This document shows positions 1-42,906 of a stretch of 42,906 bases of DNA, piece after piece. The stretch is from Oscillospiraceae bacterium (GTDB lineage: Bacteria > Bacillota > Clostridia > Oscillospirales > Oscillospiraceae): contig JAFQBN010000037.1 of the NCBI GenBank assembly GCA_017416685.1, positions 1 through 42,906 on the forward strand. Direction: 5' to 3'. The notes beneath the pieces were generated by a model. That model made no database searches. It was not told the DNA's origin and was given only the letters and a program-made list of their open reading frames with translations. The translations under genes were made by a program, and so were the position numbers. Every line of letters starts with the position of its first letter. Position 1 is the stretch's first letter.

Positions 1-153
1 GCCGAGCGTAGAAAACGTAGAACAAAGCGTAGAAAAACCGTAGATATGAAGTTGTTAAAAAGCGTAGATGAACCGGAAAGTCCAGAAATACCAAGGGGTT
101 CCGAGGTTGGGCCATCTACAAACCCACACGATTTCGAGTCAGCCCCGTTATGA
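1..153 (+). other. Gene-free left edge, possible tail of an interrupted reading frame
   Basis: Frame 1 is open from the first base to a TGA at 151-153. It would encode a very basic stretch (ERRKRRTKRRK) followed by an acidic, proline-rich tail. The region is A-rich compared with the neighbouring genes. It holds five copies of CGTAGA, at 7, 16, 28, 39 and 63. It could be the 3' end of a gene lying left of the window, for example from a mobile element, or chance. No start codon or family match is visible, so I do not call a gene. Confidence 0.25.
7..68 (+). repeat. Cluster of five CGTAGA direct repeats
   Basis: CGTAGA occurs at 7-12, 16-21, 28-33, 39-44 and 63-68, the first four with 9 to 12 bp between starts. 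The copies are partly in the same reading phase as the open frame 1, so they may be a coding microrepeat or a set of protein-binding sites. The function is unknown. Confidence 0.5.
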
Positions 154-171
154 CCACTTCGATACCGCTGC
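126..171 (-). other. tRNA-Ser-like 5' half (remnant or attachment site)
   Basis: Read on the minus strand, this stretch has a D-arm block of the type TATCGAAGTGGTCATAACGG followed by an anticodon-loop-like CTCGAAA, which would carry anticodon CGA (bases 134-136). That is the 5' half of a clostridial tRNA-Ser. The 3' side does not close the anticodon stem properly, and there is no T arm or acceptor partner within about 90 bases, so it is not an intact tRNA. A partial tRNA next to a short foreign-looking frame fits an attachment site left by an integrated element. That interpretation is inference. Confidence 0.45.
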
Positions 172-278
172 ATAGGATAAAGTGGACGATGGTATTATGG
201 CACATTTCATTGCATTGCGCAAGGGGATTTCTTACATTTCTCCGCTACATGTTTCATCACATTTCCCGCATCTGCCTG

Positions 279-307
279 TTGCCCTCGTCTGCTCTTTTTG
301 CTATAAT
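279..307 (+). promoter_or_regulatory. SigA-type promoter of the ZIP gene
   Basis: TTGCCC at 279-284, a 17-bp spacer and a perfect TATAAT at 302-307. An AGGAGG ribosome binding site follows at 336-341, seven bases before the ATG at 348. Confidence 0.75.
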
Positions 308-347
308 GTCATTGTGTTTCGTTCCAAACACAGTCAGGAGGTTTATA

Positions 348-1100
348 ATGAGACTTGTCCTGCTTACCGCCCTTGGCGTTGGCGGTGCCACCGTATTCGG
401 CGCACTGCTCGGCTTCGCCTTCCGGCGTATTTCCCACCGCTTCAGCGACATCGTGCTGGCCCTTGCCGCCGGTGTCATGCTGGCTGCCGCCGTCATCGGC
501 TTGGTGCTGCCCTCGGTGGAGATCGGCAACTCCATTCCCGTCACCACCATCGGCATTTTCCTTGGTGCCGTATGCCTGAACCTGTTGGATAAACTCGTTC
601 CCCACCTGCACCGGATCGCCGGAGCAGATCAGGAAAGCCACCCCGCCGACACCCAGCGGCTGAACAAAGTCCTGCTGTTCGTCATGGCCATCGCCATCCA
701 CAACCTGCCCGAGGGTATTGCCGCGGGTGTTGGCTTCGGCACCGGCAACGACGGTGAGGCACTGACCATCGCCGCGGGTATCGCCCTGCAGAACATTCCG
801 GAGGGCATGGTCATCATCGCGCCCATGCTGGCCGCGGGAATGAGCCGCACACGCACTTTCGTCATCGCCGCCCTTACCGGCGTGGTGGAAGTGGCCGGCA
901 CCCTGCTGGGTTTCTTCGCAGTATCCCTCTCCGGCGCCATTCTCCCCTTCGCCCTGGCCTTTGCCGGCGGCACCATGCTGTACGTCATCAGCGACGAGAT
1001 GATCCCCGAAACCCACGCCCACGGCAGCGAACAGGGTGCCACCTACGCCCTGCTGGCAGGTTTCTGCCTGATGTTGGCCATGAGCCATTATCTGGGTTGA
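348..1100 (+). CDS. ZIP family metal transporter
   Basis: This 250-residue polytopic membrane protein belongs to the ZIP family, which brings divalent metals, usually zinc, into the cytoplasm. The two signature metal-binding helices are visible: HNLPEG at about residues 118-123 and QNIPEG at about 148-153. They are preceded by a short charged loop with a few His residues (residues 86-105). Length and motifs match the ZupT/GufA subgroup. The ATG at 348 was chosen because AGGAGG lies at 336-341 and a consensus promoter precedes it; the frame runs open further upstream to 150, but that part overlaps the promoter. It is a single-gene unit followed by the separately promoted flavodiiron gene. Metal specificity cannot be read from the sequence. 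Confidence 0.88.
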   Translation: MRLVLLTALGVGGATVFGALLGFAFRRISHRFSDIVLALAAGVMLAAAVIGLVLPSVEIGNSIPVTTIGIFLGAVCLNLLDKLVPHLHRIAGADQESHPADTQRLNKVLLFVMAIAIHNLPEGIAAGVGFGTGNDGEALTIAAGIALQNIPEGMVIIAPMLAAGMSRTRTFVIAALTGVVEVAGTLLGFFAVSLSGAILPFALAFAGGTMLYVISDEMIPETHAHGSEQGATYALLAGFCLMLAMSHYLG

Positions 1101-1128
1101 TTGCCCCACAATTCGTCTATACTATATT
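1101..1128 (+). promoter_or_regulatory. Promoter of the flavodiiron gene
   Basis: TTGCCC at 1101-1106, a 16-bp spacer and TATATT at 1123-1128. AAGGAG follows at 1140-1145, before the ATG at 1155. The -35 hexamer is identical to that of the upstream ZIP promoter. Confidence 0.5.
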
Positions 1129-1154
1129 AAGATATATGTAAAGGAGCGATACCA

Positions 1155-2945
1155 ATGACTATTACCAAAGACATCCGCTACATCGGTGTCAACGACCATC
1201 AGATCGACCTGTTCGAGGGACAGTACATCGTCCCCAACGGCATCTCCTATAATTCCTACGCCATTATGGACGAGAAGATCGCCATCATGGATACCGTGGA
1301 TAAGAACTTCAACCACCAGTGGCTGGACAACATCGAAAAGGCCCTAGACGGCCGCAAGCCCGACTATCTGGTGGTCCACCATATGGAGCCTGACCACTCC
1401 GCCAACATCGCCGCCTTCCTGCAGGTCTACCCCAAAGCAGTGGTGGTTTCCTCTGCCAAGGCCTTTACCATGATGGGCCAGTTCTTTGGCGAGGACTACG
1501 CCGACCGCCGCATTGTGGTGGGCGAGGGCGACACTCTGTGTCTGGGCAGACACACCCTGACCTTTGTCGCCGCCCCCATGGTCCACTGGCCTGAGGTCAT
1601 CGTGTCCTACGACAGCTGCGACAAGGTTCTGTTCTCCGCCGACGGCTTCGGCAAGTTCGGTGCGCTGGACGTGGAAGAGGACTGGGCCTGCGAGGCCCGC
1701 CGCTACTATATCGGCATCGTGGGCAAGTACGGCGCTCAGGTGCAGGCCCTGCTGAAAAAGGCCGCAGGTCTGGACATCGCCATGATCTGCCCCCTCCACG
1801 GCCCCGTGCTGAAAGAAAATCTCGGCTATTATCTGAATCTGTACGACATCTGGTCTTCCTACCGGGTGGAGAGCGACGGCATCGTCATCGCCTACACCTC
1901 CGTCTACGGCAACACCCGCGCCGCGGTTGAGCTGCTGGCCGAAAAGCTGCAGGAGCGCGGCTGTCCCAAGGTGGTCGTCAACGACCTGGCCCGCTGTGAC
2001 ATGGCCGAGGCGGTGGAAGATGCCTTCCGCTACGGCAAACTGGTGCTGGCCACCACCACCTACAACGCCGACGTATTCCCTCACATGAAGGAGTTCATCC
2101 ACCACCTGACCGAGCGCAATTTCCAAAATCGCACCGTGGCCCTGATGGAAAACGGTTCCTGGGCGCCCCTGGCCGCCAAGGTCATGCGCGGTATGCTGGA
2201 AAACAGCCGTGACCTCACCTACACCGATACCACCGTGACCATCCGCTCCGCCCTGAGCGCCGACAGCCGCAAGCAGCTGGATACCATGGCCGACGAGCTG
2301 TGCCGGGACTATATGGCCCGACAGGAGTCCACCGCCAACAAGAACGACCTGTCTGCCCTGTTCAACATCGGCTACGGCCTGTACGTGGTCACCTGCCGGG
2401 ACGGCGAGAAAGACAACGGCCTCATCGTCAACACCGTCACTCAGGTCACCAACACCCCCAACCGTGTGGCCGTCACCATCAACAAGGAAAACTACTCCCA
2501 CCACATCATCAAGCAGACCGGCATCATGAATGTCAACTGCCTGGATACCAGCGCCCCCTTCGCCGTCTTTGAGCAGTTCGGCTTCCAGAGCGGCCGGGTG
2601 GCGGACAAATTCGCCGGGCAGGAGATCCTGCGTTCCGACAACGGTCTTGCCTTCCTGCCCCGGAACATCAACTCCTTCCTGTCCCTGAAGGTGGAGCAGT
2701 ATGTGGATCTGGACACCCACGGCATGTTCATCTGCTCGGTGACCGAGGCCCGGGTCATGTCCGACGTGGAGACCATGACCTACACCTACTATCAGGACCA
2801 CGTCAAACCCCAGCCCGAGACCGAGGGCAAAAAGGGTTACGTGTGTAAGGTGTGCGGCTGGGTCTACGAGGGCGACACCCTGCCCGACGACATCGTCTGC
2901 CCCCTGTGCAAACACGGCGCGGCGGATTTTGAGCCGATCGGTTAA
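1155..2945 (+). CDS. Flavodiiron protein fused to flavin reductase and rubredoxin
   Basis: This 596-residue protein has four modules. Residues 1-245 form a metallo-beta-lactamase-like diiron domain with the ligand motif HMEPDH (76-81) and later His/Asp ligands in MVHWPE, SADGFG and CPLHGP. About 250-390 is a flavodoxin-like FMN domain starting IAYTSVYGNT. About 395-540 is a flavin-reductase-like domain (FNIGYGLYVVTC). The last 40 residues are a rubredoxin with CKVCGW and CPLCKH and only 14 residues between the CxxC pairs, shorter than in classical rubredoxin. Flavodiiron proteins reduce O2 to water and/or NO to N2O in the cytoplasm of anaerobes. The fused reductase and rubredoxin suggest that electrons pass from NAD(P)H to the diiron site within one chain. 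The gene stands alone and ends at a strong terminator. Confidence 0.92.
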   Translation: MTITKDIRYIGVNDHQIDLFEGQYIVPNGISYNSYAIMDEKIAIMDTVDKNFNHQWLDNIEKALDGRKPDYLVVHHMEPDHSANIAAFLQVYPKAVVVSSAKAFTMMGQFFGEDYADRRIVVGEGDTLCLGRHTLTFVAAPMVHWPEVIVSYDSCDKVLFSADGFGKFGALDVEEDWACEARRYYIGIVGKYGAQVQALLKKAAGLDIAMICPLHGPVLKENLGYYLNLYDIWSSYRVESDGIVIAYTSVYGNTRAAVELLAEKLQERGCPKVVVNDLARCDMAEAVEDAFRYGKLVLATTTYNADVFPHMKEFIHHLTERNFQNRTVALMENGSWAPLAAKVMRGMLENSRDLTYTDTTVTIRSALSADSRKQLDTMADELCRDYMARQESTANKNDLSALFNIGYGLYVVTCRDGEKDNGLIVNTVTQVTNTPNRVAVTINKENYSHHIIKQTGIMNVNCLDTSAPFAVFEQFGFQSGRVADKFAGQEILRSDNGLAFLPRNINSFLSLKVEQYVDLDTHGMFICSVTEARVMSDVETMTYTYYQDHVKPQPETEGKKGYVCKVCGWVYEGDTLPDDIVCPLCKHGAADFEPIG

Positions 2946-2954
2946 TACAACTGC

Positions 2955-2996
2955 CCGCGGCGGAGGATATTCCTCCGCCGCGGCTCAACTTTTTTG
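2955..2996 (+). terminator. Rho-independent terminator after the flavodiiron gene
   Basis: A perfect 13-bp stem (2955-2967 with 2971-2983, loop TAT) followed by a T run at 2990-2996. Confidence 0.85.
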
Positions 2997-3015
2997 AAAA
3001 AAGTAAAAATTCCTC

Positions 3016-3044
3016 TTGACAAGAGGTATGCTCCTGCATATAAT
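3016..3044 (+). promoter_or_regulatory. Consensus promoter of rplJL
   Basis: TTGACA at 3016-3021, exactly 17 bp, then TATAAT at 3039-3044. Both hexamers are perfect, as expected for a highly expressed ribosomal operon. Confidence 0.9.
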
Positions 3045-3050
3045 ATGTGT

Positions 3051-3175
3051 TGCGTTCAGAGACAGCAGGTTTCCTTTGGTGTAAATCCTGCCGAGAGTGC
3101 AGTGCTTAACATGAAATGTTTTTCGCTGTTTGTGTCTTTGTGCGCAAACAGCGTTTTTATTTATTCTCTGGAGGT
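3051..3175 (+). ncRNA. Ribosomal protein L10 leader with attenuator
   Basis: The untranslated leader of rplJ carries the paired segments GCAGGT...ATCCTGC and the following GAGAGTGC region typical of the L10 leader, where excess L10(L12)4 complex binds its own mRNA. The leader ends in a terminator-like hairpin just before the rplJ ribosome binding site. Autogenous attenuation is known for this family in Firmicutes; the assignment here rests on position and the visible helices. Confidence 0.75.
3124..3160 (+). terminator. Attenuator hairpin in the L10 leader
   Basis: A 9-bp perfect stem, CGCTGTTTG (3124-3132) with CAAACAGCG (3145-3153), followed by TTTTTATTT. It lies inside the leader and upstream of the coding region, so it should act as a conditional terminator. 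Confidence 0.75.
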
Positions 3176-3184
3176 GAAACCCAA

Positions 3185-3700
3185 ATGCCTAACGCAACTG
3201 TTCTGGAGTCCAAGAAGGCCGTAGTTGCCGAGCTGACCGAAAAGCTGCAGAAAGCCGCTTCCGGTGTGCTGGTCGACTACAAGGGCATCACTGTGGCCGA
3301 AGATACCGCTCTGCGCGCCGAGCTGCGCAAGAATGGTGTCGAGTACGCCGTTGTGAAGAACACCCTGACCCGTTTCGCTGCTCAGAACGCCGGCCTCGGC
3401 GATCTGTCCGACAGCCTGAACGGCACCACTTCTCTCGCTATCTGCGAGGCGGACCCCATCGCTCCCATGCGCGTCATCAACAAGTTCGCCAAGCAGTTCA
3501 ATGGTGAGAAGTTCATCATCAAGGCGGGCTTTATGGATGGCAAAGTCCTGCCTCTGAACGAGGTCGCCGCTCTGGCCGAGCTGCCCTCCAAGGAGGTCCT
3601 GCAGGCTCAGGTCCTGGGCACCATGTTGGCTCCCATCACCAGCCTGGCTATCGTCCTGAAGGCTATCGCCGAGAAGGGCGACGCTCCCGCTGCCGAGTAA
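3185..3700 (+). CDS. rplJ: Ribosomal protein L10 (uL10)
   Basis: This 171-residue protein forms the base of the ribosomal stalk on the 50S subunit. It anchors L7/L12 dimers through its C-terminal helix and binds 23S rRNA through its N-terminal domain. The N-terminal region (LVDYKGITVAED, then LRAELRKNGVEYAVVKNTL) is characteristic, and the length is normal for bacterial L10. The ATG at 3185 follows GGAGG at 3170-3174; the frame is open further upstream, but that part overlaps the attenuator. It is co-transcribed with rplL 54 bp downstream. The usual neighbours rplK, rplA and rpoB are not next to the pair. Confidence 0.95.
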   Translation: MPNATVLESKKAVVAELTEKLQKAASGVLVDYKGITVAEDTALRAELRKNGVEYAVVKNTLTRFAAQNAGLGDLSDSLNGTTSLAICEADPIAPMRVINKFAKQFNGEKFIIKAGFMDGKVLPLNEVAALAELPSKEVLQAQVLGTMLAPITSLAIVLKAIAEKGDAPAAE

Positions 3701-3754
3701 TCGGTAACATCATTCAAATCTGAAAACAAACACATTTTAGGAGGTACATTTATT

Positions 3755-4135
3755 ATGGCTACCGAGAAGATCACTGCTCTGATTGAGGAAGTTAAGGGCC
3801 TGACCGTGCTGGAGCTGTCCGAGCTGGTCCACGCTCTGGAGGAAGAGTTCGGCGTTTCCGCCGCTGCTATGGCCGCTCCCGCCGCTGCCGGCGCCGCTGC
3901 CGGTGCTGCCGCCGCCGAGGAGAAGACCGAGTTCGACGTGGTTCTGGCTGAGGTCGGCGCCGAGAAGATCAAGGTCATCAAGGTCGTGCGCGAGGCCACC
4001 GGTCTGGGCCTGGCTGAGGCCAAGGCTGTTGTCGAGGCCGCTCCCAAGGCTATCAAGGAGGGCGTCTCCAAGGAGGATGCCGAGGCTCTGAAGGCCAAGC
4101 TGGAAGAGGTCGGCGCCAAGGTCGAGCTGAAGTAA
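3755..4135 (+). CDS. rplL: Ribosomal protein L7/L12 (bL12)
   Basis: This 126-residue stalk protein recruits and stimulates translational GTPases. The N-terminal dimerisation helix (residues 1-33), an alanine-rich flexible hinge (about 36-55) and the C-terminal factor-binding domain ([21 protein letters not shown] onwards, with [15 protein letters not shown]) are all visible and of normal length. AGGAGG at 3739-3744 sets the ATG at 3755. There is no promoter in the 54-bp gap from rplJ, so the two share a transcript. A strong terminator follows. Confidence 0.96.
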
Positions 4136-4157
4136 TTCACCACTTCACAGAGAATAG

Positions 4158-4194
4158 AAAATGTCCCACCCGAATGGGTGGGACATTTTTTATT
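4158..4194 (+). terminator. Terminator after rplL
   Basis: A 12-bp stem, AATGTCCCACCC with GGGTGGGACATT around loop GAAT (4172-4175), then a T run. The -35 box of the cdd promoter begins at its end. Confidence 0.88.
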
Positions 4195-4221
4195 GTCGGC
4201 CACTCAAATTCGTGGTAAACT
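4193..4221 (+). promoter_or_regulatory. Promoter of cdd
   Basis: TTGTCG at 4193-4198, a 17-bp spacer and TAAACT at 4216-4221. AAGGAG at 4228-4233 follows, giving a very short 5' leader. Confidence 0.5.
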
Positions 4222-4241
4222 ATTGAAAAGGAGTGATCGTC

Positions 4242-4634
4242 ATGACCGACCGCCAACTGGCCGAGCTGGCCCTTGATGCACGCAAAAACGCCTACACCCC
4301 CTACTCTAATTTCAACGTGGGTGCCGCCCTGCTGTGCGCCGACGGCACCGTGTTCACCGGCTGCAACGTGGAAAACGCCGCCTACGGCTCCACCATCTGC
4401 GCCGAGCGCACAGCCCTTGTCAAGGCCATCAGCGAGGGGCAGCGCAGTTTTACCGCCATCGCCATCGCCGGCAGCGGGGATGACTTCTGCTGGCCCTGCG
4501 GCAGCTGCCGGCAGATGCTCTGCGAGTTTGCACCCACCCTGCGGGTGCTGGCCGTGTGGCAGGACGGGCAGTTTGAAATTTCCACGCTGGACACTCTGCT
4601 TCCCCACGCTTTCGGCCCTGCCGCATTGGAATAA
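4242..4634 (+). CDS. cdd: Cytidine deaminase
   Basis: This 130-residue homotetramer-type enzyme deaminates cytidine and deoxycytidine to uridine and deoxyuridine in pyrimidine salvage. The zinc site is visible as CAER (C53, catalytic E55) and PCGSC (C86, C89), and the substrate motif NVENAAYG is intact. Length matches the short cytidine deaminases of Firmicutes. A GTG at 4233 is in frame but overlaps the ribosome binding site AAGGAG at 4228-4233, so the ATG at 4242 is the start. It is monocistronic, between the rplL terminator and the FMN riboswitch promoter. Confidence 0.94.
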   Translation: MTDRQLAELALDARKNAYTPYSNFNVGAALLCADGTVFTGCNVENAAYGSTICAERTALVKAISEGQRSFTAIAIAGSGDDFCWPCGSCRQMLCEFAPTLRVLAVWQDGQFEISTLDTLLPHAFGPAALE

Positions 4635-4643
4635 CGGGAATTT

Positions 4644-4677
4644 CGCCCCGGGGGTTGCAATCGCCGCCCCCGGGGCG
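4644..4677. repeat. 11-bp perfect inverted repeat around the riboswitch -35 box
   Basis: CGCCCCGGGGG (4644-4654) and CCCCCGGGGCG (4667-4677) flank a 12-base loop that contains the -35 hexamer TTGCAA. The right arm ends exactly where TATAAT begins. There is no T run after it, so it is a poor intrinsic terminator for cdd. It may be an operator or a DNA cruciform at the promoter. Confidence 0.7.
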
Positions 4678-4683
4678 TATAAT
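4655..4683 (+). promoter_or_regulatory. Promoter of the FMN-riboswitch transcript
   Basis: TTGCAA at 4655-4660, a 17-bp spacer and a perfect TATAAT at 4678-4683. The aptamer begins about 20 bases downstream. Confidence 0.8.
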
Positions 4684-4703
4684 AAGTCGACAACTGGATG
4701 AAT

Positions 4704-4820
4704 GTCTTCAGGGCGGGGTGAAAGTCCCCACTGGCGGTACAGTCCGCGACCGGGCGCACGGCGCCCGCTGACCCGGTGCAACTCCGGGACCAACGGTATA
4801 GTCCGGATGGAAGAAGATGT
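4704..4820 (+). ncRNA. FMN riboswitch (RFN element)
   Basis: The conserved core is clear: TCTTCAGGGCGGGGTGAAA opens it, then CCCCACTGGCGGTA, AGTCCGCGACCGG, TGACCCGGTG, and a closing block ending GGATGGAAGAAGA. It precedes ribU. The expression platform looks translational: CTCCT at 4834-4838 and AAACA at 4825-4829 can pair with the ribosome binding site AGGAG (4894-4898) and the TGTTT after it, with a four-base bulge. FMN binding should lower ribU translation; the pairing is a hand-drawn prediction. Confidence 0.93.
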
Positions 4821-4906
4821 GTGCAAACACGCGCTCCTCACTTTGGTCTGATGACCGGAAGGCACTTCGTCTTGCGGCTGTCGCATCATCGAAAGGAGTG
4901 TTTTTT

Positions 4907-5578
4907 ATGTCCCAAACCAAGCAAAAATGGCTCACCCCCCGCACCGTGGTCACCCTTGCCATGCTGACCGCTGTGGCACTGGTAGTCACCTGGCTGTGCA
5001 AAGCCATCCCCAGCGTCAACGGCTTTCTGGACTTTGAGTTCAAAAGTGTTGTCATCTGCATCGGCGGCTTCACTCTGGGTCCCGCCGCCGCCATCGTCCT
5101 GTCCTTTCTCGTCCCGGTAGTGGAATTCTTCACCTTCAGCGGCACCGGCCCTATCGGCCTCATCATGAACATCGCCGCCACTGCCAGCTTCTGCTGCCCG
5201 GCCTGCTACCTCTACAAGCGCCGCCACACCATGAACGGCGCGGTGATCGGCCTTGCGGCGGGTACGGTCACCCTGACCGCGGTAATGGTGCTGTGGAACT
5301 ATCTCATTACACCTATGTACCAGGGCACCCCCCGGGCTGTTATTGCCTCCATGCTCATCCCGGTGTTCCTGCCCTTTAACCTTGTCAAGGGCGGGCTGAA
5401 CATGGCCGCCACCCTGCTGCTCTACAAACCCGTAGTCACCGCCCTGCGCCGGGCGGGTCTTGTCCCCCCCTCTCAGGCCGGACGCAGCGGTAAATTCAGC
5501 GGCGGCTTTATCCTGTTTTCTGTGGCGCTGCTCATCACGTTTTTGCTGCTGGCTCTGGTCCTGCTGAAGATCATTTAA
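4907..5578 (+). CDS. ribU: Riboflavin ECF transporter substrate-binding protein RibU
   Basis: This 223-residue integral membrane protein is the substrate-capturing S component of an energy-coupling-factor transporter for riboflavin. It has about six hydrophobic helices and the family's FEFKSVVICIGGFTLGP and TGPIGLIMNI segments. The shared ECF energising module (EcfA, EcfA', EcfT) is not in the window. The FMN riboswitch directly upstream independently supports riboflavin as substrate. The ATG at 4907 has AGGAG at 4894-4898. rsmI follows after 19 bp. Confidence 0.92.
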   Translation: MSQTKQKWLTPRTVVTLAMLTAVALVVTWLCKAIPSVNGFLDFEFKSVVICIGGFTLGPAAAIVLSFLVPVVEFFTFSGTGPIGLIMNIAATASFCCPACYLYKRRHTMNGAVIGLAAGTVTLTAVMVLWNYLITPMYQGTPRAVIASMLIPVFLPFNLVKGGLNMAATLLLYKPVVTALRRAGLVPPSQAGRSGKFSGGFILFSVALLITFLLLALVLLKII

Positions 5579-5597
5579 CGGATAAGGAGTGGTCGTA

Positions 5598-6428
5598 ATG
5601 GCCGGAATTCTATACCTCGTCCCCACCCCCATCGGCAACCTGGGCGACATCTCCCCCCGCATGGCCGAAACCTTGGCCCAGGCGGATTTCATCGCCGCAG
5701 AGGACACCCGGGTCTCCCTGAAGCTACTCAACCATCTGGGTCTGAAAAAGCCGCTGGTATCCTACCACCGCCACAACACCGAGGTGGGGGGACAAGCTGT
5801 TTTGAACCGTCTGCTCGCCGGTGAAAACTGCGCCCTGGTCACCGACGCCGGAACGCCCGCCATCTCCGACCCGGGTCAGGAACTGGTAGCCCTGTGCGCT
5901 CAAAACGACATCACCGTAGTTTCCATCCCCGGCCCCTGCGCTATGGTCACCGCACTTGCCGCATCCGCTCAGCCTACCGACCGTTTCACTTTCGAAGGCT
6001 TCCTCCCCATGAACAAAAAGAACCGCCGGGCCCATCTGGACAGCCTGCGGGGCGAGGTGCGCACCATGGTCTTTTACGAAGCACCTCATAAGCTCACCTC
6101 CACTCTGTCCGACCTGTGCGACGTCTTCGGCGGGGACCGTCCCATCTCCCTGTGTCGGGAACTTTCCAAGCTGCACGAGGAAATCATCCGCACAACATTG
6201 TGCGAAGCAGTTTCACTTTACACCTCTTCCGAGCCTAAGGGCGAGTTCGTCTTGGTGGTCCGCGGCGCGGAGGAAGTCGCCGAGCGTTCCGCCACATTGG
6301 AGGACGGCCTTGCCCGAGTGGAGCAGCTGCGTGAACAGGGTGCTTCCCTGAAAGATGCGGTCCGTCAGGCCGCCGGAGAATTGTCCCTTTCCAAGAACGA
6401 GCTGTATGATTTGGCCCTTGGCCGGTAA
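5598..6428 (+). CDS. rsmI: 16S rRNA (cytidine-1402-2'-O)-methyltransferase
   Basis: This 276-residue SAM-dependent enzyme of the tetrapyrrole-methylase fold 2'-O-methylates C1402 in the decoding centre of 16S rRNA. The N-terminal LVPTPIGNLGD, the AAEDTR motif, TDAGTPAISDPG and VFYEAPHKL are all diagnostic. Length is normal. The ATG at 5598 lies eight bases after AAGGAG (5584-5589); the in-frame GTG at 5589 overlaps that site. It is close behind ribU (19 bp) and 30 bp ahead of gatC, so it is probably on the ribU transcript. A possible internal promoter near its 3' end is listed separately. Confidence 0.95.
   Translation: MAGILYLVPTPIGNLGDISPRMAETLAQADFIAAEDTRVSLKLLNHLGLKKPLVSYHRHNTEVGGQAVLNRLLAGENCALVTDAGTPAISDPGQELVALCAQNDITVVSIPGPCAMVTALAASAQPTDRFTFEGFLPMNKKNRRAHLDSLRGEVRTMVFYEAPHKLTSTLSDLCDVFGGDRPISLCRELSKLHEEIIRTTLCEAVSLYTSSEPKGEFVLVVRGAEEVAERSATLEDGLARVEQLREQGASLKDAVRQAAGELSLSKNELYDLALGR
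6381..6410 (+). promoter_or_regulatory. Possible internal promoter ahead of gatCAB
   Basis: TTGTCC at 6381-6386, an 18-bp spacer and TATGAT at 6405-6410, inside the 3' end of rsmI. It would let gatCAB be transcribed independently of the FMN riboswitch. Such matches also arise by chance in coding sequence. Confidence 0.3.
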
Positions 6429-6458
6429 CCTTATATAACACAGCAAGGAGGTGGCTCC

Positions 6459-6734
6459 GTGACCATCAACAACAAGACTATGACTGATCTGGAGCGGAAG
6501 GCCGCCCTGTCCCTGACCGATACCGAGCGGGTCGTGCTGACTGACCAGATGAACGCTGTGCTGGCCTGTCTGGACGTGCTGCGCGCCTGCCCGGATTGCC
6601 CACCTGCTGAGCAGGAATCACCCTGTCCCCTGCGCGCCGACGAGGTGTGTCCCTCCACAGACCGGGCCGCCCTGCTGTCCAACGCTCCGGAGACGGACGG
6701 AACGTTCTTTTTCGTCCCCCGGACCGTGGAGTGA
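6459..6734 (+). CDS. gatC: Asp-tRNA(Asn)/Glu-tRNA(Gln) amidotransferase subunit C
   Basis: This 91-residue subunit stabilises the GatCAB complex that converts Glu-tRNA(Gln) and Asp-tRNA(Asn) to Gln-tRNA and Asn-tRNA. The protein is divergent and recognised mainly by size, by the N-terminal ERKAALSLTDTE helix and by position immediately before gatA. It ends with an FFFVPRTVE tail, like the FxVPkvl end of the family. The start is GTG at 6459 with AAGGAGG at 6445-6451. An in-frame ATG at 6480 would shorten it by seven residues. gatA begins eight bases after its stop. Confidence 0.88.
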   Translation: MTINNKTMTDLERKAALSLTDTERVVLTDQMNAVLACLDVLRACPDCPPAEQESPCPLRADEVCPSTDRAALLSNAPETDGTFFFVPRTVE

Positions 6735-6742
6735 GGTGGACC

Positions 6743-8197
6743 ATGAACACGCTGTTTGAACTGACTGCCCTGGAGCTGGCCGCCGCCATCTCCCGAGGTG
6801 AGCTTTCCAGCAAAGAGGCTTTGCTCTTCTCCAATTCCGCTTGTACCGCAAACGCCGACAAGTTAAATTGCTTCACATCATTTTCTGCCTCCGATCCCAT
6901 TGCCGCCGCCCCCGTTTCGCCCCTTTCCGGTGTCCCCATGGCGGTGAAGGACAACATCTGCGTAGCCGGAACTGCCACCACCTGCGCCAGCCGCATGCTG
7001 CGCGATTTTATCCCGCCCTACACCGCCACAGCGGTGGAAAAACTGACCGCTGCGGGCGCAGTTTGTGCGGGCAAAACCAATCTGGACGAGTTTGCCATCG
7101 GCTCCACCTCCGAGACCTCTTTCTTCGGTCCGGTGAAAAATCCGTGGAATTTGGAATACAGTCCCGGCGGTTCCTCCGGCGGCAGCGCCGCTGCCGTTGC
7201 CGCGGGATTGGTTTGGTATGCCCTGGGTTCTGACACCGGCGGCTCCATCCGCCACCCCGCCGCCTGCTGCGGTGTCACCGGCATGAAACCCACCTACGGC
7301 ACGGTGTCCCGCTACGGCCTTGTGTCTTACGCATCCTCCTTCGATCAGATCGGCCCCATCGCCCGGAACGCAGCGGACTGCGCCGCCGTGCTGGACATGA
7401 TCCGCGGTCATGACGGGCGGGACAGCACCAGCCTGCCCGGTCCTTATTTGCCCCTGTCCCCCCAACTGACCGGCGATCTGCACGGTGTACGCATCGGCAT
7501 CCCCGACGTGTATTTTGACGAAGCGGTGGATGAACCCACCCGCCGTGCCATTCTCTCCTGCGCCGACACTTTGCGCCGGCGGGGCGCTTTGGTGGAGTCC
7601 TGTCATGCCGTCGGCCTTGAACACGCCGTCCACGCCTACTACGTCCTCGCCTGCGCGCAGGCAAGCTCCAATCTCGCCCGGTACGACGGCGTGCGCTACG
7701 GCTGCCGCGCGGAAGATACCCACGACGTGCAGGATCTGTTCGTCCGCAGCCGCTCCCTCGGCTTCGGTCGGGAAGTCCGGCGGCGCATCCTGCTGGGTAC
7801 CTATCTGCTCAGCGGTGACAACTACGAAACTTACTACAAAAAGGCCGTGGCCGTCCGCCATCAGGTGGAGAATACCTTCCGCGCCCTTTGGCATAATTAC
7901 GATCTGCTGCTGACCCCGGTCCTCCCCGGTCCGCCTCCCAAACTGGGTCAGGAGGCCAACAACCCCGTCGCTTTGTATCAGGAGGACCGCTACGTGGCCT
8001 GTGCCAATCTGGCGGGTCTGCCCGCCCTTTCCATGCCCTGCGGTATGCACAAGGAGGGTCTGCCTATCGGAGCGCAGCTTCTTGGCCCCCACATGGCTGA
8101 CGGCGCGGTGCTGAACGCCGCCTTTGCCTTCCAGCAGGAGACGGATTTCCACCGCCTCCATCCCCCCATTTTCGGTTTGGGAGGTGACGCAGGATGA
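6743..8197 (+). CDS. gatA: Asp-tRNA(Asn)/Glu-tRNA(Gln) amidotransferase subunit A
   Basis: This 484-residue amidase-signature enzyme releases ammonia from glutamine and feeds it to GatB. The Ser-cisSer-Lys machinery is intact: Lys in MAVKDN (K69), the glycine/serine loop SPGGSSGGSAAA (about 140-151) and the nucleophile in GSDTGGS (S168), followed by ACCGVTGMKPTYG. Length is normal. The ATG at 6743 has a GAGGTGG site just upstream, and the frame's earlier part overlaps gatC. It overlaps gatB by four bases (ATGA), which indicates translational coupling. Confidence 0.97.
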   Translation: MNTLFELTALELAAAISRGELSSKEALLFSNSACTANADKLNCFTSFSASDPIAAAPVSPLSGVPMAVKDNICVAGTATTCASRMLRDFIPPYTATAVEKLTAAGAVCAGKTNLDEFAIGSTSETSFFGPVKNPWNLEYSPGGSSGGSAAAVAAGLVWYALGSDTGGSIRHPAACCGVTGMKPTYGTVSRYGLVSYASSFDQIGPIARNAADCAAVLDMIRGHDGRDSTSLPGPYLPLSPQLTGDLHGVRIGIPDVYFDEAVDEPTRRAILSCADTLRRRGALVESCHAVGLEHAVHAYYVLACAQASSNLARYDGVRYGCRAEDTHDVQDLFVRSRSLGFGREVRRRILLGTYLLSGDNYETYYKKAVAVRHQVENTFRALWHNYDLLLTPVLPGPPPKLGQEANNPVALYQEDRYVACANLAGLPALSMPCGMHKEGLPIGAQLLGPHMADGAVLNAAFAFQQETDFHRLHPPIFGLGGDAG

Positions 8198-9618
8198 ACT
8201 GGGAAATCGTCATCGGGTTGGAAACCCACGTGGAACTGGCTACAAGGAGCAAAATCTTCTGCGGCTGTTCCACCGCCTTCGGCGCTGCGCCCAACACCCT
8301 GTGCTGCCCGGTGTGTCTCGGTCTGCCCGGCGCTCTGCCCGTGCTGAATGAACAGGCCGTGGAACTGGCTGTGAAAGCCGCCCTTGCCCTGAACTGCACC
8401 GTCACCCCGGTCAGCCGGTTCGACCGCAAGAATTACTTTTACCCTGATCTTCCCAAGGCCTATCAGATCAGCCAGCTGTACGCCCCTCTGGCCCGGAACG
8501 GGCATCTGGACCTGCCCGATGGCAGGCGGATACGCATCAGCGAGATGCACCTTGAAGAAGATGCGGGCAAGCTGCACCATCACGACGACCGCACCGCCAT
8601 TGACTACAACCGCTGCGGTGTTCCGCTCATTGAGATCGTCACCGCCCCGGATCTTTCCGGCGGTGAGGATGCCGTCGCCTATCTGGAGCGATTGCGCTCC
8701 ATCCTGCAGTATTTGGGCGTGTCCGACTGCCGTATGGAGGAGGGGTCTTTGCGCTGCGACGTCAACCTGTCCGTCCGCCCGGCGGGCAGCAGTGAGCTGG
8801 GCGTGCGCACAGAGCTGAAAAATCTCGGTTCCCTCCGGGCCGTCCGTTTGGCCTGTGAGTACGAGGCGCAGCGGCAGATCGCCATTCTGGAGTCCGGCGG
8901 TCAGGTGCGCTGCCAGACCTGCCGCTGGGACGAGGATGCCCGCCGCACCGTCCCCATGCGGGACAAGGAACAGGTGGGCGACTACCGCTACTTCCCTGAC
9001 CCAGACCTGCCGCCGCTGGCGGTAAGCGGAGAACAGTTGAATCGCCTGCGCTCGAAGCAGCCGGAGCTGGCTCACGAGAAGTGCGCCCGCTACGCCCGGG
9101 ACTGGTCTTTGAGTGACTACGACTGTACCACCCTGACCTCCCGACGGGAACTGGCAGCGTTCTTCGAACAGGTGGTCTCCCTCGGCGCACCGCCCAAACA
9201 AGCCGCCAACTGGATCATGGGGCAGGTTTTGCGCCGCCTCAGTGCAGACGGCCTTGATGTGGAGGAAATTCCCATAACTGCGCAGGCTCTGGCGGACCTT
9301 ATTCATCTGGTAGAGCGCGGAACGATCAACCGCAATACCGCAGTGGAGGTATTTGACGCCGTCTTCACCGGCGGTGACCCTACCCAATACGTCCGCGCCC
9401 ACCATTTGGAGCAGTCCTCCAACACAGAACAGATCACCGCCGCGGTGGAGGAAACTTTGTCTCAAAACCGCAAATCGGTGGAAGATTGGCTGTCCGGGAA
9501 AGAAAAAGCCGCCGGTTTTCTCATGGGACAGGCTATGCGCACTCTGGGCGGCAAGGCACCTCCCGCCCTTGTCAGCGAAATCGTTCGACAATTGTTGGAA
9601 CGGGAAAAATCTCAGTGA
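8194..9618 (+). CDS. gatB: Asp-tRNA(Asn)/Glu-tRNA(Gln) amidotransferase subunit B
   Basis: This 474-residue kinase-like subunit phosphorylates the misacylated Glu/Asp-tRNA and then amidates it with ammonia from GatA. The start WEIVIGLETHVEL, the zinc-site cysteines (CGCSTAF, CCPVCLGLPGALPVLN), FDRKNYFYPDLPKAYQISQ, and the C-terminal YqeY-like tRNA-binding domain with NWIMGQV and GFLMGQAM are visible. Length is normal. It closes the ribU-to-gatB run of genes. A perfect palindrome and then a strong terminator follow. Confidence 0.97.
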   Translation: MNWEIVIGLETHVELATRSKIFCGCSTAFGAAPNTLCCPVCLGLPGALPVLNEQAVELAVKAALALNCTVTPVSRFDRKNYFYPDLPKAYQISQLYAPLARNGHLDLPDGRRIRISEMHLEEDAGKLHHHDDRTAIDYNRCGVPLIEIVTAPDLSGGEDAVAYLERLRSILQYLGVSDCRMEEGSLRCDVNLSVRPAGSSELGVRTELKNLGSLRAVRLACEYEAQRQIAILESGGQVRCQTCRWDEDARRTVPMRDKEQVGDYRYFPDPDLPPLAVSGEQLNRLRSKQPELAHEKCARYARDWSLSDYDCTTLTSRRELAAFFEQVVSLGAPPKQAANWIMGQVLRRLSADGLDVEEIPITAQALADLIHLVERGTINRNTAVEVFDAVFTGGDPTQYVRAHHLEQSSNTEQITAAVEETLSQNRKSVEDWLSGKEKAAGFLMGQAMRTLGGKAPPALVSEIVRQLLEREKSQ

Positions 9619-9619
9619 A

Positions 9620-9635
9620 ACACAATATATTGTGT
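9620..9635. repeat. 16-bp perfect palindrome after gatB
   Basis: ACACAATATATTGTGT begins two bases after the gatB stop codon and is followed by CGATTTTTTG. It may form a weak terminator hairpin or serve as a protein-binding site; the stem is AT-rich. Confidence 0.6.
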
Positions 9636-9720
9636 CGATTTTTTGTGTCATGACATTATCTTGTTGATATCGTCAAAAGCCGCACTCTTCAAAGGCATCG
9701 AACATTTGTTTTAATTCCCA

Positions 9721-9757
9721 AAACCGTGGATTTCAAAGGAAATCCACGGTTTTTTTC
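9721..9757 (+). terminator. Terminator between gatB and mraZ
   Basis: A 13-bp perfect stem, AAACCGTGGATTT (9721-9733) with AAATCCACGGTTT (9740-9752), six-base loop and a T run. It separates the gatCAB unit from the division cluster. Confidence 0.9.
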
Positions 9758-9791
9758 TTGAAAAAAATTCTAAAAAATGCATAAAAAACTC

Positions 9792-9820
9792 TTGCATTTT
9801 TATGGTCAACCTCTTATACT
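9792..9820 (+). promoter_or_regulatory. Promoter of the dcw cluster
   Basis: TTGCAT at 9792-9797, a 17-bp spacer and TATACT at 9815-9820, about 70 bases ahead of mraZ. Confidence 0.75.
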
Positions 9821-9826
9821 AGGAGC

Positions 9827-9882
9827 AGGTGGAGGAAAGTGGAGCATTTTCCCCCGATTTTTCATCAAAGTGGAGGAGGTGA
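9827..9882 (+). promoter_or_regulatory. Candidate MraZ operator repeats
   Basis: Repeated GTGGAG units lie just downstream of the dcw promoter: AGGTGGAGG (GTGG at 9829), AAAGTGGAG (GTGG at 9839, exactly 10 bp on) and AAAGTGGAGGAGG (GTGG at 9870). MraZ is known to repress its own cluster through short GTG-containing direct repeats spaced by about one helical turn. The third copy doubles as the mraZ ribosome binding site. Confidence 0.5.
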
Positions 9883-9887
9883 ACAGC

Positions 9888-10307
9888 GTGACCGGAACAT
9901 TTGAACATTCCATCGACGGAAAGGGCCGCCTGTTCATCCCGGCCCGCCTGAAAGAAGAACTGGGTGACTGCTTCCACCTGTCCATGGGTGCGGACCAGTG
10001 CCTGACCATCTACCCCCAAAGTTCCTGGGACGCCCTGTGCCGCCGTGCGGAAGAGCTGGAGGAGGAAGATGACATCGAAGCGATGGAAGTCTTCTTTGCC
10101 CAGACCTACCGCTGCACCGTGGACAGTCAGAACCGCATCGTGATCCCTCCCCTGCTGCGCGAGTACGCCAAGCTGGAAAAGGACGTAGTCATCGTCGGTG
10201 CCAACGGCGCCGCCCGTATTTGGGATGCCGCCCGCTGGAACGAGAAGCTGCTGGCCAGCGCCACACCGGAGCGCATGAAGTCCCTCAGCCGCAAGCTGCG
10301 TCTGTAA
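9888..10307 (+). CDS. mraZ: Transcriptional regulator MraZ
   Basis: This 139-residue protein has the two AbrB-like half domains of MraZ, seen as DGKGRLFIPARLKEEL (residues about 9-24) and DSQNRIVIPPLLREYA (about 80-95). MraZ is a ring-forming DNA-binding protein that represses the division and cell-wall cluster, usually its own. I place the start at GTG 9888 because AGGAGGT ends seven bases before it and the family begins close to TGTFEHS; a GTG at 9879 is possible but too close to the ribosome binding site. rsmH begins four bases after its stop codon. Confidence 0.92.
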   Translation: MTGTFEHSIDGKGRLFIPARLKEELGDCFHLSMGADQCLTIYPQSSWDALCRRAEELEEEDDIEAMEVFFAQTYRCTVDSQNRIVIPPLLREYAKLEKDVVIVGANGAARIWDAARWNEKLLASATPERMKSLSRKLRL

Positions 10308-10310
10308 TCC

Positions 10311-11246
10311 ATGGAATTCACTCATTATTCCGTCCTGCTGCAGGAATGTCTGGACGGCTTGAATATCCGCCCCGACGGCATTTATCTGGACGGCACTCTG
10401 GGCCGCGCCGGCCACTCCAGCCAAATCGCACAGCGGTTGACCACCGGCACCCTGATCTGCGTGGACCGCGATCAGGCCGCCCTGGATGCCGCGCAAACGC
10501 GGCTGGCCCCCTGGATGGATCGGGTGCGGCTGGTACACAGCAACTTTGCCGAGATCGACGCCATTCTGGACGGTGTTGGAGTTGACCGCGTGGACGGTAT
10601 GCTCTTTGACCTGGGCGTATCCTCCCCTCAGCTGGACGACAGCAGCCGCGGCTTCTCCTACATGGCCGACGCGCCGCTGGATATGCGCATGGACCGGTCC
10701 GAGGGTCTGACCGCCGCCGACGTGGTCAACACCTGGTCCCGGGACGAGTTGCGGCGAATTCTGCTTCAGTACGGCGAGGAGCGCTACGCCGGTCTCATCG
10801 CCGCCGCCATCGAGCGGTACAGGCAGACCAAACCGATCGAAACCACGCTCGAGTTGGTAGATATTATTAAAGGAGCAATGCCCGGCAAGGCGCTGAAAGA
10901 GAAGCAGCACCCCGCCAAGCGCAGCTTTCAGGCCATCCGTATCGCCGTCAACGACGAGCTGACCGCCGTGGACCGCATGATCCGCGCAGCTGTCCCCCGG
11001 CTGAATCCCGGCGGGCGATTGGCCGTGATCACCTTCCACTCGCTGGAAGACCGCATCGTAAAAACCGGCATGGCCGAATTCGCAAAAGGCTGCACCTGCC
11101 CCCCCGACTTTCCCGTTTGTGTGTGCGGCAGGACCCCCGACCTAAAGCTGGTCAACAAAAAACCCATCCTGCCCAGCCAGCAGGAGCTGACAGAAAACCC
11201 CCGCTCCCGCAGCGCCAAGCTGCGCGTAGCGGAAAAGACGAGATAA
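10311..11246 (+). CDS. rsmH: 16S rRNA (cytosine-1402-N4)-methyltransferase
   Basis: This 311-residue SAM-dependent enzyme N4-methylates C1402 of 16S rRNA, the same nucleotide that RsmI (also in this window) methylates on the ribose. HYSVLLQE, the SAM motif YLDGTLGRAGHS, LFDLGVSSPQLD, DMRMD and TFHSLEDRIVK are diagnostic. No clear ribosome binding site precedes the ATG, which lies three bases after the mraZ stop, so translation is probably coupled to mraZ. Length is normal. Confidence 0.96.
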   Translation: MEFTHYSVLLQECLDGLNIRPDGIYLDGTLGRAGHSSQIAQRLTTGTLICVDRDQAALDAAQTRLAPWMDRVRLVHSNFAEIDAILDGVGVDRVDGMLFDLGVSSPQLDDSSRGFSYMADAPLDMRMDRSEGLTAADVVNTWSRDELRRILLQYGEERYAGLIAAAIERYRQTKPIETTLELVDIIKGAMPGKALKEKQHPAKRSFQAIRIAVNDELTAVDRMIRAAVPRLNPGGRLAVITFHSLEDRIVKTGMAEFAKGCTCPPDFPVCVCGRTPDLKLVNKKPILPSQQELTENPRSRSAKLRVAEKTR

Positions 11247-11280
11247 AAACAGATCACAGATCATTTGGGAGGAACCCGCC

Positions 11281-11826
11281 ATGGCAGTGCGACAGAGAAC
11301 AACCGCATACCGTGTCAACGGCAGCGCAGCTTACGCCCCCGCCTATACCGGCAACGTCGTCCGTACCCCCCGCAGACAGGACGAGCAGTACGCCGTCCCC
11401 AAGCGCGCCCCTCGCCGTCAGACCGTCACCCGTCCTCAGGTGGCCGTGCGCGAGGCAGGTCACGTGGCCCCCTTCGCGGTGGTGGGCTTCCTCGCCGTGG
11501 GCGTGTTCGCGGTGCTGCTGCTGCTGAGTACCCTGCAGCTGCACATCGCCTCTGACAACGTGGTCGCCCTGCGCAGCCAGCTGGCTGACCTGCACACCGA
11601 GCAGGCCACCCTGTCCGCCCAGTATGAGCGGGAGTTCGATCTGCAGCGTCTGCAGGCCGCCGTAGGCGGAACCATGGTCCGTCCCACCCCCGACCAGATC
11701 ACCTACATCGACATGTCCCGTCCCGACAGCGTGGTGGTTTTTAACGACGGAGCTGCCCCCGGCGCTGCCGGTGCCGCCAAGGGCGTGGGCGAGATTTTTT
11801 CCGGTCTGGTTGAATATTTCTGCTGA
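11281..11826 (+). CDS. ftsL: FtsL-like divisome protein
   Basis: This 181-residue protein has a long basic, proline/arginine-rich cytoplasmic N terminus (1-65), one transmembrane helix (about 66-88, FAVVGFLAVGVFAVLLLLS) and an extracytoplasmic coiled-coil-like segment (about 90-125, rich in Leu, Gln and Glu). The topology and the position between rsmH and the septal PBP identify it as FtsL, which links FtsQ/FtsB to FtsW-PBP. Sequence identity in this family is always low. The tail after about 140 (rich in Gly and Ala) is longer than usual. The ATG follows GGGAGG at 11268-11273. Confidence 0.75.
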   Translation: MAVRQRTTAYRVNGSAAYAPAYTGNVVRTPRRQDEQYAVPKRAPRRQTVTRPQVAVREAGHVAPFAVVGFLAVGVFAVLLLLSTLQLHIASDNVVALRSQLADLHTEQATLSAQYEREFDLQRLQAAVGGTMVRPTPDQITYIDMSRPDSVVVFNDGAAPGAAGAAKGVGEIFSGLVEYFC

Positions 11827-11873
11827 TGCAGCACATACAGTAAAACAGCCTTATAAACCACGATGAAACGAGA

Positions 11874-11904
11874 GGGCGCAAGAGCATAGTTCTTGCGCCC
11901 TTTT
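11874..11904 (+). terminator. Hairpin with short T run between ftsL and the PBP gene
   Basis: A 10-bp perfect stem, GGGCGCAAGA (11874-11883) with TCTTGCGCCC (11891-11900), then TTTT. Inside the dcw cluster it may reduce transcription into the downstream genes or stabilise an mRNA end. Confidence 0.55.
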
Positions 11905-11931
11905 GACGATAGATAAGAGGAGGTCGCTTCC

Positions 11932-14379
11932 ATGGCAGAAAACAGAACCCAGCGCACTCAGCGGCAGGAGCGCACCTCCAAACAGCTGATTTTCCGCCGC
12001 ACCGCCATCCTGATGGGTCTGTTCGGTGTGTTCACCTTCGGCGTTCTGGGCTGGAAGCTCTGGGATGTCTCCATCCGCCATCACGAGGAGTACCAGCTGC
12101 GCCAGCTGCAGCAATCCACCCGCGACGTGGAGGTCAAGTCCAACCGGGGCTACATCCGGGACAGCAGCGGCAACGTTTTGGCCATGTCCGCCACCGTGTA
12201 CAACCTGATCCTTTCCCCCCGCGACCTTATCAACAGCATCAGCCAGCGGCAGTTCAAGCAGGCCGACGGCACCATTGACGAGACCGCCTATCAGGCCGCC
12301 ATTCAGGCCCGCCGTGACCTCATCTGCGACGAGGTCTGCACCGTCCTCGGCCTTGACCGGGACGACGTGGTCCGCCGACTGAACAAAGTCAACTCCCAGT
12401 ACGAAGTGCTGAAGAAAAATATCGAGGGCGCCGAGGCCGAACGGCTGCAGGCCTTTATCGCCGACAACAAGCTGGGCTACTCCCTCATCATGACCCCCAC
12501 CACCAAGCGCTACTACCCCATGTCCACCGTGGCCGCCCACGTAGTCGGCTTCGTCAATGAGAATGGCGGCGCTTACGGTGTGGAGGCCGCTTACGAGCAG
12601 CTGCTGGAGGGCCGTTCCGGCCGCGTGGTCACCACCCAGACCGGCGCCGGCACCGAAATGTACAACAGCTACTCCAACTACATCGACGCCGAGGACGGCA
12701 GCAGCATCACCCTGACCATCGACAGCACCATCCAGCGCATGGCCGAGCAGACACTCGCCGCAGGCATTGAAAAGTACGATGTGCAAAATGGCGGCATCTG
12801 CATTGTCATGAACCCCAAGACCTGTGCCGTGCTGGCCATGGCCAGTTCCCCCACCTACGATTTGAACGCTTACGGCACGGTCCACGAGGAGACCCTGAAC
12901 CGTCAGGCCGCCGCCCGTAAGGAGCAATATTATCAGCAGTACAAAACCCAGAATCTCACCGATGAGGACGGCAATCCTTTGAGCGACGAGGACCTGCGCA
13001 GCAAAGCCTCCTCCGCCGCCATCTCCGCCGCCCTCAACCAGCAGTGGCGCAACAAGGTACTCAACGACACCTATGAACCCGGCTCCACCTTCAAGTCCGT
13101 GGTGCTTGCCGCCGCACTGGAGGCCGGTGTCATCTCCGAGAGCGACCACTTCTTCTGCCCCGGTTACTACGTGGTTGCCGGACGCACCATCCACTGCTCC
13201 GAGCGCAGCGGACACGGCGACCAGACTCTGGCCGAAGCAGTGCAGAACTCCTGCAACCCCGCGTTCATGATGATCGGTCAGCGCCTTGGCGCAGAAACGT
13301 TCTACGACTATTTCGAGGCCTTTGGTCTGAAGGATGCCACCGGCATCGACCTGCCCGGCGAGGCCACCGGCGTTGTGTGGGACCGTGACTACTTCGTCAG
13401 TCCCGAGGGTTATCAGTCTCTCGCCACCGCCTCTTTCGGTCAGCGTTTTACCGTCAGCCCCCTGCAGCTGCTGTCCGCCTTCTCCGCCACCGTCAACGGC
13501 GGCTACCTCATGCAGCCTCACGTGCTGAAGGCCATCAGCGACTCCGAGGGCAACATCATTCGCCAGACCGAACCCACCGTCATCCGTCAGGTGGTCAGCG
13601 AGAACACCAGCCGCAAGGCCGCTGAAATTCTGGAAAGCGTGGTCAGTGAAGGCACCGGCCGCAACGCTTACGTGGCCGGCTACCGCATCGGCGGCAAGAC
13701 CGGTACCGCCGAAGGCGAGGTCGGCACCCAGGACGAGGAGATCGTATCCTTCGTCGGCTTTGCCCCCGCCGAGGACCCTCAGGTCATCGTTCTGCTGTAC
13801 TTTGACACGCCCAAGCACGCCTCCCCCGGCAGCAAGTACGGCTCCACCGGCTACTACATCAGCGGCGGCCAGATGGCCGCTCCCATGGCGGGTCAGCTCA
13901 TCGCCGAGATCCTGGACTATCTGGGCGTGGAGCGTCAGTACACCCAGTCCGAAGCCGCAGCCGCCGACGTGTCCGTCCCCAAGCTCACCGGCTACGACCT
14001 GACCACAGCTCAGGCCGCCCTCAAGCGTAAGAACCTCACCTGCCGTACCGTCGGTACCGGCACGGTGGTCACCGACCAGATCCCCGCCGTGGGTGCTACC
14101 ATCCCCGGCAACAGCACTGTCATCCTGTACATGGGCCAGCAGGCCCCCACCGAACAGGTCAACGTACCCAACCTGCGCGGTTTGACCTATGATCAGGCCA
14201 AGAAGCGCCTGAACGACCTGGGCCTCTACATGCGGGCCTCCGGCGTGTCCTATTACAGCGCGGTGACCAAGGCCGTGGATCAAAGCTACGGTGCCGGCGA
14301 GGTCGTGGACCGCGGCACCGTTATCCCCGTCCGTTTCGTGGACACCAGCGTATCCGACGGCTATTCCCCCCTGGAGTGA
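11932..14379 (+). CDS. pbpB: Class B penicillin-binding protein with two PASTA domains
   Basis: This 815-residue septal transpeptidase cross-links peptidoglycan together with FtsW. After a basic N terminus and one membrane anchor (about 23-45) comes the class B dimerisation domain. The transpeptidase domain carries STFK (S385-K388), SCN (S440-N442) and KTGTA (from K589). Two PASTA domains follow, beginning SVPKLTGYDLTTAQAALK and NVPNLRGLTYDQAKKRL. This architecture is shared by PBP2B and the sporulation protein SpoVD of Bacillus; the dcw position favours the septal role, but a sporulation role cannot be excluded. AGGAGG at 11918-11923 sets the ATG. Confidence 0.92.
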   Translation: MAENRTQRTQRQERTSKQLIFRRTAILMGLFGVFTFGVLGWKLWDVSIRHHEEYQLRQLQQSTRDVEVKSNRGYIRDSSGNVLAMSATVYNLILSPRDLINSISQRQFKQADGTIDETAYQAAIQARRDLICDEVCTVLGLDRDDVVRRLNKVNSQYEVLKKNIEGAEAERLQAFIADNKLGYSLIMTPTTKRYYPMSTVAAHVVGFVNENGGAYGVEAAYEQLLEGRSGRVVTTQTGAGTEMYNSYSNYIDAEDGSSITLTIDSTIQRMAEQTLAAGIEKYDVQNGGICIVMNPKTCAVLAMASSPTYDLNAYGTVHEETLNRQAAARKEQYYQQYKTQNLTDEDGNPLSDEDLRSKASSAAISAALNQQWRNKVLNDTYEPGSTFKSVVLAAALEAGVISESDHFFCPGYYVVAGRTIHCSERSGHGDQTLAEAVQNSCNPAFMMIGQRLGAETFYDYFEAFGLKDATGIDLPGEATGVVWDRDYFVSPEGYQSLATASFGQRFTVSPLQLLSAFSATVNGGYLMQPHVLKAISDSEGNIIRQTEPTVIRQVVSENTSRKAAEILESVVSEGTGRNAYVAGYRIGGKTGTAEGEVGTQDEEIVSFVGFAPAEDPQVIVLLYFDTPKHASPGSKYGSTGYYISGGQMAAPMAGQLIAEILDYLGVERQYTQSEAAAADVSVPKLTGYDLTTAQAALKRKNLTCRTVGTGTVVTDQIPAVGATIPGNSTVILYMGQQAPTEQVNVPNLRGLTYDQAKKRLNDLGLYMRASGVSYYSAVTKAVDQSYGAGEVVDRGTVIPVRFVDTSVSDGYSPLE

Positions 14380-14442
14380 CCCTGCGCCGTTCCCGGCGCG
14401 CACAGAGAGAATGAAACCGCCCTTTGAGGGGTGACCCACTTC

Positions 14443-15438
14443 ATGTCACAGCATTCCTGTGCCGCCATGACCCTGATCGCCATCGTCGGCCAAACAGATG
14501 CCCGGCAGAGCGCCTGTCTTCTGCACGCAGCGCTGGAGGGCACTGCTGGTCTTTCCCCCTGTATCATCGGCCCGGACAGTCCTGCATTGTCCTGTGCCGA
14601 GGCCCTGTCCGCTCACCTGCACCGCCTGTCCCTGCAGAACGCGACCCACACCGTCATCGTGCTGGACCGTGCCGCGCTGGCCCGCAGGGTCTGCACCGGT
14701 CTTCACATCAGCGTGACCGCACCGGTGGGACAGGTCATGAACTGGGACGGTCTTGACGACCTGCTGGCCCGGACCGACATGGCAGTATTTGACCTTGACG
14801 AAACGGGTCGGGAGGATTATGTTAGTATCATCCCCCGCCACAGCTTTACCTACTCGGAGAACAAAGGGCGTGCCGACCTGACCGCCCGTAACCTGCGGCT
14901 GTTTCCCGGCCATACGGAGTTCGAGGCCGTGGCCACCGGGCAGATCTGCCGCATCCACCTGCCTATGTGCGGCGGCTTTGCGGTCTACCATGCCCTGTGC
15001 GCCCTGTCCTGCGGCCTGTGCATGGGTCTGGAACTGGGACAGATGGCCCGCCTTCTGCGGGTGGCCCACGGTCCGTCCGGCTGCATGGAGGTTTTGTCCA
15101 TCCCCGCAGCCTACACGGTGCTGCTGGACCGGGCAAGTGACCTGCACAGTTTGGAACGGGTGCTGACCACCGCACGCAGCTTTACCGCACGGCGGCTCGT
15201 ATGTCTCCTGGCCGACGGCAGCCGTCCCATGGAGGAACTTGCCGACCAACTGGCGGACCGGGTGTTGGCTTTCGGCAGCGCACGCTCGGACCGGCGGCAG
15301 GCCATCGTCCGTGGTCTGGATCGGGCAGGTCCCGGCGACGTGCTGGTGCTGACCGGCACAGACGGCGGTGCGGAGGAACGGGCCTTTATCCGGGCCTGCG
15401 CCCACAACTGCGCCCTGCGCCGCAGACGGCAAACATAG
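14443..15438 (+). CDS. MurE-like Mur ligase pseudoenzyme
   Basis: This 331-residue protein sits in the murE slot, between the PBP gene and mraY. It reads along MurE in order: VFDLDETGRED with FTYSENKGRADLTARN resembles the MurE segment with Asn-Asp and tyrosine-glycine motifs; GGFAVYHALCALSCG matches the nucleotide-domain hinge HNxxNxxAA; GCMEV (213-217) matches GRMEV; DRASDLHSLE matches DYAHTPDSLE; DRRQAI followed by GDVLVLTG matches the DRxxAI...GDxVLIAGKGHE end. Every catalytic motif is changed: the P-loop GTNGKT is GQTDARQS (16-23), DNPR is absent and GKGHE is GTDGG (305-309). The N-terminal UDP-MurNAc domain is missing; MurE is usually about 480-500 residues. The reading frame is intact. 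I infer a catalytically dead regulator or scaffold. ATG 14443 follows GAGGGG; GTG 14431 and ATG 14467 are alternatives. Confidence 0.72.
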   Translation: MSQHSCAAMTLIAIVGQTDARQSACLLHAALEGTAGLSPCIIGPDSPALSCAEALSAHLHRLSLQNATHTVIVLDRAALARRVCTGLHISVTAPVGQVMNWDGLDDLLARTDMAVFDLDETGREDYVSIIPRHSFTYSENKGRADLTARNLRLFPGHTEFEAVATGQICRIHLPMCGGFAVYHALCALSCGLCMGLELGQMARLLRVAHGPSGCMEVLSIPAAYTVLLDRASDLHSLERVLTTARSFTARRLVCLLADGSRPMEELADQLADRVLAFGSARSDRRQAIVRGLDRAGPGDVLVLTGTDGGAEERAFIRACAHNCALRRRRQT

Positions 15439-15474
15439 AAACAGAAGAAAATGCACCTGACGGAGGTTTTATTC

Positions 15475-16461
15475 ATGACGATCATCATCAGCCTTGTGAT
15501 TTCCTTTGTGGCCTGTGCCCTTTTGGGACACTATCTTATCCCGGCTCTGCGCCGGCTGAAGGCCGGTCAATCCATCAAGGAGATCGGCCCCACCTGGCAT
15601 ATGTCCAAACAGGGCACCCCCACCATGGGTGGGTTGATGTTCATCGGCGGCATCTGCATCGCCACCGTGATCGCCGGCTGGCCCTCCATGATGAAGGGCG
15701 AGTTCACTCACCTGCTGGTTCTTGCCTTTGCGCTGGTATTCGGCATCATCGGCTTTATCGATGACTACGAGAAAGTCAAACACCATCACAACACCGGCCT
15801 GACCGCTCCCCAGAAGTTCCTGCTGCAGCTGGCCGCCTCGGTGGTGTTCGTCATCCTCCTGCGTACCAGCGGCTTTCTGACCCCGAACCTCTACATTCCC
15901 TTCTTCAATGTGGAGCTGCTGCTGCCCTGGCCCGTGTACATGATCTTCGCCGCTTTCGTTATGGTTGGTACAGTCAACGCCGTAAACATCACCGACGGTG
16001 TGGACGGTCTGGCCACGGGTGTGACCCTGCCCGTAGCTGTGTTTTACATTGCCGTGTCCATTTGGTACGGCTACACGCAGCTGGGCGTGTTCGCCGCCGC
16101 TTTGGCCGGCGGTCTGGCCGCTTTCCTCCTTTACAACTTCCACCCCGCCAAGGTGTTCATGGGCGACACCGGTTCCCTGTTCCTGGGCGGTGCGGTCTGC
16201 GGCATGGCCTTTGCCCTGAATATCCCGCTGGTCATCCCCATCATCGGCCTGATCTATGTGGCCGAGGTGCTGTCCGACATCATTCAGGTCGCCTACTTCA
16301 AGCTGACCCACGGCAAGCGTATCTTCCGCATGGCTCCCCTCCACCACCACCTCGAGATGGGCGGTTGGAGCGAAGTTAAGCTGTTTTTCGTCTTCACCCT
16401 GCTGACCGCCGCCCTGTGTGCGCTGGCGTTCCTGGGTGTGATGGATCGAATGTCCCTGTAA
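15475..16461 (+). CDS. mraY: Phospho-N-acetylmuramoyl-pentapeptide transferase
   Basis: This 328-residue enzyme with about ten membrane helices transfers phospho-MurNAc-pentapeptide to undecaprenyl phosphate, forming lipid I on the inner face of the membrane. GTPTMGG, the Asp pair in FIDDYEKV, NAVNITDGVDGLATG, FMGDTGSL and the HHHLE loop are all present, so the active site is complete. Length is normal. GGAGG at 15462-15466 sets the ATG at 15475; an in-frame ATG at 15451 lies before that site. Confidence 0.97.
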   Translation: MTIIISLVISFVACALLGHYLIPALRRLKAGQSIKEIGPTWHMSKQGTPTMGGLMFIGGICIATVIAGWPSMMKGEFTHLLVLAFALVFGIIGFIDDYEKVKHHHNTGLTAPQKFLLQLAASVVFVILLRTSGFLTPNLYIPFFNVELLLPWPVYMIFAAFVMVGTVNAVNITDGVDGLATGVTLPVAVFYIAVSIWYGYTQLGVFAAALAGGLAAFLLYNFHPAKVFMGDTGSLFLGGAVCGMAFALNIPLVIPIIGLIYVAEVLSDIIQVAYFKLTHGKRIFRMAPLHHHLEMGGWSEVKLFFVFTLLTAALCALAFLGVMDRMSL

Positions 16462-16492
16462 ATCCCACATTCTATTGAAAGGAGGCGGTCCC

Positions 16493-17707
16493 ATGGCCCG
16501 AAAAGCAAAGCGCGACCTGACCGTTGAAGAACAACTGGCCCGTGGTCCTATGGACCTGCCCCTGCTGATGCTGGCTATGCTGCTGCTGGGCGTTGGCCTG
16601 ATCATGGTCATGTCCGCCTCCTACGCCACCGCTTACTACGACCCCAAGACCGACTCTCCCCTGGCCTACGCCTTCGCTCAGGGCCGTTTCGCCCTGCTGG
16701 GTGTAGCCGTGCTGTATCTTGTTTCGCGTTTTAACTACCAGTATCTGCGTGGTCTGTCCCCCATTCTGCTGATCATTTCGGTTGTTTTACTGGTGCTGGT
16801 GCTGACCCCGCTGGGCGTGGCCAACAAGGGCGCTCAGCGCTGGCTGCGCCTGCTCCTGGTTGCCGGTCCAACCTTCCAGCCATCCGAGATCGTAAAAGTG
16901 GCCGTCATCCTGTTCTTCGCAAGCCGTCTGTGTGTGCGCGATAAACGCAAGCCCACCAAATGGACCAAGCGCACCCGTCTTGGCCGCACCTTGAATTTTG
17001 TGGAAAAAATCGGTCTGATGGAGCTTCTTCCCTACATCGGTATTCTGGGCGGGATCGCCCTGCTGCTGCTGAAGGAACCCCACCTGTCCGGCACCATTCT
17101 CGTCTTCGTGGGCGGCGCAGCGGTGCTGTTCGCCTCCGGTATCCACTGGGGTTGGTTCGTATCCGGCATCGCCCTTGTTGGCTCCGCACTGGCTGTGGTA
17201 GTCAAATTCACTCCCTACATGACCTCCCGTATCATGCTGTGGCTGGACCCCTGGAGCGACGCTCTGGGCAAAGGCTACCAGACCATCCAGTCCCTTTACT
17301 CCATCGGCTCCGGCGGTCTGTTGGGACGTGGTCTGGGCAAGAGCGTGCAGAAGTACCTCTTCCTGCCCGAACCGGAAAACGACTTCATCTACTCCATCGC
17401 TGTGGAGGAGCTGGGCTTCATCGGCGGCATCCTCATCCTCGGTCTGTTCATGATGTTCATCCTCCGGGGTTACTGGATCGCCCTCCATGCCCGGGATCGT
17501 TTCGGCGCCCTGACCGCCGTTGGCATCACCACCCTGTTCGCCGTGCAGGTATTTTTGAACATCGGCGTGGTGACCAACCTGATCCCCAACACCGGCATCT
17601 CCCTTCCCTTCTTCAGCTACGGCGGCACCGCTCTTATCATCCAGCTGGCGGAAGTGGGCATCCTATTGAGTATCTCCCGTCAAATTCCCGCTCCGAAGCA
17701 GGACTAA
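16493..17707 (+). CDS. ftsW: SEDS peptidoglycan polymerase FtsW
   Basis: This 404-residue polytopic protein belongs to the SEDS glycosyltransferases that polymerise glycan strands from lipid II with a partner class B PBP. Hallmarks are the helix starting LLGVGLIMVMSAS, FQPSEIVK, and the long SGGLLGRGLGKS...FLPEPENDFIYSIAVEELGF segment with GISLPFFSYGG near the end. The dcw position and the class B PBP three genes upstream favour the division paralogue FtsW over RodA. The cytoplasmic segment after helix 4 (RDKRKPTKWTKRTRLGR) is strongly basic. AGGAGG precedes the ATG at 16493. Confidence 0.93.
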   Translation: MARKAKRDLTVEEQLARGPMDLPLLMLAMLLLGVGLIMVMSASYATAYYDPKTDSPLAYAFAQGRFALLGVAVLYLVSRFNYQYLRGLSPILLIISVVLLVLVLTPLGVANKGAQRWLRLLLVAGPTFQPSEIVKVAVILFFASRLCVRDKRKPTKWTKRTRLGRTLNFVEKIGLMELLPYIGILGGIALLLLKEPHLSGTILVFVGGAAVLFASGIHWGWFVSGIALVGSALAVVVKFTPYMTSRIMLWLDPWSDALGKGYQTIQSLYSIGSGGLLGRGLGKSVQKYLFLPEPENDFIYSIAVEELGFIGGILILGLFMMFILRGYWIALHARDRFGALTAVGITTLFAVQVFLNIGVVTNLIPNTGISLPFFSYGGTALIIQLAEVGILLSISRQIPAPKQD

Positions 17708-17723
17708 AGAAATGAGGTAAGCT

Positions 17724-18833
17724 ATGAACATTCTCTTCACCTGCGGCGGCACCGCCGGACACGTCAACCCCGCTGTGGCGCTGGCCCGCATTTTTCAGCA
17801 GGAGCATCCCGGCTGCAACGTGCTGTTCGTGGGTGCTGACGGCGGTATGGAGACCCGTCTGGTCCCCAAGGAGGGGTACGACATCCGCACCGTTACCATC
17901 ACCAACTTCCGCCGCTCCCTGAAGCCCGCCAACATCGCCCACAATCTGGTGACCCTGAAAAACATGGTCACCTCCAAGGCCCAGGCCCGGCGTATTCTGG
18001 ACGAGTTCAAACCCGACCTTGTGGTAGGCACCGGCGGCTACGCCTCTTACCCCATCGTCAAGCAGGCCGCTCACCGCGGTATCCCCACCGCCGTTCATGA
18101 ATCCAACGCTGTCCCCGGTCTGACCACCAAGGCCCTGTCCAAGGTGGTGGACTGCGTGATGGTGGGTTTTGAAGAGAGCCGCTCTCATTACGACACTCCG
18201 GAAAAAGTGGTCGTTACCGGCACACCGGTCCGCGGCGATTTCTTCCGCTACACCCGGACCGAGGCCCGTGCCCAGCTGGGCATCACCGACGAGCGCCCCC
18301 TGCTGTTGTCCTATTGGGGTTCTCTGGGCGCCAAGGTCATGAACGACCTGACTGTGGAACTGCTGGCACGCCAGCAGCAGGAGGGGCTTCCCTTCCATCA
18401 CATCCACGGCGCGGGCCGGGATTTTGCCCGCATGACTCAGGCCCTGCAGGACAGGGGCATTTCCGCCCCGGAGCTGCAGGTGCGGGAGTACATCTACGAT
18501 ATGCCCCTGGTCATGGCCGCCGCCGACGTGGTGCTGTGCCGTGCCGGTGCCTCCACCGTGTCCGAGCTTGCCGCCATCGGCAAACCCAGCGTACTGGTCC
18601 CCTCCCCCAACGTCACCGCCAACCATCAGGAGAAAAACGCCCGGGTACTGGAGCGTCAGGGCGGCGCCGTGGTCCTGCTGGAGCAGGATTGCGCCGCCGA
18701 CATCCTTTACACCACCCTGAGCGACCTGCTGAGTGACGCTGCCCGCCGCCAAAGCATGTCCCGCGCCCTGACTGCCACGGCCACCGCCGATGCCGGTCAG
18801 ACCATTTACAAGACCCTGATGGCCCTTCTCTAA
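17724..18833 (+). CDS. murG: UDP-GlcNAc:lipid I GlcNAc transferase
   Basis: This 369-residue peripheral membrane glycosyltransferase converts lipid I to lipid II. It opens with the donor-loop motif TCGGTAGHVNPA, contains VGTGGYASYP and HESNAVPGLTTK, and has CRAGASTVSELAAIGKPSVLVPSPNVTANHQEKNA in the C-terminal UDP-GlcNAc site. The usual GGSxGA between the domains reads YWGSLGA, a small deviation. Length is normal. It starts 16 bp after ftsW with GAGG at 17713-17716. Confidence 0.96.
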   Translation: MNILFTCGGTAGHVNPAVALARIFQQEHPGCNVLFVGADGGMETRLVPKEGYDIRTVTITNFRRSLKPANIAHNLVTLKNMVTSKAQARRILDEFKPDLVVGTGGYASYPIVKQAAHRGIPTAVHESNAVPGLTTKALSKVVDCVMVGFEESRSHYDTPEKVVVTGTPVRGDFFRYTRTEARAQLGITDERPLLLSYWGSLGAKVMNDLTVELLARQQQEGLPFHHIHGAGRDFARMTQALQDRGISAPELQVREYIYDMPLVMAAADVVLCRAGASTVSELAAIGKPSVLVPSPNVTANHQEKNARVLERQGGAVVLLEQDCAADILYTTLSDLLSDAARRQSMSRALTATATADAGQTIYKTLMALL

Positions 18834-18859
18834 ACAGATAAACGACAGGAGAAACGCCC

Positions 18860-19615
18860 ATGTCAGCAGCCAGAAAAAACCGCAGACGGTACAAAAAAAG
18901 AGGACGCTTCGGCTTCCTCTATAAAGTGCTGTCCGTTATTGCTTTGGCTGCCGCCGTTTTCATGGGTGCTACGGTGTTTTTCCGGGTAGAAAATGTAGAA
19001 GTGACCGGCAACATCCGCTACGATGCCGCTCAGGTGGAGCAGGCCTCCGGTGTGTCCCGGGGCGATAACCTGTTCGGACTGAACAAGTACGATACCGCCG
19101 CCCGCATTCGCCGCACCCTGCCCTATGTGGAGTCGGTCAACATCCGCCGCCGCCTGCCCGACACCCTGATTCTGAACCTCAATGAGTGTGCAGCTGCGGC
19201 ACAGTTTTCCAATGGCGAGGGCGGCTGGCTCATCAGTGCCTCCGGCAAATTATTGGACTGGTCGGATGCACCCCACTGCCTGCGGGTGGTCGGCATGGAC
19301 CCCGTCCTGCCCGAAGTCGGCACCGCCCTGACCGTCAAGCCCGAGTACCAGACCCGTGCCGACGGTATGATCGCCCTGCTGCAGGCATTGCAGGAGCTTG
19401 ACATGCTGTCCCGGGCCACCCGTCTGGACCTGAGCAGCATTACCTGCATCCGAATGGAGCTGGACGACCGCTTCACCGTCAAGCTGCCGGTCAGCGGCGA
19501 TTTCAGCTACCTGCTTGCTGCCATGGACAAGGCCATCCAGTCGCTGGAACCCTTTGAGCGCGGCAGTCTCGACCTGACCGTAAAGGACTACACCGTGGTT
19601 TTCAGTCCTGCATAA
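18860..19615 (+). CDS. ftsQ: Cell division protein FtsQ/DivIB
   Basis: This 251-residue bitopic protein has a basic cytoplasmic N terminus (KNRRRYKKRGR), one transmembrane helix (about 22-40) and a POTRA domain beginning RVENVEVTGNIRYDAAQVEQASG. The pattern (V)TGN...Y....V....G...G.NLF....... and then RRLPDTLILNLNE is typical. It assembles with FtsL and FtsB and regulates the septal synthase. Identity in this family is low, but topology, POTRA pattern and position after murG agree. An ACAGGAG site precedes the ATG. A terminator follows, so this is the last gene of the cluster transcript. Confidence 0.9.
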   Translation: MSAARKNRRRYKKRGRFGFLYKVLSVIALAAAVFMGATVFFRVENVEVTGNIRYDAAQVEQASGVSRGDNLFGLNKYDTAARIRRTLPYVESVNIRRRLPDTLILNLNECAAAAQFSNGEGGWLISASGKLLDWSDAPHCLRVVGMDPVLPEVGTALTVKPEYQTRADGMIALLQALQELDMLSRATRLDLSSITCIRMELDDRFTVKLPVSGDFSYLLAAMDKAIQSLEPFERGSLDLTVKDYTVVFSPA

Positions 19616-19633
19616 TACGCAGTCAAATCACAG

Positions 19634-19675
19634 GCTCCGAATCCGCACAGCGGGTTCGGAGCTTATTGTTTTGCC
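19634..19675 (+). terminator. Terminator at the end of the dcw cluster
   Basis: A 12-bp stem, GCTCCGAATCCG (19634-19645) with CGGGTTCGGAGC (19651-19662), containing one T-G wobble pair, then TTATTGTTTTG. Confidence 0.8.
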
Positions 19676-19724
19676 TCTCGACGAAAAAGGTGTAAAAAAG
19701 CGCATAAAAAATGCATTTCAGGTC

Positions 19725-19753
19725 TTGACCTGTCCGTAAAAGAGCGATACAAT
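19725..19753 (+). promoter_or_regulatory. Promoter of ftsZ
   Basis: TTGACC at 19725-19730, a 17-bp spacer and TACAAT at 19748-19753. The leader is about 70 nucleotides and AGGAGG precedes the ATG. Confidence 0.8.
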
Positions 19754-19828
19754 GTACTAAATATGGTGAACAGCCATTTTTTCGACCCAACAGGTTGTTT
19801 TTCGATTTTTACTTAGGAGGAAGCTGCT

Positions 19829-21025
<1,197 letters not shown>

Positions 21026-21035
21026 ATCACAAAAT

Positions 21036-21076
21036 AAAAAACGCTCCCTGCCACATGGCAGGGAGCGTTTTTTATT
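21036..21076. terminator. Bidirectional terminator between ftsZ and clpB
   Basis: A near-perfect stem, ACGCTCCCTGCCA with TGGCAGGGAGCGT, bordered by A6 on the left and T6 on the right. It can stop transcription from both convergent genes, and the clpB stop codon lies in its right flank. Confidence 0.9.
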
Positions 21077-23666
21077 GAATTGTAAGTTCATCGTCCACGC
21101 AGTCCACGGTCACAGTCTGGCCGGGCGCCACCTCATCGGCGATGATGCGGCGGCTGACCAGCGTTTCCACCGTATGCTGCAGGAAACGGCGCAGAGGCCG
21201 GGCTCCGTACAGGGGGTCGTAGGCGCTGTCAATAGCGAATGCCTTGGCCGCATCCGTCAGCTCCACCCGCAGCTGCTTGTCGGCAAGCCGGGCGTTGAGA
21301 CCCTCCAGCTGCAGATCGATGATACGGGTGATGTTTTCCCGGGTCAGCGGTTTGTAGAATACGATCTCGTCCAGCCGGTTCAGGAACTCCGGACGGAAGG
21401 ACCGCTTGAGCAGCTGATCGATCTGCTCCCGTGCCTCGTCCGTCACCTGTCCGGCCTCGTCAATGCCGTCCAGCAGGAACTGGCTGCCCAGATTGGATGT
21501 CAGGATGATAATAGTGTTCTTAAAGTCCACCGTGCGGCCCTGTCCATCGGTGATGCGACCGTCGTCCAGCACCTGCAGCAGCACGTTGAACACATCGGGG
21601 TGGGCCTTTTCCACCTCATCGAACAGCACAACGCTGTACGGCTGGCGGCGCACCGCCTCGGTCAGCTGGCCGCCTTCCTCATATCCCACATAGCCGGGAG
21701 GAGCGCCGATGAGCCGGGAAACGGCGAACTTCTCCATATACTCGCTCATATCGATGCGAACCATGTTTTTCTCCGTGTCGAACATGGCCTGTGCCAAAGT
21801 CTTGGCAAGCTCTGTCTTGCCCACACCGGTAGGGCCGAGGAACAGGAAAGAACCTATGGGCTTATTGGGGTCGGCAATGCCGGCACGGCTGCGCAGAATG
21901 GCCTCGGACACCAGGCGCACCGCCTCGTCCTGCCCCACCACGCGGCGATGGAGAATATCCTCCAGACCCAGCAGCTTCTCCCGCTCCCCCTCCATCAGGC
22001 GGGCCACGGGGATGCCGGTCCAGCGCTCGATAATACGGGCAATCTCATCGTCGGTGACCTTGTCGCGCAGCAGAGTGTTTTCCTTGTGGTGGCTGACCAG
22101 TTCTTCCTCCGCCTCCAGCTGCTTTTTCAGCTCCGGAATACGTCCGTACTGCAGCTGAGCCGCCTTCTCCAGATCGTACTCCCGCTGGGCCCGCTCCAGC
22201 GCGCCGTTGGCCTGCTCCAGCTCTTCACGCAGCTTCTGCACCTTGCCGATGGCGTTCTTTTCGTTGTCCCACTGGGCCTTTTTCGCGTTGAATTCCTCCC
22301 GCATCTGGGCCAGCTCCCGGCGAATTTCCTCCAGATGCTCTCTGGAAATTTGGTCCGTCTCCTTTTTCAGCGCCGCTTCTTCGATCTCGTGCTGGATAAT
22401 GCGGCGGGAGATCACGTCCAGCTCCGTGGGCATGGAGTCCATCTCGGTGCGGATCATGGCACAGGCCTCATCCACCAGATCGATGGCCTTGTCAGGCAGG
22501 AAGCGGTCTGTGATATAGCGGGCGGACAGAGTCGCCGCGGCAATGATGGCGCCGTCGGTGATTTTGACACCGTGGAACACCTCGTAACGCTCCTTCAAGC
22601 CACGCAGAATGGCGATGGCATCCTCCACCGTGGGTTCATTGACCAGCACCGGCTGGAAGCGCCGCTCCAGCGCCGCGTCCTTTTCGATATACTTGCGGTA
22701 CTCGTCCAGGGTAGTGGCGCCGATACAGTGCAGTTCGCCCCGGGCCAGCATGGGCTTGAGCAGGTTGCCGGCATCCATGCTGCCCTCGGTCTTACCCGCG
22801 CCCACGATGGTATGCAGCTCGTCGATGAACAGAATGATACGTCCGTCGGACTGCTTGACCTCGTTCAGGACGGCCTTCAGCCGCTCTTCAAACTCGCCGC
22901 GGTACTTGGCACCCGCCACAAGACTGCCCATGTCAAGGCTGAACACCGTCTTGTCCTTCAGGCTGACAGGCACATCTCCCTTGACAATGCGTTGGGCAAG
23001 GCCCTCGGCAATGGCGGTCTTACCCACGCCGGGTTCACCGATGAGGACCGGGTTATTCTTGCTCTTGCGGGACAGGATGCGGATCACATTGCGAATTTCG
23101 TCGTCCCGCCCGATGACCGGGTCCAGCTTGTTCTGCCGGGCCCGCTCCACAAGATCGGTACCGTACTTTTTCAGCGCATCGTAGGTCTGCTCCGGGTCGT
23201 CGGTGGTCACCCGCTGATTGCCCCGCACTCCTGCCAGGGCCTGCATGATGCCCTCCCGGGTGATGCGGTAGGTGGAAAACAGTTCTTTCAAGGTGCTGTC
23301 CGCGCTGTCCACAAGGCCCAAAAGCAGATGCTCCACCGAGATATATTCGTCCTTCATGGCATCGGCCGCCGACTCGGCAGCATTCAGGGCCCGGTCCAGT
23401 TCCTGGGTAATGTAGACCTTGTCCGCTTCGCGCCCGCCGCCGCTGACCTTGGGCAGCTTCTCCACCCGGTCAGTGGCCGCAGCGCGAAAGCTGGGCAGAG
23501 TCAGGCCCATGGCTGTCAAAAGCTGGGGGACAAGCCCCTGCTCATCCTGCACAAGCGCCAACAGCAGGTGCGCCTGCTCCAGCTGCTGGTTGCCGTACCG
23601 GGACGCAAGGGTCTGTGCCATCTGCAATGCCTGCTGGGACCGCTGCGTCAGTTGATTCAAATTCAT
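21072..23666 (-). CDS. clpB: ATP-dependent disaggregase ClpB
   Basis: This 864-residue Hsp100 chaperone extracts polypeptides from aggregates together with DnaK. It has the N-terminal double Clp repeat (1-145), AAA domain 1 with GEPGVGKT, a long middle coiled-coil region that separates ClpB from ClpA/ClpC, and AAA domain 2 with GPTGVGKT and the pore loop GYVGYEEGG. Length is normal. I start at the ATG at 23666 ([10 protein letters not shown]) because GGAGTG lies upstream; the frame is open further, but that part contains the CIRCE operator. HrcA control is therefore expected. Confidence 0.97.
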
Positions 23667-23706
23667 AGAGCATTCACTCCTTTTCACGCTCGCCTCTATT
23701 TTCGAA

Positions 23707-23733
23707 TTAGCACTCTCACTCATCGAGTGCTAA
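23707..23733. promoter_or_regulatory. CIRCE operator (HrcA binding site)
   Basis: A perfect consensus TTAGCACTC-N9-GAGTGCTAA (23707-23715 and 23725-23733). It covers the predicted transcription start of clpB. CIRCE is the known target of the heat-shock repressor HrcA. Confidence 0.97.
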
Positions 23734-23736
23734 TTC

Positions 23737-23765
23737 AGTTTAACCCACTTATGCGCAAAATGCAA
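23737..23765 (-). promoter_or_regulatory. Promoter of clpB
   Basis: On the minus strand, TTGCAT (23765-23760), a 17-bp spacer and TAAACT (23742-23737). The predicted start near 23731 falls in the CIRCE element, so HrcA binding would block initiation. Confidence 0.7.
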
Positions 23766-23831
23766 TAGGGTTTTGCCATAAATTTATGAACAAGCCGTAA
23801 ATTCTTCATCCCGCCTTTCCTGGACGCAGAA

Positions 23832-23870
23832 ACGCTCCCCCCATCATAGGATGGAGGGAGCGTGGCTTTT
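23832..23870 (-). terminator. Hairpin between clpB promoter and the TetR gene
   Basis: ACGCTCCC (23832-23839) pairs with GGGAGCGT (23856-23863), extended by CCATC with GATGG after one mismatch. Position suits termination of the TetR transcript, though the minus-strand T run is short; the T run is better on the plus strand. Confidence 0.5.
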
Positions 23871-23873
23871 TAC

Positions 23874-24422
23874 TCATACTGCCAGGTAAAAGTATTCCAC
23901 AACGGTTTCCGGCGGCAGACGCATTCCGTCATTCACCCACCAGCGCACCGTTTCGATAAAGGTTGCCGCAATGTGTTCCACCAGAAAGTCCCGGGGAAGC
24001 CGCGGGTCTTTCTGCGCCTGAAACTGCGGCAGCTGCCGTTCGGCCAGCCTGCGCAGCTCGGTTTTGAAATAGCGCAGAAACAGCTCGTTATTCTCTCCGG
24101 ACAGCAGCTTGAGCAGGTTGTTGTCATTTTTCTGCAGGTGGGAAAACAGATGCAAAAAGACAGGTTCGTGCGTATCACATTCAAAGATATGACGATGCTC
24201 CTCCTGCCCGCAGGCGGCATCCACAATATGGCAGAACAACTCCTGACACAGCTCCCTGAGCAGAAAATCCTTGGTTTCAAAGTGGGCGTAAAAGGTCGCC
24301 CTTCCCACGTCGGCCCGCTGAATGATCTCTTCCACCGTGATCTGCCCGAACTCCTTCCGGGACAGCAGGTCTGTAAACGCATCAAAAATCGCCCGCCGGG
24401 TCTTTCTCTGTCGTCTGTCCAT
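23874..24422 (-). CDS. TetR family transcriptional regulator
   Basis: This 182-residue protein has an N-terminal helix-turn-helix of the TetR type (ITVEEIIQRADVGRATFYAHFETKDFLL, about residues 29-56) and an alpha-helical ligand domain with several His, Cys and Glu residues (CGQEEHRHIFECDTHE) that could bind metal. TetR proteins repress the adjacent divergent gene and are released by a ligand. Here the divergent gene is a zinc-type CDF exporter, so a metal or another exporter substrate may be the inducer; that is inference. The ATG at 24422 has GGAGGAG upstream; an in-frame ATG 12 bases earlier is less well placed. Confidence 0.88.
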   Translation of the reverse strand: MDRRQRKTRRAIFDAFTDLLSRKEFGQITVEEIIQRADVGRATFYAHFETKDFLLRELCQELFCHIVDAACGQEEHRHIFECDTHEPVFLHLFSHLQKNDNNLLKLLSGENNELFLRYFKTELRRLAERQLPQFQAQKDPRLPRDFLVEHIAATFIETVRWWVNDGMRLPPETVVEYFYLAV

Positions 24423-24483
24423 AGACTCCTCCATACAAATTTTCCGGTTTGTTCCGTATCGCACGTTCCAACCCCATTGTCCG

Positions 24484-24511
24484 TTGTCATTTTCCGCGCC
24501 CCTGATACAAT
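24484..24511 (+). promoter_or_regulatory. Promoter of the CDF gene
   Basis: TTGTCA at 24484-24489, a 16-bp spacer and TACAAT at 24506-24511 with an extended -10 TG (24503-24504). Transcription should begin near 24518. Confidence 0.6.
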
Positions 24512-24551
24512 ATTATCGAACACACCGTTCATTATCTAATATATTGTATCA
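24503..24551. repeat. 11-bp inverted repeat formed by two opposing -10 regions
   Basis: TGATACAATAT (24503-24513) and its exact reverse complement ATATTGTATCA (24541-24551) face each other across 27 bp. Each arm is an extended -10 element for one of two opposing promoters. Between them lies GAAC-N5-GTTC (24518-24530), a plausible TetR operator. Confidence 0.7.
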
Positions 24552-24570
24552 CAAAAATTTTCCCCGTCAA
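24543..24570 (-). promoter_or_regulatory. Promoter of the TetR gene
   Basis: On the minus strand, TTGACG (24570-24565), a 16-bp spacer and TACAAT (24548-24543) with an extended -10 TG. Transcription should begin near 24536, on the far side of the opposing start at 24518, so the two transcripts overlap. Confidence 0.6.
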
Positions 24571-24582
24571 CAGGAGGTCACC

Positions 24583-25476
24583 ATGAAAACCGAACAAAAT
24601 ATTTTAGTCGCGTTTATCCTGAATCTGTGCTTTTCCATTTTTGAATTTGTGGGCGGCGTTCTGACCGGCAGTATTGCCATCGCCTCCGACGCCGTCCATG
24701 ATCTGGGTGATGCCGCCAGCATCGGCATCTCCTATCTTCTGGAAAAAAAGAGCAAACGCCCCTCCAACTTTCTTTACACATACGGCTACGCCCGTTTCTC
24801 CGTTCTGGGCGGCATCATCACCACATTGATCCTGCTGGTGGGGTCCGTGGTGGTCATCTGCAGCGCCGTGCGGCGCATCTTTGACCCCGTTGAGCTGAAC
24901 TACGGCGGCATGATCCTGTTCGCCGTAGTGGGCGTTTGCGTAAACTCCTGCGCGGCTTTCTTTACCCGGGGCGGCCATTCCTTCAACCAAAAGGCGGTCA
25001 ACCTGCACATGCTGGAGGATGTCCTCGGCTGGGTCATGGTCCTGTGCGGCGCGGTGGTCATGCACTTCACCGACTTTGCGCTTCTGGACCCTATCATGTC
25101 CATCTGCGTGGCCGTGTTCATCTTTGCCAACGCTGTCAAAAACCTGAACTGCGCCATCACCCCGCTGCTGGAAAAAGTTCCGCTCGACGTTGATACCGAG
25201 CAAATCAAACTGCACCTTGAGCAGCTTGACGGCGTTCTGGACGTCCATCACATCCACCTGTGGACGCTTGACGGTCAGACCAACTGCGCCACGGTACACC
25301 TTGTGACCGACGGCGATCCTCATCAGATCAAAGTAGCTGCCCGGCAGGCGCTGGCCGAATTTCACATCGGACACGCAACATTGGAATTGGAACTGCCCGG
25401 CGAACCCTGCCCCGCCGTTCAGTGTCCCGCCGTCAGCATCCCCGTCCGCCATCACCACCATCACCATCATCATTGA
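24583..25476 (+). CDS. Cation diffusion facilitator (zinc exporter) with poly-His tail
   Basis: This 297-residue protein has six transmembrane helices and a cytoplasmic C-terminal domain. CDF proteins export Zn2+ or related metals in exchange for protons. The metal sites read HxxxD in both helix 2 (H39-D43, SDAVHDLGD) and helix 5 (H142-D146, HMLED), the arrangement associated with zinc. The C-terminal domain (VLDVHHIHLWTLDG) is complete. The protein ends in eight consecutive histidines encoded by mixed CAC/CAT codons, so this is natural. AGGAGG at 24572-24577 sets the ATG. Divergent TetR control is likely. Confidence 0.93.
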   Translation: MKTEQNILVAFILNLCFSIFEFVGGVLTGSIAIASDAVHDLGDAASIGISYLLEKKSKRPSNFLYTYGYARFSVLGGIITTLILLVGSVVVICSAVRRIFDPVELNYGGMILFAVVGVCVNSCAAFFTRGGHSFNQKAVNLHMLEDVLGWVMVLCGAVVMHFTDFALLDPIMSICVAVFIFANAVKNLNCAITPLLEKVPLDVDTEQIKLHLEQLDGVLDVHHIHLWTLDGQTNCATVHLVTDGDPHQIKVAARQALAEFHIGHATLELELPGEPCPAVQCPAVSIPVRHHHHHHHH

Positions 25477-25486
25477 CGTTTTCACA

Positions 25487-25515
25487 TTTACATTTTCCGC
25501 AAAAAATGTTATAAT
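25487..25515 (+). promoter_or_regulatory. Promoter of the znuABC-type operon with spacer palindrome
   Basis: TTTACA at 25487-25492, a 17-bp spacer and a perfect TATAAT at 25510-25515. The inverted repeat ACATTTT-N6-AAAATGT (25490-25496, 25503-25509) fills the spacer and could be an operator for a metal sensor. It does not match the standard Zur or AdcR box. Confidence 0.7.
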
Positions 25516-25550
25516 GATGCTTCCCTGAATAACCACTTGCGGAGGCACCT

Positions 25551-26504
25551 ATGAAACGCATCGCTGCTTTGCTGCTGTGTCTGCTGCTGTTGGCGGGCTG
25601 CGCTCCTGCCAACCATGACGAACTGCAGGTACAAGTAAATATCGTGGCCACCACCTACCCCACCTATCTCGCCGCCCTGACGGTGACCCAGGGGTTGGAC
25701 CGCGTGTCAGTCTCCCGTCTGGATACGGGCAGCGTCAGCTGTCTGCACGACTACACCCTGACGGTCAGCGATATGAAAAAACTGTCCCGGGCGGACGTCA
25801 TTGTTATGAACGGCGCGGGGATGGAGGATTTTATGGCCGACGCACTGGCCTCTTCCGACGCCGCCGTCATCGACTGCTCCGATGGCATCCTGCTTCTTCC
25901 CGCCACGGGCCACCATGACCACGATGCGGAGCATCACCACCACGACGACCACTTCGACGGACACTACTGGATGGACCCCGCCCGTATGTCCGCGGCGATA
26001 GACAACGTGCTGACGGGTCTGCTGCGCCATTTTGACCTGCCGTATTCCGAACAGATAGCGCAAAACGCCAATACTGCCCATTCCCTGCTGAATCAATGCG
26101 TTGCAGAGGGTCGAAAGGCCATGTCGGATACCGTCATTTCCAATGCCGCCCTGATCACCTTCCACGACGGCTTTGCCTACTTTGCAGACACCTTCGACCT
26201 GCCCCTGCTTGCCAGTATTGAAGAAGAGGCCGGCAGCGAGGCTTCCGCGAAAGAAATCGTCCGCATTACCGAGCTGGTGCGCGAGCATGAGCTGCCCGCC
26301 ATCTTCACCGAGGTCAACGGCTCCGATGCCACCGCCCGGGCCATCAGCCGGGAAACCGGCTGCGGGGTGTACACCCTGTCCACCATCATGGACGGGCGGG
26401 AACCTTTTGCAGACGACATCTCCCCAATTATGCCCTACATCGAAGCCATCAACATCAATGTTGCCGCCATCGTCGGCGCGTTCTCTCCAGAGGAGGTGGA
26501 ATGA
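25551..26504 (+). CDS. Zinc ABC transporter substrate-binding lipoprotein (ZnuA-like)
   Basis: This 317-residue cluster A-I binding protein has a lipoprotein signal peptide ending in LLLAGC (Cys at about 20), so it is tethered outside the membrane. It contains IVATTYPTYL near the mature start, a His/Asp-rich loop (GHHDHDAEHHHHDDHFDGHYW, about 122-142) typical of zinc rather than manganese binders, and FHDGFAYFADTF with a metal-ligand His. The ATPase and permease follow with overlapping stops and starts. Zinc is the likely substrate; manganese is less likely given the His-rich loop. Confidence 0.93.
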   Translation: MKRIAALLLCLLLLAGCAPANHDELQVQVNIVATTYPTYLAALTVTQGLDRVSVSRLDTGSVSCLHDYTLTVSDMKKLSRADVIVMNGAGMEDFMADALASSDAAVIDCSDGILLLPATGHHDHDAEHHHHDDHFDGHYWMDPARMSAAIDNVLTGLLRHFDLPYSEQIAQNANTAHSLLNQCVAEGRKAMSDTVISNAALITFHDGFAYFADTFDLPLLASIEEEAGSEASAKEIVRITELVREHELPAIFTEVNGSDATARAISRETGCGVYTLSTIMDGREPFADDISPIMPYIEAININVAAIVGAFSPEEVE

Positions 26505-27307
26505 CCATGCGCAAAATCAAACATGGCCGGCTTGTCAGCGGCCGGACGGATGCCTGCCGGCTGAAGCTGACCGGGGTGAGCGTCCATCTGAACGACGAAC
26601 AGATTTTGTCCGATGTCTCTTTCCAGCTCAACTGCGGTGAGATCATGGCCCTCATCGGCCCCAACGGCGCGGGTAAATCCACCCTGCTGCGGACCATTTT
26701 GGGCCAGCTGCCCTACAGCGGCACCATCACCTTCTCCCCCGCCGGCGCCCCGGCCTTCCGGTTGGGAGACCCCACGGCAAAAAGCACCCGCCCCCTTGTC
26801 GGTTACGTCCCCCAGTCCCCCACCTTTGACCGGGGTGACCCGGTGACGGTTTTGGACTTCTTCACCGCCGCCACCTGCCGCCGACCTGTGTGGTTGCCTG
26901 TTACCAAAGCCCTGCGCACCAAAGCAGAAGCCTGCCTGTCCCGGGTCCACGCCCAGGACCTGCTGGACAAGCCTATGGGCGCTCTGTCCGGCGGTCAGCT
27001 GCAGCGGGTGCTGCTGGCGCTGGCGCTGGAACCCGTCCCCCACATCCTGCTGCTGGATGAGCCGCTGTCCGGCGTGGATGCCGAGGGCGAGCAGCAGCTG
27101 ATGGACATGCTGGATGAGCTGCGCACCCAGTACGACCTTTCCATCTTCCTGTCCACCCACGACTTCGCCACCTTGGAGCGCTACGCCGACCAGGTCGTCC
27201 TGCTGGACCGGCAGGTGCTTCGCACCGGCCCCGCTGCCGACGTTCTTTCCAGCGCGGAATTCTATCATACCTTCCACCTGAGCAGCGGAAAGGAGGGTGA
27301 GCGATAA
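26501..27307 (+). CDS. Metal ABC transporter ATP-binding protein (ZnuC-like)
   Basis: This protein of about 268 residues energises zinc import. Walker A is GPNGAGKST, the signature is LSGGQLQR, Walker B is ILLLDEP, and the switch His is in STHD. Its first ATG overlaps the binding-protein stop (ATGA at 26501), but AGGAGG at 26491-26496 sits only four bases before it; the second ATG at 26507 has ten bases and may be used instead. The stop TAA shares its last base with the permease start, so all three genes are translationally coupled. Confidence 0.93.
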   Translation: MTMRKIKHGRLVSGRTDACRLKLTGVSVHLNDEQILSDVSFQLNCGEIMALIGPNGAGKSTLLRTILGQLPYSGTITFSPAGAPAFRLGDPTAKSTRPLVGYVPQSPTFDRGDPVTVLDFFTAATCRRPVWLPVTKALRTKAEACLSRVHAQDLLDKPMGALSGGQLQRVLLALALEPVPHILLLDEPLSGVDAEGEQQLMDMLDELRTQYDLSIFLSTHDFATLERYADQVVLLDRQVLRTGPAADVLSSAEFYHTFHLSSGKEGER

Positions 27308-28152
27308 TGGAGCTTTGGTATCGTTTGCTCTCTGTGCTGCCCTTCGAGTGGGCACAGCCGGGGCAGATGCTGTTTATGAAGCACGCTCTGCTGGCGGTGC
27401 TGGTCATCTCGCCCCTGTTCGGTCTGCTGTCCACTATGGTGGTGCGCAGCCGGATGTCCTTTTTCTCCGACGCGCTGGGCCACTCCGCCTTCACCGGCAT
27501 GGCCGTGGGCGCTCTGTGCGGCATCGGCGACCCCACATGGGCGGCGGTCCTGTTTGCGCTGTTCTTCTCGGTCCTGTTCAACGTTGTGCGGCGCAAAACC
27601 GCTCTGGCCAGCGACACGGTCATCGGCGTATTCGCCTCCACCGCCATGGCGCTGGGCATCTTCCTGTCCACGCTGGGCGGCCGCTCCTTCACCAAGTTCA
27701 ACAGCCTGCTCATCGGCGATATTCTGTCCGTCACCCCCGGCCAAATCGGTCTGCTGGCTTTGATTTTGCTGTTGGTCCTGGTGTTCTGGGCCGTTGGCTT
27801 CAACCGCCTGATGCTGTCCACCGTCCACCCCGCCCTGGCCGACAGCCGCGGCATTCGGGTCTTCTGGCTGGAAACGGTATTCTCCGCCCTCATCGCCGTG
27901 GTGGTCACCCTGTCCATGACGTGGGTGGGTCTGCTGGTCATCAACTCTCTGCTGGTACTTCCCGCCGCTGCGGGCCGCAACGTGGCCCGGAACACCGCCC
28001 AATATCACCTGCTCAGCGTGGCGGGTGCCGTAGTGTGCGGCATCGGGGGCGTGATGGTCTCCTACTACCTGGGCTCCTCTGCCGGCGCATCCATCACCCT
28101 GCTGCTGTCTGTGTGCTTCCTCGCCGCCTCCCTGCTGCGCAGAAAAAGCTGA
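27307..28152 (+). CDS. Metal ABC transporter permease (ZnuB-like)
   Basis: This 281-residue membrane protein of the ABC-3 family has about eight helices. Characteristic stretches are SRMSFFSDALGHSAFTGMAVG near the N terminus, the TxxxLGIFLST segment and the later NSLLVLPAAAGRNVAR, which contacts the ATPase. Length is normal. It overlaps the ATPase stop by one base, with GGAGG at 27292-27296. A perfect terminator follows, ending the importer operon. Confidence 0.93.
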   Translation: MELWYRLLSVLPFEWAQPGQMLFMKHALLAVLVISPLFGLLSTMVVRSRMSFFSDALGHSAFTGMAVGALCGIGDPTWAAVLFALFFSVLFNVVRRKTALASDTVIGVFASTAMALGIFLSTLGGRSFTKFNSLLIGDILSVTPGQIGLLALILLLVLVFWAVGFNRLMLSTVHPALADSRGIRVFWLETVFSALIAVVVTLSMTWVGLLVINSLLVLPAAAGRNVARNTAQYHLLSVAGAVVCGIGGVMVSYYLGSSAGASITLLLSVCFLAASLLRRKS

Positions 28153-28158
28153 ATTTAC

Positions 28159-28196
28159 CAAAAATCCCGGGAGTTTCCACTTCCCGGGATTTTTTC
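28159..28196 (+). terminator. Terminator of the zinc importer operon
   Basis: AAAAATCCCGGGA (28160-28172) pairs with TCCCGGGATTTTT (28182-28194). Confidence 0.9.
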
Positions 28197-28275
28197 CTGC
28201 ATAAATCGTGTTTCTCCGGTCACAATATGCTCAGGACGGAACAACCATCCCAGCAAATACCCGGGAGGAAACAGA

Positions 28276-28608
28276 ATGAAGCGAGCAGGTTTCTTTCTTG
28301 TCCTGTGTGCCATGCTCATCCTGTCCCTGACCGCCTGCGGCTCCAAACCCGCCGGCAACGGCAGCGCCGCCGGTGACGGCACCTCCGTGACTGACAGCGC
28401 CAAGGCCCGCACCCGCACCATGATGGACGAAGGCAAGCAGATGATGCTGGATGCCAAGTACTATGCCGCCCCCAACGGGCGCGTGCGCGGTATGGGCAAG
28501 GACAGCCTGATGAACGATATGCGCTCTGCTGCCGACAAGGCGGCAAAGGATATCCGTCAGGCAGGGGACGAGATGGGCAATGCACTCGGTGACATGACCC
28601 GCAACTGA
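28276..28608 (+). CDS. Small predicted lipoprotein of unknown function
   Basis: This 110-residue protein has a lipoprotein signal peptide with the lipobox LTAC (Cys at about 21), a Gly/Ser/Ala linker and then a charged, mostly helical region (about 37-110) with many Met, Lys and Asp residues. I do not recognise a family. It resembles short clostridial lipoproteins of sporulating species, but no motif supports a role. GGGAGGAA at 28261-28268 sets the ATG. It is monocistronic, with terminators on both sides. I found no convincing promoter in the 80 bases between the importer terminator and the start. Confidence 0.75.
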   Translation: MKRAGFFLVLCAMLILSLTACGSKPAGNGSAAGDGTSVTDSAKARTRTMMDEGKQMMLDAKYYAAPNGRVRGMGKDSLMNDMRSAADKAAKDIRQAGDEMGNALGDMTRN

Positions 28609-28616
28609 CCCCGGCA

Positions 28617-28662
28617 CAAAAAAGCGTGCATCAAAACAAATGTTTTGATGCACGCTTTTTAT
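28617..28662. terminator. Strong bidirectional terminator
   Basis: AAAGCGTGCATCAAAACA pairs perfectly with TGTTTTGATGCACGCTTT, with A6 on the left and T5 on the right. It serves the lipoprotein gene on the plus strand and the ygiQ transcript on the minus strand. Confidence 0.92.
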
Positions 28663-28680
28663 ATCAGTCTTACCACAAAA

Positions 28681-28726
28681 GCCTCCCTTGCCTAAAGGGA
28701 GGTGTCCCGCAGGGGCGGAGGGATTC
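28681..28726 (+). repeat. Interspersed hairpin repeat, copy 1
   Basis: It opens with CCTCCCTT...AAGGGAGG (28682-28699), continues GTGTCCCGCAGGGGCGG and ends GGAGGGATTC. The second copy, at 31961-32012, is in the opposite orientation with a different inner stem. The layout is that of a short interspersed repeat frequent in Oscillospiraceae genomes. Confidence 0.65.
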
Positions 28727-30698
28727 ATTTATGTTTGTTGATGCCCCGGCCTTTGGTATTCTTGGGCTTGGCCTTGGCCCAACCCGCTTTCTTCGCTCCG
28801 CCGCCGGGTGCGGACGGCTTGCGCGGCGGGGCGTTTTTGCCCTGCTTGCCGCGCTGTTCCTCCTTTTTCGGGTTCGATCCGGCGGGCGCGCCCTTGTCCG
28901 GGCGCACAAGGCAGTGCTTGCCGTAGCCGATCAGATCCTCCCGGCCCACTTTGTGCAGTGCCTCCAGCACCAGTTTGCGGTTTTGAGGCTTGCGCCACTG
29001 CATCAGCGCCCGCTGCAGTGCCTTATCGTGGGGCGTTTTCGGCACGAACACCGGCTTCATGGTCCGGGGATCGATTCCGGTGTACCACATGCAGGTAGCC
29101 AAAGTGCCGGGAGTGGGATAGAAGTCCTGCACCTGCTCGGGCATGTGACCCTGCCTGTTCAGCCACACCGCCAGCTCCACCGCGTCGGACAGGGTACAGC
29201 CGGGGTGGGAAGAAATGAGGTAAGGCACAAGATACTGTTCCTTGCCGTAGCGGCGATTGAGCTTTTGATACTTCTCCCGGAACTTCTCGTACACCTCAAT
29301 GTGAGGCTTGCCCATGTAGTCCAGGGTGTGGGCAACGCAATGCTCCGGCGCCACCTTCAGCTGACCGGAGATATGGTGCTGAACAAGGTCGGTGAAGAAC
29401 TCACCGCTTGGGTCTTTCATGAGGTAGTCAAAGCGGATGCCCGAGCGGACAAAGACCTTTTTCACCCTGGGGATGTCCCGCAGCTTGCGCAGCAGCATCA
29501 TATAGTCGGTGTGGTCGGCATCCAGATTGGGGCAGGGTTCCGGGGCGAGGCAGGCGCGGTTTTTGCACATGCCGCACTTGAGCTGCTTTTGGCAGGAGGG
29601 GCGGCGGAAGGTGGCCGACGGGCCGCCCACGTCGTGAATGTACCCCTTGAATCCGGGGTGTTCGGTCAGCGCCCTGACCTCCCGCACCACGCTCTCGTGG
29701 CTGCGGCAGGAGATGGTCCGTCCCTGATGGAACGCCAACGAACAAAAGTTGCACGCACCAAAGCAGCCCCGGTTGTGAGTGACGGAGAAGCGCACCTCTT
29801 CAATGGCCGGCACACCGCCCATATCGTCGTACATGGGGTGGGGTTCTTTTACATAGGGCAGCTCCGCCACCGCATCCATTTCCTTGGTGGTCAGAGGCTC
29901 GGCAGGCGGGTTGACGATCAGCCAGTCCCGACCGTGCTTTTGCACAACGGCCTTGCCCACCACCGCATCATGCTCCTGATACTCCACCATATTGGCCCGG
30001 GCGTAGGCTTTTTTATCGGAGGACACCTCTTCAAAAGACGGTACCTCCACCCGGGGATAGGCGCAGACAGTGGGCAGCTTTGCCGCCACGCAGGTACCCC
30101 GCACGTCGGTAATTTCGCTGACAGGCGTGCCGCTTGACAGCCGGGCGGCAATTTCCCGGATGGACCGCTCGCCCATGCCGTAGCTTAAAATATCCGCCTG
30201 AGAATCAAAGAGGATGGAGCGGCGCACCTTGTCCTCCCAGTAGTCGTAGTGGGCAAAGCGGCGCAGGGACGCCTCCAATCCACCGATGACGATGGGGATA
30301 TCGCCAAACACCTCGCGCACGCGGTTGGCATACACCACCGTGGCGTGGTCGGGGCGCAGACCGGCTTTGCGGCCGGGGGAATAGGCATCGTCGCTGCGGC
30401 GCTTTTTCGCCGCGGTGTAGTGGGCCACCATGGAGTCGATGTTTCCGCCGGAAATCAGCACGCCCAAACTGGGTCTGCCCAAAGCGGTAAAGGCGGCGGG
30501 GTCTTTCCAGTCCGGCTGCGCCATAACAGCTACCCGGTATCCCTCCGCCTCCAGCACCCGGCCGATGACAGCCGCGCCGAAGGACGGGTGGTCCACATAG
30601 GCATCGGCGGTGATGAGAAGAAAGTCGTAGCTGTCCCAGCCGCGCCGAGTCATATCTTCAATTGTTACCGGCAGGAACAGTTCCCGTTTAAAACTCAT
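28725..30698 (-). CDS. YgiQ family radical SAM protein
   Basis: This 657-residue protein matches the YgiQ/UPF0313 family. It has an N-terminal cobalamin-binding-like region (DFLLITADAYVDHPSFG...), IGGLEASLRRFAHYDYW, the radical SAM cluster motif CFGACNFC (within NRGCFGACNFCSLAFHQGR) and a C-terminal low-complexity tail rich in Lys, Gly and Pro. The family is widespread, and its reaction is not established. The start at 30698 (MSFKREL) follows GTGGTGG; a GTG 12 bases upstream is possible. It is the last gene of the minus-strand block that begins with pyrC, but a hairpin separates it from the fusion gene. Confidence 0.92.
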   Translation of the reverse strand: MSFKRELFLPVTIEDMTRRGWDSYDFLLITADAYVDHPSFGAAVIGRVLEAEGYRVAVMAQPDWKDPAAFTALGRPSLGVLISGGNIDSMVAHYTAAKKRRSDDAYSPGRKAGLRPDHATVVYANRVREVFGDIPIVIGGLEASLRRFAHYDYWEDKVRRSILFDSQADILSYGMGERSIREIAARLSSGTPVSEITDVRGTCVAAKLPTVCAYPRVEVPSFEEVSSDKKAYARANMVEYQEHDAVVGKAVVQKHGRDWLIVNPPAEPLTTKEMDAVAELPYVKEPHPMYDDMGGVPAIEEVRFSVTHNRGCFGACNFCSLAFHQGRTISCRSHESVVREVRALTEHPGFKGYIHDVGGPSATFRRPSCQKQLKCGMCKNRACLAPEPCPNLDADHTDYMMLLRKLRDIPRVKKVFVRSGIRFDYLMKDPSGEFFTDLVQHHISGQLKVAPEHCVAHTLDYMGKPHIEVYEKFREKYQKLNRRYGKEQYLVPYLISSHPGCTLSDAVELAVWLNRQGHMPEQVQDFYPTPGTLATCMWYTGIDPRTMKPVFVPKTPHDKALQRALMQWRKPQNRKLVLEALHKVGREDLIGYGKHCLVRPDKGAPAGSNPKKEEQRGKQGKNAPPRKPSAPGGGAKKAGWAKAKPKNTKGRGINKHK

Positions 30699-30718
30699 AT
30701 AAACCACCACATTTTCTG

Positions 30719-30758
30719 CAAAAGATAAGAGATATGCATCTCATATCTCCTATCTTTT
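30719..30758 (-). terminator. Hairpin between the fusion gene and ygiQ
   Basis: AAAGATAAGAGATATG (30721-30736) pairs with CATATCTCCTATCTTT with one mismatch, followed on the minus strand by a short T run. CTCATATCTC also recurs at 30740-30749 and 30761-30770 as a direct repeat. Confidence 0.55.
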
Positions 30759-30768
30759 ACCTCATATC

Positions 30769-31920
30769 TCACTTGTCGTAACCGATATACTTTTCCAAAA
30801 TGTCCAGGGGAACTCTGCCGCCCACTTCCTCGCCCACCTTGACAAAGCCGTGCTTGGCGTAGAAGTGCTGGGCGTGTTCGTTATAAGGGGCGCAGCGCAG
30901 ACGGATTTTGTCCCGACCCATGGGCCGGAAGTAGGACACCGCCTGACCGATGAGCTGGATACCCAAATGCTGGTCGCGGCGCTGATAATCCACGTAGCAG
31001 AAAGGAACATAACCCGCGTTATCCGCGGCATACCGCTCCGTATCCATCTGCACGATGCCAACCCAATCCCCCCGGTCAAAGGCCATGGCGATGGCCCAGG
31101 GGGACTGCTTCAAATGTTCCTCGGCATCATGAAGGAACTGATGAGGTTCAAAGGCCGGGCCGTTGACGTGGGTGTTGTGCCAGGCATCACTGCGGGCGGC
31201 AATGTACAAGTCCCGCTCGGTTTCCCAATCGATGGGGCGGTACCACAGATTGATGTCCCGCTCGGACTCCAGCCCCTTCCACCAATTCTGGTGGGCCAGG
31301 GTGGAGTTTTCCTCGTTCAGGTGGGAATTATCCCCCTCGTAGCACACGCTGAACTTCTCCCCATCCCAAGTAAAGCAGGACACAGATGTGTTGTCCGTGT
31401 GGGGGGACTCGTGCCAGCGCTCCGGAGGCAGCTTGCGGACATTGACCGCAAACTGCTGGATGGCAGTGCCGTGGCTGACCACCGCCACCGTCTGGTCGGG
31501 GTGGGCCCGGGCAATGCGCTCCATGGCCCGCTCCACCCGCGCGCCCAGCTCCACGCGGCTCTCGCCGCCGGGAGCTTTCCAATCGGGAACGAGCAGATTG
31601 AACTGCTTGAGTTCTTTTTCTGCAAAATACCCCTGATAGCCCCAGGTGGTGTCCTCCCACTCGCCCATAAAGATCTCGCGCAGGTCAGGGTCTGTATGTA
31701 CCTGCAATCCTCTCGGCTTGCTGATAGCCCCGGCAGTGGTAACTGTGCGGAACTTATCGCTGGCGTAGACCGCGTCGATATGCACCCCGGCAAAGCGCTG
31801 TTCCAGCGCGGCGATCTGGCTGTAACCGTTGGTGGTGACCAGGGCGTTGTAATGTCCGTGGATGCGGCGGTAGAGGTTGCCCTCCGCCTCCGCATGGCGG
31901 ATGAGATAAATCGTTGTCAT
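30769..31920 (-). CDS. Histidine phosphatase-GNAT acetyltransferase fusion
   Basis: This 383-residue protein joins two enzymes. Residues 1-200 form a histidine phosphatase (phosphoglycerate mutase-like) domain with the phosphorylated His in RHAEAEGN (H8), GEWEDTTWG and the second catalytic His in VVSHGTAIQQF. From about 225 a GNAT domain follows, with VGIVQMDTERY, the acetyl-CoA loop region YVDYQRRDQHLGIQLIGQAV and FYAKHGFVKVGEEVGG. The fusion suggests that a phosphorylated and an acylated form of one small metabolite or protein are handled together, but the substrate is unknown. AAAGGAA lies before the ATG. It is downstream of pyrD on the same strand, with the hairpin repeat between them. 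Confidence 0.88.
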   Translation of the reverse strand: MTTIYLIRHAEAEGNLYRRIHGHYNALVTTNGYSQIAALEQRFAGVHIDAVYASDKFRTVTTAGAISKPRGLQVHTDPDLREIFMGEWEDTTWGYQGYFAEKELKQFNLLVPDWKAPGGESRVELGARVERAMERIARAHPDQTVAVVSHGTAIQQFAVNVRKLPPERWHESPHTDNTSVSCFTWDGEKFSVCYEGDNSHLNEENSTLAHQNWWKGLESERDINLWYRPIDWETERDLYIAARSDAWHNTHVNGPAFEPHQFLHDAEEHLKQSPWAIAMAFDRGDWVGIVQMDTERYAADNAGYVPFCYVDYQRRDQHLGIQLIGQAVSYFRPMGRDKIRLRCAPYNEHAQHFYAKHGFVKVGEEVGGRVPLDILEKYIGYDK

Positions 31921-31960
31921 CGTATTATTCCTTTGTTTTGAATTGGATGGTCGGCTGTCG

Positions 31961-32012
31961 CCCCCTCATCCGTCACGGCTGCGCCGTGCCACCTTCCCCC
32001 AAGGGGAAGGCT
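31961..32012 (-). repeat. Interspersed hairpin repeat, copy 2
   Basis: The minus strand reads GCCTTCCCCTTGGGGGAAGG, then GTGGCACGGCGCAGCCGTGACGG and ATGAGGGGG. The two stems are CCTTCCCC/GGGGAAGG (31992-32010) and CACGGC/GCCGTG (31974-31988). It is the same family as 28681-28726. It lies between pyrD and the fusion gene and may act as a processing or partial termination site. Confidence 0.7.
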
Positions 32013-32016
32013 TATT

Positions 32017-32937
32017 TTACCAGGGCTTGACTCCGCCGGTCAGGTCGCTGACATTGGCAAGACCCTTGCACGCGGCAATCGCCTCCAGCCCGTCACGAAC
32101 CTTGATGGCGGCGTAGGGGTCGGCAAACAGGCTCGTCCCTACTGCCACGGCGGTAGCACCGGCCAGCATCAGCTGGGCCGCATCCTCGCCCTTGGCAACG
32201 CCGCCCATGCCCAGAATGGGTATCTTGACCGCATTGGCCACCTCCCACACCATGCGCACCGCTACAGGCAGCACAGCAGGGCCGGACAGACCGCCGGTAT
32301 TCATCTTCAGCACGGGTCGGTCGGTATTGATGTCAATGCGCATTCCCCGCAGGGTGTTAATGAGGGACAGGGCATCGGCGCCGGCATCCTCCACCGCCCG
32401 GGCGATTTCCGTCACATCGGTGACGTTGGGGGACAGCTTGACCATGACCGGCACATTACCTGCATGGCTCTTGGCCATTTTGGTCACTTCCGCGGCCAGT
32501 TCCGGGCGGGTGCCGTAGGCCAGACCGCCCGCCTTCACGTTGGGACAGGAGATATTGACCTCGATCATGTCCACACCGGCCCCGGCCAGCTTTTCGCACA
32601 TGATGCCGTACTCCTCCGGGGTGTTGCCGGAGATGTTGGCGATGACCTTTACGTCGTACTGCCGCAGGAAAGGCAGTTCTTCCTCTATGAAGGCGTCCAC
32701 GCCGGGGTTCTGCAGACCCACGGAATTGAGAATGCCCATGGGGGTCTCGGCAATGCGGGGGGCGGGGTTGCCCTCCCGGCGGTGGAGGGTCAGGCCCTTG
32801 GCGCAAATGCCGCCCAGCTCGGACAGGTCAAAAAACTCACCGTACTCACGGCCAAAGCCGAAAGTGCCGGAGGCCACCACGATGGGGTTTTTCATGGTCA
32901 TGCCGGCAAGGTTGACGCTCATATTCACCTCAGGCAT
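32017..32937 (-). CDS. pyrD: Dihydroorotate dehydrogenase B, catalytic subunit
   Basis: This 306-residue FMN enzyme oxidises dihydroorotate to orotate. It is of class 1B (PyrDB), which works as a complex with PyrK and uses NAD+. NPIVVASGTFGFGREY, GLQNPGVDAFIEE, NISCPNVKAGG (with the catalytic Cys of class 1 enzymes in SCPN), MVKLSPNVTD and the FMN-phosphate site GMGGV...AGATAVAVGTSLFADP are present. The ATG at 32937 has GGAGGTG eight bases upstream and overlaps the end of pyrK; the ATG at 32922 (MSVNLAG) is an alternative. Confidence 0.95.
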   Translation of the reverse strand: MPEVNMSVNLAGMTMKNPIVVASGTFGFGREYGEFFDLSELGGICAKGLTLHRREGNPAPRIAETPMGILNSVGLQNPGVDAFIEEELPFLRQYDVKVIANISGNTPEEYGIMCEKLAGAGVDMIEVNISCPNVKAGGLAYGTRPELAAEVTKMAKSHAGNVPVMVKLSPNVTDVTEIARAVEDAGADALSLINTLRGMRIDINTDRPVLKMNTGGLSGPAVLPVAVRMVWEVANAVKIPILGMGGVAKGEDAAQLMLAGATAVAVGTSLFADPYAAIKVRDGLEAIAACKGLANVSDLTGGVKPW

Positions 32938-33706
32938 TCCAATCCACCTCCCCGGCATCAAAGACGGGTCCGTTCTTGCACACGTGCTTGCGGCTGCCGT
33001 CGGCCATGTCGCAGGCGCATACAAGGCAGGCACCCACGCCGCAGCCCATGCGTTCCTCCATGGACACAAGGCAGGGTACACCAAACTCCTGAGCCACCTT
33101 TGCCACGTTGCGCAGCATCGGCTTGGGGCCGCAGGCCAGCACGCCGTCATAATTTTTGTCCTGTTCCAGCTCCTGACGGACCAGCGCATCCACAAAGCCG
33201 TGGTGTCCCATACTGCCGTCATCGGTGGCGACCAAAACCTTGTCGCACACATCCTCAAACAGATCCTTCAGAATGATCTTTTCGGCGCTGCGGCCGCCCA
33301 GAACGGCGGTACACTTGCCGCCCACAAACTGGGCGCAGCCCAGCATGGGAGGAATACCGATGCCGCCGCCCACCAACAGGTATCGGCCATCGGGTCTGAT
33401 ATCAAAGCCGTTACCGGCCAGACCCAGCACATCCAGCTCGTCGCCCACCTGACGCGCGGCGATCCATTGGGTACCCTCACCACGCACCTCAAACACGATG
33501 CTGATCAGGTCCTCGGGGTCGGCCATGCCGCAGGTACACACGGAGATGGGGCGGCGCAGCAGCAGCCCCTCGCCGCACTTGATATGCACAAACTGGCCGG
33601 GTGCCTTAAAGCCGGTGCGGACCATGTCCCCGGCCTCCAGAACCATATAGATCGCGTCACCCACCTGGGTTTTTTCCACGATCCTGCACTTGCGTTCCAC
33701 TTTCAT
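32930..33706 (-). CDS. pyrK: Dihydroorotate dehydrogenase electron transfer subunit
   Basis: This 258-residue subunit carries FAD and a [2Fe-2S] cluster and passes electrons from the FMN of PyrD to NAD+. The FAD region RRPISVCTC, the NAD-binding GGGIGIPPML and the C-terminal cluster cysteines MGCGVGACLVCAC...KHVCKNGPVF are visible. Length is normal. It overlaps pyrD by eight bases and begins 12 bases after the pyrF stop with GGAGA upstream. The class 1B arrangement implies NAD+ as acceptor rather than fumarate or quinone. Confidence 0.95.
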   Translation of the reverse strand: MKVERKCRIVEKTQVGDAIYMVLEAGDMVRTGFKAPGQFVHIKCGEGLLLRRPISVCTCGMADPEDLISIVFEVRGEGTQWIAARQVGDELDVLGLAGNGFDIRPDGRYLLVGGGIGIPPMLGCAQFVGGKCTAVLGGRSAEKIILKDLFEDVCDKVLVATDDGSMGHHGFVDALVRQELEQDKNYDGVLACGPKPMLRNVAKVAQEFGVPCLVSMEERMGCGVGACLVCACDMADGSRKHVCKNGPVFDAGEVDWNA

Positions 33707-33718
33707 CGGAAACTCTCC

Positions 33719-34642
33719 TTACACGATGGTGACAAACTGGCGGATATCATCTCGCATTGCGATGGCGGCGTTGCGGGCGGCCTCCTTAAAGTCATAGCCG
33801 TCGCCCCCGGTCTTCTGCCAGGCGCACATAATGCCCCGGGAGGAGTTGACGATAGCGCCGTGGCCGTACTTGTCAAAGGCGTACTGCACGTCCGCAGCGG
33901 TACCTCCCTGCGCGCCGTAGCCGGGGACCAGGAAGAAGGTATGCTCCAGGCGCTTGCGAAGCGCGCGGATATCGGAGGGATAGGTGGCGCCGGTGACCGC
34001 ACCGGCCATGGTGTAGCCGTATTTGCCCTCGGTACCCTTGGCAATGCGCTGGTTCAGATCGCCCATGACCTGATATACAAGGCGGTCGCCGGCCACGATG
34101 TCCTGCAGCTCGCCGGAGCCGGGGTTGGAGGTCTTGACCAGCACAAAGGCGCACTTGTCCTCCTCCTTGGCGGCGTTCAGGAAGGGGTTGATGGAGTCAG
34201 AACCCATGTAGCCGTTCAGGGTGACGCAGTCGGCATCAAAGCTCTTGAACTGCTGTCCCTCGATCTTGGCGCCGGACAGCCAGCCTTCGGCGTAGGCAGT
34301 GGCGGTGGAGCCGATGTCGCCGCGCTTGATGTCGGCGATGACGAACATTCCCTTGCTCTTGGCATACTTGATGGTGCGCTCCAGCATCTCCATGCCCTGC
34401 CAGCCCAGATTTTCGTAGTAGGCGGCCTGAGGCTTCACGGCGGGAACAATGTCGCACAGGGCGTCAATGAGGCCCACGTTGAACTGCCAGATAGCCTCGG
34501 CGGCACCCTTCAGACCCACGCCAAACTCCTCAAAAGCCTGCTTGCGGATATACTCGGGAACGTACTCAATGCGGGCATCCAAACCTGCAACGGTGGGGTT
34601 TTTCATAGCGCGGATCTTATCCTGCAACACGTCAAAAGACAT
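33719..34642 (-). CDS. pyrF: Orotidine 5'-phosphate decarboxylase
   Basis: This 307-residue enzyme converts OMP to UMP, the last step of de novo UMP synthesis. It belongs to the longer OMP decarboxylase subgroup (type 2). AGLDARIEYVPEY, KPQAAYYENLGWQGMEML, the catalytic FVIADIKRGDIGSTATAY and LVPGYGAQGG are intact. The ATG at 34642 has AAAGGA upstream; a TTG six bases earlier is possible. It follows pyrC by 24 bp and precedes pyrK by 12 bp, in one operon. Confidence 0.95.
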   Translation of the reverse strand: MSFDVLQDKIRAMKNPTVAGLDARIEYVPEYIRKQAFEEFGVGLKGAAEAIWQFNVGLIDALCDIVPAVKPQAAYYENLGWQGMEMLERTIKYAKSKGMFVIADIKRGDIGSTATAYAEGWLSGAKIEGQQFKSFDADCVTLNGYMGSDSINPFLNAAKEEDKCAFVLVKTSNPGSGELQDIVAGDRLVYQVMGDLNQRIAKGTEGKYGYTMAGAVTGATYPSDIRALRKRLEHTFFLVPGYGAQGGTAADVQYAFDKYGHGAIVNSSRGIMCAWQKTGGDGYDFKEAARNAAIAMRDDIRQFVTIV

Positions 34643-34666
34643 ACTCAATCATCCTTTTCTCTCGTT

Positions 34667-35944
34667 TTATTTGTCTTGGTAAATAATTTTGCCGCCTACG
34701 ATGGTGTACTTCACGCGGCCCTTCAATTCCCGGCCGGTAAAGGGGGTATTGCGGCCCTTGGAGGCAAACTCCTCCGGATCCACCACCCACACCTCGTCCG
34801 GGTCGAAGATGGTGATATCCGCATCCGACCCGATAGCCAGCCGTCCGGTACCCAGACGCAGGATCGCCGCCGGGTTAAAGGTCATGCAGCGCACAATAGC
34901 AGACAGGTCCATTTTGCCCGTGTGGTACAGGCTGGTCAGGGTGACCGCCAAAGAGGTCTCCAATCCCACCATACCGCTGGGTGCTTTCTCCAGAGGTCTG
35001 CTCTTTTCTTCCTTGGAATGGGGGGCATGGTCGGTGGCGATAACGTCGATGGTGCCGTCCTGCAGGCCGCGGATAATGGCGTCCACATCCCGCTGGGTGC
35101 GCAGAGGCGGGTTGATCCGGGCCATGGAGCCGCAGGTCAGCACCTCTTCCTCGGTCAGGGTGAAATACTGGGGACAGGTCTCGCAGGTGATGGGTACGCC
35201 CTTTTTCTTCATCCGTCGGACGATATCCACGCTTTTTGCCGTGGACACGTGCTGGATATGGACGTGGGCGCCGGTCTCCTCGGCCAGCATGGCGTCCCGC
35301 ATGATCATCAGTTCCTCGGCGATGGCGGGCCGCCCCTCCAGCCACAGCTGGCGGGAAATGCTGCCCTCGTTCACCGCGCGGTTTTCCACCATGTTGGCAT
35401 CCTCGCAGTGGGTCAGCACCGGCATGTCGTACCGCTTGGCACGGATGAGTGCATCCCGCATGAGATTGGCGTTCTGTATGGGGAACCCGTCGTCGGACAG
35501 GGCCACTGCGCCGGCGGCCTTCAGCGCCTCGGCATCGGTGAGTTTCTCACCCTGCAGGCCCTGAGACACCGCCGCCACGGGCAGCACCCGCACGCCGCAG
35601 GCGGTCTGCGCCTTGTCCAGCACGTACCTTACCTGCTCAGGACTGTCCACCACAGGCTTGGTATTGGCCATGCAGGCCAGGGTGGTCACGCCGCCCCGGG
35701 CCGCCGCCCGGGTACCGGTCAAAATATCCTCTTTATACTCAAGTCCGGGGTCGCGCAGGTGAACGTGCATGTCCACAAATCCGGCGCAAACCACCATGCC
35801 TTCCGCATCCAGTATCTGCTCTGCCTGATCGCCCAGATCGCTGCCCAGGCCTGCGATTTTGCCGTCCCGGATCAGCAGATCCATCACGCCGCCGATACCG
35901 CCCACAGGGTCGATCAATCGTCCGCGCTTAATCAGCAATTCCAT
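34667..35944 (-). CDS. pyrC: Dihydroorotase
   Basis: This 425-residue zinc amidohydrolase of the class I type cyclises carbamoyl aspartate to dihydroorotate. The zinc ligands HVHLRDPG, the DDG segment, HCED, HIQHVST, and the ATDHAPH(S) aspartate motif are all present. Length is normal. It is the first gene of the pyr operon and starts 57 bases downstream of a consensus promoter, with AAAGGAGG close by. The pathway's carA/carB, pyrB and pyrE are not in the window. Confidence 0.96.
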   Translation of the reverse strand: MELLIKRGRLIDPVGGIGGVMDLLIRDGKIAGLGSDLGDQAEQILDAEGMVVCAGFVDMHVHLRDPGLEYKEDILTGTRAAARGGVTTLACMANTKPVVDSPEQVRYVLDKAQTACGVRVLPVAAVSQGLQGEKLTDAEALKAAGAVALSDDGFPIQNANLMRDALIRAKRYDMPVLTHCEDANMVENRAVNEGSISRQLWLEGRPAIAEELMIMRDAMLAEETGAHVHIQHVSTAKSVDIVRRMKKKGVPITCETCPQYFTLTEEEVLTCGSMARINPPLRTQRDVDAIIRGLQDGTIDVIATDHAPHSKEEKSRPLEKAPSGMVGLETSLAVTLTSLYHTGKMDLSAIVRCMTFNPAAILRLGTGRLAIGSDADITIFDPDEVWVVDPEEFASKGRNTPFTGRELKGRVKYTIVGGKIIYQDK

Positions 35945-36007
35945 TGTGCATATCCTCCTTTTCGGGATTTGCCGCTGCGCACCGCGCGCAGAATAGTTCT
36001 AATTTAT

Positions 36008-36036
36008 ATTATAAGGGAATGGGCATATTTTAGCAA
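36008..36036 (-). promoter_or_regulatory. Promoter of the pyr operon
   Basis: On the minus strand, TTGCTA (36036-36031), a 17-bp spacer and TATAAT (36013-36008). The leader contains a small CTGCGC/GCGCAG hairpin near 35973-35991. I see no PyrR-type anti-antiterminator consensus or terminator in the leader. Confidence 0.78.
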
Positions 36037-36097
36037 CGGATTTTTCGTATTTTTCGCACAGAATAATAGCAGAAATTCGGAAAGGAGGAACAGGAGC

Positions 36098-36298
36098 ATG
36101 ATGTGCGGAAAATTCGTGTGCGGTATGGTGACGGGTCTGGCTGTAGGCGCGGCGGCCGGCATGGCTCTGACGGTGTCCAGACGGGATGTTCGCCGGGCTG
36201 CCCATCGGGCCATCAAGAGCGTAAACGGTGCGGTGGACGATGCCATGGACAGTATCGCCAACGTGGTCGATAACTTTACCCGAATGATGGATAAATGA
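36098..36298 (+). CDS. Small YtxH-like membrane-anchored protein
   Basis: This 66-residue protein has a Gly/Ala-rich hydrophobic N-terminal segment (about 9-25, VTGLAVGAAAGMAL), then a basic patch (SRRDVRRAAHR) and a helical tail with alternating Asp/Ala (NGAVDDAMDSIANVVDNF). The shape resembles the YtxH/general-stress small membrane proteins and short clostridial proteins of unknown role. AGGAGG at 36083-36088 precedes ATG codons at 36098 and 36101. It is divergent from pyrC and I see no clear promoter of its own. No function is assigned. Confidence 0.7.
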   Translation: MMCGKFVCGMVTGLAVGAAAGMALTVSRRDVRRAAHRAIKSVNGAVDDAMDSIANVVDNFTRMMDK

Positions 36299-36301
36299 CA
36301 A

Positions 36302-36336
36302 AAAACAGCCTGCACCGGAGCGGTGCAGGCTGTTCG
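36302..36336 (-). terminator. Terminator facing the minus-strand transcript
   Basis: A perfect 14-bp stem, AACAGCCTGCACCG (36304-36317) with CGGTGCAGGCTGTT (36321-36334), followed on the minus strand by TTTTTTG. On the plus strand it lacks a T run, so it mainly ends the transcript of the exported protein. Confidence 0.85.
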
Positions 36337-36337
36337 T

Positions 36338-36883
36338 TTATGTGATGGTGTATCCGCCCCGGACCAATACTTTGGTGGTGTTGGCGGTGGCGCGGACTGC
36401 GCGGCCCGTGATCGTAGCCATGTACAGATGATTTGTGACCAGCGCTTTTTCGTTGTTCAGAGTAGTACCCTCGGTGGTGTTGATCAGTCCGGGACTGGAG
36501 GGGGATACGCATACGGCGCTGCCGATGCGCAGCATGACCTCGCAGCCGATGTCCATATTCAGCACCTGATCCTTTTTCAGGGTGACCACCGCATAGCTGG
36601 CAGTTTGCTCCTGCTGCTCCTGCTTGGCAAGGGCCTCGTCCATCTGCTGGGCATAGGTCTGAATGGCGGCGTTCAGCGTATCCGCAAGCTGCTGTTCGTA
36701 GGCATCCACCTTACCGTCTACCTGTTCCAGAATTGCAGGGCCCGCAGTGGTGTTCAGGTAGCTCAGGGTGATGAGGGGGTCGCTCTCGCTGCCCGCACCG
36801 GAGGCCAGCACCGCGCCCACCGTCAGGCACAGTGCCGTCAGAGCAACCACGCCTGTGCGAATGGCAAGTTTCTTGTTTTTCAT
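36338..36883 (-). CDS. Exported or membrane-anchored protein of unknown function
   Basis: This 181-residue protein has a signal peptide or N-terminal membrane helix (KNKKLAIRTGVVALTALCLTVGAVLASG), a long helical region rich in Gln/Ala/Asp that looks coiled-coil (about 45-95), then a beta-rich C-terminal domain containing LKKDQVLNMDIGCEVMLRIG, GLINTTEG and LVTNHLYMATITGRAV. I do not recognise the family; the C-terminal pattern occurs in clostridial proteins of unknown function. AAAGGAG precedes the ATG at 36883. A GC-rich hairpin separates it from mazF. Confidence 0.75.
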   Translation of the reverse strand: MKNKKLAIRTGVVALTALCLTVGAVLASGAGSESDPLITLSYLNTTAGPAILEQVDGKVDAYEQQLADTLNAAIQTYAQQMDEALAKQEQQEQTASYAVVTLKKDQVLNMDIGCEVMLRIGSAVCVSPSSPGLINTTEGTTLNNEKALVTNHLYMATITGRAVRATANTTKVLVRGGYTIT

Positions 36884-36903
36884 CCTATGTACTCCTTTAC
36901 TGT

Positions 36904-36926
36904 CGGGGCGCCCGGCGGGCGCCCCG
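36904..36926 (-). other. GC-rich hairpin between mazF and the exported protein gene
   Basis: CGGGGCGCCC (36904-36913) and GGGCGCCCCG (36917-36926) form a 10-bp perfect stem with a three-base loop and no T run. It lies about 13 bases upstream of the ribosome binding site of the downstream gene and may block ribosomes or exonucleases. Confidence 0.6.
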
Positions 36927-36929
36927 GTA

Positions 36930-37295
36930 TCATACCATGGTCTCGGGGTGCAGGCCAAAGCTGACCGCAATGGCCCCGTCTACCTGTTTCATAACCGCTT
37001 CATCCACCTTGCCCATATGTTCCCGCAGGCGGCGTTTATCCAGCGTCCGGATCTGCTCCAGCAGGATGACGGAATCCTTGGGCAGGCCGTAGCTCATGGC
37101 GGCCAGACTGATATGGGTGGGCAGGCGTGCCTTGCCGGTCTGGGACGTGATGGCAGCGGCGATGACGGTGGGGCTGTGGCGGTTGCCCGTATCGTTCTGC
37201 ACGATAAGCACCGGCCGCACGCCCCCCTGCTCACTGCCCACCACCGGGCTGAGATCGGCGTAAAAAATGTCGCCCCGTTTCACATTGTTATCCAC
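36930..37295 (-). CDS. mazF: MazF/NdoA-type endoribonuclease
   Basis: This protein of about 121 residues is a PemK/MazF RNase that cuts mRNA at short ACA- or UACAU-like sites. [31 protein letters not shown], the [10 protein letters not shown] stretch, LPTHI and [16 protein letters not shown] are typical of the Bacillus NdoA subgroup. The start is uncertain: GTG 37304 has GGAG only one base before it, while GTG 37295 has ten. The Bacillus locus has alr, then the antitoxin gene ndoAI, then ndoA. Here alr is followed by a 177-bp hairpin-filled spacer too short for a normal antitoxin gene, so the toxin looks orphan. Confidence 0.9.
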
Positions 37296-37313
37296 AAAAC
37301 TCACACTCCGCCG

Positions 37314-37434
37314 GAAAATAGTACGCGCTTGCGGCGCTGTACTATGAGTTTCCCACAGGGCGGGCGGCTTTATACCTGCGCGGAAAATTTCCGCACCTGC
37401 GCCCTTGCCCGGCGGCGGGACCTTGGAGTCCCGC
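37314..37434 (-). other. Structured spacer between alr and mazF
   Basis: Three hairpins are visible: ATAGTAC.GCGC with GCGC(T)GTACTAT around 37318-37343, GCGGAAA-A-TTTCCGC at 37380-37394 (flanked by two copies of CCTGCGC), and GCGGGAC with GTCCCGC at 37415-37434. None has a T run, so they are not obvious terminators. They may set mRNA stability or uncouple mazF from alr. No antitoxin-sized gene is present. Confidence 0.55.
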
Positions 37435-37472
37435 AGCTCCGTGTTATTCTATGTCCGTTCTGTCTCCGCCGT

Positions 37473-38597
37473 TCATTCCGTACAGATGCGCTTTACACGG
37501 CCGGGCAGGTCGCAAAGCAACTCGTACGTAATGGTTCCAAGGCAGTCCGCCAGCTCTTCCAGCGGCTTGTCCGGACCAAACACCGTGGCCACATCCCCCA
37601 CCTGTACGCAGGGCAGGTCGGTGGCATCCACCATACACATATCCATGCAGATGCGGCCCAGAACCGGCGCCCGTTTGCCGCCCAGCAGCACGTCCGTGCG
37701 GTCGGACAGCAAACGCGACAGTCCATCTCCATAGCCGATGGGCAGCACCGCCACCCGGGAGTCCCGGTCCACTTTCCGGGTACAGCCGTAGCTGACCGTT
37801 GCCCCTGCAGGCAGCTGCCGCACCCCGGCCACCCGGGTGTACAGGGACATGACCGGCTGCAGCTGCTCCCCCTCCATCCGGCAGGAGGGGTCGGGATAAT
37901 GGCCATACAAGGCAATGCCCGGCCGCACCATATCCAGATGGGTACAGGGATATTTTAACGCAGCGGCGCTGGCAGCGCAATGGCGAATTTCAAAGGTCAG
38001 ACCGTAAGTTTTTTCCAGCCGCTCCACCGTGTCCAAAAAGCGGGTGAACTGCAGCATAGTAAATTCCTCATCGCTGTCGGCATCGGCAAAGTGTGTAAAG
38101 ATGCCTTGCTTTACAAGGTTTGGAAATTCACACAGTTCAGCCACTTCCGAAGCTGCCTTTTCCGGGTCATGGGCCAGCACGCCCACCCGACTCATACCCG
38201 TGTCCAGCTTGACGTGGATGCAGGCCGTCTTACCCTGAGCAACTGCCGCGTCGGACAGGGCCCTTGCCAGTTCCGTGGTGAATACAGTCTGTGTCAGGTC
38301 CTGTTCCACCACGCAGTGGGCCAGTTCCACAGGGGTCACGCCAAGAATCAGGATGGGCAGGTTGATGCCCGCACCGCGCAGCTGCAATGCCTCGTCCAGT
38401 TCGGCAACCGCCAGCATTTCGCAGCCCAGCCGCTCCAACTCACGGGCAACGGTCACCGCCCCGTGGCCGTAGGCATCTGCCTTGACTACGCCCAAAAAGC
38501 GGCAGCCCGGCTGCAGCTGAGCGCGCAGCGTTCTGTAATTGTGTTCCAGCGCGGACAGAGATACCTCTGCCCAAGTGCGCGCGCGTTCCAGTTCCAT
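37473..38597 (-). CDS. alr: Alanine racemase
   Basis: This 374-residue PLP enzyme makes D-alanine for peptidoglycan. The PLP lysine lies in VVKADAYGHG (K39), the catalytic Tyr in the ATVSYGCTR segment, and IGYGDG and LGRICMDMCMVD near the C terminus are characteristic. Length is normal. It sits 24 bases after a lipoprotein gene, in the same order as the acpS-ydcC-alr-ndoAI-ndoA region of Bacillus subtilis. No ribosome binding site is strong; GGAAG lies nearby. Confidence 0.96.
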   Translation of the reverse strand: MELERARTWAEVSLSALEHNYRTLRAQLQPGCRFLGVVKADAYGHGAVTVARELERLGCEMLAVAELDEALQLRGAGINLPILILGVTPVELAHCVVEQDLTQTVFTTELARALSDAAVAQGKTACIHVKLDTGMSRVGVLAHDPEKAASEVAELCEFPNLVKQGIFTHFADADSDEEFTMLQFTRFLDTVERLEKTYGLTFEIRHCAASAAALKYPCTHLDMVRPGIALYGHYPDPSCRMEGEQLQPVMSLYTRVAGVRQLPAGATVSYGCTRKVDRDSRVAVLPIGYGDGLSRLLSDRTDVLLGGKRAPVLGRICMDMCMVDATDLPCVQVGDVATVFGPDKPLEELADCLGTITYELLCDLPGRVKRICTE

Positions 38598-38621
38598 GTC
38601 CGCTTCCTCTTTCGTAACCCC

Positions 38622-39197
38622 TCAGTTCAGGGTAAAATTCTCAAATTCGCAACAGATGACCCGCCGTCCGTCCACAGCCGCCTCTCCCCGCAGCAGGCCG
38701 CCGTCCGGGCCAAACCACAGGCCGATTTGCCGCCCGGCTCCGGGCGGGTCAGCCGGGTCACGGCAAAGGATGTAAAGGTTTTCTCCTTCCGTGCCGCAGC
38801 TGTCAATAAAACCGCTGCGGGCCGCCTCCAAAAGGGCAGCAGCCGCGGATATAGGGGTCAATCCATCCTCCGCCAGCGGGCCGGTTTCCAACACTGCTCC
38901 ATCGTATTCCAAAAAGCTTTCTCCGTCCCGCAGGCGGGCCGTGATACCGGCGATTTCCGACGGTTCCCGCACCGTCAGCACCGTTTCTCCGCCAACCACC
39001 TGTGCATCAATCGCATACGTGTAGACCCGCTGACCGTAGTCGGCCGTCACCTGCATCCGGGCAGTGCAGCCGTCGGCAGACAGGTATGTTCCACGCAGCA
39101 TCAGCGCCCGATCCATGGGCGTTCCGTTTCCTTTGCCTCCGCAGGCGGTCAGCAACAGGCTTATCATCAGTACGCATACCATGCAGGCTCTGCGCAC
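38622..39197 (-). CDS. Predicted lipoprotein upstream of alr
   Basis: This 191-residue protein has a signal peptide ending in the lipobox LLTAC (Cys at about 19). The rest is predicted mostly beta: LRGTYLSADGCTARMQVTADYGQRVYTYAIDAQVV, TVLTVREPSEIAGITARL, LEYDGAVLETG and a final VICCEFENFTLN. The fold pattern recalls the LolA/YdcC-like lipoprotein that occupies the same position before alr in Bacillus, but sequence identity cannot be judged here. The start is GTG at 39197 with GGAGG eight bases upstream. It is 17 bp after nnrD. Confidence 0.75.
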   Translation of the reverse strand: MRRACMVCVLMISLLLTACGGKGNGTPMDRALMLRGTYLSADGCTARMQVTADYGQRVYTYAIDAQVVGGETVLTVREPSEIAGITARLRDGESFLEYDGAVLETGPLAEDGLTPISAAAALLEAARSGFIDSCGTEGENLYILCRDPADPPGAGRQIGLWFGPDGGLLRGEAAVDGRRVICCEFENFTLN

Positions 39198-39214
39198 AGC
39201 GATTCCTCCAAATC

Positions 39215-40045
39215 TTATTCTTCCAGCTCTCTGATTGCCCGGGGCAGTGCGGCCAACAGGTCACTTGGGGTCATGGAGTACTCTCCAAGCTCTGCCGCAC
39301 ACAGGTCACCGGCTCTGCCGTGGATCCACACAGCCATTGCTGCGCTTTCCTCCGGAGCAAATCCCTGCCCCAGCAGAGCCGCGATCATGCCTGCCAGCAC
39401 GTCACCGCTGCCGCCCTTGGCCATGCCGGGATTGCCGGTGGTGTTCACCCAAATCCGGCCATCCGGCGCTGCGGTCAGGGTACGGTGTCCCTTGAGTACC
39501 AGCACACAGTTGTGTTCCCCGGCAAACTTGCGGGCTGCCCCCTCCCGGTCCGCCACAGGCAAACCGCACCCGCACAGGCGGGCAAATTCCCCTTCGTGGG
39601 GCGTCAAAACCGTGGGGGCGGTGCGTTTTTTCAGCAAATCAAGATGCCCTGCAATGGCGTTCAGACCGTCCGCATCCAGCACCACGGGAACGTCCAGTTC
39701 CCGCAGCAGGCGGTGGACCGCCCGCTCTGCCCGGCGGCTTCGTCCCAGTCCGGGACCGATGAGCGCGGCATCACAGCCGCCCATCTGTCGGCACAACTTG
39801 GCAGGACAGGCAGGTGCAGGACGGGCCATGACCTCGTCACACTTGGCGGCCACTACAGACCAGACCTGTTTGGGTACATTCAGAAACACGAGGCCTGCGC
39901 CGGAGCGCACGGCAGCCTTGGCAGCAAATACAGGTGCGCCGGTATAGCCAACACTGCCCGCGAAGATCTGCACCCGGCCGAAGTCGCCTTTATGCGCCTC
40001 CCGCTGCCGCCGCGGCAGACGAAAGGTATCCTGATTCACTTCCAT
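39215..40045 (-). CDS. nnrD: ADP-dependent NAD(P)H-hydrate dehydratase
   Basis: This 276-residue ribokinase-like enzyme repairs hydrated NADH/NADPH using ADP or ATP. GDFGRVQIFAGSVGYTGAPVFAAKAAVRSGAGLV, IGPGLGRS, LDADGLNAI, TPHEGEF and the catalytic NTTGNPGMAKGGSGDVLAG are diagnostic. The N-terminal epimerase domain (NnrE) of the fused form is absent and no separate copy is in the window. GGAGGTGG precedes the ATG at 40045. A promoter overlaps the end of spmB, so this is the first gene of the unit that includes alr. Confidence 0.95.
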   Translation of the reverse strand: MEVNQDTFRLPRRQREAHKGDFGRVQIFAGSVGYTGAPVFAAKAAVRSGAGLVFLNVPKQVWSVVAAKCDEVMARPAPACPAKLCRQMGGCDAALIGPGLGRSRRAERAVHRLLRELDVPVVLDADGLNAIAGHLDLLKKRTAPTVLTPHEGEFARLCGCGLPVADREGAARKFAGEHNCVLVLKGHRTLTAAPDGRIWVNTTGNPGMAKGGSGDVLAGMIAALLGQGFAPEESAAMAVWIHGRAGDLCAAELGEYSMTPSDLLAALPRAIRELEE

Positions 40046-40074
40046 ACTGCCACCTCCAAACACAAGTACAGTTT

Positions 40075-40103
40075 ATCATACCACAAAAAGATGTTTCTGT
40101 CAC
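40075..40103 (-). promoter_or_regulatory. Promoter of the nnrD-alr-mazF unit
   Basis: On the minus strand, GTGACA (40103-40098), a 17-bp spacer and TATGAT (40080-40075). The -35 box overlaps the stop codon of spmB. It gives alr a vegetative promoter separate from the spore genes. Confidence 0.65.
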
Positions 40104-40630
40104 CCACCCGTTCCAAAAAACAGCCGTACTGCCCACGCCGCGGCGCAGAACCCCACCAAATCGGCACACAGAGCAGCGGGGACCACGTAGCGCGTGCCGC
40201 TGACCCGGGCGGCACCGAAGTAGGCGGCAATGGCGTAAAACGTAGTTTCCGTAGATCCCAGCATCACCGCCGCCACCCGCCCGATATAGCTGTCCGGGCC
40301 GTAGGTCTCCATCAGTTCCGCTCCCACCCCCAGCGCCCCGCTGCCGCTGACCGGCCGCACCAGCATCAGCCCAACTGTTTCCGCCGGGATCCCCAGCCAT
40401 TTCAGCACAGGGGACAACAGGTCCGCCATCAGCTCCAGCGCCCCGGAGGCCCGCAGCATATATACCGCCGTCAGCAGGGCAATGAGGGACGGCGCAATAC
40501 GCACCAGCGTATTCAACCCCTCCCCCGCTCCGGAAATCAGGCCCTCATACACGTTCACCCGCTTCCCCAGAGCGCAGATCCCGACCGCCGCTAAAATCAG
40601 CGGCACGGGCATGGTGGTCAGCAAATTCAT
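40100..40630 (-). CDS. spmB: Spore maturation protein B
   Basis: This 176-residue membrane protein has about five hydrophobic segments and belongs to the nucleoside-recognition (Gate) domain family. In Bacillus, SpmB acts with SpmA in dehydration and heat resistance of the spore core. RPVSGSGALGVGAELMETYGPDSYIGRVAAVMLGSTETTFYAIAAYFGAARV is characteristic. Its ATG shares a base with the spmA stop (TGATG), so translation is coupled. The transported or sensed molecule is not known. Confidence 0.93.
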   Translation of the reverse strand: MNLLTTMPVPLILAAVGICALGKRVNVYEGLISGAGEGLNTLVRIAPSLIALLTAVYMLRASGALELMADLLSPVLKWLGIPAETVGLMLVRPVSGSGALGVGAELMETYGPDSYIGRVAAVMLGSTETTFYAIAAYFGAARVSGTRYVVPAALCADLVGFCAAAWAVRLFFGTGG

Positions 40631-41208
40631 CACGGACCATCCCTCCAGACTCTGCTCAACAGTTTTACCGCCGTAATACCCGCCAACACGGACAGGGCCG
40701 AGGACAGCCACACCGCCGGCAGGATATCAAAGGGATTTGCGCTGCCCGCCGCCCCCCGCACCGCCGCCACCGTTGTGGGCAGCAGCTGAATGGAGGCGGT
40801 GTTGCACACCACCAGCATACACAGACTGTCACCGGCCCTTCCCCCACTTCGCTGCGCCATGCGCTTGGCCGCCTCTACCCCAAGGGGTGTTGCCGCATTG
40901 CCAAGGCCCAGCAGATTTGCCGAGGCGTTTGCCGCCACACAGTCCAATGTCACTTCGTCCTCACCGGGGTACAGCCGCTTCAGAACAGGCCGCAGCAGCC
41001 GACCCAGCTTTTGGGCCAATCCCGCGCGCCGCATGACCTCCATAACCCCGGTCCACAGACACAGCATACCGCCCATGGCAAGGCACAGGTCTACAGCCGC
41101 CTTTGCCCCCTCTGCGGCCCCCGCCGCCACCTGAGCCCCACGGCCCGTGGCCGCCCCGCACAGCACCGCCACCGCCACCATGGCCGTCCACACCACCGAC
41201 ATGGTCAC
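40630..41208 (-). CDS. spmA: Spore maturation protein A
   Basis: This 192-residue membrane protein is the partner of SpmB. LCLWTGVMEVMRRAGLAQKLGRLLRPVLKRLYPG and ANASANLLGLGNAATPLGVEAAKRM are characteristic, and NTASIQLLPTTVAAVRG follows. I start at the GTG at 41208 because GGAGGG lies six bases upstream; the ATG at 41202 is also possible. Together with spmB it shows the organism is, or descends from, a spore former. No sigma-A promoter is convincing upstream; a forespore or mother-cell sigma factor is expected. Confidence 0.92.
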   Translation of the reverse strand: MTMSVVWTAMVAVAVLCGAATGRGAQVAAGAAEGAKAAVDLCLAMGGMLCLWTGVMEVMRRAGLAQKLGRLLRPVLKRLYPGEDEVTLDCVAANASANLLGLGNAATPLGVEAAKRMAQRSGGRAGDSLCMLVVCNTASIQLLPTTVAAVRGAAGSANPFDILPAVWLSSALSVLAGITAVKLLSRVWRDGP

Positions 41209-41342
41209 GTCTATCCCTCCTTCGCCCCACTTATATGTCTCCATGCCCGGTTGTATGTCCCCGCCCCACGTCTTGTTTTTCCATTTTCTTCCTTTTCCTG
41301 TCAATTAGCCTACAAAATTTACAAATTTTTCATGTTTTTCCG

Positions 41343-41370
41343 TTGACATCCAAAATGAGTTTTGTATAAT
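41343..41370 (+). promoter_or_regulatory. Promoter of the AbrB-like gene
   Basis: Perfect TTGACA (41343-41348) and TATAAT (41365-41370) hexamers with a 16-bp spacer. This indicates strong vegetative expression. Confidence 0.88.
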
Positions 41371-41416
41371 AGAAGAAGAAAGAGAATAAAAACAAGACAG
41401 AAAGGACTGATTTCCT

Positions 41417-41659
41417 ATGAAATCCACCGGTATCGTGCGCAAGGTGGACGAGCTGGGCCGCATCGTCCTGCCTATCGAGCTGCGCAACACTCTGGACATC
41501 GCTCCCAAGGACGCGCTGGAGATCTATGTGGACGGTTCCACCATCATCCTGCGCAAGTATGAGCCTGCCTGCATCTTCTGCGAGGATGCAAGAGACGTCA
41601 TCACCTTCCGCGGTAAGAACGTCTGCACCGCCTGCGCCAAGCGTCTGGGCAATCTGTAA
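41417..41659 (+). CDS. AbrB/SpoVT-like transition regulator with zinc-ribbon-like tail
   Basis: This 80-residue protein has the N-terminal AbrB swapped-hairpin DNA-binding domain (MKSTGIVRKVDELGRIVLPIELRN..., residues 1-45) and a C-terminal segment with two CxxC pairs (CIFC at about 53-56, CTAC at about 71-74), suggesting bound zinc or redox control. In Bacillus, AbrB represses stationary-phase genes; the clostridial paralogues with this Cys tail are common. The ribosome binding site AAAGGA (41400-41405) can pair with TCCT next to the start (AGGA...TCCT), which may lower translation. A bidirectional terminator follows. Confidence 0.92.
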   Translation: MKSTGIVRKVDELGRIVLPIELRNTLDIAPKDALEIYVDGSTIILRKYEPACIFCEDARDVITFRGKNVCTACAKRLGNL

Positions 41660-41672
41660 GCCGATTTTCGCA

Positions 41673-41710
41673 CAAAAAACCGCTACCCTGACGGGTAGCG
41701 GTTTTCTTTA
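41673..41710. terminator. Bidirectional terminator between the AbrB-like gene and fhs
   Basis: AAAACCGCTACCC pairs with GGGTAGCGGTTTT around loop TGAC. A6 lies before and TTTTCTTT after, so it serves both convergent genes. Confidence 0.9.
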
Positions 41711-41718
41711 TGTATGAT

Positions 41719-42906
41719 TTAGAACAGGCCGGTAATCTTGCCGTCGGCGTCCACGTCGATCTTTTCGGCAGCAGGAACCTTGGGCAGTCCGGGCATGGTC
41801 ATAATCTCGCCGGTCAGGGCAACCACGAAGCCGGCACCGGCGGACACCTTCACCTTGTTGACGGTGATGCGGAAGCCCTTGGGGGCGCCCAGCTTGGTGG
41901 GGTCGTCGGACAGGGAGTACTGAGTCTTTGCCATGCAGACGGGCAGCTCGCCGTAGCCAAGGCCCTCCAGCCGGGCGATCTCCTTGCTGGCAGCGGGAGC
42001 AAAGTCCACACCGTCGGCACCGTAGATCTTGCGGGCAATATCCTCAATTTTGTTCTTGATGGGCTGAGCCACCTCGTAGGCAAAGCGGAAGTTGTTCTCG
42101 CCCTGCTCAATGCTGCGCAGCACCTCGCGGCCCAGCTCCAGACCACCCTCGCCGCCCTTGGCCCACACCTCGGACAGGGCCACGTTGACGCCGTACTTGG
42201 CACAGCTGCTGCGGATGAGTTCCAGCTCGGCCTCGGTATCCTGCACAAAGCGGTTGATGGCGACCACGGCCGGCAGACCATAGACCTGCGTAATGTTCTC
42301 CACGTGCTTGAGCAGGTTGGGCAGACCCCGCTCCAGCGCCTCCAGATTTTCGGCCGCCAGATCGGCCTTCGCCACGCCGCCGTTGTACTTCAGGGCGCGG
42401 ACAGTGGCCACGATGACCACGGCATCAGGGCGCAGGCCCGCGGCGCGGCACTTGATGTCCAGGAACTTCTCGGCACCCAGGTCGGCACCAAAACCGGCCT
42501 CGGTGACCACATAGTCGGCAAGCTTCAATGCGGTATCGGTAGCGGAAACGGAGTTGCAGCCGTGGGCAATGTTGGCGAAGGGACCGCCGTGGACAAAGGC
42601 AGGGGTATGCTCCAGAGTCTGGACCAGATTGGGCTTGATGGCATCCTTCAGCAGGGCGGTCATTGCGCCCTCGGCCTTCAGGTCGCTGGCCAGCACAGGC
42701 TTATCATCAAAGGTGTAGCCCACCACCATGCGGCCCAGACGGGCCTTCAGGTCGACCAGGTCGCTGGCAAGGCACAGCACGGCCATGATCTCGCTGGCCA
42801 CGGTGATGTCAAAGCCGTCCTCACGGGGGACGCCGTTGGGCTTGCCACCCATACCGTCCACGATGAAGCGCAGCTGGCGGTCGTTCATATCCACGCACCG
42901 CTTCCA
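41719..42906 (-). CDS. fhs: Formate-tetrahydrofolate ligase (5' end outside window)
   Basis: The window holds about 395 C-terminal residues of a protein usually about 556 long; the reading frame stays open to the last base, so the N terminus with the P-loop lies beyond. The enzyme makes 10-formyl-THF from formate, THF and ATP, in one-carbon metabolism or the Wood-Ljungdahl route. [57 protein letters not shown] and the C-terminal [19 protein letters not shown] are diagnostic. No defect is seen in the visible part. Confidence 0.96.

Follow-up and report, generated by a model that had tools for sequence, protein, structure and literature searches.

The murE position of the division cluster

The window, that is, the whole stretch of 42,906 nucleotides analysed here, comes from an Oscillospiraceae bacterium and carries a division cluster in which the place of murE, between pbp and mraY, is taken by an unusual frame. 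We refer to this place as the slot. The frame runs uninterrupted within the window from ATG 14443 to 15438 on the + strand, begins only 63 bases after the pbp stop, and encodes 331 amino acids, or 335 if the alternative start GTG 14431 is used. A Shine-Dalgarno-like element stands ahead of the ATG, and the leader around it is kept with small changes across the seven species of the window's genus that have a non-catalytic slot protein. The upstream neighbour we take to be a SpoVD/FtsI-type pbp with a PASTA-like C terminus. The features on which the argument draws are the following.

11932..14379, + strand: pbp, upstream neighbour; homologues at the same place in relatives
14427..14434, + strand: Shine-Dalgarno-like AGGGGTGA ahead of ATG 14443
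14443..15438, + strand: putative non-catalytic slot MurE (331 amino acids), central and C-terminal domain remnant; from homology, motif comparison and codon test
14488..14511, + strand: former P-loop, GTNGKTTT changed to GQTDARQS; alignment to intact MurE
14788..15033, + strand: retained core, residues about 116-197 (230-311 in G020 numbering), kept in degenerate slot proteins of seven genera
14917..14928, + strand: EFEA, residues 159-162, part of a slot-specific signature
14989..14991, + strand: His183, at a position where all 57 intact slot MurEs of the genus have Asn (N297, G020 numbering)
15127..15138, + strand: DYAH site changed to DRAS (DYAHSP to DRASDL); alignment to intact MurE
15349..15369, + strand: LAGKGHE changed to LTGTDGG (GKGHE to GTDGG); alignment to intact MurE
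15475..16461, + strand: mraY (ATG 15475), downstream neighbour; PF00953 match, alignment intact in seven species

The leader at 14400-14442 reads AGAGAGAATGAAACCGCCCTT..GGGGTGA in the window, is kept with small changes in the seven species and partly in genus g110, and holds a possible mini-frame that starts at ATGAAACC and runs into the Shine-Dalgarno. Elsewhere in the window, gatA-/gatB-type amidotransferase genes lie directly 5' of mraZ and mraW (6647-9618), and a fusion of ODP-type metallo-beta-lactamase fold, flavodoxin, flavin reductase and rubredoxin-like domains is found at 1155-2945.

A MurE homologue that has lost its catalytic motifs

By profile comparison the slot protein is a MurE homologue, beyond chance. 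Pfam Mur_ligase_C passes its cut-off (32.7 bits, cut-off 28.4), Mur_ligase_M stays under its own (16.9 bits, cut-off 24), and the MurE models NF001126 of NCBIfam (E 3.3e-16, but 58.9 bits against a cut-off of 373) and TIGR01085 (53.7 bits against 257.3) match without reaching theirs. Among PDB chains the protein matches the MurE 7b6o (E 2.3e-6), while a profile of 11 degenerate slot proteins retrieves the MurE chain 4bub at E 9e-36 and has its best match in 8f5d ('Multifunctional fusion protein', E 7.2e-37). The fold assignment comes from these sequence profiles, and motif loss was judged against intact MurE of the same genus. In that comparison the window frame has no N-terminal UDP-MurNAc domain and has lost the DNPR loop and most of the DHLDYH..K region, with its catalytic lysine and histidine, in addition to the replacements listed above. 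In MurE the P-loop is for ATP, and the lysine and histidine region is catalytic. A preliminary description of this DNA, made by eye, had recognised the central and C-terminal domains of MurE in an intact 331-residue frame with changed P-loop, DNPR and GKGHE motifs and a missing UDP-MurNAc domain; the profile matches agree with the domain reading, and the alignment confirms each of the losses. The protein thus lacks every feature of a catalytic MurE ligase for which its sequence was tested.

Among 64 genomes of the window's genus, 57 have a slot MurE with TGTNGKT, DNPR and GKGHE, and the remaining seven have one without any of the three. Counted from the likely start, the form in three of these seven, including the window, is short, at 331-333 amino acids. 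Three more have frames of 467-472 amino acids with a remnant of the N-terminal domain, and one has a 379-amino acid frame without this remnant. One branch sets the seven species apart, both in the MraY tree and in the tree built from four cluster proteins. Since a number of the 64 genomes fall well short of completeness, the absence of a gene from any of them is uncertain. Decay of the whole division cluster was considered and rejected, as the alignments of MraY, FtsW and MurG look intact and their omega values are 0.044-0.073. The proteins themselves look intact in seven of seven species for MraY, in seven for FtsW (two partial) and in five of seven for MurG.

Degenerate and empty slots in other genera

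A scan of the family showed short slot frames outside the genus as well, and in G131, G359, G140 and G099 the order is pbp, degenerate MurE, mraY, ftsW. Short frames in G191 and G305 were rejected as degenerate forms because each is an intact MurE truncated where its contig stops. We searched 400 genomes of the family with a profile built from the degenerate forms and ranked them by score; mraY was then sought in 30 genomes, most with a weak slot MurE match or none, and was located in 26. Of the 26 slots read, 10 held a degenerate MurE and 8 were empty. The other 8 comprised a full MurE, three catalytic MurEs with an internal shortening, one MurF-like gene, and three MurE pieces truncated at the locus edge and separated from mraY by another frame. 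Altogether at least 22 degenerate slot proteins were found in seven genera (7 in the window's genus, 5 in g69, 1 in g78, 2 in g37, 4 in g89, 2 in g110 and 1 in g114), 15 of them outside the window's genus in six genera. This figure is a lower bound and not a rate, since further forms may hide among the intact or weak matches, either very small ones or ones such as that of G176, whose 483-amino acid slot MurE has lost DYAH, DNPR and GKGHE and kept the GKT of the P-loop. The slot frames are open as far as they were read in all 22 genomes (G424 in part only). In g89 and g110 they measure 178-197 amino acids from stop to stop, with start codons unsure, and comprise the central domain alone.

The eight empty slots, in which mraY follows pbp with no MurE between, belong to five genera within this weak-signal sample of 26 (loci L149, L151, L152, L153, L155, L160, L165 and L166). 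Four of them are in g69, beside species whose slot protein persists. A complete second MurE was found in four of the eight genomes; in two others the search gave no MurE match elsewhere (completeness 71% and 97%), and in the last two it gave only a remote Mur ligase without the motifs. The alignments show that the slot MurE has degenerated in other genera of the family too. Orthologues between pbp and mraY in many Oscillospiraceae, a check proposed in the preliminary description, do occur in relatives, but they are a minority in the genus, patchy in the family, and the slot is sometimes empty.

Two further arrangements were met before mraY. In G226 the gene directly upstream reads as MurF and not MurE (locus L164, 101-1481). 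In three genomes of genus g30 the slot MurE is catalytic by its motifs (P-loop, DYAH, DNPR and GKGHE; frames of 410-436 amino acids) and has lost a beta segment (L168, 66-1299; L169, 280-1510; L170, 182-1490). Judged by alignment, the g30 protein is the mirror image of the degenerate slot proteins, which keep that segment.

The relationships among the host genomes were examined in a tree of pbp, mraY, ftsW and murG from 52 genomes, with G226 left out. Degenerate slots sit at separate places in this tree. A single clade uniting all 22 with the four empty-slot g69 genomes was rejected (p-AU 1.6e-6), and a single clade of the genus's seven with g110 was compatible with the data (p 0.138). Because the single clade is rejected, slot degeneration had at least two origins, and more on the best tree, unless an intact gene came back by transfer. 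We do not claim four independent origins, given the compatibility of the genus's seven with g110.

A complete MurE elsewhere in the genome

A Mur_ligase_M search of the window's assembly returned four other ligases. Two are a complete MurE and MurC according to NCBIfam, and the other two, by reading, are a MurF adjoining ddl, and MurD. The search for murE elsewhere in the genome that the preliminary description had called for therefore has a positive answer: this second MurE (MurE2) keeps all motifs and lies directly after dapF (locus L075, 7376-9674). After the pair in the window's genome follow miaB, mutS, mutL and miaA, named by reading. At 63% identity or more, MurE2 is present in 14 of the 64 genomes of the genus, namely in all seven with a non-catalytic slot and in 7 of the 57 with an intact one. 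Since a second MurE can do the ligase step, catalytic loss in the slot is unsurprising.

The same holds in other genera. Every one of the 21 degenerate-slot genomes searched (all but G176), including 14 of 14 outside the window's genus, has a complete second MurE, and these second MurEs carry P-loop, DYAH, DNPR and GKGHE. They fall into three clades, one of the window's genus with g110, one of g69, g78 and g37, and one of g89; outside the window's clade they are 45-52% identical to the window's MurE2. In the first two clades MurE2 adjoins dapF in every one of 18 loci. In g89, where the loci span only 3.1-4.4 kb, dapF was beside MurE in none of eight. Another Mur-ligase-like protein (for example G399:C3:107452-108807), 33-40% identical to MurE2 and mostly in frames of 510-890 amino acids, is common in the intact-slot genomes of the genus and adjoins the relocated MurE in six of eight g89 genomes.

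The part of the protein that is kept

We sought the common denominator of the degenerate proteins by scoring the 220 conserved columns, those shared by at least 95% of the 57 intact slot MurEs. The scores were taken in nine subgroups, which together comprise 20 degenerate proteins (G424 and G176 being left out); subgroups that belong to one genus are not independent of each other. Of its 38 conserved columns the second half of the central domain, termed the core here, keeps 17-28, and the half that contains the P-loop keeps 7-24 of 69. In nine of nine subgroups the core is kept more than the P-loop half, with p from 0.014 to 2.6e-9. The C-terminal domain, with 86 columns, keeps 36-42 in the window's genus, 20-48 in g69 and g78, and 0-2 in g37, g110 and g89. 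Because it too is kept in some genera, the core is the common part and not the only part kept.

The core also carries a signature of the slot. To find it, the 22 degenerate proteins were compared with intact slot MurEs (57 from the genus and 15 from other genera) and with 36 second MurEs. Thirty-three residues characterise slot MurE and are seldom found in second MurEs, 11 of them in the core and 22 outside. Ten of the 11 core residues are kept in 73-100% of the 22 degenerate proteins (Y251, E253, R266, L267, E273, F274, E275, A276, R284 and L306), the slot-specificity of F274 being unsure because the slot and second MurE alignments may be out of register there. Outside the core only two of the 22 reach this level, L118 and L312, and L312 is directly beside the core. 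The catalytic residues fared differently: the P-loop lysine is kept in 3 of the 22 degenerate proteins (14%) and the invariant Asn297 in 1 (5%).

Purifying selection on the slot protein

Selection was measured with a codon likelihood model written for this analysis. For a triad consisting of the window, G029 and G064, the slot gene gave an omega of 0.110 over 336 codons, and fixing omega at 1 was worse by a 2dlnL of 318.8. In 20 neutral simulations omega lay between 0.74 and 1.46 and 2dlnL reached at most 9.0. By part, omega was 0.193 up to residue 111, 0.056 for residues 112-211, 0.069 for 212-260 and 0.067 for 261-331. The controls in the same triad were 0.041 for pbp, 0.073 for mraY, 0.044 for ftsW, 0.061 for murG and 0.046 for murE2, so that beyond residue 111 the slot protein lies inside the range of its neighbours and of the complete MurE2. 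Three intact slot MurEs of the genus gave 0.082. Summed synonymous change in the triad slot gene is above that of pbp, mraY, murG and murE2 and below that of ftsW; since it is not lowered relative to the neighbours, there is no sign of constraint on the slot DNA itself.

Wider samples gave the same picture. Six of the seven non-catalytic species, without the most divergent one (G066), had an omega of 0.136. Within the three long forms the N-terminal remnant had 0.334 and the remainder 0.132. In a joint tree with intact relatives the non-catalytic crown had 0.123 and the intact branches 0.080, and on the stem branch leading to the crown synonymous change ran to the bound of 20. Outside the genus omega was 0.069 in g89, 0.078 and 0.130 in two groups of g69, 0.136 in g37 and 0.248 in g110, and a value of 1 was rejected in each test in these four genera (2dlnL 26.8-248); values from distant pairs are rough. 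With the window's genus this makes five measurable lineages, g78 and g114 having one member each. Motif loss combined with a long open frame, from which the preliminary description had argued for selection, is insufficient by itself, and it is the codon test that supplies the selection. Its claim of selection on a non-catalytic role is supported by omega far below 1 in all five lineages and by the MurE elsewhere in the genome. It had also named a scattered distribution with neutral evolution as grounds against itself: the distribution is indeed scattered, and the evolution is not neutral. We are very confident that the slot protein of the window's clade is a constrained, non-catalytic protein, and by the sequence and selection criteria together it is a MurE-derived pseudoenzyme.

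A docking surface as the proposed role

As read from the alignments, the window gene descends from the division-cluster MurE. Our best reading overall, with a probability of roughly 0.6, is that selection preserves this MurE-derived pseudoenzyme for a surface used in docking or as a scaffold; the docking or scaffold role taken by itself we infer at about even odds. The slot MurE would have a non-catalytic duty besides ligation, namely docking to the wall-synthesis machinery, where the partner might be MurG, MraY, FtsW, the PBP or another Mur ligase, and any one of these named singly is doubtful. Docking would take place through the face bearing the TYSE/EFEA signature. With ligation taken over by a second MurE, in many cases next to dapF, the ligase parts of the slot gene would be free to decay; in the window's clade the central and C-terminal domains would stay, and elsewhere little beyond the module would. 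A shared partner, most simply one encoded in the same cluster, would explain the constraint, the slot position and the common module together. In its general form the proposal is more tentative, and we hold it at somewhat less than an even chance: slot MurE may have two separable duties, ligation and docking, the latter through a central-domain module some 80 residues long, and may have been stripped towards the module more than once, exposing an interface that is hidden in ordinary MurE.

Several observations bound this proposal. The module is dispensable in g69, since four slots there are empty beside species that keep it. It is not the sole selected part in the window's clade, because the C-terminal domain (0.067) and the residues up to 111 (0.193) are also constrained. 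Not all bacteria with MurE in the slot need the core surface, because the catalytic slot MurE of g30 has lost the beta segment. The core also holds hydrophobic fold residues, and its retention could mean only that the remnant must fold for some other purpose.

The partner could instead be the replacement enzyme, with the slot protein acting as a partner or allosteric pseudo-subunit that tunes or stabilises it. The presence of a complete second MurE in each of the 21 degenerate-slot genomes searched fits this idea, and dimers of a MurE-MurF fusion are known, according to the portion of the source consulted (PMC6420597). Against it, the replacements come from three clades, those outside the window's clade being 45-52% identical to its MurE2, yet one core is retained throughout, and the window's type of MurE2 also occurs in seven genomes of the genus whose slot is intact. 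Because the replacements form three clades and the same module is kept, a shared wall-synthesis protein is the likelier partner, and we regard the replacement enzyme as an unlikely one.

A second possibility is that the remnant is a ligand sensor or regulator, which binds a nucleotide, an amino acid or a precursor and reports it. In most remnants part of the first strand-loop-helix of the former P-loop fold does survive (G108 in 19 of 21 degenerate proteins, L118 in 20), and G131, G359 and G176 retain the GKT of the P-loop. Against this stand the loss of the P-loop lysine and the invariant Asn in most degenerate proteins, the absence of the UDP-MurNAc domain from the window's form, and the fact that the best-kept part of the protein is not the former P-loop half. 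A sensor is on these grounds improbable, and the docking surface remains our preferred reading.

That the frame is kept merely for translation coupling or against polarity between pbp and mraY, its amino acids being irrelevant, would suit the short gaps to both neighbours in the window and its near relatives, but is scarcely credible when the amino acids are constrained far beyond mere openness (core omega 0.06) and empty-slot genomes join pbp directly to mraY. A dying pseudogene, drifting since the arrival of the second MurE and open by chance in high-GC DNA, would account for vanished motifs, stepwise domain deletion and empty slots in some relatives, yet it is refuted for the window's clade by the codon test (omega 0.11, neutrality rejected at 2dlnL 319, with the simulations as control) and has hardly any probability left elsewhere, with omega under 1 in g89, g69, g37 and g110 and frames open in 22 genomes as far as read, G424 partially.

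Relation to known systems

The window protein shares with the MurE ligase its descent, its place in the division cluster and the sequence of the central and C-terminal domains, and differs from it in lacking the UDP-MurNAc domain, the P-loop lysine, the catalytic lysine region, DYAH, DNPR and GKGHE. Another Mur-ligase-fold protein with a different job is MurT, of MurT/GatD, which keeps ATP binding, whereas the window protein has lost the P-loop. The 11-protein profile matches MurT weakly (E 0.07), and a Pfam scan of the window protein at E up to 10 gave no MurT-type domain, only two Mur ligase models.

Two further systems offer likenesses, each drawn from the portion of the source that was consulted. 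PAP11 is a MurE-like subunit of the plastid RNA polymerase, and its contacts partly involve the MurE C-terminal domain (PMC12681378). Both the window protein and the 11-protein profile match PAP11 chains. PAP11 is likewise a MurE homologue serving as part of another complex, but it is a plant protein outside any division cluster; and where the contacts described for PAP11 involve the C-terminal domain, the slot proteins have in common half of the central domain, the C-terminal domain being largely or wholly lost in g37, g89 and g110. In Bordetella pertussis, MurE-MurF is reported to bind MurG in a Mur complex (PMC6420597), which is a case of a MurE-containing protein docking to MurG, the kind of role proposed for the slot protein. 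The Bordetella protein differs in being bifunctional, and a pseudoenzyme is not described in the consulted portion of that paper.

Pseudoenzymes as such are a known kind. In the open-access literature searched we found no paper joining 'pseudoenzyme' and 'Mur ligase', and related searches, read as titles and starts of abstracts for up to 15 matches per query, gave no account of a degenerate MurE in this slot, which is not proof of novelty; a repeated reduction of the slot MurE, as it appears from the sequences, was not met with in the literature searched.

The finding bears on two old questions, whether the cytoplasmic Mur enzymes form a physical complex and why murE stands in the division cluster of many bacteria. 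Both have been hard to test because murE is essential. In the degenerate-slot genomes the catalysis and the cluster position of MurE are naturally separated. Because a complete MurE is present elsewhere, the slot protein could be deleted, tagged or pulled down without blocking precursor synthesis, and the shortest slot forms would be natural minimal baits for the partner.
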